Shown here: in pieces, positions 1-64,000 of the stretch
How the letters are laid out: every line of letters begins with the position of its first letter
How positions within the stretch are numbered: the stretch's first letter is position 1
Source of the DNA: Paraphaeosphaeria minitans
Taxonomy: Eukaryota > Ascomycota > Dothideomycetes > Pleosporales > Didymosphaeriaceae
Direction of reading: 5' to 3'
Length of the DNA stretch: 64,000 nucleotides
NCBI GenBank assembly: GCA_015832175.1
Contig: WJXW01000009.1
Location: 1,674,001-1,738,000, forward strand
Made by a program: the position numbers and the translations under genes
The notes under the pieces: generated by a model
Told to the model about the DNA's origin: nothing
Seen by the model: only the letters and a program-made list of their open reading frames with translations
Databases searched by the model: none

Positions 1-20
1 CCGGCAACCATCCACAACCA

Positions 21-2030
21 ATGCAGCAGGAAGAAGTCGCCCAATCAGCCGCCACGGCCGATCGCCGTGCCAAAGAAGCAGCAGGTCAGCGTTCCAAAAC
101 AGAGGGTCACCGTGAAGCTCGCATTATGCCTGTACGGGCGGATGAGGAAAACGTCTCCGGACATCAAGAAGCTTTGCCAAAAATACGCCCGAACCTCCAA
201 ATCAGCGAACAATATTTCGCCGGCGCCGCATCCCCTGATCAGCGGCCCACCAGGCCGCTCGATCTCGATATCTACCGTGCACAGGTTCCCTCTGATAATA
301 TGAACTACATCCGACACCTTGGCTTTACTCCACCAAACATGATGTCCGAGGGTTCTCCCGAAGACGATCACGGATGGATATATCTCAATCTTTTGATCAA
401 CATGGCGCAGCTCCACACATTGAACGTTACTCCTGATTTTGTCAAAGATGCTGTTACCGAATACAGTTCCTTGTTCGAGCTCTCGCACGACGGTCGCAAA
501 ATCCGGTGGAGAGGCCATCCAGATGTCACGCTAAGCAGTACTGGCTCCAGTTCAGAGTACCAAGGCAATTCACCTTCCGAAGGGTTTGGCAACAGTAAAT
601 CACCTCACACATCTGCCAAAACGGGTGGAAGTGCTAGTTCGGGCCCTTCAATGAACCCCGAGCGTGTCGCGCAACGACTCGCTCGCAAGCAGAAGGAGAA
701 GGAACGGAACCAATTTTCCTATACACCTTTGTTCTTCCACAAGGACGACTCCGATGATGAGGAAGACTCATACGGGCTCGATACGAATTCTTCGAGCAAC
801 TCCCCGTATCAGGTACAACAGGCCGGCGATTCTTCCGGTCTCGGCAGTTCGGCCATGCAAAGCTCTTCATCTAAGAGACGTCGGAATGATGGACCCATCA
901 TCTTCTACAGCAAAGCGAAGTTCTGTACCGATCTGACCGGAGATAGTCGTGGGATTGCGAGTCACACTTCAGATTCCTATCAGAACATCACGAGTCATCC
1001 TATTGGAGCGCCGACCACCTATGCAGGACGGCTCACACAGTCTTCCAATATCATGGAACGCCGTGGCCCACTGGAGACCACCATGATGGACATCGATTCG
1101 AAAGATGGCAACCAGACTGCATCAAGTAGCGAAGAACTCAGTTTCTCGCCTGACGCACTGAATGATGACAACGGCACGGAGAGCCCCGAAGCTGTGGATT
1201 TTGAAGCATCCGGCTTGGGTGGAGTGCACCCAGAGGACAATTTTTCTATCCGCGTGCGACGTTCGCAACAGCAGACTGTTCCGGCCAGTGCAATCGCTGC
1301 TCGCCGCCGGTCTTTACTGTACCCAAAGAAGATCCTTGACGTTCTGAACAATGATGCAACCCGGGAAGACAATTCAACTTCAAAGCAGCAACAGAATGTC
1401 ATCAAGGAAGAGATACTTTCCGCATCTCGTAAAACTTTGCCAAACTCGGCACTACCTCCCGCTTCCTTCTTACCTTTCGACTCGACTTCATCAGGGGACG
1501 TGGACTCAGACCTTGAGTCCGATGTGTCATCCAGCCTTTCGAGTACCAGCTCCTCGGAGAATATCCCAGCTACCGCGCTCCATCTGCTCAATATTTCTCC
1601 CGCACACAGAGATTTTTCAAACGCTTCTAGAGACTCGTTCTCTGAAGAGGACGATGAGGACGACTCCGATGATGGTTCGATCGACCTCCTCGCGACTGCT
1701 CGCCGAATGGACCCGCACACTGTCATCGCTTCCGAGCGTGAGTACGATGCGTCTCTCGCCGATCGTCTTGCGGAAGAGATCCCTGCAGGAAGCTCCGCCG
1801 CCACGGCGGGCGGTGGCAGCGGCTTCAACACCCCGGCGAACGCCCTCGAAACCCTCATCAACCATGGCGAGTCAACCGGTCGCAGAAGCAGACAGAAGAG
1901 GCAGAGCACCACCAGCGGCAGTCTCTCCTCGCAAGCGCGCGCCAAGTTGAAGCGCAATCGCACGCGCGAGTCCATCGCTACCGCGCTCCAAGAAACCTCA
2001 AAGCGAGCCAGAACCCAGAAACGCGAGTGA
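21..2030 (+). CDS. Ser-rich acidic conserved fungal protein, probably nuclear
   Basis: A single open frame of 669 codons ends in TGA at 2028-2030. Family not identified. Residues about 75-165 look like the conserved part: a hydrophobic block around GWIYLNLLINMAQLH (about 118-132), then NVTPDF, and DGRKIRWRG at about 157-165. The rest is low complexity: Ser/Asn-rich stretches, acidic runs (DDSDDEED near 242 and EEDDEDDSDD near 543), a basic KRRR near 285 and a strongly basic last 55 residues that could act as nuclear localisation signals. This architecture suggests a disordered nuclear regulator (inference). The frame is open back to the window edge, so the ATG at 21 (context ACCAATG) may be the true start or may lie inside an exon that begins upstream. 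No RIP damage is visible. Confidence 0.7.
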   Translation: MQQEEVAQSAATADRRAKEAAGQRSKTEGHREARIMPVRADEENVSGHQEALPKIRPNLQISEQYFAGAASPDQRPTRPLDLDIYRAQVPSDNMNYIRHLGFTPPNMMSEGSPEDDHGWIYLNLLINMAQLHTLNVTPDFVKDAVTEYSSLFELSHDGRKIRWRGHPDVTLSSTGSSSEYQGNSPSEGFGNSKSPHTSAKTGGSASSGPSMNPERVAQRLARKQKEKERNQFSYTPLFFHKDDSDDEEDSYGLDTNSSSNSPYQVQQAGDSSGLGSSAMQSSSSKRRRNDGPIIFYSKAKFCTDLTGDSRGIASHTSDSYQNITSHPIGAPTTYAGRLTQSSNIMERRGPLETTMMDIDSKDGNQTASSSEELSFSPDALNDDNGTESPEAVDFEASGLGGVHPEDNFSIRVRRSQQQTVPASAIAARRRSLLYPKKILDVLNNDATREDNSTSKQQQNVIKEEILSASRKTLPNSALPPASFLPFDSTSSGDVDSDLESDVSSSLSSTSSSENIPATALHLLNISPAHRDFSNASRDSFSEEDDEDDSDDGSIDLLATARRMDPHTVIASEREYDASLADRLAEEIPAGSSAATAGGGSGFNTPANALETLINHGESTGRRSRQKRQSTTSGSLSSQARAKLKRNRTRESIATALQETSKRARTQKRE

Positions 2031-2399
2031 GATGATCATACAGAACACATTCTCAACTCCATCATTTTTCATACAGCACACAGGCGCTTGTCGCCATGCA
2101 TAGTACGTACTGGCGGTATTTAACGACGATACCCATATTGGTATACACAGACGCACATGGCATGGAGGGGCGTGCTTTGACATTTGCATAACCAGGGACA
2201 GGCGCGATTTATGTTTTCACCCCACGAGCTATACCCCCTTTTCTTTTGAAGCGTCGTTTTCGGTGCATGCGTAGTATGCACGCTCCCTGCAGTTGTTGAT
2301 ATGCGCACTGTAACGTTTGGTTTCATCTTCATTGGCAGAAACGTACGGAAATGAAACGACGCTGTATATTTTTCCAATGCCATGTTATCGCGCGTGATG
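2031..2399. other. Convergent 3' intergenic region
   Basis: The stretch lies between the stop of the plus-strand gene at 2030 and the probable stop of a minus-strand gene at 2400. It probably holds both 3' untranslated regions. I see no coding signal or repeat in it. Confidence 0.5.
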
Positions 2400-2691
2400 T
2401 TATTTTTTGGTCGCAGTCGTATACCTGCCTAGCCCTTTGACATCTCCACCAACGATGCGTCAGCCCGGACCTTGTTCCGCATCACGCAATCCACATACCT
2501 CTCTCGCTCGTCTTCTCTGTCGCCATTGCGCACTCCACAGCCTTCTTCTCCCTCTCCATCACACCCCTGATATCCGGTGCCATACCCCTCGCCCCCTCTT
2601 TCCTGCTCCGCACCTGCGCCTGCGCAGACTGCGAGTACGAGTGCAGTCGCTGGAACACCTCCGTATGTGTGTGGTACATCTTGCTTCCCTC
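2400..2691 (-). CDS. 3' part of an unidentified spliced gene
   Basis: On the minus strand 2691-2499 reads as a GC3-rich, amphipathic, basic segment (for example MYHTHTEVFQRLHSYSQSAQ and later DIRGVMEREKKAVECAMA). It ends in a textbook fungal donor GTATGT at 2498. A GCTGAC branch point follows near 2466-2456 and a CTAG acceptor ends at 2429, a 70-bp intron. The last exon 2428-2400 then closes the frame after nine more codons with TAA. The upstream border is less sure: an in-frame TAG at 2694-2692 forces either an acceptor there or a start at the ATG at 2679. Earlier exons were not found; the candidate intron upstream contains the GTGTG microsatellite. No family recognised. The intron signals and codon use argue for a real gene. 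Confidence 0.4.
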
Positions 2692-3969
2692 CTACCTTCA
2701 AATCGCTGCACTTGCACCTGTGCTGTCGATGTAGATGCGCGGTGCGTAACTGCAAGGATAGTCAATCTGGCGAGATGCGCAGGGTGTAGGATGTGGTGTG
2801 GTGTGGTGTGGTGTGGTGTGGTGTGGTGTGGTAGGTATAGTGTTCTCTGGGAATCGGACAGGGAACTCACGACCTACCTACATCATCGCAGGGATAGATA
2901 CCTAGGCCAGCCGTGCTGGCTGTGGTGCCCTGTCTTGGATGGCTTGTCAGTGCGGTTGGGGTGCGATCTGCGATCTGCAGTGTATGGGCGCCATGCTGTT
3001 GGCCTGGTTGTGGGTGGGTGTGCGGGTCGGGTATGTCGGCAGGGTGGAGGGTAAGGTATGACATGGGTAGAGAAAGTCGCTTTTTGGGGGTTGAGTTTCA
3101 GGTGGAAGGAATTAGGTTGGAGGATGTCGGGGATGGGAGTTGGAAAGGCAAGAAGGGAAAGAGGTTTGTGTGTGGCAATGAGGCAGTGAGGCAGTGATTC
3201 TGGGCTGTTTAGTCGCTGCGAATGGAGCAGGCGAAATAATACCAATGTGCTGGATCGCGCAGGGTTGGAGGAGCGATTGAGATGACGCATGGTCGTGCTT
3301 TGCAGCGTGTCGAGAGAGGACAGCCGGTGTGAGCTGCGGAACCCGGTCGTACATTTGGCCTGAAGAAGATCAGGCGTGAGGGATGCCAGTAACAACTCTG
3401 ACTGAGATGGCATTCGCAGGGCGATAGTGGCCACACGGTCTTCAGCAGAACCAATGATGCTCCCATACAATTGCGAAGACACAAGTACAGCAAGGTTTAT
3501 TCTTCAACTACAAGATACAAACCAGCTCAACTACCCGTCTCAAGCACCACGATAGATCAAAGTCGAAGAAGAAATCAACAACCAGGAGGAATACACAACC
3601 TTTGTGTGGCGAGACTAGACAGCATCCATACCATACTTTTGATTCAAACCCGTACGCACCCTGCCATGCAACTGAGATGACAAAAAAATCTACCTAGTCC
3701 TGGCACCCTAGTCGCAATAATCAACAATCCCCCTCCCTCCCTCCGTCCGCATCTTGTGGATAGACAAGACCAAATCCTAGAGTTTAAAACATCTGCGCCA
3801 GGAACGAGGGGAAATAGACAAGCAGACTCCAAATCCCAATCACCGGCTCGTCGTTGAGATTCCACGGGTGCTCTAAGCGTAGCGCTTGAAGTTCTTATCT
3901 CTTCGTGACAGCGGGGACACCTCCTTTGGGTAAACGCTGTCCCCCCACCCCGAGGGTGAGAGACCAGGG
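2692..3969. other. Intergenic region with a microsatellite
   Basis: About 1.3 kb with overlapping weak frames on both strands and no recognisable protein. Upstream exons of the minus-strand gene ending at 2400 may lie here, but I could not place them. The only clear structure is the GTGTG repeat at 2792-2832. Confidence 0.4.
2792..2832. repeat. (GTGTG)n microsatellite
   Basis: About eight uninterrupted copies of the pentamer TGTGG. Confidence 0.9.
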
Positions 3970-4090
3970 AACAGCGGCCTATACGATCAGGATGTCGCGC
4001 TCCAGTGGGTAAAGCGATGTTAGGTGGCTTCGCTGGCGACGCGGAAAATGTTACGGTCATGGGACAGAGTGCGGGTGCGTTTGCGACGCA
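3970..4090 (+). pseudogene. Type-B carboxylesterase fragment, frameshifted
   Basis: The segment reads LYDQDVALQWVK in one frame (about 3979-4014). After a one-base shift and an in-frame TAG it continues as GGFAGDAENVTVMGQSAGA (about 4023-4079). This is the hallmark block of type-B carboxylesterases and cholinesterases, with the nucleophile elbow G-x-S-x-G present as GQSAG. No esterase similarity is seen before or after, so only some 35 codons of a protein normally above 500 residues remain. It looks like a decayed gene fragment. There is no excess of TAA/TAG, so the break looks like ordinary decay rather than RIP. Confidence 0.65.
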
Positions 4091-4558
4091 TACGTGGGAT
4101 AATAGATATTGTTATGTTGCTGGTGGTGTGCATGGGCATCTGCTGCCTGAGAGGTGCGGGCCTGTAATCGAAGTGTGGAGGGATGTGGTGTTGAATTTTG
4201 TTTGCGAGGGGAAGGCGCCGTGTGGGGAGTTTGGCAACGGAGATGGGGAGGGAGGGACGAAGGGGGTGGTTGTTGATGGGGACGGTATTGAGGGAGGTAG
4301 ACGAAGAAAATTGGTAGGGAGTGACAATGGGAGAAGAGGGAGGCTGTTTGAGCTTGCAAGAAGTGTGGGTGGAGCCAAGGGGTATGATGTGGTGTGGGTG
4401 GAGGTGTGTAGGCTGTTTTTGATAAAGGGTGAGTAAAGGGTGCGCTGCTGCTGAAGGTCTATCATGTACGTCTGCAACTATATCGGCATGCTGTAGTGCT
4501 GTATCCCACCTACTTTCAACATCCCAGCTTGCGCTGTACCCCCGAAAACACCCGTCAT
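4091..4558. other. Intergenic region downstream of dihydroorotase
   Basis: Purine-rich plus strand without a convincing protein. It probably includes the 3' untranslated region of the minus-strand dihydroorotase gene. Confidence 0.4.
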
Positions 4559-5808
4559 CTACTTCCACTCTACACTCCACGTCGTCTCGCCCCTCCGGAA
4601 CGGCACAACGCGCACACTGATCCCTTCCTGCTCCAAAACCTCAACTACCTTCGTATTCTTCTTCTTCAACACAACTCTCTCGCGCCTTTCGTCCTTGACC
4701 TGATAAAACGCTCTTCCCCACCCCCCAAAGAAACCTTCCAGCCCCTCCTGACTCACCTCCTTCTCCTCGATGACGCCTCTCTCGACACCCTTCTCCAAAG
4801 CATCAAGCACATACGCCACCGCATTCGTCTGCGTGAAGACCCCCGCAGCAACCTTGTCCTCGCCCCTCTTCTTCCCCTGATCATGCGGCGCAGAATCGGT
4901 ACCTAGGAAAAACCTCCCCTCGCTGCGCACCACAGCTTGCAAGAGTGCATCGCGGTCCTCAGGCGTCTTTGCCACAGGCTTGCAGAAGCAGAAGGGGTCG
5001 CCGGCCCAGTCGTCGATGATGAGGGAGAGGTGGTGCGCGGTGATGGTTCCCGCTACCGAGGGACCGCAGGCTCGCACTGCGGTGAGGGCGGCGGCCGTGC
5101 TGCAGTGCTCGAGGATGATGCGGAGGGAGGGGAATTTCTCGTGGAGGGACTTGAGCGTGGGGAGGAAGGCGGGTTCCGCGTTGAGGATGGTGATGGCCTG
5201 ATCCTTGGAGGTTGAGGCGTGCGCGTGGGAAGGGGTGGAGGGGACTTCGCCGTGGAGGTTGAGAACCATGTTTTGTTTTTGCATTTCGGCGAAGACGGGG
5301 TAGAAAGCTTCGTAGGAGATGACGCCCGAGGAGGAGTTCTAGAGGGGTTTAGAGAGGTTGGGAAGAGAGAGGGAGAAACGTACAGTTGTCACGCCAGCTG
5401 GGTAGGACTTGACGCCCGTGATGCCTGCTTTCTTTGCTTCGCGGATTACTTCGGGTGTGATGGACTCGTGCAGGTACAGCGACATAAGATAGTCGACGTT
5501 GGGCTCGATGGCCCTCAGCCGGTCACGGTACTCCAGACATTGTTGCACCGTAGTAACAGGCGGCACCAAGTTCGGCTGCGATGATGCATCAGTATTGCGA
5601 GTCAAACAATGCAGGACGCAGCAAAGCAATACAATCGCGACGGTGGAGTATGCGGGGAAGCGAGGAATCATACCATGACATACACCTGATTCACACCACC
5701 CTGTCGAATCGTGGGCGTAACGAGCTGCGACATCTCCCCATCTCTAAGGTGGACGTGCGCATCAAATGCAGCCGGAAGCTCGATTTGTTGGATTTTGGTG
5801 AATCCCAT
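4559..5808 (-). CDS. Dihydroorotase (pyrimidine biosynthesis)
   Basis: The enzyme interconverts N-carbamoyl-aspartate and dihydroorotate, the third step of de novo UMP synthesis; it corresponds to yeast URA4. Three exons: 5808-5674, 5575-5384 and 5338-4559. Introns are 5673-5576 (GTATGA...GCAG, 98 bp) and 5383-5339 (GTACGT...CTAG, 45 bp), both phase 0. The joined product is 368 residues, close to the 364 of the yeast enzyme. All expected ligands of the two-zinc site are visible: HxH at 18/20 in AHVHLRDG, the carbamylated Lys101 in GVKSYPAG, His138 in LNLHGE, His187 in ILEHCS, and Asp257 in GTDSAPH. The ATG at 5808 places HVHLRDG at the usual N-terminal distance. No mutation damage is seen. 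Confidence 0.93.
5339..5383 (-). other. Dihydroorotase intron 2
   Basis: 45-bp spliceosomal intron, donor GTACGT and acceptor CTAG, phase 0. Removing it joins GVTT to NSSSG. Confidence 0.85.
5576..5673 (-). other. Dihydroorotase intron 1
   Basis: 98-bp intron, donor GTATGA and acceptor GCAG with CTGAT about 15 bases upstream, phase 0. It joins VYVM to PNLVPP, a block conserved in fungal dihydroorotases. Confidence 0.85.
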
Positions 5809-6118
5809 GTTTGGCAATTGTGGTTGTCGCTACAGCTTTGAAGCTGAACGACTTTTTGCGGTCATGGTGGGACATTTTGCTAATTTTGGCACTAAACCCA
5901 ACGCGGCAATCACCTCAGAATGTTTGAGGTGATTGCTGCAACGTGCTGGATAGAGACGATTTCGCAGCGTGCGTCGCATATTTCTGAATAGCCGACTGCA
6001 TGCATACTACAAAGCACAAGGCCCATTGTTCCCCGCAAGTCTTATCACGCTGTGTCGTCTTGCTAGACGAGCCACTACAGAAGCCATCATTGTAAATGAG
6101 GGGAATACCACAGCAGAA
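5809..6118. promoter_or_regulatory. Dihydroorotase promoter region and methyltransferase 3' region
   Basis: Both flanking genes are on the minus strand. This 310-bp interval must hold the dihydroorotase promoter and the 3' untranslated region and terminator of the methyltransferase. The one clear structure is the perfect hairpin at 5906-5936. Confidence 0.5.
5906..5936. repeat. Perfect 12-bp inverted repeat (hairpin)
   Basis: GCAATCACCTCA at 5906-5917 is repeated in perfect inverted form at 5925-5936 around a 7-base loop. It lies about 100 bp upstream of the dihydroorotase start. It could be a dyad operator for that gene or a structure in the methyltransferase 3' untranslated region. Confidence 0.85.
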
Positions 6119-9100
6119 TCAAGCGTGCGATCTCGGCTTGGGCTTCTTGATCACCTTAGGATTTGCCTTGATGTCCTTCTCAACACTCTTGTGCCAAGTG
6201 TGAGGTATAAACTCCACCCCCAAACCCGAGTGGCGCGTTTTGCGAGATGCATCGTCTTGGCTCTCAAGCTCTGATGAGCTGCGTACCTTTGTGGACCCTA
6301 TTGACGCGTCATTGTTGAAACCCGTCGGCTCGCCAGGCTCCCTCCTCCGCCTCTTTGAACCTGGCTTAGAGCGGTTGGATAGACTGCCGTCGCTGACAGC
6401 CTCGCTTTGAGCTCGCGATCGCTTCCTTCGTACTGGCATCACTGACGCCGTGGACTCGGGCGACTCTGGGATAGCAAATATCGATTGATCTGATGCAGGC
6501 TGAGAGGATGGTGACGCAGAGAGTGCCTTTGTTAGATGCCCAGGAAAGCCGTTGCGGCTTACTGCGAGCGTCGCTGGAGTATCATTGAACTCGGGGATTA
6601 CATCGTCCTCGCCCACATCCCAACCAGGCTTCACACGAAGATCGAAACCGAACTCTCGCTTAAGTTGCGCCTCAAGCTCAGTATTTTGGGTCGGTTTCCG
6701 TGACGTCGTCACGCTGTTTGATATCGGTGGGTGAGCGTTCCTTCTACGGCCCCTTGGGACGGCACCGCTGGCATCGTCGTCTTCGTCTTCGTCTTCATCT
6801 TCATCGATATCTTGGGTAGTGTTGGAACTCGACTTGCTGCGACTGGCGTTAAGTGTGTTTCGACGGGAGTCAGACCTAGAAGGAGCCACTGTTTCCGTTT
6901 CACTGATCGTGTGGCTGTCATCAGATTCATCGGATATATCGACTTCCTCTTTGACTTCAGACGGCACCATCTTATGTGATTGGCATTCTGTGGATGGCCT
7001 TGCGGTATCGATTCGATTTTGTTTTCTGACATTAATGACCACGGACACAGAATGATTCTTCACGGTGTGCGCGTCATGGTCCACGGCTCTTCGGAGTTCA
7101 AGTCCCAGGGCCTTTGACACGCGTCTATCAACCGCGTTACCGACCATCTTGTACTGATCGCCGACGTTACCAATAAGAACCTCTTCGGCTGGTATGTCCT
7201 GCGCAAGCCTCGCCTCTTCCAATGTAATGCATCGATTCTGTTCCCAATGCACGAAAGGACCAGCACGAGAGTCATGTGGTGATGGGGCGGTGACAATTGT
7301 TCCGATCAACCCATTCTTGTCTATACGTCTGTAGGATTTGCTGCTGATCTCGCTTCTTGTTTCGTACAGGTACTTTGGTACGAGTCCACGTTTCACAGCG
7401 TATTCGATGCCAACACCCGGTGGATCAGTTGGCACGTGAGCTATGCATCTTCTTTCTCTTATATTGGGCCGGCATCGTAAGACATGGTCCGGAGAGCTGA
7501 TGCAAGGATGCCTTATGCCGCAGCCAATGTTCGGCAGATGTCCCAGTTTCTCGCCTGGGTTTACATGCTGTGGGAAGGGCGTAATTTGTGCATCCTGCAC
7601 ACCGAATCTTTCTCCGTTCAGAAGCCTCCCTACGCTCTTGCTCTTGAATCCTTCGGGGTCGCCATGCGTTGCACGTGGAGGTGCAAGTGGAGTTCGGCCT
7701 GGCGCCGCGATCGACAGAATCAGACGGTTTCGGTGCTGAGGACTACCGTAATGCCATGAACTCATGATGAATTGTTGGACTTGATACCCCATCGACACCA
7801 GACATCCGATGAGCTGTGATAGTACCAACTCCTCTTCGAAACCCTTGCGTGTCACCCCCATATTGACGACGTTTTCAAGGAAGCCGTACTCAGGTCGATA
7901 GACATCCACAAATGAAGCAAAAGTGGTGACGTGCGCAGCATTTCTCAGCGATTGTTCGCTCAACCAATCCTGTTGAAGTTTAGAGAATCCTGGGCAAGGA
8001 CTTCCCCCAACTATCACTCCTACAGCTCCAATCTTCGCGATAAGGTTCATGTGCGGTGAGTCGCCGGATAGTAAAGCGTGCAGATAATCGTCAACGGAGC
8101 CAAACCATAGCTTCAGCTTGTCAGGGTCTTCGGCATTGGCTCGTAAGGTCTGTATAGCGCGACCATTCATATCGACAGAAGTGTGGAAGTGCACTGCGCC
8201 GCCGGCTTCCAACCCCTTGTCCAGATTACCCAGACCGCTGAAGAGGCTCAGTCCCGGAAGCTTTTTTGACGAGTCCATTGTGGCATAATCTGGTCCTTGA
8301 CGCAATTGTTGTGGTGCGGTGCTCAGATTCTCAAGTGTGTATCCATCAGAGCCAACTCGCGTCGAGAGTGTCCAACAATGGCCGGTACCTCCTTGGTCGT
8401 AAGGAAATCGTATGCGACTAGTTGCCATGTCCTCGCGCGTGTAGAAGCGTACATAGCACCTTCCTTCAATTTTAGAAAGCGTTACGCAGTCGAATTTGTC
8501 TGTCCAGACCAGTTCGTTGGCGGCTATTTTCCGTGGAAAGGTCTCGTGAGTAGTCTTCGGTGCGAGCTTGCATAGTCGTTCAAGGCGTCGAATCTTGACT
8601 TGCTTCTCCCTTGTATTCACCTCTTCCACAACAACTGGCTCCAGAACGTCCTTCTCTCGCACGTACACCGTATCTCCGGAGCAATAAGTACGCTTGGCTA
8701 GTGCATATCTTGGACGAGAGCCCTGACACGTGCAGCGAAAGTCCGTTTCCTTCATCGTAATGAACGAGCTGGTTTCTGTTTCAAATCTTTGTCGAACCAG
8801 AAACTCCTTGTGCGTATCGTAACTTCGGGAGAACCACTCTACAGTGCATCGTCTTGTGACTTCTGAAGATAGAAGTGTATGTTCTTGACAGTTGCAGTTG
8901 TCTGACATGAAGAGCTCCTTTGTGACGGGGTAATGTGTTGTACTGATCGTCGTATCCTCCGGTCTATATAGCCAGATCACGTACAGACGTTGACGGCCAT
9001 CTGCTAGAAATGTAATGCGTTGAACATACCCAATCCATTCGTGAACGGTGGTTGCATCCTTGGCTTTCTTCCGCCACATCTGGTTTTCGAACTCGTCCGG

Positions 9101-10239
9101 GGCTATGCAAACCACATCGCCAATTTCAAACGTGGTTCGCTGTTGGCTTGCATGTGGTAGGTTAGCAGAAGAGATCGGGTGCCTCTTCGAAGGTAACCCA
9201 AGCGTTCTGAGTCTATTTTCGCGAGCCTCAAGGACGGCGCTGGATGGCTGCATTTCCATGATCTGTCCAGCGAAGTACCTGTTTTTGAAACATTCGTAGA
9301 CGTGTGGTGTTGCAACTGTCTTCTCGCATTCCAGTTGGATCATGTTACCGTCAGTCCTTTCACACTGTTTCCATAGCGGATGTTTGAACAGCGAATCGTC
9401 TTGTAGACACATAGCCTCTGACCACAAATACGGAATATATGCATGTAGTATCTTTCGAAAGTCGGTCGATCCATAAGCCTCGCGCCACTTGTTGACATCT
9501 AAATGGTCCGGGAAGCGCTGCTGAAGCCATCTATGGAACCTTTCTCGGAAATCTGTCAACGCGACGCACTCGTTATCTTCTAAATAATCCATGGTATGTT
9601 TACCGAGAGTCGCTATCCATTGGAAAGCATCGTGAAAGCCTGTGTACGGACGACTTGGTGCACCTAGTCTGTACCAAACGTCGTGCGTTCGGTCGTTGCT
9701 GGCGTCGTGAGAAACTATGTAGACTGTCACATTGGGATCGTCGTCCACGCCGTAACCCTCGATCGAATAGCTTTTGATGGGGATGCCTTGAACGTAGTGT
9801 CGCGTGGAGCCCATCGAGAGCACGCCATTGAAGAAAAGCTTCTTTCCGGCTACATCCATGAAATCCAGCGAGTGCAGTTCGCCTATAAAGTTGGTTTCCG
9901 GCTTAGTGTATATTTCATAATCTGTGGCGTCGATGTAAAGTGGCTTCCTACCGCTCCTGTGGCCATCCTCGTCCTGTGCGTCGTGTGGCTGAACGATCGA
10001 CGCGGCCTACCAGGGTCAGCGTCTACACTGTCATGCCGACTTGAAGTGGTCCTCACTTTCAACGACTTGATTGCTTCCGCTTCTGATACTCTACGTACGT
10101 CGTGCCTCCATGCTTTATCGTAGTGTCGCGGAAAATGTCCTTCGTCTGTGAACAACGCTATGCTCGAAGACTTAGGAATCACCACGACTGGACTGCGTGA
10201 CGGAGGCTTCATGCCGCTCTCGGCGGAGACGTGTGGCAT
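6119..10239 (-). CDS. DNA cytosine-5 methyltransferase, Dnmt1/DIM-2-like
   Basis: The enzyme transfers a methyl group from S-adenosylmethionine to C5 of cytosine. Two exons, 10239-10057 and 10006-6119, are split by a 50-bp intron and give 1356 residues; Neurospora DIM-2 has about 1450. The order is an RFTS-like region (HDVWYRLGAPSRPY, about residues 165-200), a first BAH-type domain (FEIGDVVCIAPDE, about 350), a second (YCSGDTVYVREKD, about 503), then the catalytic domain. Motifs seen: I (LSLFSGLGN, about 648), IV (GGSPCPGFS with the catalytic Cys, about 730), VI (ENV, about 773), VIII (QHRNRL, about 821) and X (GNAVDRRVSKALG, about 1020). A Ser/acid-rich tail of about 280 residues follows. 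The two BAH domains and PCPGFS favour DIM-2 over RID. No inactivating change is visible, so the gene should be functional. It lies 2.5 kb from RIP-mutated repeats that such an enzyme would be expected to methylate. Confidence 0.93.
10007..10056 (-). other. Methyltransferase intron 1
   Basis: 50-bp intron: donor GTGAGG, branch point GCTGAC, acceptor GGTAG, phase 0. It joins IKSLK to AASIVQ and links the short N-terminal exon to the long exon, whose frame is open immediately after the acceptor. Confidence 0.85.
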
Positions 10240-11262
10240 TGGGAATGCTCAGACGATCTCTTCTTTGTCGCGTCGTTACGGACAGTGCGGTGCGAGTTGC
10301 GAAGGCGAGCAATGCCAATGACAGATAGCGCGAAGCCGACGAGGTTCAACCGTTGAGCGGATCGTGGGTCAAATCGGCATGCAGCCCTAGGAGAGTGTCG
10401 AATCGGCAGGCAGCCATAGGAGACAAAGACAAAGACACGTCGCGGCGCGGAGGGTAGGCGTTTCGCTCAAACAGCTTTCCTCCTCACTGCAAGCGCAGAT
10501 AAACAGGTGAAGTTGTCAAACGGGCAGCAATCGCACTGGGGTACGGTAGGTAGGTAGGTAAACCGCGAGCAGCTGCATCCTCATGAAGCAACCATTGCGC
10601 CGGCGAAGGGGAAGACGCGAGCTTATGAACAATGAAGGTCAGTTCGCCCGCGACAACGCGAACAACAGTGGAAGGTCGCGTTAACGTCGCGATGGTGAAT
10701 AGTGGCTGTCCGCTTCCGCTGCAGGTACAAGGGAATGACGCGAAGCCGCCAGGCCTATTCGGGCAGTGGCAGGCGTTGCGGAGGCGCCTGCCATCTCGTA
10801 TGGCACTGGATAGGGCAGCAAGTCAACAGGCTACGAAAATTGACCCAGAGCGAATCGAAGAGCGGCGTGGCGGTGAGAATGAAAGTTGAAGTGAAAGTGA
10901 AAGTGAAAGCGAAAATGTTGCAGTGCGGTAGGCAGATACCTAGACTATCTCGTGGTTTGGTTGCGCAAGTAGGGTGCTGAAGAAGGCGGGGCTGTTCGTA
11001 CCTACCTGCCTCGCGTTCCCATGGGCTTTGCAAACATCTGTGGACAGTGTACCCAGGACCTGAGCTCCAAGATGGCATGTTAACAAAGTCCAAAGTAAAT
11101 CGAGAGAGCAGCGAATAGCAAATCGCGACTGGAATTTTGGCGGGCGTGCAGAAGTAAAAGTCGAACTGAAGGGCTGGAAGCCCATGTGTATTTTATCGCG
11201 CCACCGGTAACATGTACAGTAGAAGCATTCTCGTACCATCATAGCTATGCATGTATTCCGTC
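10240..11262. promoter_or_regulatory. Methyltransferase upstream region
   Basis: One kilobase between two minus-strand genes holds the methyltransferase promoter and the 3' region of the DUF3431 gene. Visible structures are an imperfect 29-bp-spaced direct repeat of about 21 bp (10373-10393 and 10402-10422), four GGTA units at 10545-10560, and a (GTGAAA)-type run at about 10879-10915. Short frames on both strands show no recognisable protein. Confidence 0.45.
10373..10422. repeat. Imperfect direct repeat upstream of methyltransferase
   Basis: Two copies of about 21 bp, beginning AATCGGCATGCAGCC and AATCGGCAGGCAGCC, spaced 29 bp apart and about 140 bp upstream of the start codon. They could be paired protein-binding sites. 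Confidence 0.6.
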
Positions 11263-12568
11263 TCACGGCAACAACTCCGCAGACGGGCCATAGTCCCAAA
11301 TCCGACTGCTATCATACGACTCCCTCTCCTCCTTGCGATTCGCCTCATCCTCGCCCCTCTCGGACGCCTCCTTCCTCTTCCCCTCCAACCACCGATCAAT
11401 CTCCGGGATCATCCTAGTCAGCGTCTCCAGCTCCTTCGTCTCATCGTCACTAAGAACAGACTCCTTTTTCCCCTCCTCTTTCGCCTTGTCTGACTTCTTC
11501 ACAATCGCGTCGAACTCTGTAAACAACCTGTCGCGTTCCTTCTGCTTGTTCTCGTACTGCTCGTACTTCTGGCGCCCGCCGAAACAGATGCCGTAGCCGT
11601 CGCAGTAGCATGTGTTTTGCGCGGGACAGTAGACTTCATGGCCTGTAAAGATGTAGTGCCAGATGTATTCGAAGACACGGCCTGAATATTGGTCTTCCAT
11701 GCCCGTCTGCAGCAACCATTTGCGGTAGTGCAGTAATCGCTCGATGGGCACTTGGCGAATTCTTTCCTTGCTGAGCGCAAACTGCGCGCAGCAAACGCCA
11801 GAGAGCGACGAAGGTATGAGTGCGCCGGGGTGGATTTCTTCCCATACGCTCTTGCGCCAGTGTATCTCCTCTGGCTTGCGGAAGAAGTCAAAATCACCGC
11901 CTGGTCGGTCCATGTGGATCCAGTCGGGGCACCCAGGGTCGTGATGGCATCGCACATTCATGTATCCCATCCGCGCGACCCGGTCGTGGTTCAGCCGCTT
12001 GAGCATACCCAGCGCATCCTGCATTAGCAGATTGTTGTTGTGCCACGCATGGCGATGCGCGTGCATGAAGACGGTGGTATCGGGCAGGTCATCGTAATGG
12101 TCAATCATATATGTAAGGTAGACCTAGAGGTAACTTCAGGTCAGCCACACGGTCTCCAATTGGCGGGCGCAAGAACTACAGTATTCGCCCACGTACCATG
12201 GCCTCTCTGCCTTTGTTTTTGGGAACCTTATGTTCGGCATTTGGATTGTCGACCTCGTACACCATCAGTTTCGCCTCTGGTATCTCTCCCTGCAGCCACT
12301 TCAGGTCTTCCTTCTTTGTCTTTGGCATCACAATGGACCAGGTATAATTTGTGCCCATCGGTTTCGGCTCGCCATCCCTGAAGCGCAACGGAATGCCGAA
12401 GTCAAGCGGGTTGTCGTGCAGCGAAGAAGTTGTCGGCGTCGAGCTCAATGTCTTGCCGAATCGAAATGAGGAATATGGTGCGCGGTCGAGTCGAAAAAAG
12501 GTCCATGTTAGAATGAACAGAGCGAGGACGGAAACGAGCGAGGCAAGACGGGGCGGTCTAGACAGCAT
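11263..12568 (-). CDS. DUF3431 family protein, type II membrane-anchored
   Basis: Two exons, 12568-12197 and 12123-11263, give 410 residues. The intron 12196-12124 (73 bp) has donor GTACGT, branch point GCTGACC and acceptor CTAG, phase 0. Residues about 9-26 (LASLVSVLALFILTWTFF) form an N-terminal signal anchor, which points to a secretory-pathway lumenal protein. The conserved core spans the splice site: REAM, then VYLTYMIDHYDDLPD and VFMHAHRHAWHN at about 125-155, typical of fungal DUF3431 proteins of unknown biochemical function. A Cys-rich patch (PAQNTCYCDGYGICFGG) precedes a charged, probably coiled-coil C-terminal tail of about 100 residues. An in-frame ATG at 12676 would add 36 residues, but the later ATG puts the membrane segment at the usual distance. 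The gene is undamaged although AT-rich repeats begin about 200 bp upstream. Confidence 0.85.
12124..12196 (-). other. DUF3431 gene intron
   Basis: 73-bp intron, donor GTACGT, branch GCTGACC, acceptor CTAG, phase 0. Confidence 0.85.
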
Positions 12569-13329
12569 GATGCTATTGCGCGGTCGATGAGGCGTGCTAG
12601 CTCCACGGTGGACGAGGTCGGCTTCACCGTGGAGGGCGTGTGGGGGAGCATTGGAGTTAAGGGCAGCATAGTGCAAACGGAAAGCGCTAATAACGGCGCG
12701 AGTGTTTGGTTTCAGGGTTATTCAACGTGCGCCTTCAGTGGGGTGGTTACTGTCGTGGCGACTGTTTTAAAGATATTTTAGATATGTTCTTCGTCAGATT
12801 AGCCTGAATAAGTAAGGCTGGGTTAGGGCTTGCTTACTCCCGTTTCGCTTAGCCTCCAGCCTACCGCAAAATCTCAGATAAAATCCCTATGCTAGGCTCA
12901 AATAGGCAGTTTGGTCCTCTAATTAGGTGTTGTAGAGCGGGGCTAGAAAACCTACAGTAGTAAACCTTAGCATAAGAAACGCTTAGATTAACTATAGGGG
13001 GATATGTCCTACCCCACCTTAATAGTGCAGTAGACAATCTACACTACTACTATAGTATATAGTATACCTAGAGAAAGATTTTAATTAGAATCTACTATAT
13101 AGTATAGTTTTACAGCCCTACTAGTAAGTATACCTTTTTTAGCCTTAACTACTAGTACTATAGCGTCTTTTCTAGCCCTAACTATAGTTACTACACTTAT
13201 ATTTTTTTAGCCCTACTTACTATACTATAGGAGATATCGCCTAATAAATAATATTTTAATATAATTAAGGACACTACTTTAGTTAAAAGAGGCTTACTAG
13301 TAAAGAAGTTATACCTAGATTTTTAACTT
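12569..13329. other. Compartment boundary into AT-rich repeats
   Basis: The DUF3431 promoter lies in the first 100-200 bp. From about 12,780 the sequence becomes TpA-rich. It contains short palindromic TATAGTATA tracts (13045-13110) and loosely repeated units of the type TTTTTTAGCCCTAACTA (about 13112-13215) that could be the decayed terminal region of a DNA transposon. Confidence 0.5.
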
Positions 13330-13905
13330 AGTAATAGCTTTAGCGTAGCTTACTACTACGCTATACTTACGCCTTATATAAGATATAACTATTCTTATAC
13401 TTATAAAGAGAAGTTAAAGGTAATTAACTATATTACTAACTACTTATTATAGAAAGAGGATTACTAGCCTTATATCTATATCTAAGAAGGTCTTTAGTAA
13501 AACAGCTCCTTTCGCCTATAAACTAATTATAAGGTTATAGTAGTTTTTTTTATATCTAAAGAGTTAGTAAGCGCCTAGTAGATGTCTAAATTAGAGATTT
13601 TATCTTTAGTATCTAGTAGTTAGCGTATTATTATAAATAGAATCTAGTTATTCTAGCTAGCGCTAGAGGAGAGGCTTTATAATATATTTATTAAGCAACG
13701 TAGGGCTACAAAATTAGTCTTTTACAGGTAGTATTATTGCACGTTAAAGGCCCTATTTAAGCAGCTCTACTTTATAAACCTAAAGTTTATCTTTTTATAT
13801 AGCTAGTTTACTAGCTTCTAAAAGAAGTAGGGTATTACTTATTATAAAGAGGAGGTAGAGGCTAGAGGATAAAGGGTAACCTTCTAGACCTTCTAGTACC
13901 TTCTC
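13330..13905 (+). pseudogene. Possible Tc5/pogo-type transposase N-terminus, RIP-mutated
   Basis: On the plus strand, reading TAG/TAA as former Gln or Trp codons, a continuous protein appears. Segments such as LALEERLYNIFIKQRRA and, near 13735-13870, KALFKQLY and FTSF.KK.GITY resemble the CENP-B-like helix-turn-helix of Tc5/pogo transposases (the usual form is F..S.GW...F.KR..I). No DDE domain follows. The last 60 bases fall inside an inverted-repeat arm, so the end is ambiguous. The reverse strand also gives a readable but less convincing frame. Confidence 0.35.
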
Positions 13906-13922
13906 TCCCCTAGTACTAGTTG
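13842..13922 (+). repeat. Left arm of an inverted repeat split by the 40.7-kb insertion
   Basis: About 80 bases that recur in inverted orientation, first as 14265-14291 and then, beyond the inserted retrotransposons, as 55021-55077. Only about one transition separates the two arms. Beyond the arms the two flanks differ. Confidence 0.8.
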
Positions 13923-14264
13923 TAAGGAATAGGTAACCTTTAAAGGTTCCTAGAGTTACCTTTTCTATATTCTAGAACTTTCTATAATAACGTTATAATA
14001 ACGTTATAGCCCTATAGATACTAAGTAACGTTATAGGTGACGTTATAAGGTAACGTCATAGGTATCGTTATAGGTAACGTTATAGATAGTAGAGAATTAC
14101 TAAGTAGAATACTCTAGAATCTCTACTGTATGTATATAAGGAGAGTTACCTTCTACGTGTACTCTCTATTCTAGATAGTAATTCTAAGCCTATACCTAAG
14201 GTTTTATTGCTCTATTTAACTACGTTCGATCTACCCTCTATTACTCTAGTCTCTACTATTCTAG
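13923..14264. other. Spacer between inverted-repeat arms
   Basis: 340 bp without coding signal. It contains several TAACGTTAT(AGG) units at about 13985-14090 and a TATATAAGG TATA-like box near 14136, so it may be LTR- or MITE-like promoter sequence. Confidence 0.45.
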
Positions 14265-14291
14265 GTAACTAGTACTAGGGGAGAGAAGGTA
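14265..14291 (-). repeat. Right arm of inverted repeat, first part
   Basis: CTAGTACTAGGGGAGAGAAGG is the inverse of the arm end at 13898-13920. It is interrupted at 14291 by the A-D insertion and resumes at 55021. The last five bases, AGGTA, form the target-site duplication. Confidence 0.8.
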
Positions 14292-14747
14292 TATTAAATC
14301 TAAGAGGGTAGCTAGTCCTAAAGGGTTAAGGTTAGTTCTTAGGCAGGAGTACTTACAGAAGGTGGAAGGTCTTATTAATATAATAGTATCTTATAAAGTG
14401 TAATAAGTTAATAATTTAGTCTACTAGAATCTAAATAATAGATTAATAAATAGATTAAATATAAGTATAAGAAGCTTATTCTCGCGTTCCTATATACTAA
14501 GTAGTCCTACACTTCCTAGAATCCCATATGTCCTAGAGTCCTATATGTCCTAGAGTCCTATATGTCCTAGAGTCCTATACGGGCAAGTCCTACGCATCCT
14601 AGAGTTCCTGTATAGGTAAGACCTATGCGGTCCTTAGGACCTTTAGGACCTATAACTTATTATGTAACTACTTAGTTAGCTAACTCTAGTAAACTAGTAG
14701 TTTAATAAGTTTACGCCCTACTACTTATACGTAGCTAGATCCTAATA
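14292..14747 (-). repeat. LTR of A, 3' (left) copy
   Basis: 456 bp, ends TATTA...TAATA (RIP-altered TGTTA...TAACA). The half nearest 14292 is the U5/R side shared with elements B and E. The other half is a U3 unique to A/D, with four 17-bp tandem units at 14514-14581. Confidence 0.9.
14514..14581. repeat. 17-bp tandem repeat in A/D U3
   Basis: Four consecutive near-identical units of TCCTAGAGTCCTATATG. The same array occurs in the other A/D LTRs (near 20806 and 54782). As a U3 array it could be an enhancer or regulator-binding array. Confidence 0.85.
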
Positions 14748-14870
14748 TTATTCTCCCCTTCTAAGCTTAATATTCTTATAAGTTAACTACTTATAAAGTT
14801 ATTATTTTATTCTATTTAATATTACTATAGTTAAGCTAATTATCTTAAGAAAGACTACGTTTTTATAATA

Positions 14871-15370
14871 GTTACCTATTTATACTATACTAAAAAGAAA
14901 TACACTTATTATCTTTTTTCTTTACACTCTTAGTGTACTAACTATATTAAGTAGAGAAACTAGAAGTGTAAGCCTAAAAAGATTCCTTTACTAGATTATT
15001 TAAAAATAGATGCTAAAATAGAGAGGTTAGAGAAGTTAGAGGCTAAAGAAGAGGTAAAGCTCTATATTAAGAAAAAGATAGCTAAGGCAGCTCTTCTTTA
15101 CACCTATTAAGTGTAAAAGAAGATAGCGCGTCTACGTAATTAGTAAAAGAAATTATATTAGAAAGAATAAAAATTATTTAATTATAGTATAAGTACTATA
15201 GATAAGTTAGAAGCGCTTAAAGCGTAGGAGGAGTTAGTGTAGGCTATTGCGTTAATAAATCCTAACGCGCTATTAGGCGCTAAAGTAATTAACTAGTCTA
15301 TTTTATAGGCTAGCCCTTATACTAGTAGTAATTCCTAGGTGCGTTTTAGTTGTCTCTTTATAATTTCTAG
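14871..15370 (+). pseudogene. Antisense ORF of A: Zn2Cys6-like cluster plus coiled coil
   Basis: The ORF lies between chromodomain and 3' LTR on the strand opposite gag-pol. From 14877 the frame gives Y-x2-Y-x6-Y-x8-C-x2-Y-x7-C (last Cys at 14967-14969). Each Tyr codon is one RIP transition (TGC/TGT to TAC/TAT) from Cys, so the ancestral spacing matches the fungal Zn(II)2Cys6 binuclear cluster. A Lys/Glu/Leu-rich heptad region follows (KIERLEKLEAKEEVKLY and on), a likely coiled-coil dimerisation segment as in Zn2Cys6 regulators. Several TAG/TAA stand for Gln. DNA binding is inferred, not shown. The same arrangement recurs in D, E and B. Confidence 0.6.
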
Positions 15371-15379
15371 CGTCTAATT

Positions 15380-18300
15380 ATAGAAGTTGTTTATCTATTA
15401 TTAATAGTTAGATAGGTTTTCCTTAGGTTCTTATATATTTTTACTAGACAAATACCTTTTCTATTTAATAAGGTATTCTTTAGTGTCTATATACACGTTA
15501 TGTACTTATAGGATTTATTCTACTTTAAACTTAGTTTCTTCTTAAGCTTAGTAACAGAAGGTGGTTTTAACTAGTGTTTTAGGGTCTACTAATTCTAGTA
15601 GTAATATATAGAATACTAGGTGTATCTTCGCATCTAGTAGTAGTTCCAACCTGTAGTTTACTAGTAATATTTACTTAGAAATATAAAATAGTCTAACCTT
15701 AATATAATCTAGTTTTTTGTGTTTTTTCTTCTAAGTTTAAAGGTTCTTTATAAGTAAATATACTTTATCCCCCTTTTTTAGCTAAGGTGCTATTTTTTAT
15801 TTTTAGTTTTAGTATAAAATTAATTACTACTAAGCTTTCTTAAGATTCTCTTAGAGTTATTAGTGTATTTTCTTTATATTTTCTACTATATCTATAGCTT
15901 CTTTTACTTTAATTATCGTAGGAAATTATTAATTAAAGAGATGTAGGTGTCTTTTATAGTTTACATAGAATAGTGTATATCCTAATACTACTAATACTTT
16001 GTTATTATAGGCTAACTACGCTATAGGTAGTAATAAAACCTAGTTATTCTTTTAACTGTTGCAGTAGATGCGTAGGTACGTTTCTATAGTTTAGTTCGTA
16101 CGTTCTATCTATCTGTCTATTTATAGATAGTAAGCTATTAATAGTTTTTGTTTCATTCTAAGTAGTGCTATGAGCGTTGTCTAATAATTTAACGTAAAGA
16201 GCTTATCTCTATCGCTAATAATTATTTTTAGGATTCCATAGTGTCTAATTAGTTAGTCTAGGATAAGAAAAGCGAGTTCCTTTACTGTTATTCTTTTAAG
16301 ACATAGAATAAGCTTAATATACTTAGTTAGTTAGTAGACTATTACTAGTATACTATTATATTTAATTCCTGTTGTTAGATTCTTAGAGTTTAGAATTCCT
16401 ATAACAAAATCTATAGTAATATCTTCCTATAGTGCTGTTAGTATTCTAATTACTTACATCTCTTTATATTTAAAATGTATACTGTGTTTATTTCTCTAGC
16501 ATTCTACACATTTATAGATATAAGCTATTATAGCTTCCCTAATTCCTTTAAAGGTGTAATTCCTTTAAATAAGTTCTATTATTTTTGTAATACCTAGGTG
16601 TCTGTATATAGGGTTATTATAGTATTATTAGATAATCTTAGTCTGTAGATGTTCCAGAACTTCTTAGTTAATTACTAAAAGTTAATTTAGTTCTGCTGTT
16701 AGCTCTAGAGATCTATCTTTAGCTTTATAAAGAATTGTAGAGAAGGTTTTTACCTTTTCTCCTACTAGATTACTTTATTAGCTAAAAGCGTCTACTCTGC
16801 TATTTTCTTTTCTAGCTATATAGATGATTTTAAACTTATACTACCTAGTAGTTTGCAACTATCTTTATTATTATAGCGTAAGTTCTTTTGTTATTATAAA
16901 CCTTAGAAGGTTCTTATAATCTATATAGATTTCTAGCGTTAAGTAACTAAGCGCGTAAATCCTCTAGTGCTTTAAGGCTTTAATAATAGCGTAGAGTTCT
17001 TTATTATGTATATTATATTGTGTTTTAGCGTTATTAAATTTGCATAAGTAATAGGCAATTAGGTGCTATTTACTATTATATTCTTATTTAGCGTAGGCGC
17101 CTAGCGTAAGATCGCTAGTGTCTGTTTTAAAGCGTAGTAGTTTATCGCTTCTAAAATAAATAAGAATAGGTTCTATAATACATGCTGTCTTAAGGAGTTA
17201 GAATAACATTCTACACTTATTTATCTATTTAAAGGGCACGTCCTTTTTTATAAAATTTATTAAAGGTATTATAACCTTTGCGTAATTTTAGATGAATTAT
17301 TAGTTAAATCTACAGAATTTTAAGAATTCTTAAATATTCTTAGCTGTCTTTAGTATTAGCTAGTTCTTAATATATTTAACTTTACTTAGTGCTATCTTAA
17401 TTCCTTTCGTAGTAATAATGTGTCCTAGGAATTTAAGTTATTTAACGTTAAACTTACATTTCTTAAGTTTAATGCAAAGGTATACTTTGTCTAGTGCTTC
17501 TAGTACTATCTATATATACTTAGTGTGGTCTAATTTGTTTTTGGAAAAGACGAGGATATTATCTATATACGCAATAACAAATATGTCTAGATGTTTACAA
17601 AGTATGTTATTAATAAGTGCTATAAAAGCTGCTAGTGCATTTATAAGTCTAAAAGGCATAACCTTATATTTAAATAGTTTATAGCGTAATTAAAACACTG
17701 TTTTCTATTCTTTACCTTTCTTAATTTGTATAAGGTGGTAACTATCTCTTAGATTTATTATTATAAATATCTTAGCTTAAGATAATTAATCTTATAACTC
17801 TATAATGTTTAGTAGTAGATATTAGTTCTTTATTGTTATATTATTAAGTTGTTAGTAGTTAATATATAGTCTGTCTAATCTATCCTTTTTCTTAATAAAT
17901 ATAAAAGGGCTTACTACTAGTAACTTTAATAGTTATATATATCCTTTCTTAAAGTTTATCTTAATAAAATCACGTTCTTTAAGGAGTTCTTCTCCTATCT
18001 TACTATATAGTAGTCTAAAAGGTAGCGTTTTCCCTTCTTTTAGGTCTATTATAAGATCCTAGGGTTAATATTCTAGTAGGTTTACTTTTCCTTCCTTTTC
18101 TGTAAATATGTGTGTCTATTTCCTATACTCTCTTAGTAAGGTAAGGGGTGTGCTATTATCCTCCTTTTTATACTTCTTAACCTAGTGGTTCCTGCTAGCG
18201 TCTACTAAGGTATGCTTCTGTTTTTTAACTGTCTGTTACAGTATTATGTTATTCATAACTCCCTTATCTACTATTATTTTTAGTTAATACGTAGGTTTTA

Positions 18301-20560
18301 CTTATAATATATAATTGCAGCGTTTAAATAATATTTTCTTTATACTCTAGTTAATCTGCGGGTTATATATTGTTAACTAAAGTAATTCTAAAACTAACTT
18401 ATGCTTAGATCCTAGTAAGATATCTAAGGTAAGTTCCTCTCTATGTCCTTAGACTATTATTATGGTAGTAACCTCCTAGTATATTTAAGGTGTCTTAGGC
18501 ATCAGGGATCTATTCGCGATATAAATAATATAGGGTACTTTTTTCTTTAATATTATAAGTCCTGCTTATTTTACTATTTAATAAGATATAAAGTTCTTTC
18601 CTACTCTTAAGTCTATAAGAGCTTAAGCCTATATTCCTTTAAGCTATACTAGTAGCTTAACTAATACTATACTTACTATAGTATTTAATTTAATAAAGGC
18701 GTTTTCTTATCTAAGTTTAGGCCTAAAAAAGACATCTATTTATATAGGTTGTAGTTAAGTTCTAGTGCCTAGTATACGTTTCTAAGCATCCGCTTCTATT
18801 ATTATTTTTAAGTATATAGCTTATATAGATTGTTTTCTTCTTCTTCCTATAAGGATGTTCTTCTATTTTTCCTCCTACAGTCTTTACTATTCCTATATAC
18901 TAGTTAAATTAGTAGTTTTATTATTACTTCTTATATAGGGCAGTTTACAAAGCTGTCTAAATATTTAGCTATATAGTAGTATTCGTAGTCTAAGTTTAGA
19001 CACGTATACTAGTACAGTTATATATAGTCTCTATTAATAAGTATATTACAGCATTTATTGCCCTTTAGCGTAAAGTAAGAAAAGTATTTTACTTATTATT
19101 TATTCTAGAGGTGTTTATTATAAGCTACAATAGGGCAGTTTATCTATATTTATCTATAGCGTAGTTTCTTTCTAGGTTATTTCTTATTCTCCTCCTTCTC
19201 TACCTTATATTATACGTATATTGGTTCTTCGTAATACATCTACATATAGAATTAGTATGTAGGATTTTAGTAGTCTAGATAGTACTTTAGTACGTAGTCT
19301 AACTTCTTATTTTTATAGGGTTACATTTCTTTTAGTGCCTAGTAGGGTTCTATATAGTCCTAAACATTTAGTTTATACTTAGGTAATATAGGGTTGTCTT
19401 CTTCCTACCTACTTTATAGGTAAGGAGTAGAAGATCTTAGTATCTCTTCTACGTCTTCTATATTATAGTATACGTTAGAGTTATCTTCTAGATCTTTATA
19501 TAGTTATAAGTTAGGTAAATCTAATTACTTACTTTACTCTAGTGTAACGCGTTAGTAACTAAATAGTGTTATAATAACTTCCTATTCCTTATTAGGTTCT
19601 TAGTCCTTAATAGTTAGTATATTTAACTTAGTTTAATAGACTTTGTTCTTTAATCTATAGTTCCTAGCTATATAGCCTAGTTTACCACATATAAAGTATT
19701 TATAGGTCTTAGTTATTAGTTATTAACTTCTATCTAAAACGCGTTTGTTAGACTACTTAGGGCCTATCCTTCCTCTTTTTCCTTTACCTATATAGTTAAA
19801 CTAGACATCTTCTATTAGTTTATATCTCTAGTAGTTCCTTAGCTATTACTTTTAGACAATTCTAATAAGGTTCTTATAAACTATTTTTACTAGTTATCTA
19901 AAGCTTATTACTCTAGGGTTTTAGTAAAGCTCCTATTATAGTAAAAACTATTCTCTATTAATTCTAATAGTTTCTTTATATAGTTCTTTAAGGTTAGTAA
20001 TTTGTGTACTACTATATAAGAGTTCTTTACGTAGTTTCTATTTAAGTCCTTATTTATATATATTCTAGAGAGATTTATTATCCTAGTTAAGCTGCATAGC
20101 GTATCTATAAAACTTAGCTATATACTTAGCTGCTAATTATTTCTAAGTTATAGTCTAAATTTTTGCTTTTATAATAGAGTCTTTATTAGCAATTCTAAAG
20201 AGTTATTTAAGGTATTTCTTAAAGTTATTATAATCTTTAATAATATTAACTACATTAGCGTGTTTATTTACGTAATTATTATTATTATTATTATAGTCTA
20301 TTCCTAGGTACTTTTTAAGGTAGAGATAGATCTATAATTCTATATCTCCTTATATATATATTGCTGCAAAGATAACCTTCTTCTTATCTTTAAGGGGTTT
20401 GTCTAAGTTAAAGAAGTAGAGGTCTAACTAAAGAATCTAGACGTTAGTGTAAAATTGTTTACTAAAGTAGAGATTAGGTTTATATACTTTACTACTATCT
20501 TTTATAGGAGTAATCTTAGTGGCACCTAAAGCTATAGAAGAGGTAGGAGTTTGTAAAGTA
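15380..20560 (-). pseudogene. gag-pol of A, RIP-inactivated
   Basis: Minus-strand polyprotein relic: gag zinc knuckle near 19660-19710, reverse transcriptase LDIFVIAYIDNILVF at 17545-17592 (second catalytic Asp now Asn), RNase H near 17080-17160, integrase near 15900-16700 and chromodomain YLIK.KRYLSSKNI.EP near 15400-15480. TAG occurs at the expected Trp positions. No frame of useful length is open. Confidence 0.85.
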
Positions 20561-20582
20561 CTTATATTAAAAGTGTTTAAAA

Positions 20583-21038
20583 TATTAAATCTAAAAGGGT
20601 AGCTAGTCCTAAAGGGTTAAAGTTAGTTCTTAGGCAGAAGTACTTATAGAAGGTAGAAGGTCTTATTAATATAATAGTATCTTATAAAGTGTAATAAGTT
20701 AATAATTTAGTCTACTAGAATCTAAATAATAGATTAATAAATAGATTAAATATAAGTATAAGAAGCTTATTCTCGCGTTCCTATATACTAAGTAGTCCTA
20801 CACTTCCTAGAATCCCATATGTCCTAGAGTCCTATATGTCCTAGAGTCCTATATGTCCTAGAGTCCTATACGGGCAAGTCCTACGCATCCTAGAGTTCCT
20901 GTATAGGTAAGACCTATGCGGTCCTTAGGACCTTTAGGACCTATAACTTATTATGTAACTACTTAGTTAGCTAACTCTAGTAAACTAGTAGTTTAATAAG
21001 TTTACGCCCTACTACTTATACGTAGCTAGATCCTAATA
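20583..21038 (-). repeat. Central LTR shared by A and D
   Basis: 456 bp, the 5' LTR of A and the 3' LTR of D at once. On its left is the 5' leader of A; on its right is the same 123-bp 3' internal end (with purine tract) that follows the A 3' LTR at 14748-14870. No target duplication borders it. Confidence 0.88.
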
Positions 21039-21165
21039 TTATTCTCCCCTTCTAAGCTTAATATTCTTATAAGTTAACTACTTATAAAGTTATTATTTTA
21101 TTCTATTTAATATTACTATAGTTAAGCTAATTATCTTAAGAAAGACTACGTTTTTATAATAATTA

Positions 21166-21403
21166 TGTTGGTTTGGCTCAATCTGCAATTAAGCATTTAA
21201 GGGTTGATAGTATACTATCGTGCAAAGGGTAAGAAGTAGGTTCAATTAATTACGTCTAGTCTATCGTACAAAGGGGCACTAAGGGCTTTATAAAGTCTCT
21301 GCCTCTTAGCGCTAACCTAAGTAGTGGGTCCTTGTGCGGGTCCCTATAGGTAGGCAGGCCCCTACTTCACCCAGTGCTACTTGTACAATAAACTGTATAG
21401 ATA
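21166..21403 (-). repeat. LTR of F, 3' (left) copy
   Basis: 238 bp, TGTTGG...GATA (RIP form of ...GACA). Identical in layout to 28217-28454 and, in truncated form, to 57338-57516. Confidence 0.9.
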
Positions 21404-21902
21404 CTAGTAACTTTTCTTTTGTGTAATAGCCTATGTCTATTATACGCTTCCCTTTCCTATCCTTCTCTATCTATACAGTTAGCCTTCCCCCTATTAGAAC
21501 AAGTTGTGGGGTAGGTACAATGTTACTGTGCAGCAGAGGTTCTATTTACACCTACTCTTATGTAAATAGGCAGTGACAGCTAACCTACTTAGTTTTTACC
21601 TTACCCCCTCGTATAGTAGCAGAGCCGCATCGCATAATAAGGCTCTTTCTAGGCATGTGCCTTATACGTAAACAGAAGGTGGGGTGTTAAGCAATATAAT
21701 ACTTAGCGCTAGGTCTTAGTAAGTAGGTATAAAAGGATGTCTCTTAGCTCTCCTAAACCCTCTCTTCTTTATCCCACTTTAATATACGTGTACCTTCCTC
21801 CCTTCTTTCCTTATTCTTTTTAGTGTCCTAGTGTCTAGTAGCTAGTGCTCTGTTACTAGTGAATATATATAGCTTTTTCGTACAATGCTAATTTTTAACA
21901 AA

Positions 21903-21930
21903 ACACACACATACACACACACACACACAC
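21903..21930. repeat. (CA)n microsatellite in F
   Basis: Almost pure CA run. It is notable because it keeps CpA dinucleotides, the preferred RIP target, in a RIP-mutated element. Confidence 0.8.
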
Positions 21931-22682
21931 TTACTATCGTACAATAGCCAATAACACTATTAGTCTGTTAGGCGCTAGTGCCCTTACTGCTAGTGTCTTT
22001 GTGCTAGTTATTATAGGTTAGACTGGATCGCGCATCTAGGTTAACCTCCCCACTAGTTCGCCTAGCATAAGGGCCTTTATGCAGAGCCTAGCAGTAAACG
22101 TATAATAAATCCTTTAGAGCATCTTTGTTTTTATTATACAATACTAACAAGTGTAGGACAAAGAGGCTAAGGTGGCCCAGATGCCCTCCTAGGACATTAT
22201 CGTGTAAATCCCAGTTAGTATAAACCTCTAGCAGTAGGCTGCTCACGTCGTATAACGTAAGGAATATTAGTAAGCGGTGCTTATCTAGTTGCGCGGCTAA
22301 GTTTAAAATAAGCCTTGTGCTTACTTATATAGCACTACTAATACTAGTAATTAGGTGTTCCTGGATTATCATGCAATCCTAGGTTATAAGTCTAGATCGT
22401 ACAGTGCCTACGTGTAGAAGTCGCACAGTGCTTATTATAAGCGTTATACATAGGGGGGGGTAAATGTCTTTGTTACACAAAAGGGTAGGTAGGCCTGGTC
22501 TTAAAATATCTAAATTATTAATACAGAAAATATGTTTTTTAATATCTTTATATAATCTCCTACAATGTGTTCCCTCTCTTATAATAAAACTATAATGTTA
22601 AATTAGTAGTAGGGCCTATACAGCCTAAAAATGAATGTGTCTGTGCGAAGTTGTAGCAAGTTAGACAGAAGAAAAGAAAAAA

Positions 22683-22700
22683 TTTTTTTTTTTTTTTTTT
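22683..22700. repeat. Poly(T) run of 18 in F
   Basis: Uninterrupted T run just downstream (in element orientation) of the RNase H coding relic. Confidence 0.85.
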
Positions 22701-22749
22701 AAAATAGTAAGTGAAATAACAAAAGAAATATTATGTAGTAGAGTAGTTA

Positions 22750-25700
22750 CTCTATCGTACAGTCCTTATTAACTCTATCTACTAAAGCCTTAATAGCAAT
22801 GTGTAGTTTATTTGTTAAGATTAGTGTTTAAAGTGCCTAGTTAGGTGCTTTCTTCGTACAAGTATTAGCAGGATTGTCTTTGCTATTAATCCACCTAATC
22901 TTTATAATTTCCTGTTTTTCGTATAACTCCCTAATTAATATAATGTTAATTATAAGGCGTTTTTTGTTTATAGTGCCTAGTTGTATAAGGCATTCGTATA
23001 GGGATTTTAAGTTAGTACAGACTATAATAGGAATTAGGGGGATCTAAAGTGTTTGTATAATCTATTAGAGTGTTATACTTAATGTAATTGCATTATTAAA
23101 ACCGCCTACTAGACTATACAATTTGCTTACTAGAACACTTCTAGTTACTCTTTTACACTTTACTAAGTTCTAGTAGATAATATTGCCACAGATCTTAAAG
23201 TCCTAAGTCGTTGTGCGATGTTCCTCTGCTAGCATAATAATAAAGCCAAGCTGTGAGCTTAGGTCTCTGTTATTAGCAAAAGAGCTATTTGTAAAGATAA
23301 ACAGCTTTATGCGACCTAGGTTAAGTGGAATAAATTTTAGTCCTCTTTATGTATTCTAAATTTGCTAGTTTAAACGTATGTTTAGTGCCTTAATATCTTT
23401 TTCTATTAGTACTATTGTTTACGCAGCAATAGATAGGTTAAATGTTGCTTCTAGTTAGTAAACTAAAGAGATATATACACCTCTTACTTATTATGTAATA
23501 TATTAGTGTGTAGTGTCTTTGTCCTAGGGATTAATTGTGCGAAGGCTTTTAGTCTGTCCCTTCTATTTTAGGGTAATAACACCCTAAGTAAGTTGGATTT
23601 TACCTCTATTAAACTTAATTACCCTATCTTATATTAAGACGCTTTTGTCCTTTGCATAAAACTTTACAGTATAGAGCTACTTCTCTTTTTATTATACGAA
23701 GCTTTCTGTGACCACACTAAGGGTATTATTAGTCTAGAGTCTAGTAATGCTAAACATGTTAGGTCCCTTATCTATAATAAGTAGGCATAGGTCGTACATT
23801 AACACATGCATCCTTAGTTTCTCCTTATAGTAGTTGTGGTATGTCTTAAACTAGTAGAGACCTAATTCTACTGCGCTATACAGAGGTCGTACAACTCGCA
23901 GAATTATGTTTAGTAGGAAGAAATCGCGTATTTCTGCTAGTAGTTAGGCGTATAATATACAAAGAAGTTTGTTAGTAGACTACATATAGGCCTAAGTAAT
24001 GTCCCTAAGCTTAATGTGCATATTGTACAACTAAATTAGTGTTACAGAAAGAGCTAACAGCAACCTCTAGCTTATACACTAAATAGTAGGGGATTATATA
24101 AGGATCTCCTCTTTTTCTTTATCTAAATGGCCAGCAAAGACAAGTCTTAATTTCTTATATAGTTAGGTTGTCTTGCCTTTAATCTCTCGTACGAGACGCA
24201 GGTTAAAGATACAGCCAGATTATTTATTAGGGTCGTACAATAAGATCTTAAAAGTGCCATTAGTAATAAGAGTATTCATTTCTGCCACATCTAATTCTTT
24301 AAAGGGCTAGCTAGGTGTGGTAATAACGCTGTCTACACAAAGCTTTAGTATAAGCTTAAAGTTATCTTTTTCTTTTTAGGTAATAAACTAGGTGTTTAGC
24401 CTTCCTAATCTTTGTTAAGCTTTACCTAATTATGCAACTGTGGTAGTTTAGTCCTTCCTAGGTCTTCCCCTTAGCCTTAGCTTTGGAGCTTTAATTCGTG
24501 CAGCTACAGGAGCATCTACATCCTGTGGTTCCTGTGTACTATCTTTAGTTGCGCGATAGTATAGTTTAACCTATATACAGCGCAGTTTTAGAGGTTTATT
24601 TTTAAACTCTAGGATAATGTCTCTTCCTTTAATGCTCTTAATCTTATATAGTCCTTACTATCCCTTCTTTTCTCTCTAGGCTATAACTTTAGAGCCTAGT
24701 AAGAGTGTAAGGGTTCTGTGCGATAATAGGCTGTTCCTAGTATTAATTATATAAGTAACTTTAACTTTAGCTCTGTCCTTCTTAAGTATTTTTATTACTT
24801 TCTAAACTGCATTAGCTTAGGCGATTAGTTCTAGTAAGGGTAAAGAGTCCTTATTAATCCTTAGGTAGGCACTAAAGACTAGAAGGGTAGGTACTATACT
24901 ATTAGGCCTAGCTATGTTATTTAGTGCCTTTACTGCTATCTATAGCACTATCTTATTATTTATATAACTATTAATCTTAGCTCTTAGAATATTATACGCT
25001 TAGCGTAGTAGTGCATATACTTTTTTAATCTTACCTACAGCCTAGTGTGCCTCTACTAGCATTTGCCTACATTCTACCCCAACTATCTTCGCACAATTCT
25101 AAAACTTATTAGAAGCGAAATTAGTTCCTAGGTTATAGACAATGTAATCTAGTAGGCCTTAGTATACATTAATCTAGCATCTTGTTAAGGCATCCTAGGT
25201 GTCTCGTACAGTTATTAATCTTAGGAATTAGGCTACCTAAAAAGATATATCTACATTAATAACGTGTAGGACATCCCTTTCACTAATTCGTACAACATTA
25301 ATAATAATCTTATAGTTAAAGTATAAGTTATCTTAGATAGAGAACTTAAAGCGTCTTAGCGCTTAGTTATACAACTAGTAGTAGTAATAGAACTTTTTTA
25401 CTTTTTCTAGTATAGAGCTCTCTACTTTATGCCCTACCTAAGTAAAAAGCTTATACAGTTTTTCTATCTAAGGGTATCTAAAACAGTAGTGTAGGCGTTA
25501 GAGTTCTATTTCTATAAAGAAGAGAGCTAATTCCTTATTACTAAGGTTAAAGAAGGGGTAAGCCCACTTTTATACAACTAGGACTGTTATACTGTCCCTT
25601 TATATAATAACATCTAGAATGTTATTAAAGTATACCCTAAGTCTATTAGCATCTACTAGCAATAGCAGGAATAGTGTTAGGGAGTTAAGAATATAGTAGG

Positions 25701-27850
25701 TTACTATTCCTACAGGGTTAGTAATTCGTACAGTGCCTAGAGATATCTAGGAACCCTGTCCTCTAAAGCTAATATTAGTAGATCCTAGTAACTAGTCTAC
25801 TTTAGTAGTTAGGTTTTCGTGTAAGTAGGCAGTAAGCTAGTCCTTTCCTACTATAGACACTTATATAGCGCCTATGTCCTAGAGTTCTCCTTAGTACTTC
25901 GTATAATACTAACTAGCTAGAGTAAACAGTTATACAGGTTCCTCTGTATTCTCATTATCCTTACTATATTAGATGTCTTCGCCAGTTGTGCGATAAAGGT
26001 AGGCAGTAGAAGTAAAGTATAAAGTAGCCTTCTATACTTCTTCTTTATCACTCTATTAGTCTTGTTTATCTTCCTCCTCTTTTATACAATAGTCTTCTTC
26101 CTCTAGCTCTTCTTTAAAGTTAAGGATGTATACTTATATATCTATAGCAAAGGGTTTATGTTTATAGAAGTTAGCGTACAATAATATATATTACCTTCTA
26201 GCTTACTAGGTATTCCTTAGTAGATAGTTAGTAGACTAGTATCCTTTTTTATAGCACATAAAGCATTTCTGCTTCGTACAAGAGCTTAAACTTCTAAAGT
26301 TACCCCTTCTTTTTGGTCTAAAGGTTAATCTACCTCTAGAGGGGCCAGATCCTCTTGTACAATTAGGATTGTTGTATTATTAATTAGTATAGTACACCTC
26401 TTTACTATCTTAGAGAAACTGTAACTTCTTCCTATCTTTAGCAACTTAGAGTAACGCACAAAGGTCGCTAAGTAAGCCTTCTACTATATTTTTAGGGTTA
26501 AACATAGCTTATTTAAGGTTAGAATAGCCGCGGCATGCTTATATAATAGTAGTATATAGTTATAGTTTACTACTAAAGCCTTGTCTAAGAGCCCTTTAGG
26601 CTAAAGTAAGCTTATTAATTATTACTTCTAGGGCCTTATGCGATATAGCAGCTAGATTATCCCTTTTATAGTGTTTAAAGGTAAGAGTGGTCTAGTCTAT
26701 CTAGTACTAATTATAATTAACACTAGTGTTAAAGTGCCTATTTAGTCTATTGTATAATTCATCCTATAGAAGTCCTAGTCTAATGTTGTGTAGGTAGTAG
26801 GTACTCGCACGATTAGAAAGGATTCCTAGGAAAATGTTTATATACTAGTCCTATAGTATGCCTAGCCTATAGCATAGTTCTCTAAAGACTTTTGCCTTGT
26901 TTACTAGGATATTGTACAGCCTACTAGTATAGTTATTCTCTTTACTCTAAGCCTTCTGAAAGAGAATAATCTTGTCTAGCTAGATATAAGTATAATCTCC
27001 TAGTTGTTAAGGAGACTAGGAGTGTCTAGCCTCTTTATACAATGTAGTTTGTTGGGCAAAAGCAGTCTAGGTTTTAGGCTACTACCACTAGTGTGGCTCC
27101 ATATATAGTGTCTCTATCCTCGCATGTATAGGGATAGGCCCTAGCTGTGCTCTATATATATATACATTGCCTATAGATAGTGTAGGTTACATGGTTAGGA
27201 TTGTGCGAAGCAGTTTAGGTTACAGTTACAGAGTTATTGTGCGAAGGGTCTGTAGCTTATAGTTAAGCTGTAACAGTTTAAAGAGTTTCTTTACATAGGT
27301 GTCCTTTATTATAGAATTAGTAGCAACAAAGCCTTCCTTTATAAAAAAAGCAATAAGCTCTCTTCTTACTATACAACTAATCTTATTAAAGGTTCTCTCC
27401 TTCTAGTTGTTAAAATCTTTAGCAAAAGAAGAGATTACTTCTTTACTTTTAAGGCTACTCGCGCAATATTACGCAATTATGTACACTATATAAGTGTTTA
27501 GCTGTTTTAGAGAAGGGGGTAGGTGGCTGTATAGATCTACTCTGTCCACCTAGTACTTTCGTGCGATCTCTCCTCTTAAGGTAATAGCCTTAATATTTGT
27601 TACTTCCTCTACTTATTAAAGCTATATTACTTCAGCTTTATCTTTCTGCTAAGGAGGCAGTATTAATTATTGCGCAACGTCCTTAGGTTGTAGTTCCTCT
27701 AAGAAGTCTCCTAGTCTTAAGGCCATGTTATTATTGTCTTTCTTAGTCGTGCGACGTGTCTGCGTTTGGTTATCGCTGGTTTAATCGTGCGACGTGTTTA
27801 CGTTTGGTTGTTACTGGTTTAATTATATAACGTGTTTACGTTTGGTTGTC
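22750..27850 (-). pseudogene. gag-pol of Copia element F
   Basis: Minus-strand relic. Between about 23,850 and 22,780 the C-terminal reverse transcriptase and RNase H of fungal Copia elements can be read through TAG/TAA: MHVLMYDLCLLI, then YTVKFYAKDKSVL, KLFIFTDSSFANNKDLSSQ, KCKRVTRSVLVSKLYSL and CTDLKSLYECLIQLG. Near 26,200-26,290 a CF-MC zinc-knuckle-like gag segment follows from the other end. Integrase should lie between, but I did not verify its motifs. Confidence 0.8.
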
Positions 27851-27878
27851 GCTGGTTTAATCATGCGACGTGTTTTTT
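27747..27878. repeat. 38-bp tandem repeat in F leader (about 3.4 copies)
   Basis: Units begin TCGTGCGACGTGT and end GCTGGTTTAA. Each starts with a TCGCGCGA-type octamer. The array lies in the untranslated leader near the 5' LTR. Confidence 0.85.
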
Positions 27879-27898
27879 AGGGTTGTGAATGTGCTCAC

Positions 27899-28128
27899 TA
27901 TCTCCTTTCTTTTCTATAGAATAGCTTAGACTAGATTATGTAACTCTTTACAGATGTGTGCGCTTTGTTTCTACTTATTGTACAATCTAAAATTCAATCT
28001 CTAGTAAAGGTATTATCTCCTTTCTTTTCTATAGAATAGCTTAGACTAGATCGTGCGACTCTTTACAGATGTGCGCGCTTTGTTTCTACTTATTGTACAA
28101 TCCAAAATTCAATCTCTAGTAAAGGTAA
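27899..28128. repeat. 115-bp tandem duplication in F leader
   Basis: Two copies starting TATCTCCTTTCTTTTC at 27899 and 28014, differing mainly by transitions. Each contains an octamer (ATTATGTAAC and ATCGTGCGAC) and ends ATTGTACAATC...TAGTAAAGG. Confidence 0.85.
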
Positions 28129-28216
28129 CAATACAGAGCCTACGCATCCAGCTTGTAGGGCGCTTTATCTTTAGATCTTGCTAGTTTGCAGTTAATTAGA
28201 ATTAACCACTAATTAG

Positions 28217-28454
28217 TGTTAGTTTGGCTTAATCTATAATTAAGCATTTAAGGGTTAATAGTATACTATTGTGTAAAGGGTAAGAAGTAGGTTTAATTAA
28301 TTACGTCTAGTTTATTGTACAAAGGGGCACTAAGGGCTTTATGAAGTCTCTGCCTCTTAGCGCTAACCTAAGTAGTGGGTCCTTATGCGGGTCCCTACAG
28401 GTAGGTAGGCCCCCACTTCACCCAGTGCTACTTGTATAATAAACTGTACGGACA
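28217..28454 (-). repeat. LTR of F, 5' (right) copy
   Basis: 238 bp, TGTTAG...GGACA, followed by the AATTA target duplication. Confidence 0.9.
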
Positions 28455-28456
28455 AA

Positions 28457-28960
28457 TTACCTATTTATACTACGCTAAGAAGAAATATACTTATTATCTT
28501 TTTTCTTTACACTCTTAGTGTACTAACTATATTAAGTAGGAAAATTAAAAGTATAAGCCTAAAGAGATCCCTTTACTAGATTATTTAAAAATAGATACTA
28601 AAATAGAGAGGTTAAAGAAGTTAGAGGCTAAAGAAGAAGTAAAACTCTATATTAAAGAAGAGCTAGCTAAGACAGCTCTCCTTTACACTTATTAGGCATA
28701 AAAGAAGATAGCGCATCTACGTAATTAGTAAAAGAAATTATATTAGAAAGAATAAGAATTATTTAATTATAGCATAAGTACTATAGATAAGTTAAAAGCG
28801 CTTAAAGCGTAAGAGGAGTTAGCGTAGGCTACTATATTAATAAATCCTAACACGCTATTAGGCGCTAAAGTAATTAACTAGTCTATTTTATAGGCTAGCT
28901 CTTGTGCTAGTAGTAATTCCTAGGTGCATTCTAGTTATCTCTTTATAATTTCTAGCGTCT
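28457..28960 (+). pseudogene. Antisense ORF of D: Zn2Cys6-like cluster plus coiled coil
   Basis: Same subtype as the ORF in A, with further Cys lost: from the codon TAT at 28463 the pattern is Y-x2-Y-x6-Y-x8-C-x2-Y-x7-Y, then the Lys/Glu-rich coil. The Copia element F sits immediately upstream, so any start and promoter in the D 3' LTR (21038) are now 7.3 kb away. Confidence 0.55.
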
Positions 28961-28969
28961 AATTATAGA

Positions 28970-29833
28970 AGTTGTTTATCTATTATTAATAGTTAGATAG
29001 GTTTTCCTTAGGTTCCTATATATTTTTACTAGACAAATACCCTTTCTATTTAATAAGGTATTCTTTAGTGTCTATGTACGCGTTATGTACTTATAGGATT
29101 TATTCTACTTTAAACTTAGTTTCTTCCTAAGCTTAGTAATAGAAGGTAGTTTTAACTAGTGTTTTAGGGTCTACTAGTTCTAGTAGTAATATATAGAATA
29201 CTAGGTGTATCTTCGCATCTGGCAGTAGTTCCAACCTATAGTTCACTAGTAATATTTGCTTAGAAATGTAAAATAGTCTAACCTTAATATAATCTAGTTT
29301 CTTATGTTTTTTCTTCTAAGTTTAAAGATTCTTTATAAGTAAATATACTTTATCCCCCTTTTTTAGCTAAGGTGCTATTTTTTATTTTTAATTTTAGTAA
29401 GAAATTAATTACTGTTAAGCTTTTTTAAGGTTCTCTTAGAGTTATTAGTGTATTTTCTTTATATTTTCTACTATATCTATAGCTTCTTTTCCTTTAATTG
29501 TCATAGGAAATTGTTAGTTAAAGAGACGTGGGTGTTTTCTATAGTTTATATAGAATAGTGTATGTTCTAATACTACTAATACTTTATTATTATAGGCTAA
29601 CTGCGCTATAGGTAGTAATAAAACCTAGTTATTCTTTTAACTATTATAGTAGATGCGTAGGTACGTTTCTATAGTTTAGTTTATACATTCTATCTATCTG
29701 TCTGTTTATAGATAGTAAGCTATTAATAGTTTTTATTTTATTCTAAGTAGTGCTATAAGTGTTATCTAATAATTTAACATAAAGAGCTTGTCTCTGTTAC
29801 TAATAATTATTTTTGGGATTCTATAGTGTCTAA
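28970..29833 (-). pseudogene. D pol fragment: chromodomain and C-terminal integrase
   Basis: Homologous to A at 15380-16245 and cut at 29833 by element C within the integrase region; it continues at 43639. Confidence 0.8.
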
Positions 29834-30025
29834 TGTCATGGGCTAGCCTTAGAGAATGAATAGAACTGTAAGTGCCAAATGTAAAGAATGAATTCTAGGT
29901 ATTAAGTCTCTATAGGGGGGTGTGCCGCTTATAAGAAGAGTTTTCCTTAGTAGGTCTACTTTTTTAGGGTAGTTCCTTTCCTTAAGATCTTTCTAAAGGC
30001 TAGGGCTATGCCCTAGCCTATTATA
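29834..30025 (-). repeat. LTR of C, 3' (left) copy
   Basis: 192 bp, starts TGTCATGGGCTAG and ends CTAGCCTATTATA, an extended terminal inverted repeat (RIP-altered at the right). Confidence 0.88.
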
Positions 30026-31291
30026 TACCCTAGACCTTACTTAGTTTAAAACGTTTTATAGTTATAAAGTAAGCTTTAGAGATCTTAAGAATATTATACT
30101 ATAGTAAGGCAGTAGTATAGAGGCGGCCCTAAGGCAGCCTTAGGGCGAGGGCCCTTATTAGGTAGTTTATTTATTTACCTTATTATTATAAGGCGATAGA
30201 ACGGCGCTCCTACCCTTTCTAATATAATTATTATGTGTCTATTACCTTAGCGGTGCGTCGCTATTATAGTTTTTTATATCTATATTACTCTACTTTCCCT
30301 CTTCCTTTCTCTACTCTCTCTTTCTTATACTAACCTTAACCTACGCCTATTCTAACTTCCTTAACTATCTGTAACTACCTCTATTCCTATCTCCTTCTAG
30401 CCCTAATTTAGTCCCCCCTATTTCTACACTATACGCCCCTATACTCTTACTAGCCTCTTAGCCCTTTTCTTTAGTGTTCTGTTTACAGCCGCAGCTAATA
30501 TTAATATTATTAATAACAGCCTTTAAAGTAGCGCCGCTTTAGTAGATCTCTTTAGTCCTAGTAGTAGTAGTAGTAATAACTCTTTAGACCTAAACTAGCG
30601 CCTTACTAAGCCTAGTTATGCGTATACTAAAGAGGAGATTAATAACGCTAAAGTAGAAAAGATTTTTTAGAGCTTTAACACGCCTATATAGTAGCCTAAT
30701 AGTAGTAATTACCTTTACCCCTTTATAACTTCTAAGAGGCGCGTACTAGCTAATCACCCTAATCCTATTATCCCTACCTATACTCTAAAGCGGCTTTGTA
30801 TTACTAAAAGCGCAGTCCTTTAAAAAGACAGTTTAGACAAAGAGCTAGCTAATCCTAATATAGGCCTTATATATATTAAATATATTAGGCGCCTAAAGCA
30901 GCTTAGGTGCGTAGAGTAAGTCTATAGCCTTATATTCTAGGCTATTATTAATATTTATACAGCTATTAACTATTCTAGGGCTACTCCTATAGCACCTACT
31001 ATTATACTAAGGCCACCTACTAGTATAATTCTACCCCCTTTACTAATAACCTAGGCCTAAGGCAGGCTCTATGCCTCTAGATTAAATATATAGAGCAAGG
31101 CTAGGTTAATAGCAATTTACATATCTATAATCCTAGAACGTATAGCACTAACCCCTAGAAGCCTATAACTAGAACGCTACCCACCTTTATAGTAGAGTTC
31201 TACTACTTAGCCTAGCAGTATAAGTGGTACCTAAACTTAATACTTAAGAACTCTAGCCTAATCTAGAAGCTAGACTCCTTTACTATACCCC

Positions 31292-31721
31292 TGTTAGGAT
31301 CTGAAATCCACATAATGGCGGGAAGCCAGTTTTGTACCTAGCAGGCGCGTAGTAAGGATTAAGCGGGGACTCAATACCAGCTACGCCTTAAACAAAGAAG
31401 TCACGTAACTACTCTCTACAAAGCGCTTAATTGCTCTATACAGAGCATAACATACGTAACTACTCTACACAGAGCGCTCTCTATAGAACGCTCCCCACAA
31501 AGCAGACTTTGCTTAGTATATAGGAACATAAGGATAAACTCTCTATACTTATGTTTAATCTATTTATTAATCTATTGTTTAGATTCTAGTAGACTAAATT
31601 ATTAACTTATTACACTTTATAAGATACTATTATATTAATAAGACCTTCTACCTTTTGTAAGTACTCCTACCTAAGAACTAACCTTAACCCTTTAGGACTA
31701 GCTACCCTCTTGGATTTAACA
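31292..31721 (+). repeat. LTR of B, 5' copy
   Basis: 430 bp, TGTTAGGATC...GGATTTAACA. TATA-like box TATATAGG at 31517-31524. U3 upstream of it contains repeated AGAGCGCTC-type units. From the TATA box on, the sequence is shared with the LTRs of A/D and E. Confidence 0.92.
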
Positions 31722-31739
31722 TCTTAAACACCCTTAATA

Positions 31740-34700
31740 TAAGTACTTTATAAACTCCTACCTCTTCTATAGCTTTAGGTGCCACTAAGATTACTTTTAT
31801 AAAAGATAGTAGTAAGGCGCATAAACCTAATCTCTACTTTAGTAAATAATCTTAAACTAACGTCTAGATTCTCTAGTTAGACCTCTACTTCTTTAACTTA
31901 GACAAACCCCTTAAAGATAAAAAGAAGGTTATCTTCGCAGTAATATATATGCGAGGAGATGTAGAATTATAAATCTATCCTTACCTTAAAAAGTACCTAG
32001 AAATAGACCACAACAATAATAATAATAACTACGCAAACAACTATGCTAATATAGTTAATATTATTAAGAATTATAACAACTTTAAGAAATACCTTAAACA
32101 ACTCTTTAGGATTGCTAATAAGAACTCTATTATAAAAGTAAAGATTTAGACTATAATTTAGAAATAATTAGTAGCTAAGTATACAGCTAAGTTTTATAGA
32201 TACGCTATATAACTTAACTAGGATAATAAATCTCTTTAGGATATGTATAAATAAGGACTTAAACAGAAACTACGTAAGGAACTCTTACGTAGTAGTGCAC
32301 AAATCGCTAACCTTAAAAAACTGTATAAAGAAACTATTAGGATTAACAAAGAGTGGTTTTTATTATAATAAGAGCTCTACTAAAACCCTAGGGCAATAAG
32401 CTTTAGACAACCAGCAAAAGTAGTTTATAAAAACCCTGTTAGAATTATCTAAAAGTAACAGCTAAGGAACTACTAGAGATACAAACTAATAGAAGATGTC
32501 TAGTTTAACTACTTAGGCAAAGGAAAAGGAGGAAAGATAGGCCCTAAGCAGCCTAATAAACGCGTCTCTAATAGAAGTTAATAACTAATAACTAAGACCT
32601 ATAAATACTTTACATGTAGCAAACTAGGCTATATAGCCAGGAACTGTAGATTAAAGAACAAAGTCTATTAAACTAAGTTAAATATACTAACTATTAAGGA
32701 CTAAGAACCTAATAAGGAATAGGAAGTTATTACAACGCTATTTAGTTACTAACGCGTTACACTAGAGTAAAGTAAGTAATTAGATTTACCTAACTCACAA
32801 CTATATAAAGATCTAGAAGACAACTCTAACGTATACCACAACGCAGAAGATATAGAAGAGATACTAAGATCTCCTACTCCTTACCTATAAAGTAGGTAGG
32901 AAGAAAATAACCCTATGTCACCTAAGTATAAACTAAATGTTTAGGACTACATAGAACCCTACTAGGCACTAAAAGGAATGCAACCTTATAAAAATAAGAA
33001 GTTAGACTACGTACTAAAGTACTACCTAGACCACTAAAATCCTACACACTAATTCTATATGTGAATATATTACGAAGAACCAATATGCGCACAACACAAG
33101 ATAGAGAAAAAAGAGAATAAGAAACAACCTAGAAGGAAACTACGCTATAGATAGATATAGACAAACTACCCCATCGCAGCTTATAACGAACACCTCTAGA
33201 ATAAATAATAAGTAAAATACTTTCCTTACCTTACGCTAAAGGGCAATAAATACTATAATATACTTATTAATAGAGACTATATACAACTGTACTAGTACAC
33301 GTGTCTAAACTAAGACTGCGAATACTACTACATGGCTAAATATTTAGATAGCTTTGTAAACTACCCTATATAAGAAGTAACAACAGAACTACTAATTTAA
33401 CTAGTATATAGGAATAGTAAAGACTGTAAGAGAAAAAACAGAAGAACATCCTTGCAGGAAGAAGAAGAAGATAATTTACACAAGCCACATACTTAAGAAT
33501 AATAATAAAAGCAGATACTTAGAAACGCATACTAGGCACTAGAACTTAACTACAACCTATATAAATAGATGTCTTTTTTAGGCCTAAACTTAAATAAGAA
33601 AACGCCTTTATTAAATTAAATGCTATAGTAAGCACAGCATTAGTTAAGCTACTAGTACAGCTTAAAAAAATATAGGCTTAAGCTCTTATAGACTTAAGAG
33701 TAGAAAGGAACTTTATATCTTATTAAATAGTAAGATAAGCAGGACTTATAATGTTAGAGAAAGAAGTACCCTATATTATTTATGTCGCGAATAGATCCCT
33801 AATGCCCAAGACACCTTAAATATACTAGGAGGTTACTACCATAATAACAGTTTAAGGACATAGAAAGAAACTTACCTTAGATATCTTACTAAGATCCAAG
33901 TATAAGTTAGTCTTAGAATTACCTTAGTTAATAATACACAACCCACAGATTAACTAGGGTACAAAGAAAATATCGTTTAAACGCTATAATTATATATTAC
34001 AAGTAAAGCCTACGCATTAACTAAAAATAATAGTAAATAAGGGAGTTATTAACAATATAATACCGCAACAGATAGTTAAAAAACAGAAGCACACCTTAAC
34101 AGACGCTAGTAGGAACCACTAGGTTAAGAAGCGCAAGAAGGAGGACGATAGCACACCCCTTACCTTACTAAGAGAGTACAGGAAATAGACACACATATTT
34201 ACAGAAAAGGAAGGAAAAGTAAACCTACCTAAACATTAACCCTAGAATCTTATAATAGACCTAGAAGAAGGGAAGACGCCACCCTTTAGACCACTATACA
34301 GTAAGACAGGAGAAGAACTCCTTAAAGAACGTAATTTTATTAAGACAAACCTTAAAAAAGGATATATATAACTATTAAAGTCACTAGCAGTAAGCCCTTT
34401 CATGTTTATTAAGAAAAAGAATAGATTAGACAGACCATACGTTAACTACTAACAACTTAACAATATAACAATAAAGAACCAATATCTACTACTAAACATT
34501 ACAAAGTTACAAGATTAACTATCTTAAGCCAAGATATTCATAATAATAGATCTAAGAGATAGTTACCACCTTATATAAATTAAGAAAGGTAAAGAATAGA
34601 AAACAGCGTTTTAATTACGCTATAGACTATTTAAATACAAGGTTATACCTTTTAGACTTATAAACACACTAGCAGCTTTTATAGCACTTATTAATAACGT

Positions 34701-36960
34701 ACTTTATAAACATCTAGACATATTTGTTATCGCGTATATAGACAATATTCTTGTCTTTTCTAAAAATGAATCAGACCACACTAAGTATGTACAAACAGTA
34801 CTAGAAGCACTAGACAAAGCATACCTTTACATTAAACTTAAGAAATATAAGTTTAACATTAAATAACTTAAATTCCTAGGACACATTATTACTATAAAAG
34901 GAATTAAGATAGCACTAAGTAAAGTTAAATACATTAAGAACTAGCTAATACCAAAGATAGCTAAGAACATCTAAGAATTCTTAGAATTCTGTAGATTTAA
35001 TTAACAATTCATCTAAAATTACGTAAAGGTTATAATACCTTTAACAAATCTTATAAAAAAAGACGTACCCTTTAAATAAATAGATAAGTGTAAAATGTTA
35101 TTCTAACTCCTTAAAATAGTATATATCATAGAACCTATCCTTATTTATTTTAGAAGCGATAAACCACTACGCTTTAAAACAGACGCTAGCGATCTTACGC
35201 TAGGCGCCTACGCTAAATAAAAATATAATAGTAAATAGCACCTAATTACCTATTACTCATGCAAATTTAATAACGCCAAAACACAATACAACGTATATAA
35301 TAAAGAACTCTACGCTATTATTAAAGCCTTAAAGCACTAGAGGATTTACGCACTTAGTTACTTAACACTAGAAATCTACACAGATTATAAGAACCTTCTA
35401 AAGTTCACAATAACAAAAGAACTTATGCCACAACAACAAAGATAGTCGTAAACTACAGGGCAGTATAAGTTTAGAATTATCTATGTAGCTAGGAAAGAAA
35501 ATAGCAGAGTAGACGCTCTTAGCTAACAAAGTAATCTAGTAAAAGAAAAGGCAAAAACCTTCTCTACAATCCTTCGCAAAGCCAAAAATAGATCTCTAGA
35601 GCCAACAGCAGAACTAAATTAACTTTTAGTAATTAACCAAGAAGTTCCAGAACATCTACAGACTAAGATTATCCAATAATACCACAATAACCCTATATAT
35701 AGACACCTAGACATCACAAAGACAATAGAACTTATCTAAAGGAATTACACCTTTAAAGGAATTAAGGAAGCTGTAACAACTTACATCTATAAATATACAG
35801 AATGCTAAAAAAACAAATATAGTACACATCTTAAATATAGAGAAATGCAAGTAATTAGAATACTAATAGCACTATAGGAAGACATCGCTATAGATTTTAT
35901 TACAGGAATTCTAAACTCCAAGAATCCAATAATAGGAATTAAATACAATAGCATACTAGTATTAGTCTACTAACTAACTAAGTATATTAAGCTCATTCTA
36001 TGCCTTAAAAGAATAACAGCAAAAGAACTCGCTTTTCTTATCCTAGACTAACTAATTAGATACCACAGAATCCTAAAAACAATTATTAGCGATAGAGACA
36101 AGCTCTTTACGTCAAATTATTAAATAACGCTTATAGCACTACTTAGAACAAAACAAAAGCTATTAACAGCTTACTATCTATAAATAGACAGACAGACAGA
36201 ACGTACAAACCAAACTATAGAAATATACCTACGCATCTACTGCAACAGTTAGAAGAATAACTAGGTTTTATTACTACCTATAGTATAGTTAGCCTATAAT
36301 AACAAAGTATTAGCAGTATTAGGACATACACTATTCTATATAAACCACAAAAGACACCCACATCTCTTTAATTAACAATTTCCTACGACAATTAAAGCAA
36401 AAGAAGCCATAGATATAGTAGAAAACATAAAGAAAATACACTAACAACTCTAAGAGAATCTTAAGAAAGCTTAGTAGTAATTAATTTTATATTAAAACAG
36501 AAAACAAAAAATAGCACCTTAGCTAAAGAAAGGGGATAAAGCATATCTGCTTACAAAGAACCTTTAAACTTAGAAAAAAAAACACAAGAAACTAGATTAT
36601 ATTAAGGTTAGACTATTTTATATTTCTAAGCAAATATCACTAGTAAACTATAAGCTAGAACTACCGCTAGATGCAAAGATACACCTAGTATTCCACATAT
36701 TACTACTGGAACCAGCAGACCCTAATACACTAGTTAAAACCACCTTCTACTACTAGACTAAGGAAGAAAATAAATTTAAGGTTAAAAGAATTCTAGAATA
36801 TAATTAGCATAATAACACGTACCTTGTTAAATAGAAAGGTTACCCACATAGCGAAAACACCTAGGAACCAAAAAATAATCTAGAAAACTATTAGCAAAAG
36901 ATTAAGGAATTCTATTAGAAATATAAACATACCTAAGAGGATTATAGTACTAACGCTATA
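31740..36960 (+). pseudogene. gag-pol of B, RIP-inactivated
   Basis: Readable through many TAA/TAG: gag knuckle YFTCSKLGYIARNC; reverse transcriptase with FVIAYIDNILVF (catalytic YIDD altered to YIDN); RNase H; integrase with H-H-C-C finger ending YKYTEC.KN; and a chromodomain with YLVK.KGYPHSENT.EP, where TAG replaces the two conserved Trp. In chromoviruses this domain targets integration to heterochromatin (family knowledge), in keeping with this nested cluster. Confidence 0.88.
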
Positions 36961-37400
36961 GTATCTACTATATTAAGCGTTAACCACATCGCTACAGAGT
37001 AACTAACAGTCGCTACAGCAATAGGATAATTAACAGTATCCGCATTTATGTCCTCACTATCCGCAGTTATTTCCGCAGCTAGGCATAATGTCTTCTTATA
37101 AGCACACTCTTTAGCCTAAGCTAGTATCTTCTTATTTCGTAACAACTACACTATTAGGAGAGACAACGCCTTCTTATCCTCTTTAACCTTCTTCTTATAC
37201 TCCTTATAAGTCTTATCCAGCGACAACTAGCTTATATTCACATATAGACAACCTAGGCGAACATATTTAGAACACTTTAAACCTAAACCTAGCATAACGT
37301 AGTAAACAGAACCTTTAAAACTGCAATTAATATAAGGGCTCTCTATAATAATATTAGCTTCTTAGATCTCGCGATACAATTAATGTTTTTAAATAGTAGA
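36900..37400 (-). pseudogene. Antisense ORF of B: Zn2Cys6-like cluster plus coiled coil
   Basis: On the minus strand from 37334 to 37242 the frame shows Y-x2-C-x6-Y-x9-C-x2-Y-x6-Y, Tyr standing one RIP transition from Cys. The ancestral C-x2-C-x6-C-x9-C-x2-C-x6-C fits the fungal Zn2Cys6 spacing. A coiled-coil-like region follows (LDKTYKEYKKKVKEDKKALS and on). Apart from the Cys spacing and the coil, the sequence does not resemble the A or E ORF, although pol is nearly identical. Confidence 0.6.
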
Positions 37401-37522
37401 GTTGCTAGGCATAATACTAACAGATATACTTATAGTAAGTGGGGTTAGTAGAACAGCTTACGTAATAATAGCCAAGATCTAAACATATAATTTAGGACAA
37501 ATCTATAAAAGAGAAGGGATAA

Positions 37523-37952
37523 TGTTAAGATCTAAAATCTACATAATAGTAGGAAGCCAGTTTTATACCTAGTGGGCGCGTAGTAAGAATTAAGCGGGGA
37601 CTTAATACTAGCTACGCCTTAAACAAAGAAGTTACGTAACTACTCTCTACAGAGCGCTTAATTACTCTGTGCAGAGCATAATACACATAACCGCTCTATA
37701 TAGAGCGCTCTCTACAGAGCGCTCCCCACAGAGTAGACTTTACTTAGTATATAGGAACGCGAGGATAGACTCTCTATACTTATATTTAATCTATTTATTA
37801 ATCTATTGTTTAGATTCTAGTAGACCAAATTATTAACTCATTACACTTTGCAAGATACTATTATATTAATAAGACCTTCTACTTTCTGTAAGTACTCCTG
37901 CCTAAGAACTAACCTTAACCCTTTAGGACTAGCTACCCTCTTGGATTTAACA
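37523..37952 (+). repeat. LTR of B, 3' copy
   Basis: 430 bp, same ends as 31292-31721; differences from the 5' copy are mainly transitions, followed by the ACCCC duplication. Confidence 0.92.
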
Positions 37953-38499
37953 ACCCCTACCTTAGCGTAGTAATAGAATAGTAGTCGCCCCCCCTAGTAT
38001 AAATATAGCCCTAGTAGCACCTTCGCTCTAGATAACTCTAGCCTAGCATAGTAGTAACTATAATTAGAATCTAGTAGTGTTAGCCAATAATATAGTAGGG
38101 TAGATAAATAATATAGGGAATTATATTTAGTAATCTAAAAAGAGCATAGGCTAGCGCCTAAACAAGATAACCTAGACCTAAGCGTAAACTACTAACCTAC
38201 TCACCACTATTATAGAGCAACTTAGGACAGCTTCTAGCTAATACTACTCTACCCTCCTAGTAGCCCTAGCCTAATAGTGTATACCCTTTAACTTATATTA
38301 AGAGCCTTATAGAGTAACTCTACTTAAGCTTTTATTTAGGGCTAGCTTAGTATACCTTTCTAAGTGCCGCTACTACTAGTGTAAAGAGTAATATAGTTAT
38401 TATAGCCCCCTTTTATTCCTACTTAGTGTTACTTTAGTGCCGCTTTAGTTATAGCAACCCTAGGGCTAATAGCCTTTAGTAGTTTTTAGATAAATAGCG

Positions 38500-41400
38500 C
38501 CTCTACTAAGTTAGTAAGGGAATAAATTCTTAAATACCTATTATAGCTTCCTTTATAATGTTTATATATTCTTCCCTATAGGCTAGATAGGACTATTATT
38601 ATACCTATAGTCTCTCTAGGTGGCCTTAAAGCGGTCTAGAGCTATAGTGTCTATAATATTTTTAACTAGCACCTAAGTTAGTAATACCTACTTAGTCTAT
38701 TTTACTAGCGCTTATTATTATTTTCCCTAAGTGTTCTTAATGCGTAGGACCTCCTCTACTTCCTATTTACATAAGTCTAGGTTCGCTTCTTCTAGCTCTA
38801 GAGCTAGGCCTAGCTAGGCGTTAGCCTAGATCTAACTAGATAGGGAATTGTCTACCGCTTACTTAAAGAGGTTAACATAGACAGTCTTATAGAGATTACT
38901 AGATAGGTCTAGCGTTACTATAAGTAGGGACAGTATAGCTATTATAGTATACTTAACCTTAAGCTAGTTAAGTTTCTTTTTTAGCTAGTTAGTTTTTATG
39001 TTATATAGTAAGAACTATACTTTATTTCTAACTTAGAATCGCTTTATAGGGTAGTAAGTATAGTTTATAGCCTTTATAGTGCACTACTATCTATAGGTAA
39101 TAGTAGTCTAGACTAAAGCTATCCCTCTCTTAAGGTAGTCTAGGAAGTGCTTTACCCTCTTAGTAGGGGTGTAGGTAGACTCTATTAGTAAGGGGATTCT
39201 TTTAAGGAGATTAACGTAGTATCTATTTAGTAAAAGGTTTAGGCTTAGGCCTATAGTAGTAGATATTCTATTATTTAGTGTAAGCTAGTAGGCTAGGAGG
39301 CAGTCTAGCCAGTCTATTTATTTAAAGTTAACTATAATATAGAGGACTAAAAGTATCTCTTAGTTTGCCCTCTCTATACTACTGTTAGTCTAGGGGTAGT
39401 ATACTATAGAGAGGAGTTATTTTATTTTATTTAATTTACATAGCGTAGTCTAGAACTTCCTTAGCTAGTCTAAGCCTCTATTTATAATTAGTAAAGTAGG
39501 AAAGCTATAGAACTACTACTATACATTATAGAAGTAGGCTATATAGTGCTCTACTATTATAGAAGTTATAGCTTCTAGTTGTATATACTTTAACAGCCTA
39601 TTAGTAATTATAAGCAGGTATTGCAGTACTGCTATAGAGGCCTAAAAGAGGTCTACTATAAAATTTATTAAGAGTTGCGCCTAGTACTAGTCTATAATTA
39701 GAAGTGGCTATAGAAGACCTTACTACTTCTACTAATCTATATACACTCCTACGCAGTGGCAATTACGCACAAATTAGGTAACATTTTTAGATATATTATT
39801 CTAGTAGTAGTTCTAGTAGATAATCTTAAACGTAGAGTTCTTCCTAAAATAGCTTATAACTAAAGACTTATGTGCGCGCTATATAATAGCAGTAGTAAAA
39901 GATTTCTAAGCTAGGACCTAAAGGACTCTATACTATAAAAGAGACTTATACGCACTAATTATATAGTCCCTAATTTATTAAGAGGTAGTAGCTACTATAA
40001 AGAATATATAGTTACTATAGCGCACTGCCTTAAGCCTAATATAGTAAAGGGGGAACTCTACTATAGCTATATTCTAGAGTGCCTATAAATGCGTGTTAGT
40101 AAAGATCTAAGTCCCTACTAGCGCTGTTAAAGATTACGTCTACACTAGGGCAGCCTAAATAGTCCTAGGCACTATTAGTAGGGCGTTTATCCTTATTTAC
40201 TAGGCTATATCCTACTTACGCTAGCTTAGTGCGTCTAGTCTAGCTACCTAAAATCTAGGCTAGTAGTAGAGGTAGAAGTAAAAGGTAAAGAGTAACTCTA
40301 ACTACTAGTGCTAGCGCTTACTTAATTCTTAAATTTTTGTAAAGTATTTAAGGTTCTTATAGTCTATTAGAATCTTAAAGAGGCGCGCTACTTTTATTAA
40401 CTCTAGTCTCTATGCCTATAGGGCCTACATAATTATAAGTAGCTCTTTATTATAAATAATATAGTTCCGCTAGGCTAGTATTAGGGCTGTAGAGTAGTAG
40501 GCTATAAGGTGCTAGATCCCCTTAATATATTAAGAGAGGTAGGCCCTAGTAGCGTTACCTAAGTAGTCTATCTCTACTAGCGTGTTACGCTCTAGGTTCT
40601 AGAGCGCTAGAATAGGGCCTTATATAAATATATCCTTTAGGGCCTAGAAGGCCTCTTATTCTTTAGGGCCTTATTAAAATAGGACCCCCTTCTTAGTAAG
40701 GGTATATAGGGGTGTAGCCTACTTAGAGAATTAAGGGAGAAAGTTGTAATAGAAGTTAGTAAAGCTAATAAAGTAGTAGACTGTATACACTATAAAGGGG
40801 GCGTTCTATTAATTAATTACTTATATTTTTACTAGATTAGGGCAAATAGCCTTGCCTACTATAATAAGATACCCTAGGTACCTAATCTCTGTTATCGCAA
40901 ATTTGCATTTCTCTAGGTCTATATATAGTCTAGCTTTTTATAGGAGTCTTAGCACTTATCGCACATAGTCCTAGTGTTAGCGTAGGGGCCCTATTATATA
41001 GATAAGGACATTATCTAGGTAAGCTGTATATATATCGCCAAAGATATCCTTTAGAGCGCTATTAATATAGCGCTAGAATATAGTAGATACCCTAGTTAGT
41101 CTAAATAGGACTACTAACTACTTAAAGAGGCCAAACTAAGTATAGAATATAGTGTAGTGTTTTTTCTCTTCTATAACTTATAGCTTATAGAAGGTAGCGT
41201 GGATATCTACTTTTATAAACTAAGTAGTCTAGGAGAGGGTACGTAGTGTCTTTTTAATAAGTAGAAAAGGGTACTAATTTAGCTTAGAGATTATATTAAT
41301 TTCTTAATAGTTAATATATAGGCGCTATTTCCCCCTAGGCTTTAGGGCTAAAAGGACTAGAGTACCTACTAAAAAGGAGCTAGCTTATATCTAGCCCTTA

Positions 41401-43420
41401 TCTATAAGTTCTATAAGTTGGCGCTAGAATTCTGTTAGCTAATCTCTAGACATACTATATAGTAGGCCCTAGAGTAGTCTTAGAAGGGAGCTGCTTAAGG
41501 TCTACTTTAGGTAGATATAGTAGTCTAACGTGCCCTAATATAATAAGAGGCTAGACGCCTTAGTCTTATTAAAAATAGCGGTGTACTCTACTAGTTCTAG
41601 GGGGAGAGTCCTACTATCTTTAGTAAGGCCTAGCCCTACTATATTATAAGGGGGTAGAAGTCCTACTATATAAGGAAGCGTTATTATAAGTATCTAAGTA
41701 ATATCTTAAAGTAAAATTAGGAATACCCCTTTCTAGTCTTTATTTAGAGTATTAAAGGGTATCGCGTTATCCTCTTTATTTACTAGCGTAGCAAGGAGGC
41801 CCTGCCTCTCTACTACCTAGGTGTTAAAAGTAACAAAACCCCTAGCTACGCTAATTATAATTTTGCTACTATAGATATCTACTACTACTTTAGACTTAGC
41901 TAGCTAGGGGGCCCTTAGAATTATATCCTAGTAGAGGTTAGGGATTATATAAGTGTAAAAGGTCTATTACTACCTAAATATATTATAAAGCACTACTACT
42001 ATCTCTATAATAAGGGTCTATAGTAATAACCTAGTAGCCTATTCTAGCTCCTAGACTAGGATTATAATACGCTGTAGTAAGAGTAAATCTACTAGTTTAG
42101 GGCTAATTACTATAAAGTATTTACACTTTATATTAATTAAGGCCTCTACGTACTATATACTATTAAGGAAGATATAAAGGGTAGGAGTAGGCCTATTTAT
42201 ACCTACCCTAGCCTTAGCCACTTTAACTATCGCAGCTTACCCTAATTATACCTCTATTAATACTATTGCGCTTAGCCCCTACATTAGCGCTAGACTAGGG
42301 GCTATTCTTTTCCTAACTAGATACTTATTTTATTGTGCTAAAGTTAGGTTATAATTACCTAGAGTAAAACTGTATTAGGGTAGGCTCTAGCTATATAGTT
42401 AGGCTTACTACAGCAAGTGCATACGCCTACGTTCTAGTGTTACTAGAAGATATATTTAGGTATCTAGTTTAGGCGCTGCTTACCTACCTCTCTACTAGCT
42501 TAGGGCTAGGTTAAGGTTAAAGCTACTATAGGAGTTATATAAATATTACTATTGCTATCCTTAAGAGGGGGCTAGCCACTTTTATAAGAGGTAGCTTAAG
42601 TAGTAAGCTTATCTTTTAGGGCCTCTATTTTAAGATCTACTATAATCTATAAAAACCTAGCAATAGCTATGTTATAGTCCCTTTTAGGAACATCGCAGTT
42701 AAGAGTAACTATATAGATATTACGCTAGATTACGCAGCACAACTTACGCAGTTTTTTAGTGTTACCCTACTAGCTACTACCTACCTCTACTAAGGTCTAT
42801 TTAAAGTAGACATAAAAGTTAGAGAAACTCTTTTTAGGGCTTTACCTAATTATATTAAGGCGTGCTTTAGCCTTTTACTAGGCGTGTTTATTAGTGTATA
42901 TAAAAGTAAGGTACTGCATAAATATCTATAGGTTAAACTAGCCATCTACTCCCCTAGTTTAGTAGAAGGCTACTACTATGTCCTAAGGACTATTATCTAG
43001 GCAGTCTTATATTAGCGCCTATTCCTTTTAGGGGGAGCTAATAAACTGCTTATTAGTCTAGAGCTTATAATCTATTATAACCTTCTAGGCCCTAAACTGT
43101 GTCTTTAAGCCCCTAAACTTAGTTAGGCTTAAGAGTGGTTTGCGCTGTAGGATTAGCTAGTCTATACTAGTAAATAGAGATCCGCCCCCTATAGTAGAGG
43201 TAAATAAGCCTAAAATAGTGCTAGCGTAGGCCTATTAGTGTATAAAGAGCTCGCGCAGCTCTTTATTCTAGAGTTATAGTATTTATATAGTAGAGTGGTT
43301 TTCGTCTTTAGTAGTAATTAAGTTCTGCAGTTATTCTACTAACTTAGTAATATTAGAGGTATCTATTAGTAGGTTATTCTAGACTCTATTACGTTTCTCT
43401 ATTCCTTTAAACAACTCTTT
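38500..43420 (-). pseudogene. gag-pol of C, RIP-inactivated
   Basis: Minus-strand relic. Near the 5' LTR a gag-like coiled-coil start is readable at about 43,430-43,200. Reverse transcriptase at about 41,230-40,990 reads SKVDIHATFYKL, later RLTRVSTIF and YLDNVLIY (Asp to Asn at the catalytic pair). RNase H and integrase should follow toward 38,500. TAG/TAA are frequent. Confidence 0.75.
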
Positions 43421-43441
43421 TCTAGAAGACCTAGAATTTAA

Positions 43442-43633
43442 TATTATAGGCTAGCTTTAGAGAATAAACAGAACTGTAAGTGCTAAATATAAAGGATAAA
43501 TCCTAGGTATTAAGTCTCTATAGGGGGGTGTGCTGCTTATAAGAAGAGTTTTCCTTAGTAGGTCCACTTCTTTAGGGCAGTTCCTTTCCTTAAGATCCTT
43601 CTAAAGGCTAGGGCTATGCCCCAGCCCATCACA
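43442..43633 (-). repeat. LTR of C, 5' (right) copy
   Basis: 192 bp. The left end TATTATAGGCTAG is a RIP-altered form of TGTCATGGGCTAG; the right end is CCAGCCCATCACA. Confidence 0.88.
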
Positions 43634-43638
43634 TCTTA

Positions 43639-46491
43639 TTAGTTAGTCTAGGATAAGAAAAGTAAGTTTCTTTACTGTTATTCTTTTAAGACATAAAATG
43701 AGCTTAATATACTTAGTTAGTTAGTAGACTATTACTAGTATACTATCGTATTTAATTCCTGTTATTAGATCCTTAGAGTTTAAAATTCCTATAACAAAAT
43801 CTATAGTAATGTCTTGCTATAGTGCTATTAGTATTCTAATTGCTTACATCTCTCTATATTTAAGATATATACTATATTTGTTTCTCTAGCATTCTATATA
43901 TTTATAGATATAAGCTATTACAGCTTCCCTAATTCCTTTAAAGGTATAATTCCTTTAGATAAGTTCTATTATTTTTGTAATGCCTAGGTGTCTATACATA
44001 GGGTTATTGTGGTATTATTAGATAATCTTAGTCTATAGATATTCTAGAACTTCTTAGTTAATTACTAAAAGTTAATTTAGTTCTACTATTAGCTCTAGAG
44101 ATTTATCTTTAGCTTTACAAAGGATTACAGAGAAAGTTTTTGCCTTTTCTCCTACTAGATTACTTTGTTAGCTAAGAGCGTCTACTCTACTATTTTCTTT
44201 TCTAGCTACATAGATAATTTTAAACTTATACTATCTAGTAGTTTACGACTATCTTTGTTATTATGGCGTAAGTTCTTTTGTTGTTATAAACCTTAGAAGG
44301 TTCTTATAATTTATATAGATTTCTAGTGTTAAGTAACTAAGTGCGTAAATCCTCTAGTGCTTTAAGGCTTTAATAATAGCGTAGAGTTCTTTATTATGTA
44401 CATTGTATCGTGTTTTAGCGTTATTAAATTTATATAAGTAATAGGCAATTAGGTGCTATTTACTATTATATTTTTATTTAGCGTAGGCGCCTAGCGTAAG
44501 ATCGCTAGTGTCTATTTTAAAGCGTAGTAGTTTATTACTTTTAAAATAAACAAAGATAGGTTCTATAATACATACTGTCTTAAGGAGTTAAAATAACATT
44601 CTACACTTATTTATCTATTTAAAGGGTACGTTCTTCTTTATAAGATTTATTAAAGGTATTGTGACCTTTATGTAATTTTAGATAAATTGTTAGTTAAATC
44701 CACAGAATCCTAAAAATTCTTGGATATTCTTGGCTATCTTTAGTATTAGCTAGTTCTTAATATATTTAACTTTACTTAGTGCTATCTTAATTCCTTCTAT
44801 AGTAATAATATGTCCTAGGAATTTAAGTTATTTAACGTTAAACTTATATTTCTTAAGTTTAATATAAAGGCATGCTTTATCTAGTGCTTCTAGTACTATC
44901 TATACATACTTAGTGTAGTCTAATTCGTTTTTAGAAAGGACAAGGATATTGTCTATATACGCGATAACAAATATGTCTAGATGTTTATAGAGTACATTAT
45001 TAATAAGTGCTATAAAAGCTACTAGTGCATTTGTAAGTCTAAAAGGTATAACTTTGTATTTAAATAGTCTATAGTGTAATTAAAACGCTGTTTTCTATTC
45101 TTTACCTTTCTTAATTTGTATAAGGTGGTAACCGTCTCTTAGATCTATTATTATAAATATCTTAGCTTAAGATAATTAATCTTGTAACTCTATAATATTT
45201 AGTAGTAGATATTAGTTCTTTATTATTATATTATTAAGTTATTAGTAGTTAACGTATAGTCTGTCTAATCTATCCTTTTTCTTAACAAACATAAAAGGGC
45301 TTACTACTAGTAACTTTAATAGTTATATATATCCTTTCTTAAGGTTTATCTTAATAAAATTACGTTCTTTAAGGAGTTCTTTTCCTATCTTACTATATAG
45401 TAGTCTAAAGGGTAACGTCTTCCCTTCTTCTAGGTCTATTATAAGATCCTAGGGTTAATATTCTAGTAGGTTTGCTTTTACTTCCTTTTCTGTAAATATA
45501 TATATTTATTTCCTATACTCTCTTAGTAAGGTAAGGGGTGTACTATTGTCCTTCTTCTTACGCTTCTTAAACTAGTAGTTCCTACCAGCATCTACTAAGG
45601 TGTGCTTTTGTTTTTTAACTATCTATTATAGTATTATGTTGTTAATAACTCCCTTATCTACTATTATTTTTAGTTAATACGTAGGTTTTACTTATAATAT
45701 ATAATTATAGCGTTTAAATAATATTTTCTTCGTACCCTAGTTAATCTGCAGGTTATGTATTATTAACTAAGGTAATCCTAAGACTAACTTATACTTAGAT
45801 CCTAGTAAGATATCTAAGGTAAGTTCCTTTCTATGTCCTTAGACTATTATTGTGGTAGTGACCTCTTAGTATATTTAAGGTGTCTTGGGTATTAGGGATC
45901 TATTAGCGATATAGATAATATAGGATACTTTTTTCTCTAATATTATAAGTCCTGCTTATCTTACTATTTAATAAGATATAAAGTTTCTTTCTACTCCTAA
46001 GTCTATAAGAGCTTAAGCCTATATTCCTTTAAGCTATACTAGTAGCTTAACTAATACTATGCTTACTATAGTATTTAATTTAATAAAGGCGTTTTCTTAT
46101 CTAAGTTTAGGCCTAAAAAAGACATCTATTTGTGTAGGTTGTAATTAAGTTCTAGTGCCTAGTATGCGTTTCTAAGCATCTACTTTTATTATTATTCTTA
46201 AGTATATAGCTTATGTAGATTATCTTCTTTTTCTTCCTATAAGGATGTTCTTCTGTTTTTCCTCCTATAGTCTTTACTGTTTCTATGTACTAGTTAAATT
46301 AGTAGTTCTGTTATTACTTCTTACGTAGGGCAGTTTACAAAGCTGTCTAAATGTTTAGCTATATAGTAGTATTTACAGTCTTAGTTTAAACACGTATACT
46401 AGTACAGTTATATATAGTCTCTATTAATAAGTATATTATAGTATTTATTGCCCTTTAGCGTAAGGTAAGGAAAGTATTTTACTTATTATTT
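43639..46491 (-). pseudogene. D pol fragment: integrase to protease
   Basis: Continues D after element C. Integrase lies near 43,640-44,100, RNase H near 44,480-44,560, reverse transcriptase with YIDN at about 44,940-44,985 and the protease side up to 46,491, where chromovirus E interrupts. Homologous throughout to A (about 16,246-19,110). Confidence 0.82.
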
Positions 46492-46901
46492 TGTTAAATC
46501 CAAGAGGGTAGCTAGTCCTAAAGGGTTAAGGTTAGTTCTCGGGCAGGAGTACTTACAGAAGGTAAAAGGTCTTGTTAATATAATAGTATCTTATAAAGTG
46601 TAACAAGTCAACAATTTAGTCTGCTAGAATCCAAATAATAGATTAATAAATAGATTAAACACGAGTATAGAGGTCCATTCTTATATTCCTATATAATAGG
46701 GCTACTCTAATGCTCAGTGTTACTAAGCAACTAAACACATTACGTAACCTACTCTACTACTTAGTGCTACTAAGCGACTAAGCACATTACATAACCTAAT
46801 CTAAGTTACTTAGCGTCTCTTTATTACATTCATAACCCTATCGCTATTCCATTACACCTTTATAAGCGCCCAAGTCCTACATTATTATCTAGTACGTAAC
46901 A
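46492..46901 (-). repeat. LTR of E, 3' (left) copy
   Basis: 410 bp, TGTTAAATCC...TACGTAACA. The U5/R side is shared with A/D and B. U3 is unique, with two copies of a roughly 47-bp unit (CACTTAG/ACTAAGC-type, about 46,718-46,815). Confidence 0.9.
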
Positions 46902-46989
46902 TTATCCCCTCCTTTTCTATTCTTCGTCCTAAAGAATCATACCTACTAACTATAATTCTATAAAGCGTTGTTACAACCTTATCTTTACT

Positions 46990-47440
46990 ATTAAAAACTA
47001 TAGAGTAGTTATAGTATTAAAGTGCTCTTTCTACAAGTTACACTCTTACGTTTATAAAGTCTACGTTAGCTTAAAGAAGTGTAGTAAGTGTTAGAAATAA
47101 GACTTAAAGTGTAATATAGCTATTACTAGGAACAAGTTCTCGCGGTTAATTACTAAGAAGAAGAAGTTAGAGGCGCAAATGTTAGAGGCGCGAAAGGAAT
47201 AGGATACAGCGTTTAAGGCCCTACGTATAGCGCGCGCAAAAGAGGATTAGTTAGTAAAATAGTTAGCGCAGAATAAGAAGCGTGCTAGTAAAGTTATTAT
47301 AGTAGAGAGTGCTGCTCTAGTAGAGCTAGAGTTAGAGGAGGATCTAGCTTATCCTACTTAGCCTACTAGTCCAGCTAAACTTAGCACGTTTATATAGTTA
47401 GTAATAGACAACTTACCTCCTAAGTTCTAGGATAATTCTT
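46990..47440 (+). pseudogene. Antisense ORF of E: Zn2Cys6-like cluster plus coiled coil
   Basis: On the strand opposite gag-pol, from 47023 to 47112 the frame reads C-x2-Y-x6-Y-x8-C-x2-C-x6-C. Four of six Cys survive and the two Tyr are RIP-type changes, so the spacing is that of a fungal Zn2Cys6 cluster. A long Lys/Glu/Ala coil follows (KKKKLEAQMLEARKE and on), then an acidic, Pro-containing tail (ELELEEDLAYPT). Only a few TAG/TAA interrupt about 140 codons, which makes this the best preserved member. The chromodomain lies on the other strand just beyond (47,500-47,575). Confidence 0.65.
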
Positions 47441-47479
47441 TAGCATTACCGTCTTAGGTAAGTCTGTTAATAGAATTCT

Positions 47480-50400
47480 TTAATCTTTTGTTAACAGTTT
47501 CCTAGGTAGTTCCTTAGTTCCTAAGTATTTTCGCTATGTGGGTATCCTTTCTATTTAATAAGGTACATATTACTATGCTAATTATATTCTAGAATTCTTT
47601 TAACCTTAAATTCATTTTCTTCCTTAGTTCTGTAGTAGAAGGTAGTTCTAACTAGTGTATTAGGGTCTGCTAGTTCCAGTAGTAATACGTAGAATACTAG
47701 GTGTATCTTTACATCTAGCAGTAGTTCCAACTTATAGTTTACTAGTAATATTTACTTAGAAATATAAAATAGTCTAACCTTAATATAATTTAGTTTCTTG
47801 TGTTTTTTCTTCTAAGTTTAAAGGTTCTTTGTAAGCAAATATACTTTATCCCCCTTCTTTAGCTAAGGTGCCATTTTTCGTTTTCTATTTTAATATAAAA
47901 TTAATTACTGCTAAGCTTTCTCAAGATTCTCTTAGAGTTGTTAGTGTATTTTCTTCATATTTTCTACTATATTAATAGCTTCTTTTGCTTTAATTATTAT
48001 AGGAAATTATTAATTAAAAAGATATAGGTGTCTTCTGTGGTTTACATAGAACAGTGTATGTCCTAATACTACTAATACTTTATTATTATAGGCCAACTGT
48101 ACTATAGGTAGTAATAAAACCTAGTTATTCTTCTAACTATTGCAGTAGATGCGTAGGTACGTTTCTATAGTTTAGTTCGTACGTTCTATCTATCCATCTA
48201 TTTATAGATAGTAAGCTGTTAATAGCTTTCGTTTCGTTCCAAGTAGTGCCATAAGTGTTGTCTAATAATTTAATGTAAAGAGCTTGTCTCTATTGCTAAT
48301 AATTATTTTTAGGATTCTGTAGTGTCTAATTAGTTAGTCCAAGATAAGAAAAGCGAGTTCCTTTACCATTATTCTTTTAAGATATAGAATAAGCTCAACA
48401 TACTTAGTTAGTTAGTAGACTATTACTAGTATACTATTATATTTAATTCCTGTTATTAGATCCTTAGAGTTTAGAATTCCTATAATAAAATCTATAGCAA
48501 TATCTTCCTATAGTACTATTAGTATTCTAATTACTTACATCTCTCTATATTTAAGATGTGTACTGTGTTTATTTCTCTAGCATTCTGCACATTTATAGAT
48601 ATAAGTTATTATAGCTTCCTTAATTCCTTTAAAAGTGTAATTCCTTTAGATAAGTTCTATTATTTTTGTAATACCCAGGTGTCTGTACATAGGGTCATTA
48701 TGGTATTATCAGATAATCTTGGTCTATAGATGTTTTAGAACTTCTTAGTTAATTACTAAAAGTTAATTTAGTTCTACTATTAGCTCTAGAGATCCATCTT
48801 TAGCTTTGCAAAGGATTGCAGAGAAAGTTTTTACTTTTTCTCCTACCAAATTACTTTATTAGCTAAGAGCGTCTGCTCTGCCATTTTCTTTCCCAGCTAT
48901 ATAGATAATTTTAAACTTATACTACCCTATAGTTTACAACCATCTTTATTATTATAGCGTAAGTTCTTTTGTTATTATAAACCTTAAAAGGTTTTTATAA
49001 TCTGTATAAATTTCTAGCGTTAAGTAACTAAGCGCGTAAATCCTCTAGTGCTTTAAGACTTTAATAATAGCGTAGAGTTCCTTATTATATACGTTGTATC
49101 GTGTTTTAGCGTTATTAAATTTGCATAAATAATAGGCAATTAGGTGCCATTTACTATTATATTCTTATTTAGCGTAAGCGCCTAGCGTAAGATCGCTAGC
49201 GTCTGTTTTAAAGCGCAGTAGTTTATTACTTCTAAAATAAACAAGAACAGGTTCTATAATACATACTATTTTAAGGAGTTAGAATAACATTCTACACTTA
49301 TCTATCTATTTAAAGGGTACGTCCTTCTTTATAAGATTTATTAAAGGTATTATAACCTTTACATAATTTTAGATAAATTATTAGTTAAATCCACAGAATC
49401 CTAAAAATTCTTAGATATTCTTAGCTATCTTTAGTATTAGCCAGTCCTTAATACATTTAACTTTACTTAGTGCCATCTTAATTCCTTCTATAGTAATAAT
49501 GTGTCTTAGGAATTTAAGTTATTTAACGTTAAACTTGCATTTCTTAAGTTTAATACAAAGGCATGCTTTATCTAGTGCTTCTAGTACTATCTATATATGC
49601 TTAGTGTGGTCTAATTCGTTTTTAGAAAAGACAAGGATATCGTCTATATACGCAATAATAAATATGTCCAGATGTTCGCAGAGTACGTTATTAATAAGTC
49701 CTATAAAAGCTGCTAGTGCGTTTATAAGTCTAAAAGGCATAACCTTATATTTAAATAGTCTGTAGCGTAATTAAAACACTATTTTCTATTCTTTACCTTT
49801 CTTAATTCATATAAGGTGGTAACTGTCTCTTAGATCTATTATTATAAATATCTTAGCTTAAGATAGTTAATCTTGTAACTCTATAATATTTAGTAGTAAA
49901 TATTAGTTTTTTATTATTATGTTATTAAGTTATTAGTAGTTAACGCATAGTCTATCTAATCTATCCTTTTTCTTAACAAACATAAAAGGGCTTACTACTA
50001 GTGACTTTAATAGTTATATATATCCTTTCTTAAGATTTGTCTTAATAAAATCACGTTTTTTAAGGAGTTCTTCTCCTATCTTACTATATAGTAGTCTAAA
50101 GGGTAGCGTCTTCCCTTCTTCTAGGTCTATCGTAAGATTCTAGGGTTAATATTCTAGTAGGTTTACTTTTCCTTCTTTTTCCGTAAATATGTGTGTCTAT
50201 TTCCTATACTCTCTTAGTAAGGTAAAAGGTGTACTATTGTCCTCCTTCTTACACTTCTTAACCTAGTGGTTCCTGCCAGCGTCTACTAAAGTGTATTTCC
50301 ATTTTTTAACTATCTGTTGCGGTATTATATTATTAATAACTCCCTTATTTACTATTATTTTTAGTTAATGCGTAGGCTTTACTTATAATACATAATTACA

Positions 50401-52640
50401 GCGTTTAAATAATATTTTCTTTGTACTCTAGTTAATCTGTAGGTTGTGTATTATTAACTAAAGTAATCCTAAGACTAACTTATACTTAGATCCTAGTAAG
50501 ATATCTAAGGTAAGTTCCTTTCTATATCCTTAGACTATTATTGTAGTAGTAATCTCCTAGTATATTTAAGGTATCTTGGGCATTAGGGATCTATTTGCGA
50601 TATAGATAATATAGGGTACTTCTTTCTCTAACATTATAAGTCCTGCTTATCTTGCTGTCTAATAAAATATAAAGTTCCTTTCTACTCCTAAGTCCACAAG
50701 AGCTTAAGCCTATATTCCTTTAAGCTATACTAGTAGCTTAACTAATACTATGCTTACTATAGCATTTAATTTAATAAAGGCGTTTTCTTATTTAAGTTTA
50801 GGCCTAAAAAAAACATCTATTTGTGTAGGTTGTAGTTAAGTTCTAGTGCCTAGTATACATTTCTAAGCATCTGCTTCCATTGTTATTCTTAAGTACGTGG
50901 CTTATATAGATTGTCTTCTTCTTTTTCCTATAAGGATGTTCTTCTATTTTTCCTCCTGCGGTCTTTACTATTCCTATATACTAGTTAAATTAGTAGCTCT
51001 ATTATTACTTCTTACGTAGGGTAGTTTATAAAGCTGTCTAAATATTTGGCCATATAGTAGTATTTGTAGTCTTAGTTTAGACACGTGTACTAGTATAGTT
51101 ATATATAGTCTCTATTAATAAGCATATTACAGTATTCATTACCCTTTAGCGTAAGGTAAGGAAAGTATTTTACTTATTATTTATCCTAGAGGTGTTTGTT
51201 GTAAGCTGTAATAGAGTAGTCTATCTATATCTATCTACAGCGCAGTTTCCTTCTAGGTTATTTCTTATTCTTTTCTTTCTCTGCCTTATATTATGCGTAT
51301 GTTGGTTCTTTGCAATACGTCCACATACAGAATTAGTATATAGGATTTTAGTAGTCTAGGTAGTACTTTAGTACATAGTCTAACTTCTTATTTTTATAGA
51401 GTTACATTCCTTTTAGTGCCTAGTAGGGTTCTATATAGTCCTAAACATTTAGTTTATACTTAGGTAACATAGGGTTATCTTCTTCCTGCCTACTTTATAG
51501 GTAAGGAGTAGGAGATCTTAGTATCTCTTCTACATCTTCTGTGTTATAGTATACATTAGAGTCGTCTTCTAGATCTTTGTATAGTTGTAAGTTAAGTAAA
51601 TCTAATTACTTACTTTACTCTAGTGTAACGCGTTAGTAACTAAATAGCGTTATAATAACTTCCTATTCCTTATTAGGTTCTTAGTTCTTAATAGTTAGTA
51701 CATTTAACTTAGTTTAATAGACTTTATTCTTTAATTTATAGTTCCTAGCTATGTAGCCCAGTTTGCTATATATAAAGCATTTACAGGTTTTAGTTATTAG
51801 TTGTTAACTTCTATTAGAGACGCGTTTATTAGGCTGCTTAGGGCCTATCTTTCCTCCTTTTCTTTTACCTATATAGTTAAACTAGACATCTTCTATTAGT
51901 TTGTATCTCTAGTAGTTCCTTAGCTATTACTTTTAGACAATTCTAATAGGGTTCTTATAAACCACTTTTACTAGTTATCTAAAGCTTATCGCCCTAGGGT
52001 TTTAGTAGAACTCCTATTACAGTAAAAACCACTCTCTATTAATTCTAATAGTTTCTTTGTACAGTTCTTTAAAATTAGCAATTTGTACACCACTACGCAA
52101 GAGTTCCTCACGTAGTTTCTATTTAAGTCCTTATTTGTACATGTCCTAAAGAGATTTATTGTCCTAGTTAAGTTACATAGCGTATTTATAAAACTTAGCT
52201 GTATACTTAGCTACTAATTATTTCTAAATTATAGTCTAAATCTTTGCTTTTGCAATAGAGTCCTTATTAGCGATCCTAAAGAGTTATTTAAGGCATTTCT
52301 TAAAGTTATTATAATCCTTAATAATGTTAACTACATTAGTATAGTTGTCTACGTAGTTATTATTGTCGTTATTATGGTCCATTCCTAGGTACTTTTTAAA
52401 GTAGAGATAGATCTATAATCCTACATCTCCTCGCATGTATGTTACTACGAAGATAACCTTCTTTTTATCTTTAAGGAGTTTGTCTAAGTTAAAGAAGTAG
52501 AGGTCTAACTAAAGAATCTAGACGTTAGTTTAAGATCGTTCGCTAAAGTAGAGATTAGGTTTATACGCCTTACTACTATCCTTTATAGGAGTAATCTTAG
52601 CAGCACCTAAAGCTATAAAAGAGGTAGAAGTTTGTAAAGT
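47480..52640 (-). pseudogene. gag-pol of E, RIP-inactivated
   Basis: Minus strand: gag knuckle near 51,740-51,790; reverse transcriptase with AYIDDI near 49,635-49,670 (catalytic pair intact); RNase H near 49,190-49,240; integrase about 48,000-48,800; chromodomain YLIK.KGYPHSENT.EL at 47,500-47,575. Despite milder damage, many TAA/TAG remain. Confidence 0.88.
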
Positions 52641-52663
52641 ACTTATATTAAGGGTATTTAAGA

Positions 52664-53073
52664 TATTAAATCCAAGAGGGTAGCTAGTCCTAAAGGGTTA
52701 AAGTTAGTTCTTAGGCAGGAGTACTTATAAAAGGTAGAAGGTCTTATTAATATAATAGTATCTTGCAAAGTGTAATAAGTTAACAATTTAGTCTGCTAGA
52801 ATCCAAATAATAGATTAATAAACAGATTAAACACAAGTATAGAGGTCCATCCTTATGTTCCTATATAATAGGGCTGCTCTAATACTCAGTGTTACTAAGC
52901 AACTAAGCACATCACGTAACCTACTCTACTACTTAGTGCTACTAAGCGACCAAGCACATCACGTGACCTAATCTAAGTTACTTAGCGTCTCTTTGTTACA
53001 TTCGTAACCCTGTCGCCGTTCCATTACACCTTTATAAGCGCCCAAGTCCCACATTGTTATCTGGTACGTAACA
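52664..53073 (-). repeat. LTR of E, 5' (right) copy
   Basis: 410 bp, TATTAAATCC...TACGTAACA, followed by the TATTT duplication. Differences from the left copy are mainly transitions. Confidence 0.9.
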
Positions 53074-53078
53074 TATTT

Positions 53079-54540
53079 ATCCTAGAGGTGTTTATTATAA
53101 GCTGCGATAAAGTAGTCTATCTATATCTATCTATAGCGTAGTTTCCTTCTAGGTTATTTCTTATTCTCCTCCTTCTCTACTTTATATTATACGTATATTA
53201 GTTCTTCGCAATACGTCTATATACAGAATTAGTATGTAGGATTTTAGTAGTCTAGGTAGTACTTTAGTACGTAGTCTAACTTCTTGTTTTTATAGGGTTA
53301 TATTCCTTTTAGTGCCTAGTAGGGTTCTATATAGTCCTAAACATTTAGTTTATACTTAGGTGACATAGAGTTGTCTTCTTCCTACCTACTTTGTAGGTAA
53401 AGAGTAGAAGATTTTAGTATCTCTTCTACGTCTTCTATATTATAGTATACGTTAGAGTTGTCTTCTAGATCTTTATATAGTTATAAGTTAGGTAAATCTA
53501 ATTACTTACTTTACTCTAGTATAACGCGTTAGTAACTAAATAGCGTTGTAATAACTTCCTATTCTTTATTAGGTTCTTAGTCCTTAATAGTTAGTACATT
53601 TAACTTAGTTTAATAGACTTTGTTCTTTAATCTATAGTTCCTACCTATATAGCCTAGTTTACTACATATAAAGCATTTACAAGTTTTAGTTATTAGTTAT
53701 TAACTTCTATCTAAAACGCGTTTATTAGGCTACTTAGGGCCTATCCTTCCTCCTTTTCCTTTACCTATATAGTTAAACTAGACATCTTCTATTAGTTTAT
53801 ATCTCTAGTAGTTCCTTAGCTGTTGCTTTTAGACGATTCTAATAGGGTTTTTATAAACTATTTTTACTAGTTGTCTAAAGCTTATTACCCTAGGGTTTTA
53901 GTAGAGCTCCTATTACAGTAAAAACTATTCTCTATTAATCCTAATAGTTTTTTTATATAGTTCTTTAAGGTTAGTGATTTGCGCACTACTACGTAAAAGT
54001 TCTTTATATAGTTTCTATTTAAGTCCTTATTTGTACATATCCTAAAGAGATTTATTGTCCTAGTTAAGCTATACAGCGTATCTATAAAACTTAGCTATAT
54101 ACTTAGCTACTAATTATTTCTAAGTTATAGTCTAAATCTTTGCTTTTGTAATAGAGTCCTTATTAGTAATTCTAAAGAGTTATTTAAGGCATTTCTTAAA
54201 GTTATTATAATTCTTAATAATGTTAACTATATTAGCGTATTTGTTTACGTAATCGTCGTTATTGTTATTATAGTCTATTCTTAGGTACTTTTTAAAGTAG
54301 AGATAGATTTATAATTCTATATCTCTTTGTATATATATTACTACGAAGATAACCTTCTTTTTATCTTTAAGGGGTTTATTTAAGTTAAAGAAGTAGAGGT
54401 CTAACTAAAGAATCTAGACGTTAGTATAAAATTGTTTACTAAAGTAGAGATTAGGTTTATACGCCTTACTACTATCCTTTATAGAAGTAATCTTAGCGGC
54501 ACCTAAAGCTATAGAAAAGGTAAGAGTTTGTAAAGTACTT
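53079..54540 (-). pseudogene. D gag fragment
   Basis: Last internal piece of D, minus strand, with a gag zinc-knuckle relic near 53,640-53,690. It runs to the 5' leader beside the LTR at 54,560. Confidence 0.8.
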
Positions 54541-54559
54541 ATATTAAGGGTGTTTAAGA

Positions 54560-55015
54560 TGTTAAATTTAAGAGGGTAACTAGTCCTAAAGGGTTAAAGT
54601 TAGTTCTTAGGTAGGAGTACTTATAAAAGGTAGAAAGTCTTATTAATATAATAGTATCTTGCAAAGTGTAATAAGTTAATAATTTAGTCTACTAGAATCT
54701 AAATAATAGATTAATAAATAGATTAAATATAAGTATAAGAAGCTTATTCTCGCGTTCCTATATACTAAGTAGTCCCACACTTCCCAGAATCCTATATATC
54801 CTAGAGTCCTATATATCCTAGAGTCCCATATATCCTAGAGTCCCGTGCGGGCGAGTCCCACGCGTCCTAGAGTTCCTATATAGGCGAGGCCTATGCGGTC
54901 CTTAGGACCTTTAGAACCTATAACTTATTATCTAACTGCTTAGTTAGCTAACTTTAGTAGACTAGTAGTCTAATAAGCTCGCGCCCCGCTGCTCACGCGC
55001 GGCTGGATTCTAATA
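54560..55015 (-). repeat. LTR of D, 5' (right) copy; outer end of compound A-D
   Basis: 456 bp. The U3 side keeps more GC than the other two A/D LTRs (for example GCTCGCGCCCCGCTGCTCAC). The target duplication AGATA follows. Confidence 0.9.
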
Positions 55016-55020
55016 AGATA

Positions 55021-55085
55021 CTAGAAGGTCTAAAAGGTTACCCTTTATCCTCTAGCCTCTACCTCCTCTTTATAGGTTATAAGTC
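55021..55085 (-). repeat. Right arm of inverted repeat, second part
   Basis: CTAGAAGGTCTAAAAGGTTA and the following bases to CCTCTTTATA are the inverse of 13842-13900. Beyond about 55085 the sequence is Gypsy element H. Confidence 0.8.
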
Positions 55086-57337
55086 CGGCCTAGCCAAGTT
55101 TTCTTAACATAAAAGCAACTAGGTGCTACTTCTAGTCCTTAAATAGCTGCGAAAAGATACTATATATTATAAAAGTAGATACGTTAGTCTCTAATTAGAT
55201 TAGTAGTATAGGGTTAAAGTAGCGTAGAATAGGCGCACTTAAGAAGCGCGTTTTAAGTATTTTAAAAGTATTATTAGCTTTTACTAACTATTAGAATACT
55301 TAGTTCTTCTTAAGTAGGTCTAAGAGAGAAGCGGTTTCTCGCGTATATACCTTAATAAATCGCCTATAAAAGTTTATAAAGCCTAGAAATAACTAGAGCT
55401 CTTAGATACTAGTTAGCTATAGCTATTCTATAATAGTTACTATGCGTATAGGATTAGCGCGGATTCCTTACGTAGTTATAATAAAACTAAGGAAGTAGAC
55501 TTTGCCTAAAGTAAATATGCACTTAGTTAAATTAATAAAAAGTTTAGCCTTACGTAGTAATTTAAGTATAGTGTAGACAGCGCGCTAATAAAGCGTAAGA
55601 TTCTTATTATAAGTATAGATAAGTATATTATCTAGGTACACAATATATATGTGATCTAGGTATAGTGCTAGTGCTTTATTAATATTTGCCTAGAAGCTTA
55701 TAAGGGTATTAGTTAAGCTAAATAGTATTACTAAGTATTTAAAGTGGCTATAGCGAGTTTAGAATATAGTTTTCTACTTATCTCCTATTTAGATCTAAAT
55801 TCTATAGTAGGCGTTATAAAGATTAAAGGTTGTATAGTAGTATATACCTAACAGGCAGTTAAGCGTCTCTTTAACTAAAAGTAGTAGGTAATAATCCTTA
55901 ATAGTAATTATATTAATGCCCTAATAATCTACGTAAAGCTATAGTGTACTATTTTTTTTAAGGGCAAATAGAATTAGTACTCTAACTAGGCTAGTGCTAT
56001 ACCTAATCTATCCCTTTTTTAAGGTATTTTCTAGATACTTCTAAAGTACCTTAAGCTCCCGCTCTAAGAAATTATAAAGTAGTTTATAAGGAGGTTCCTT
56101 TCCCTCTATAATAGGGATAGCATAATTAGACTCCTTAAAATTTAGTAGAGTAGACGCTACTTTTTGATTAAATACGTTACTATATTTGCGTAATGCGTTA
56201 GGAATACGTAGTACCTACACTACGTGTGCTTTACTAATACGCGCTAGGTGCTCTAAGCTTACACTAGTTATTTATAAAACCCTTAGAAAAAACAAATCTA
56301 AGCTAGTATACTCTATATTATCTTTAAAGTCCCTTATAGTAATAAGCTATATTAAAGCTGTAGTATAGTCCTAGCGCTATATTTATAAGCTGTAATTAAG
56401 GTAGATATTGCCTTTTTATAGGAAGGGGTTACTAAGTAGGAGAAAGATCCCTTCCTTATTAACGCTATAAATAGTAGTCTTTATCCTACGCTCTACCTCT
56501 ATATTATCTATAATACGCACCTAGAACGTATAGGTAGTGTAGGTGCTTTACTTTTAAGCCTTAATTTATTCTAGTTTAAGGAGCTTAGCCCTTTTAATAG
56601 GCTTTAGATTTATTTTAACAGCAATAATCTAGCTAATTAGGCTAGTATTAGCCTATAGGTTAATAATTATTTAGAGTTCCCTCTTTAAGCCTATGTCTCT
56701 AGCTACGCTACACGTGCGCTTTATACCTAGTAAAATATAAATTAGTAAGCGCCTTACTATATCTAGGTTATAGGTAAAGCTTAGCCTTTTCCCACATAGT
56801 TTACTTGTATAGGAATCTAGTTAGGATTACTACCTTTATATTTATTAGTATAGTAGCTAGTTTTATAGCACTTATAGTAGGTAACACTTTTCTTATCTTA
56901 GGTCTTACTATTACCTTTAGATATTTAGTAGTTTAGCGTAGTATCCTTAGATTTCTTTAATATATAACATAGGCTTAACTCCTATGTTATAGGTGCGCAG
57001 TATAGGTTTCGCTTAAGTATAGAGCCTAAAGTAATAAGGTCTTCCCTAGTTATAGGCACCTAATAGTAGTTAGTAATAGCCCTCTATAGCTTAAGTTTAA
57101 GCTTAGAGAAGAGGTGCTATACCCTTTACTCTTTAGTATAAGGTATAAGTTAATTTTTAAAAATATTAAGGTAGGTTACAAAGGAGTAAATAGTTTAGTC
57201 TTTTTACTATATTACCTAAGCATACACTATAGCTACTTCTAGACTATAATTTACTAGGTTTAAAAGTAAGTTAAGTATATACTGCTTAAAGTACTTTTAG
57301 GTAGATATTTCTCCCTTAGCTTTAAAAGTGCGCTTAT
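55086..57337 (-). pseudogene. Gypsy pol relic H, oldest layer
   Basis: Minus strand: reverse transcriptase with HIYIVYLDNILIYT near 55,630-55,675, then GFINFYRRFIKVYTRETASL and RNase H (PILRYFNPILLI.LETN; HLVAFMLRKLG) down to about 55,090. Upstream protease and gag should occupy 55,800-57,337. It differs from the A/B/E and C families. It is cut on the left by the inverted-repeat structure and on the right by a Copia LTR. No LTR of its own was found. Confidence 0.7.
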
Positions 57338-57516
57338 TGTTAGTTTGGCTCAATCTACAATTAAGCATTTAAGGGTTAATAGTATACTATCGTGCAAAGG
57401 GTGAGAAGTAGGTTTAATTAATTACGTCTAGTCTATTATACAAAGGGGCACTAAGGGCTTTATAAAGTCTCTGCCTCTTAGCGCTAACCTAAGTAGTGGG
57501 TCCTTGTGCAGGTCCC
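57338..57516 (-). repeat. Truncated Copia F-type LTR
   Basis: First 179 bp of the 238-bp F LTR, beginning TGTTAGTTTGGCTC and broken by B2 after GGTCCC. The rest should follow B2 beyond the window, so it is a solo LTR or the edge of a full element. Confidence 0.85.
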
Positions 57517-57946
57517 TATTAGGATCTAAAATGCACATAATAGCAGGAAGCTAGTTTTGTACCTAGTAGGCGCGTAGTAAGGATTAAGCGGGGACTTAAT
57601 GCCGGCTACGCCTTAAACAAAGGAGTTACGTGACTACTCTCCACAGAGCGCTTAATTACTCTATACAGAGCATAACACATATAACCACTTTATATAGAGC
57701 GCTCTCTATAGAGCGCTCCCTATAGAGCGGACTTTGCTTAGTATATAAGAATGTAAGAATAGACTCTCTATACTTATATTTAATCTATTTATTAATCTAT
57801 TATTTAGATTCTAGTAGACTAAATTATTAACTTATTACACTTTGTAAGATACTATTATATTAACAAGACCTTCCACCTTCTGTAAGTACTCCTGCCTAAG
57901 AACTAACCTTAACCCTTTAGGACTAGCTACCCTTTTAGATTTAACA
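57517..57946 (+). repeat. LTR of B2, 5' copy
   Basis: 430 bp, TATTAGGATC...GATTTAACA, same subtype and U3 as B. Confidence 0.9.
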
Positions 57947-57959
57947 TTTTAAACACCCT

Positions 57960-59133
57960 TAATATAAGTACTTCACAAACTCCTACCTCTTTTACAGCTT
58001 TAGGTGCCGCTAAGATTACTCCTATAAAGGATAGTAGTAAGGCGCATAAACCTAATCTCTACTTTAGTAAATAATCTCAAACTAATGTTTAGATTCTCTA
58101 GTTAGACCTCTACTTCTTTAACTTAGATAAACCCCTTAAAGACAAAAAAAAGGTCATCTTCGTAGCAACATATATATAAGGAAATGTAGGATTATAGATC
58201 TATCCCTACCTTAAAAAGTACCTAGGAATAGACCACAACAACAATAACGATAATTACGTAAACAAGCACGCTAATATAGTTAATATTATTAAGAATTACA
58301 ATAACTTTAAGAAATGCCTTAAATAACTCTTTAGGATTACTAACAAGGACTCTATTGCAAAAGTAAAGATTTAGACTATAACTTAGAAATAATTAGTAGC
58401 TAAGTATATAGCTAAGTTTCGCAGATACACTATATAACTTAACTAGAACAATAAATCTCTCTAGGACATGTACAAACAAGGACTTAAATAGAAACTATGT
58501 AAAAAACTCTTACGTAGTGGTGCATAAATCGCTAACCTTAAGGAACTATAGAAAGAAACTATTAGAATTAATAGAGAGTAGTTTTTATTGCAATAGAAGC
58601 TCTACTAAAACCTTAGGGCAATAAGCTTTAGATAACCAGCAAAAGTAGTTTATAAGAACCCTATTAGAATTGTCTAAAAGCAATAGCTAAGGAACTACTA
58701 GAGATATAAACTAATAAAAGATATCTAGTTTAACTACTTAGGTAAAGGAAAAGAAGGAAGGATAGGCCCTAAGTAGCCTAATAAACGCGTCTCTAATAGA
58801 AGTTAACAACTAATAACTAAGACCTATAAATACTTTACATATAGTAAACTAGGCCACATAGCCAGAAACTACAGATTAAAGAACAAAGTCTATTAAACTA
58901 AGTTAAATATACTAACTATTAAGGACTAAGAACCTAATAAGGAATAGGAAGTTATTACAACACTATTTAGTTACTAACGTGTTACACTAGAACAAAGTAA
59001 GTAATTAGATTTACCTAACTCACAATTATATAAAGATCTAGAAGACGACTCTAACATATACTATAACGTAGAAGACGTAGAAGAGATACCAAGATCTTCT
59101 ACCCTTTACCCACAAAGTAGGCGGGAAGAAAAC
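57960..59133 (+). pseudogene. gag of B2, interrupted
   Basis: Homologous to the B gag (31740-32895) with a decayed zinc knuckle (Y-F-T-Y-S-K-LGH-IARN) near 58,825-58,875. It ends abruptly at the B3 LTR. Confidence 0.8.
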
Positions 59134-59563
59134 TATTAGAATCTAAAATCCATATAATGGCGGGAAGCTGGTTTTGTACCTAGTGGGCGCGTAGTAAGGA
59201 TTGAGCGGGGACTTAATACCGGCTACGCCTTAAACAAAGAAGTCACGTAACTACTCTCTATAGAGCGCTTAATTACTCTATACAGAGTATAACATATATA
59301 ACTACTCTACATAGAGCGCTCTCTACAGAGCGCTCCCTACAAAGCGGACTTTATTTAGTATATAGGAACGCAAGGATGGACTCTCTATACTTATATTTAA
59401 TCTGTTTATTAATCTATTATTTGGATTCTAGTAGACTAAATTATTAACTTATTACACTTCGTAAGATACTATTATATTAATAAGACCTTCTACCTTCTGT
59501 AAGTACTCCTGCTTAAGAACTAACTTTAACCCTTTAGGACTAGCTACCCTCTTAGATTTAATA
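59134..59563 (+). repeat. LTR of B3, 5' copy
   Basis: 430 bp, TATTAGAATC...GATTTAATA. The U3 keeps a GCGGGG...CCGGC segment near 59,205-59,222. Confidence 0.9.
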
Positions 59564-59579
59564 TCTTAAACACCTTTAA

Positions 59580-62500
59580 TATAAGTACTTTATAAACTCT
59601 TACCTCTTCTATAGTTTTAGGTGCCACTAAGATTACTCTTATAAAGGATAGTAGTAAGGCGCATAAACCTAATCTCTACTTTGGCAAATAATCTTAAACT
59701 AACGTCTAGATTCTCTAGTTAGACCTCTACTTTTTTAACTTAAACAAACCCCTTAAAGACAAGAAGAAGGTTATTTTTGTAGTAATATATATACGAGGAG
59801 ATATAGGATTATGGATCTATCTCTACCTTAAAAAGTACCTAGGAATAAACCACAATAATAATAACAATGATTACGCAAATAAGCACGCTAATATAGTTAA
59901 TATTATTAAGGATTACAATAATTTTAAGAAATGCCTTAAATAACTCTTTAGGATTGCTAATAAGAACTCTATTGCAAAAGCAAAGATTTAGACTATAACT
60001 TAGAAATAATTAGCAGCTAAGTATATAGCTAAGTTTCGCAGATACGCTGTGCAACTTAACTAGGACAATAAATCTCTCTAGGACATGTACAAATAAGAAC
60101 TTAAATAGAAACTATGTAAGAAACTTTTACGTAGTAGTGCACAAATTGCTAACCTTAAGGAACTATATAAAGAAACTATTAGGATTAATAGAGAGTGGTT
60201 TTTATTGTAACAGGAGCTCTACTAAAACCCTAGGGCAATAAGTTTTAGATAACTAGTAAAAGTAGTTTATAAGAACCCTATTAAAATTGTCTAAAAGCAA
60301 CAGCCAAGGAACTACTAGAGATTTAAACTAATAGAAGATATCTAGTTTAACTACTTAGGTAAAAGAAAAGGAGGAAGGATAGGCCCTAAGCAGCCTAATA
60401 AACGCGTCTCTAATAGAAGTTAATAACTAATAACTAAGACCTATAAATACTTTATATGTGGTAAACTAGGCCACATAGCCAGGAACTATAGATTAAAGAA
60501 CAAAGTCTATTAAACTAAGTTAAATATACTAACTATTAAGGACTAAGAACCTAATAAGGAATAGAAAGTTATTATAACGCTATTTAGTTACTAACGCGTT
60601 ACACTAGAATAAAGTAAGCAATTAGATTTACTTAACTCACAATTATACAAAGATCTAGAAGATAACTCTAACGTATACTATAACGTAGAAGATGTAGAAG
60701 AGATACTAAGATCTCCTACCCCTTACCTATAAAGTAGGTAGGAAGAAGATAACCCTATATTACTTAAGTATAAACTAAATGTTTAGGACTACATAGAACC
60801 CTACTAGGCACTAAAAAGAATGCAACCCTACAAAAATAAGAAATTAGACTACGTACTAAAGTACTACCTAGACTACTAAAATCCTACACACTAATTCTGT
60901 ATATAAACACATTGCGAAGAACTAATATACATATAACACAAGACGGAGAAAGAGGAGAACAAGAAATAACCTAGAAGGAAACTGCGCTGTAGATAGATAT
61001 AGATAGACTACCCTATTACAGCTTGTGATAAACACCTCTAGGATAAATAATAAGTAAAATACTTTCCTTACCTTACGCTAAAGGGTAATAAATGCTGTAA
61101 TATACTTATTAATAGAGACTATATATAACTGTACTAGTACACGTGTCTAAACTAAGACTATAAATACTACTATATAGCTAAACGTTTAGACAGCTTTGCA
61201 AACTACCCTATGTAAGAAGTAATAATAGAGCTACTAATTTAACTAGTACATAGGAATAGTAAAGACTGCGGAAGGAAAAACAAAAGAACATCCTTATAGG
61301 AAGAAGAAGAAGAAGACGATCTATATAAGTTATATACTTAAGAATAATAACAGAAGCGGATGCTTAGAAATGTATACTAGGCACTAGAACTTAACTATAA
61401 CTTACATAAACAGATATCTTTTTTAGGCCTAAACTTAGACAAGAAAACACCTTTATTAAATTAAATACTATAGTAAGCATAGTATTAATTAAGCTACTAG
61501 TATAGCTTAAAGGAATATAGGCTTAAGCTCTTATAGACTTAAGAGTAGGAAGGAACTTTATATCTTATTAGATAGTAAGACAAGCAGGACTTATAATGTT
61601 AAAGAAAAAAGTACCCTATATTATTTATGTCGCAAATAGATCCCTAATACCCAAGACACTTTAAATATACTAGGAGGTTACTACTATAATAATAGTCTAA
61701 GGACATAGAGAGGAACTTACCTTAAATGTCTTACTAGGATTTAAGCATAAGTTAGTCTTAGGATTACTTTAGTTAATAATACATAACCTATAGATTAACT
61801 AGAGTATAAAGAAAATATTATTTAAACGCTGTAATTGTGTATTATAAGTAAAGCCTACACATTAACTAAAAATAATAGTAGATAAGGGAGTTATTAACAA
61901 TATAATACTACAATAGACAGTTAAAAAACAGAAGCACACCTTAGTAGACGCTAGTAGGAACTACTAGATTAAGAAGCGCGAAAAGGAGGACAATAGCACA
62001 CCCTTTACCTTACTAAGAGAGTACAGGAAATAGACATATATGTTTACGGAAAAGGAAGGAAAAGCAAACCTACCTAAATATTAACCCTAGGATCTTATAA
62101 TAGACCTAGAAGAAGGGAAGACGCCACCCTTTAGACTACTATATAGTAAGACAGAAGAAGAACTCCTTAAAGAACGTAATTTTATTAAGACAAACCTTAA
62201 GAAAGGATATATATAACTATTAAAGTTACTAGTAGTAAGCCCTTTTATGTTTGTTAAGAAAAAGGATAAATTAGACAGACTATACGTTAACTACTAACAA
62301 CTTAACAACATAATAATAAAGAACTAATATCTACTACTAAACATTATAGAGCTATGAGATTAACTATCTTAAGCTAAGATATTTATAATAATGAATCTAA
62401 GAGATAGTTACCACCGTATATAAATTAAGAAAGGTAAAGAATGGAAAACAGCGTTTTGATTACGCTATAAACTATTTGAATATAAGGTTATATCTTTTAG

Positions 62501-64000
62501 ACTTATAAACGCACTAGTAGCTTTTATAGCACTTATTAATAACGTACTTTGCAAACATCTAGACATATTTATTATTGCGTATATAGATAATATCCTTGTC
62601 TTTTCTAAAAATAAATTAGACTACACTAAGCATGTATAGATAGTACTAGAAGCACTAGACAAAGTATACCTTTACATTAAACTTAAGAAATGTAAGTTTA
62701 ACGTTAAATAACTTAAATTCCTAGGATATATTATTACTATAGAAGGAATTAAGATGGCACTAAGTAAAGTTAAATATATTAAGAACTGGCTAATACTAAA
62801 GATAGCTAAGAACATCTAAGAATTTTTAGGATTCTGTAGATTTAATTAATAATTCATCCAAGATTATATAAAGGTTATAATACCTTTAATAAATTTTACA
62901 AAGAAGGACGTAGCCTTTAAATAGATAGATAAGTGCGGAATATTATTCTAACTCCTTAAGACAGTATGTATTATAGAACCTATTCTTGTTTATTTTAGAA
63001 GCGATAAACTACTGTGCTTTAAAATAGACGCTAGCGATCTTACGCTAGGCGCCTGCGCCAAATAAGAATATAATAGTAAATAGCACCTAATTGCCTATTA
63101 CTTATGTAAATTTAATAACGCCAAAACATAATACAATGTATATAATAAAGAACTCTACGCTATTATTAAAGCCTTAAAGCACTAGAGGATTTATGCGCTT
63201 AGTTACTTAACGCTAGAAATCTATATAAATTATAAGAACCTTCTAAGGTTTTTAATAATAAAAGAACTTACGCCATGATAACAAAGATGGTTATAAACTA
63301 TAGGGCAGTATAACTTTAGAATTATCTATGTAGCTAGAAAAGAAAATGGCAGAGTAGACGCTCTTAGCTAACAAAGTAATTTAGTAGGAGAAAAGGCAAA
63401 AACCTTCTCTGCAATCCTTCGCAAAGCTAAAAATAGATCTCTAGAGCTAATAGTAGAACTAAATTAACTTTTAGTAATTAACTAAGAAGTTCTGGAACAT
63501 CTACAGACTAAGATTATCTAACAATACTACAATAACCCTATATATAGACACCTAGGCATCACAAAAACAATGAAACTTATTTAAAGGAATTACACCTTTA
63601 AAGGAATTAAGGAAGCTGTAATAACTTACATCTATAAATGTGCAGAATACTAAAGAAATAAATATAGTACACATCTTAAATATGGAGAGATGTAAGCAAT
63701 CAAAATACTAATAGCACTATAGGAAGACATTACTATAGATTTTGTCACAGGAATTCTAAACTCTAAGGATCTAATAACAGGAATTAAATACGACAGTATA
63801 CTAGTAATAGTCTGCTAACTAACTAAGTATGTTAAGCTTATTCTATGCCTTAAAAGAATAACGGCAAAGGAACTCGCTTTTCTTATTCTAGACAGACTAA
63901 TTAGACACTATAGAATCCTAAAAACAATTATTAGCGACAGAGACAAGCTCTTCACGTTAAATTATTAGATAACGCTTATAGCACTGCTTAGAACAAAACA
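59580..64000 (+). pseudogene. gag-pol of B3, partial, RIP-inactivated
   Basis: Gag knuckle YFICGKLGHIARN near 60,440-60,490 (His kept), reverse transcriptase IAYIDNILVF near 62,573-62,605, RNase H near 63,020-63,065, integrase finger near 63,525-63,660. Truncated by the window end. Confidence 0.85.

What the first reader, a model, noticed from the sequence alone, without database searches (positions are those of the whole stretch)
46990..47440. Chromoviruses carry an antisense ORF with a Zn2Cys6-like cluster and coiled coil
Seen: in E, A, D and B, always between chromodomain and 3' LTR and always opposite to gag-pol, a frame encodes six positions spaced C-x2-C-x6-C-x8/9-C-x2-C-x6/7-C. Losses at those positions are Tyr, exactly what RIP makes of TGC/TGT. 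A Lys/Glu-rich coil follows. E keeps four of six Cys. Known: this spacing plus a coiled coil defines fungal Zn(II)2Cys6 transcription factors. Inference: the elements encode their own DNA-binding regulator, transcribed from the 3' LTR side against the genome. I know of no established role for such a protein in Ty3/Gypsy elements.
Basis: partly seen in the sequence, partly recalled or inferred. Interest (0 to 1): 0.88.

Follow-up and report, generated by a model that had tools for sequence, protein, structure and literature searches.

The report
Swappable antisense regulator gene in retrotransposons
Fungal jumping elements in this genome carry a small backwards-reading gene, once protein-coding, that looks like a zinc-cluster DNA-binding protein and is exchanged together with the element's own promoter, which suggests a self-contained control cassette.

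Summary
Opposite gag-pol of element E lies a RIP-damaged frame (about 46939-47457). In 21 of 21 copies examined the six positions hold only Cys or Tyr. A profile of damaged rows finds intact relatives; the 21 aligned keep all six Cys. One is letter for letter a stop-free frame of the window's own genome (L029), PMIN01_12119 of Paraphaeosphaeria minitans. Transversions, which RIP does not make, show purifying selection: 21 of 29 synonymous, p=4e-11. The model has two CxxC helices and a long helix; 12 of 13 PDB matches are Zn2Cys6 chains, all weak. Pfam's cut-off is not met.

New: three antisense gene types sit on nearly one gag-pol and R-U5 (10 transversions in 5.4 kb, E against B), each with its own U3 (31 of 31 scored loci; L029 set apart). 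The U3s carry type-specific repeats near the TATA box. Best reading: a swappable cassette of regulator gene plus target promoter. Antisense genes there are known (brtn, Retand); Zn2Cys6 likeness and cassette exchange did not appear in my searches. DNA binding is untested.

The parts
46939..47457 (+). E-type antisense gene (RIP-damaged), antisense to gag-pol
   Evidence: limits by alignment to the open L029 frame
47023..47112 (+). six Cys/Tyr positions of the Zn2Cys6-like cluster in E
   Evidence: all Cys in the 21 aligned relatives
47128..47337 (+). predicted long helix (coiled-coil-like) after the cluster, mapped approximately from model residues 64-131
46492..46902 (-). E 3' LTR (approximate limits); 0 transversions against the 5' LTR over 407 nt
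46699..46902 (-). type-specific U3 of E (part of the exchanged cassette)
46492..46698 (-). R-U5 shared by all three types
52664..53074 (-). E 5' LTR (approximate limits)
47452..52663 (-). E gag-pol region; with R-U5 it aligns to B over 5425 columns at 90% with 10 transversions. Similarity to B ends at 47452, low-transversion similarity to A ends near 47660
47473..47610 (-). chromodomain of E pol, mapped from L029
36927..37412 (-). B-type antisense gene (RIP-damaged; ends approximate)
37522..37744 (+). type-specific U3 of B 3' LTR, GCTCT-N4-AGAGC-like dyads
37745..37953 (+). shared R-U5 of B 3' LTR
14778..15338 (+). A-type antisense gene (RIP-damaged; 2 transversions from the open L101 frame)
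14502..14747 (-). type-specific U3 of A 3' LTR, direct repeats
14291..14501 (-). shared R-U5 of A 3' LTR
28444..28884 (+). D: A-type antisense gene, partial

Best explanation
The antisense frame is a genuine accessory gene of these Ty3/Gypsy chromoviruses. It encodes a protein of about 160-190 residues with a Zn2Cys6-like cluster followed by a long helix. Most likely it is a small dimeric DNA-binding regulator, transcribed from the 3' LTR U3 backwards into the element. It would act on the repeated half-sites in U3, and so, through the 5' LTR copy of U3, on gag-pol transcription (and on its own). Gene and U3 form one cassette that has been exchanged between near-identical gag-pol backbones. A single template switch near the end of pol during minus-strand synthesis would bring both across, since U3 of the progeny comes from the 3' end of the RNA and R-U5 from the 5' end. 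Shown: coding nature and past purifying selection (E-type), six-Cys conservation in the aligned relatives, exchange of gene plus U3 on a shared backbone, type-specific repeats in U3. Inferred: zinc and DNA binding, dimer, target sites, antisense promoter, sign of regulation, template-switch mechanism.
For: Coding: 21 of 29 transversions synonymous, only indel 6 nt in frame; homologs; six Cys invariant in 21 aligned relatives; E and A proteins 24% identical over 143 aa with the six Cys in register. Fold: AF2 mean pLDDT 77, short helices after each CxxC, helix 64-131; 12 of 13 Foldseek PDB matches are Zn2Cys6 chains of six proteins (family label partly recalled); Leu3 1.8 A over 35 residues, LAC9 2.0 A over 32; LAC9 also matched by P0070 at the cluster, E 0.2. 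Cassette: E-B 10 transversions in 5425 columns, then antisense gene and U3 without a match at the threshold used; A against E 10 transversions from 52870 to 47660, then 24 down to 47462; antisense type equals U3 type in 31 of 31 places (11 E, 14 B, 6 A). Sites: GGGAC seven times direct plus GTCCC twice in L101, 47-bp unit twice in L067, dyads in B.
Confidence: 0.5

Rival explanations
1. The protein is real but the U3 link is hitch-hiking: U3 exchange is favoured because it escapes host silencing or changes host-factor responsiveness, and the adjacent antisense gene is carried along. The U3 repeats are sites for host factors.
For: Physical adjacency; CACGTG in the E-type U3 is a common host-factor box (recalled); a single switch explains joint transfer without any functional link.
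Against: The E-type antisense gene was under purifying selection, and all three types have natural members with the six Cys.
Confidence: 0.25
2. The protein is a nuclear accessory factor not acting on U3 transcription: for example guiding integration or chromatin state, or entering the pre-integration complex, with the coil binding Gag or chromodomain partners.
For: The element is a chromovirus with its chromodomain next to the gene; the A-type exchange begins near 47660, before the chromodomain (47473-47610), and so takes it in; a maize antisense protein at the same place is nuclear (PMC7264820 passages).
Against: E-B similarity runs on through the chromodomain to 47452, though with 3 of its 10 transversions and 5 gap positions in the last 169, so between E and B the pairing exchanged is gene with U3 while the chromodomain is mostly kept.
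Confidence: 0.13
3. The antisense transcript itself is the working product: it pairs with gag-pol RNA and feeds silencing, and the frame is incidental.
For: Convergent arrangement; dsRNA roles are discussed for such genes (PMC7264820 passages).
Against: Synonymous bias of transversions and protein similarity between types that share no matching DNA at the threshold used.
Confidence: 0.07
4. Chance frame in AT-rich RIP-mutated DNA.
For: RIP creates many TAY codons and long runs without clear meaning.
Against: Open frames of 170 and 186 codons in unmutated copies, homologs with E down to 8e-84.
Confidence: 0.01

Closest known systems
brtn of Boty-like elements, Botrytis cinerea (Zhao et al. 2011, not held; seen as reference and in passages of PMC8365987, PMC7264820, PMC4227169, PMC5987419)
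   Same: Fungal LTR element with chromodomain in gag-pol and an additional antisense gene placed between pol and 3' LTR
   Different: Sequence relation to BRTN not tested (sequence not held). No zinc cluster or cassette exchange is mentioned in the passages seen.
Antisense genes of plant Retand (TRP28, PF04195), Grande gene23, RIRE2, PvRetro13 (PMC11963269 and PMC7264820, passages seen)
   Same: Antisense ORF between pol and 3' LTR; predicted DNA binding (TRP28) or nuclear (Grande); proposed regulator of transposition
   Different: Different protein domain, plants, and no link of gene type to U3 type in the passages seen
HTLV-1 HBZ (mentioned in PMC11963269; details recalled)
   Same: Antisense-encoded nuclear protein with a coil, transcribed from the 3' LTR side; works-like analogue
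   Different: bZIP, not a zinc cluster; no homology claimed
Fungal Zn(II)2Cys6 regulators (GAL4, PPR1, PUT3, HAP1, LEU3, LAC9; PF00172)
   Same: Cys spacing, two short helices after CxxC, following long helix
   Different: Far smaller protein (recalled), below the Pfam cut-off, carried by a retroelement; CGG half-sites not prominent

Membership tests
Zn(II)2Cys6 binuclear cluster (PF00172) | C-x2-C-x6-C-x5..14-C-x2-C-x6..9-C | tested here: met
   20 of 21 A5 members fit this pattern as scripted; the 21st (P0006) has x7 in the second gap. 29 of 30 host Zn_clus loci fit the same script.
Zn(II)2Cys6 binuclear cluster (PF00172) | Pfam gathering score 21 bits | tested here: not met
   Best 14.9 bits, P0070; 6 of 21 A5 members match at E up to 5, best E 0.11
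Zn(II)2Cys6 binuclear cluster (PF00172) | Zn2Cys6 fold | tested here: inconclusive
Zn(II)2Cys6 binuclear cluster (PF00172) | Coiled-coil dimerisation element after the cluster | tested here: inconclusive
   Single helix 64-131, block pLDDT 85-96 from residue 71 on; dimer not modelled
Zn(II)2Cys6 binuclear cluster (PF00172) | Two zinc ions bound, sequence-specific DNA binding | not testable with these tools
   needs protein
[quoted passage not shown]
[quoted passage not shown]
Ty3/Gypsy chromovirus | Integrase followed by chromodomain at the end of pol, LTRs | tested here: met
   L029: Integrase_H2C2, SH3_Tf2-1, Chromo above cut-off, rve 29.3 bits just under 32.6; L101: Chromo, SH3_Tf2-1 above cut-off; LTRs

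The most novel reading that the evidence does not exclude
These retrotransposons carry an exchangeable control cassette, a zinc-cluster regulator gene read backwards plus the promoter half of the LTR holding its own binding sites, so that near-identical element bodies change their regulatory identity in one template switch, giving co-resident elements separate, non-cross-talking control circuits.
Probability: 0.38. Interest if true: 0.87.

Novelty: new variant of a known kind. Interest (0 to 1): 0.68.

Why it matters
Antisense genes between pol and the 3' LTR recur in plant and fungal LTR elements, and their function has been an open question (passages in PMC7264820, PMC11963269). Here several gene types sit with distinct U3s on one shared backbone, each U3 with its own array of repeats. 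That turns the question into a direct matrix test: does each protein recognise only its own U3? If so, these elements evolve regulatory identity by swapping factor and promoter together, an analogue of antisense regulators in retroviruses, built from a very common fungal regulator fold.

Tried and rejected
Rejected: chance frame. Rejected: a simple divergence account for the different antisense genes, since the same elements differ by 0.2-0.6% transversions over the rest of their alignable length.

Led nowhere: Pfam on the damaged rows (no Zn_clus); viral contigs (368 stretches matched a pattern, none confirmed); PDB sequence search with the A5 profile (nine chains, none a Zn2Cys6 protein); NCBIfam (nothing near a cut-off); profile-profile comparison with host Zn_clus domains (weak); B-type model (too poor to search with); codon test for A-type (only 2 transversions, uninformative); CGG triplets.

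Rows dropped: one search gave 52 proteins. I read 32 of them (7, 25) and put 21, near full-length, into A5. The 11 read but left out are P0002 (six Cys, lacks the N-terminus), P0007, P0008, P0020, P0027, P0032, P0044, P0045, P0046, P0048 and P0050, which are shorter or decayed; several of these lack one or more of the six Cys, so six of six holds for the 21 chosen and not for all 52. Copy searches scored 40 of 190, 150 of 333, 138 of 138, 40 of 181 and 150 of 208 candidates, so copy numbers are lower bounds. In one search, L029 has an E-type antisense gene but no U3_E match at the threshold used (its U3 is interrupted; E-like at 82%) and is not among the 31; for L080 the best pol match is a neighbour's; L007 and L073 also hold parts of a neighbouring A-type element. 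One search tested 9 of the 11 E, 13 of the 14 B and 6 of 6 A U3 copies.

Literature: full-text searches. I saw listings (20 of 249 papers; 10 of 12) and passages of five papers. None of what I saw described a Zn2Cys6 antisense gene or a U3-plus-antisense exchange. The original brtn paper is not held.

Full report
WHAT IS THERE. The window (C9:1674001-1738000 of a 47.45 Mb assembly) is gene-bearing to about 13 kb, then AT-rich with nested LTR elements. In E, gag-pol runs on the minus strand between LTRs at about 52664-53074 and 46492-46902, which differ by no transversion over 407 nt. Between the end of pol and the 3' LTR, on the plus strand, lies the frame of the finding. It holds C-x2-Y-x6-Y-x8-C-x2-C-x6-C and then a Lys/Glu-rich stretch, with 8 stops over 150 codons. 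A, D and B have frames of like layout.

IS IT REAL. At least 40 places in the genome match the E frame at 88-100% (40 of 190 candidates scored). In 21 distinct E places all 126 cells at the six positions are Cys or Tyr (77 and 49), with 3-5 Cys kept and 7-11 stops per copy; none of the 20 fetched copies has a gap against the window in 46990-47457. A profile of 13 damaged rows (11 E-type, one B, one A) found 7 proteins, five of them close and intact over the cluster. One, P0003, is PMIN01_12119 of Paraphaeosphaeria minitans, named by UniRef 'Zn(2)-C6 fungal-type doma...' (name cut in the output). A stop-free frame in the window's own genome, L029:1483-1995 minus (contig C15), gives P0003 letter for letter, and C15 has the length listed for P0003's longest contig (1,603,724). 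I take the host to be this species (Pleosporales). It is the only stop-free match among 150 scored. A-type likewise has one stop-free match among 150, L101:1048-1608 plus, 186 aa. B-type has none among 138, but intact public relatives exist (P0013, P0014). In both open genomic cases the 3' part of pol opposite is open and ends in a chromodomain, and the two frames converge: 1483 against 1486 in L029, 1608 against 1614 in L101.

SELECTION. RIP makes transitions only, so transversions are an independent witness. Between L029 and the window copy they number 6, 1 and 22 at codon positions 1, 2 and 3; 21 of 29 are synonymous where 16.5% is expected (p=4e-11), and the only indel is 6 nt, in frame. 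Two further E copies give 20 of 27 each but share history. The A pair has 2 transversions and says nothing. Of 127 transitions in the window copy relative to L029, 109 are C>T or G>A, and 90 of those 109 are in CpA context.

THE CASSETTE. E and B align over 5425 columns, R-U5 through pol, at 90% with 10 transversions. The antisense genes and the U3 halves of the LTRs give no match at E 1e-8, and R-U5 aligns again. A against E has 10 transversions from 52870 to 47660, then 24 down to 47462, 21 of them in the last 158 aligned positions, then no match; A against B behaves alike. The chromodomain of E maps to 47473-47610, so the A exchange takes it in, while the E-B similarity runs through it with 3 transversions and 5 gap positions in the last 169. 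So gag-pol is one backbone with three 3' cassettes. Over 31 places (11 E, 14 B, 6 A) the antisense type and the U3 type agree in 31 of 31, with R-U5 at 0-2 transversions and pol at 0-8 per match (for one B place, L080, the best pol match is a neighbour's and is not counted in that range; L029, with its interrupted U3, is not among the 31). The exchanged stretch is what one template switch near the end of pol would bring across; that mechanism is an inference from how retroelements copy their ends.

U3. The antisense start lies about 37 nt (L029) and 30 nt (L101) from the LTR edge as read from the printed sequence, with a purine-rich tract between, and about 110 nt in B. The antisense promoter must then lie largely in the LTR (inference). 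The unmutated A-type U3 (L101) has GGGAC seven times direct, 8-17 nt from start to start, and GTCCC twice, shortly before TATATAGGAACGC. The unmutated E-like U3 (L067) has a 47-bp unit twice with CACGTG and GCTCAG/CTGAGC. B copies have GCTCT-N4-AGAGC-like dyads. Against 300 shuffles each, the top 6-mer was reached 6 times or fewer in 6 of 9 E, 5 of 13 B and 4 of 6 A copies, 1 time in L067 and 0 in L068; the window's own E U3 was reached 77 times. Dyads were reached 8 times or fewer in 10 of 13 B copies and in L068, and in no E or A copy. Of 12 control stretches none had a top 6-mer reached 6 times or fewer or dyads reached 8 times or fewer. Copies are related, so these are not independent tests.

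HOW IT MOST LIKELY WORKS. A small zinc-cluster dimer made from the 3' LTR binds the half-site array of its own U3 and tunes gag-pol and itself. The sign (activator or repressor) is open. The alternative that gene and U3 travel together only because they are neighbours is not excluded.

PRIOR WORK. Antisense genes at this place are known: brtn in Boty (passages in PMC8365987, PMC7264820, PMC4227169, PMC5987419) and plant families (PMC7264820 passages; PMC11963269 passages, TRP28, predicted DNA binding). The 2020 review says no clear similarity to other proteins had been described for them. Searches listed, in the parts shown, no Zn2Cys6 antisense gene and no exchange of gene with U3.

Noticed in passing
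6119-9859 (-) and 21-2030 (+): A DNA methylase with BAH and DUF7893 domains and a FRQ C-terminal part lie next to the RIP-damaged block; the methylase resembles fungal DIM-2 (recalled).
   Followed up: no
46491 / 53074: E looks inserted into another element with A-like LTR; its parts continue on both sides (43634-46491 and 53074-55015).
   Followed up: partly
L068:1130-1503: An LTR upstream of the C15 element has a fourth kind of U3 (CTGATC repeated, palindromes) on the shared R-U5, while the 3' LTR of that element has an E-like U3, so its two LTRs differ in U3.
   Followed up: partly
L029:2085-3236: A 1.15 kb GC-richer stretch interrupts the U3 of the 3' LTR beside the stop-free E-type antisense gene.
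   Followed up: no
P0054, P0055 and relatives: A further kind of antisense-like protein with x11 in the middle gap, from unnamed sources.
   Followed up: no
L101:1-202: An inverted LTR piece lies just beyond the A-type LTR of the open C19 copy.
   Followed up: no
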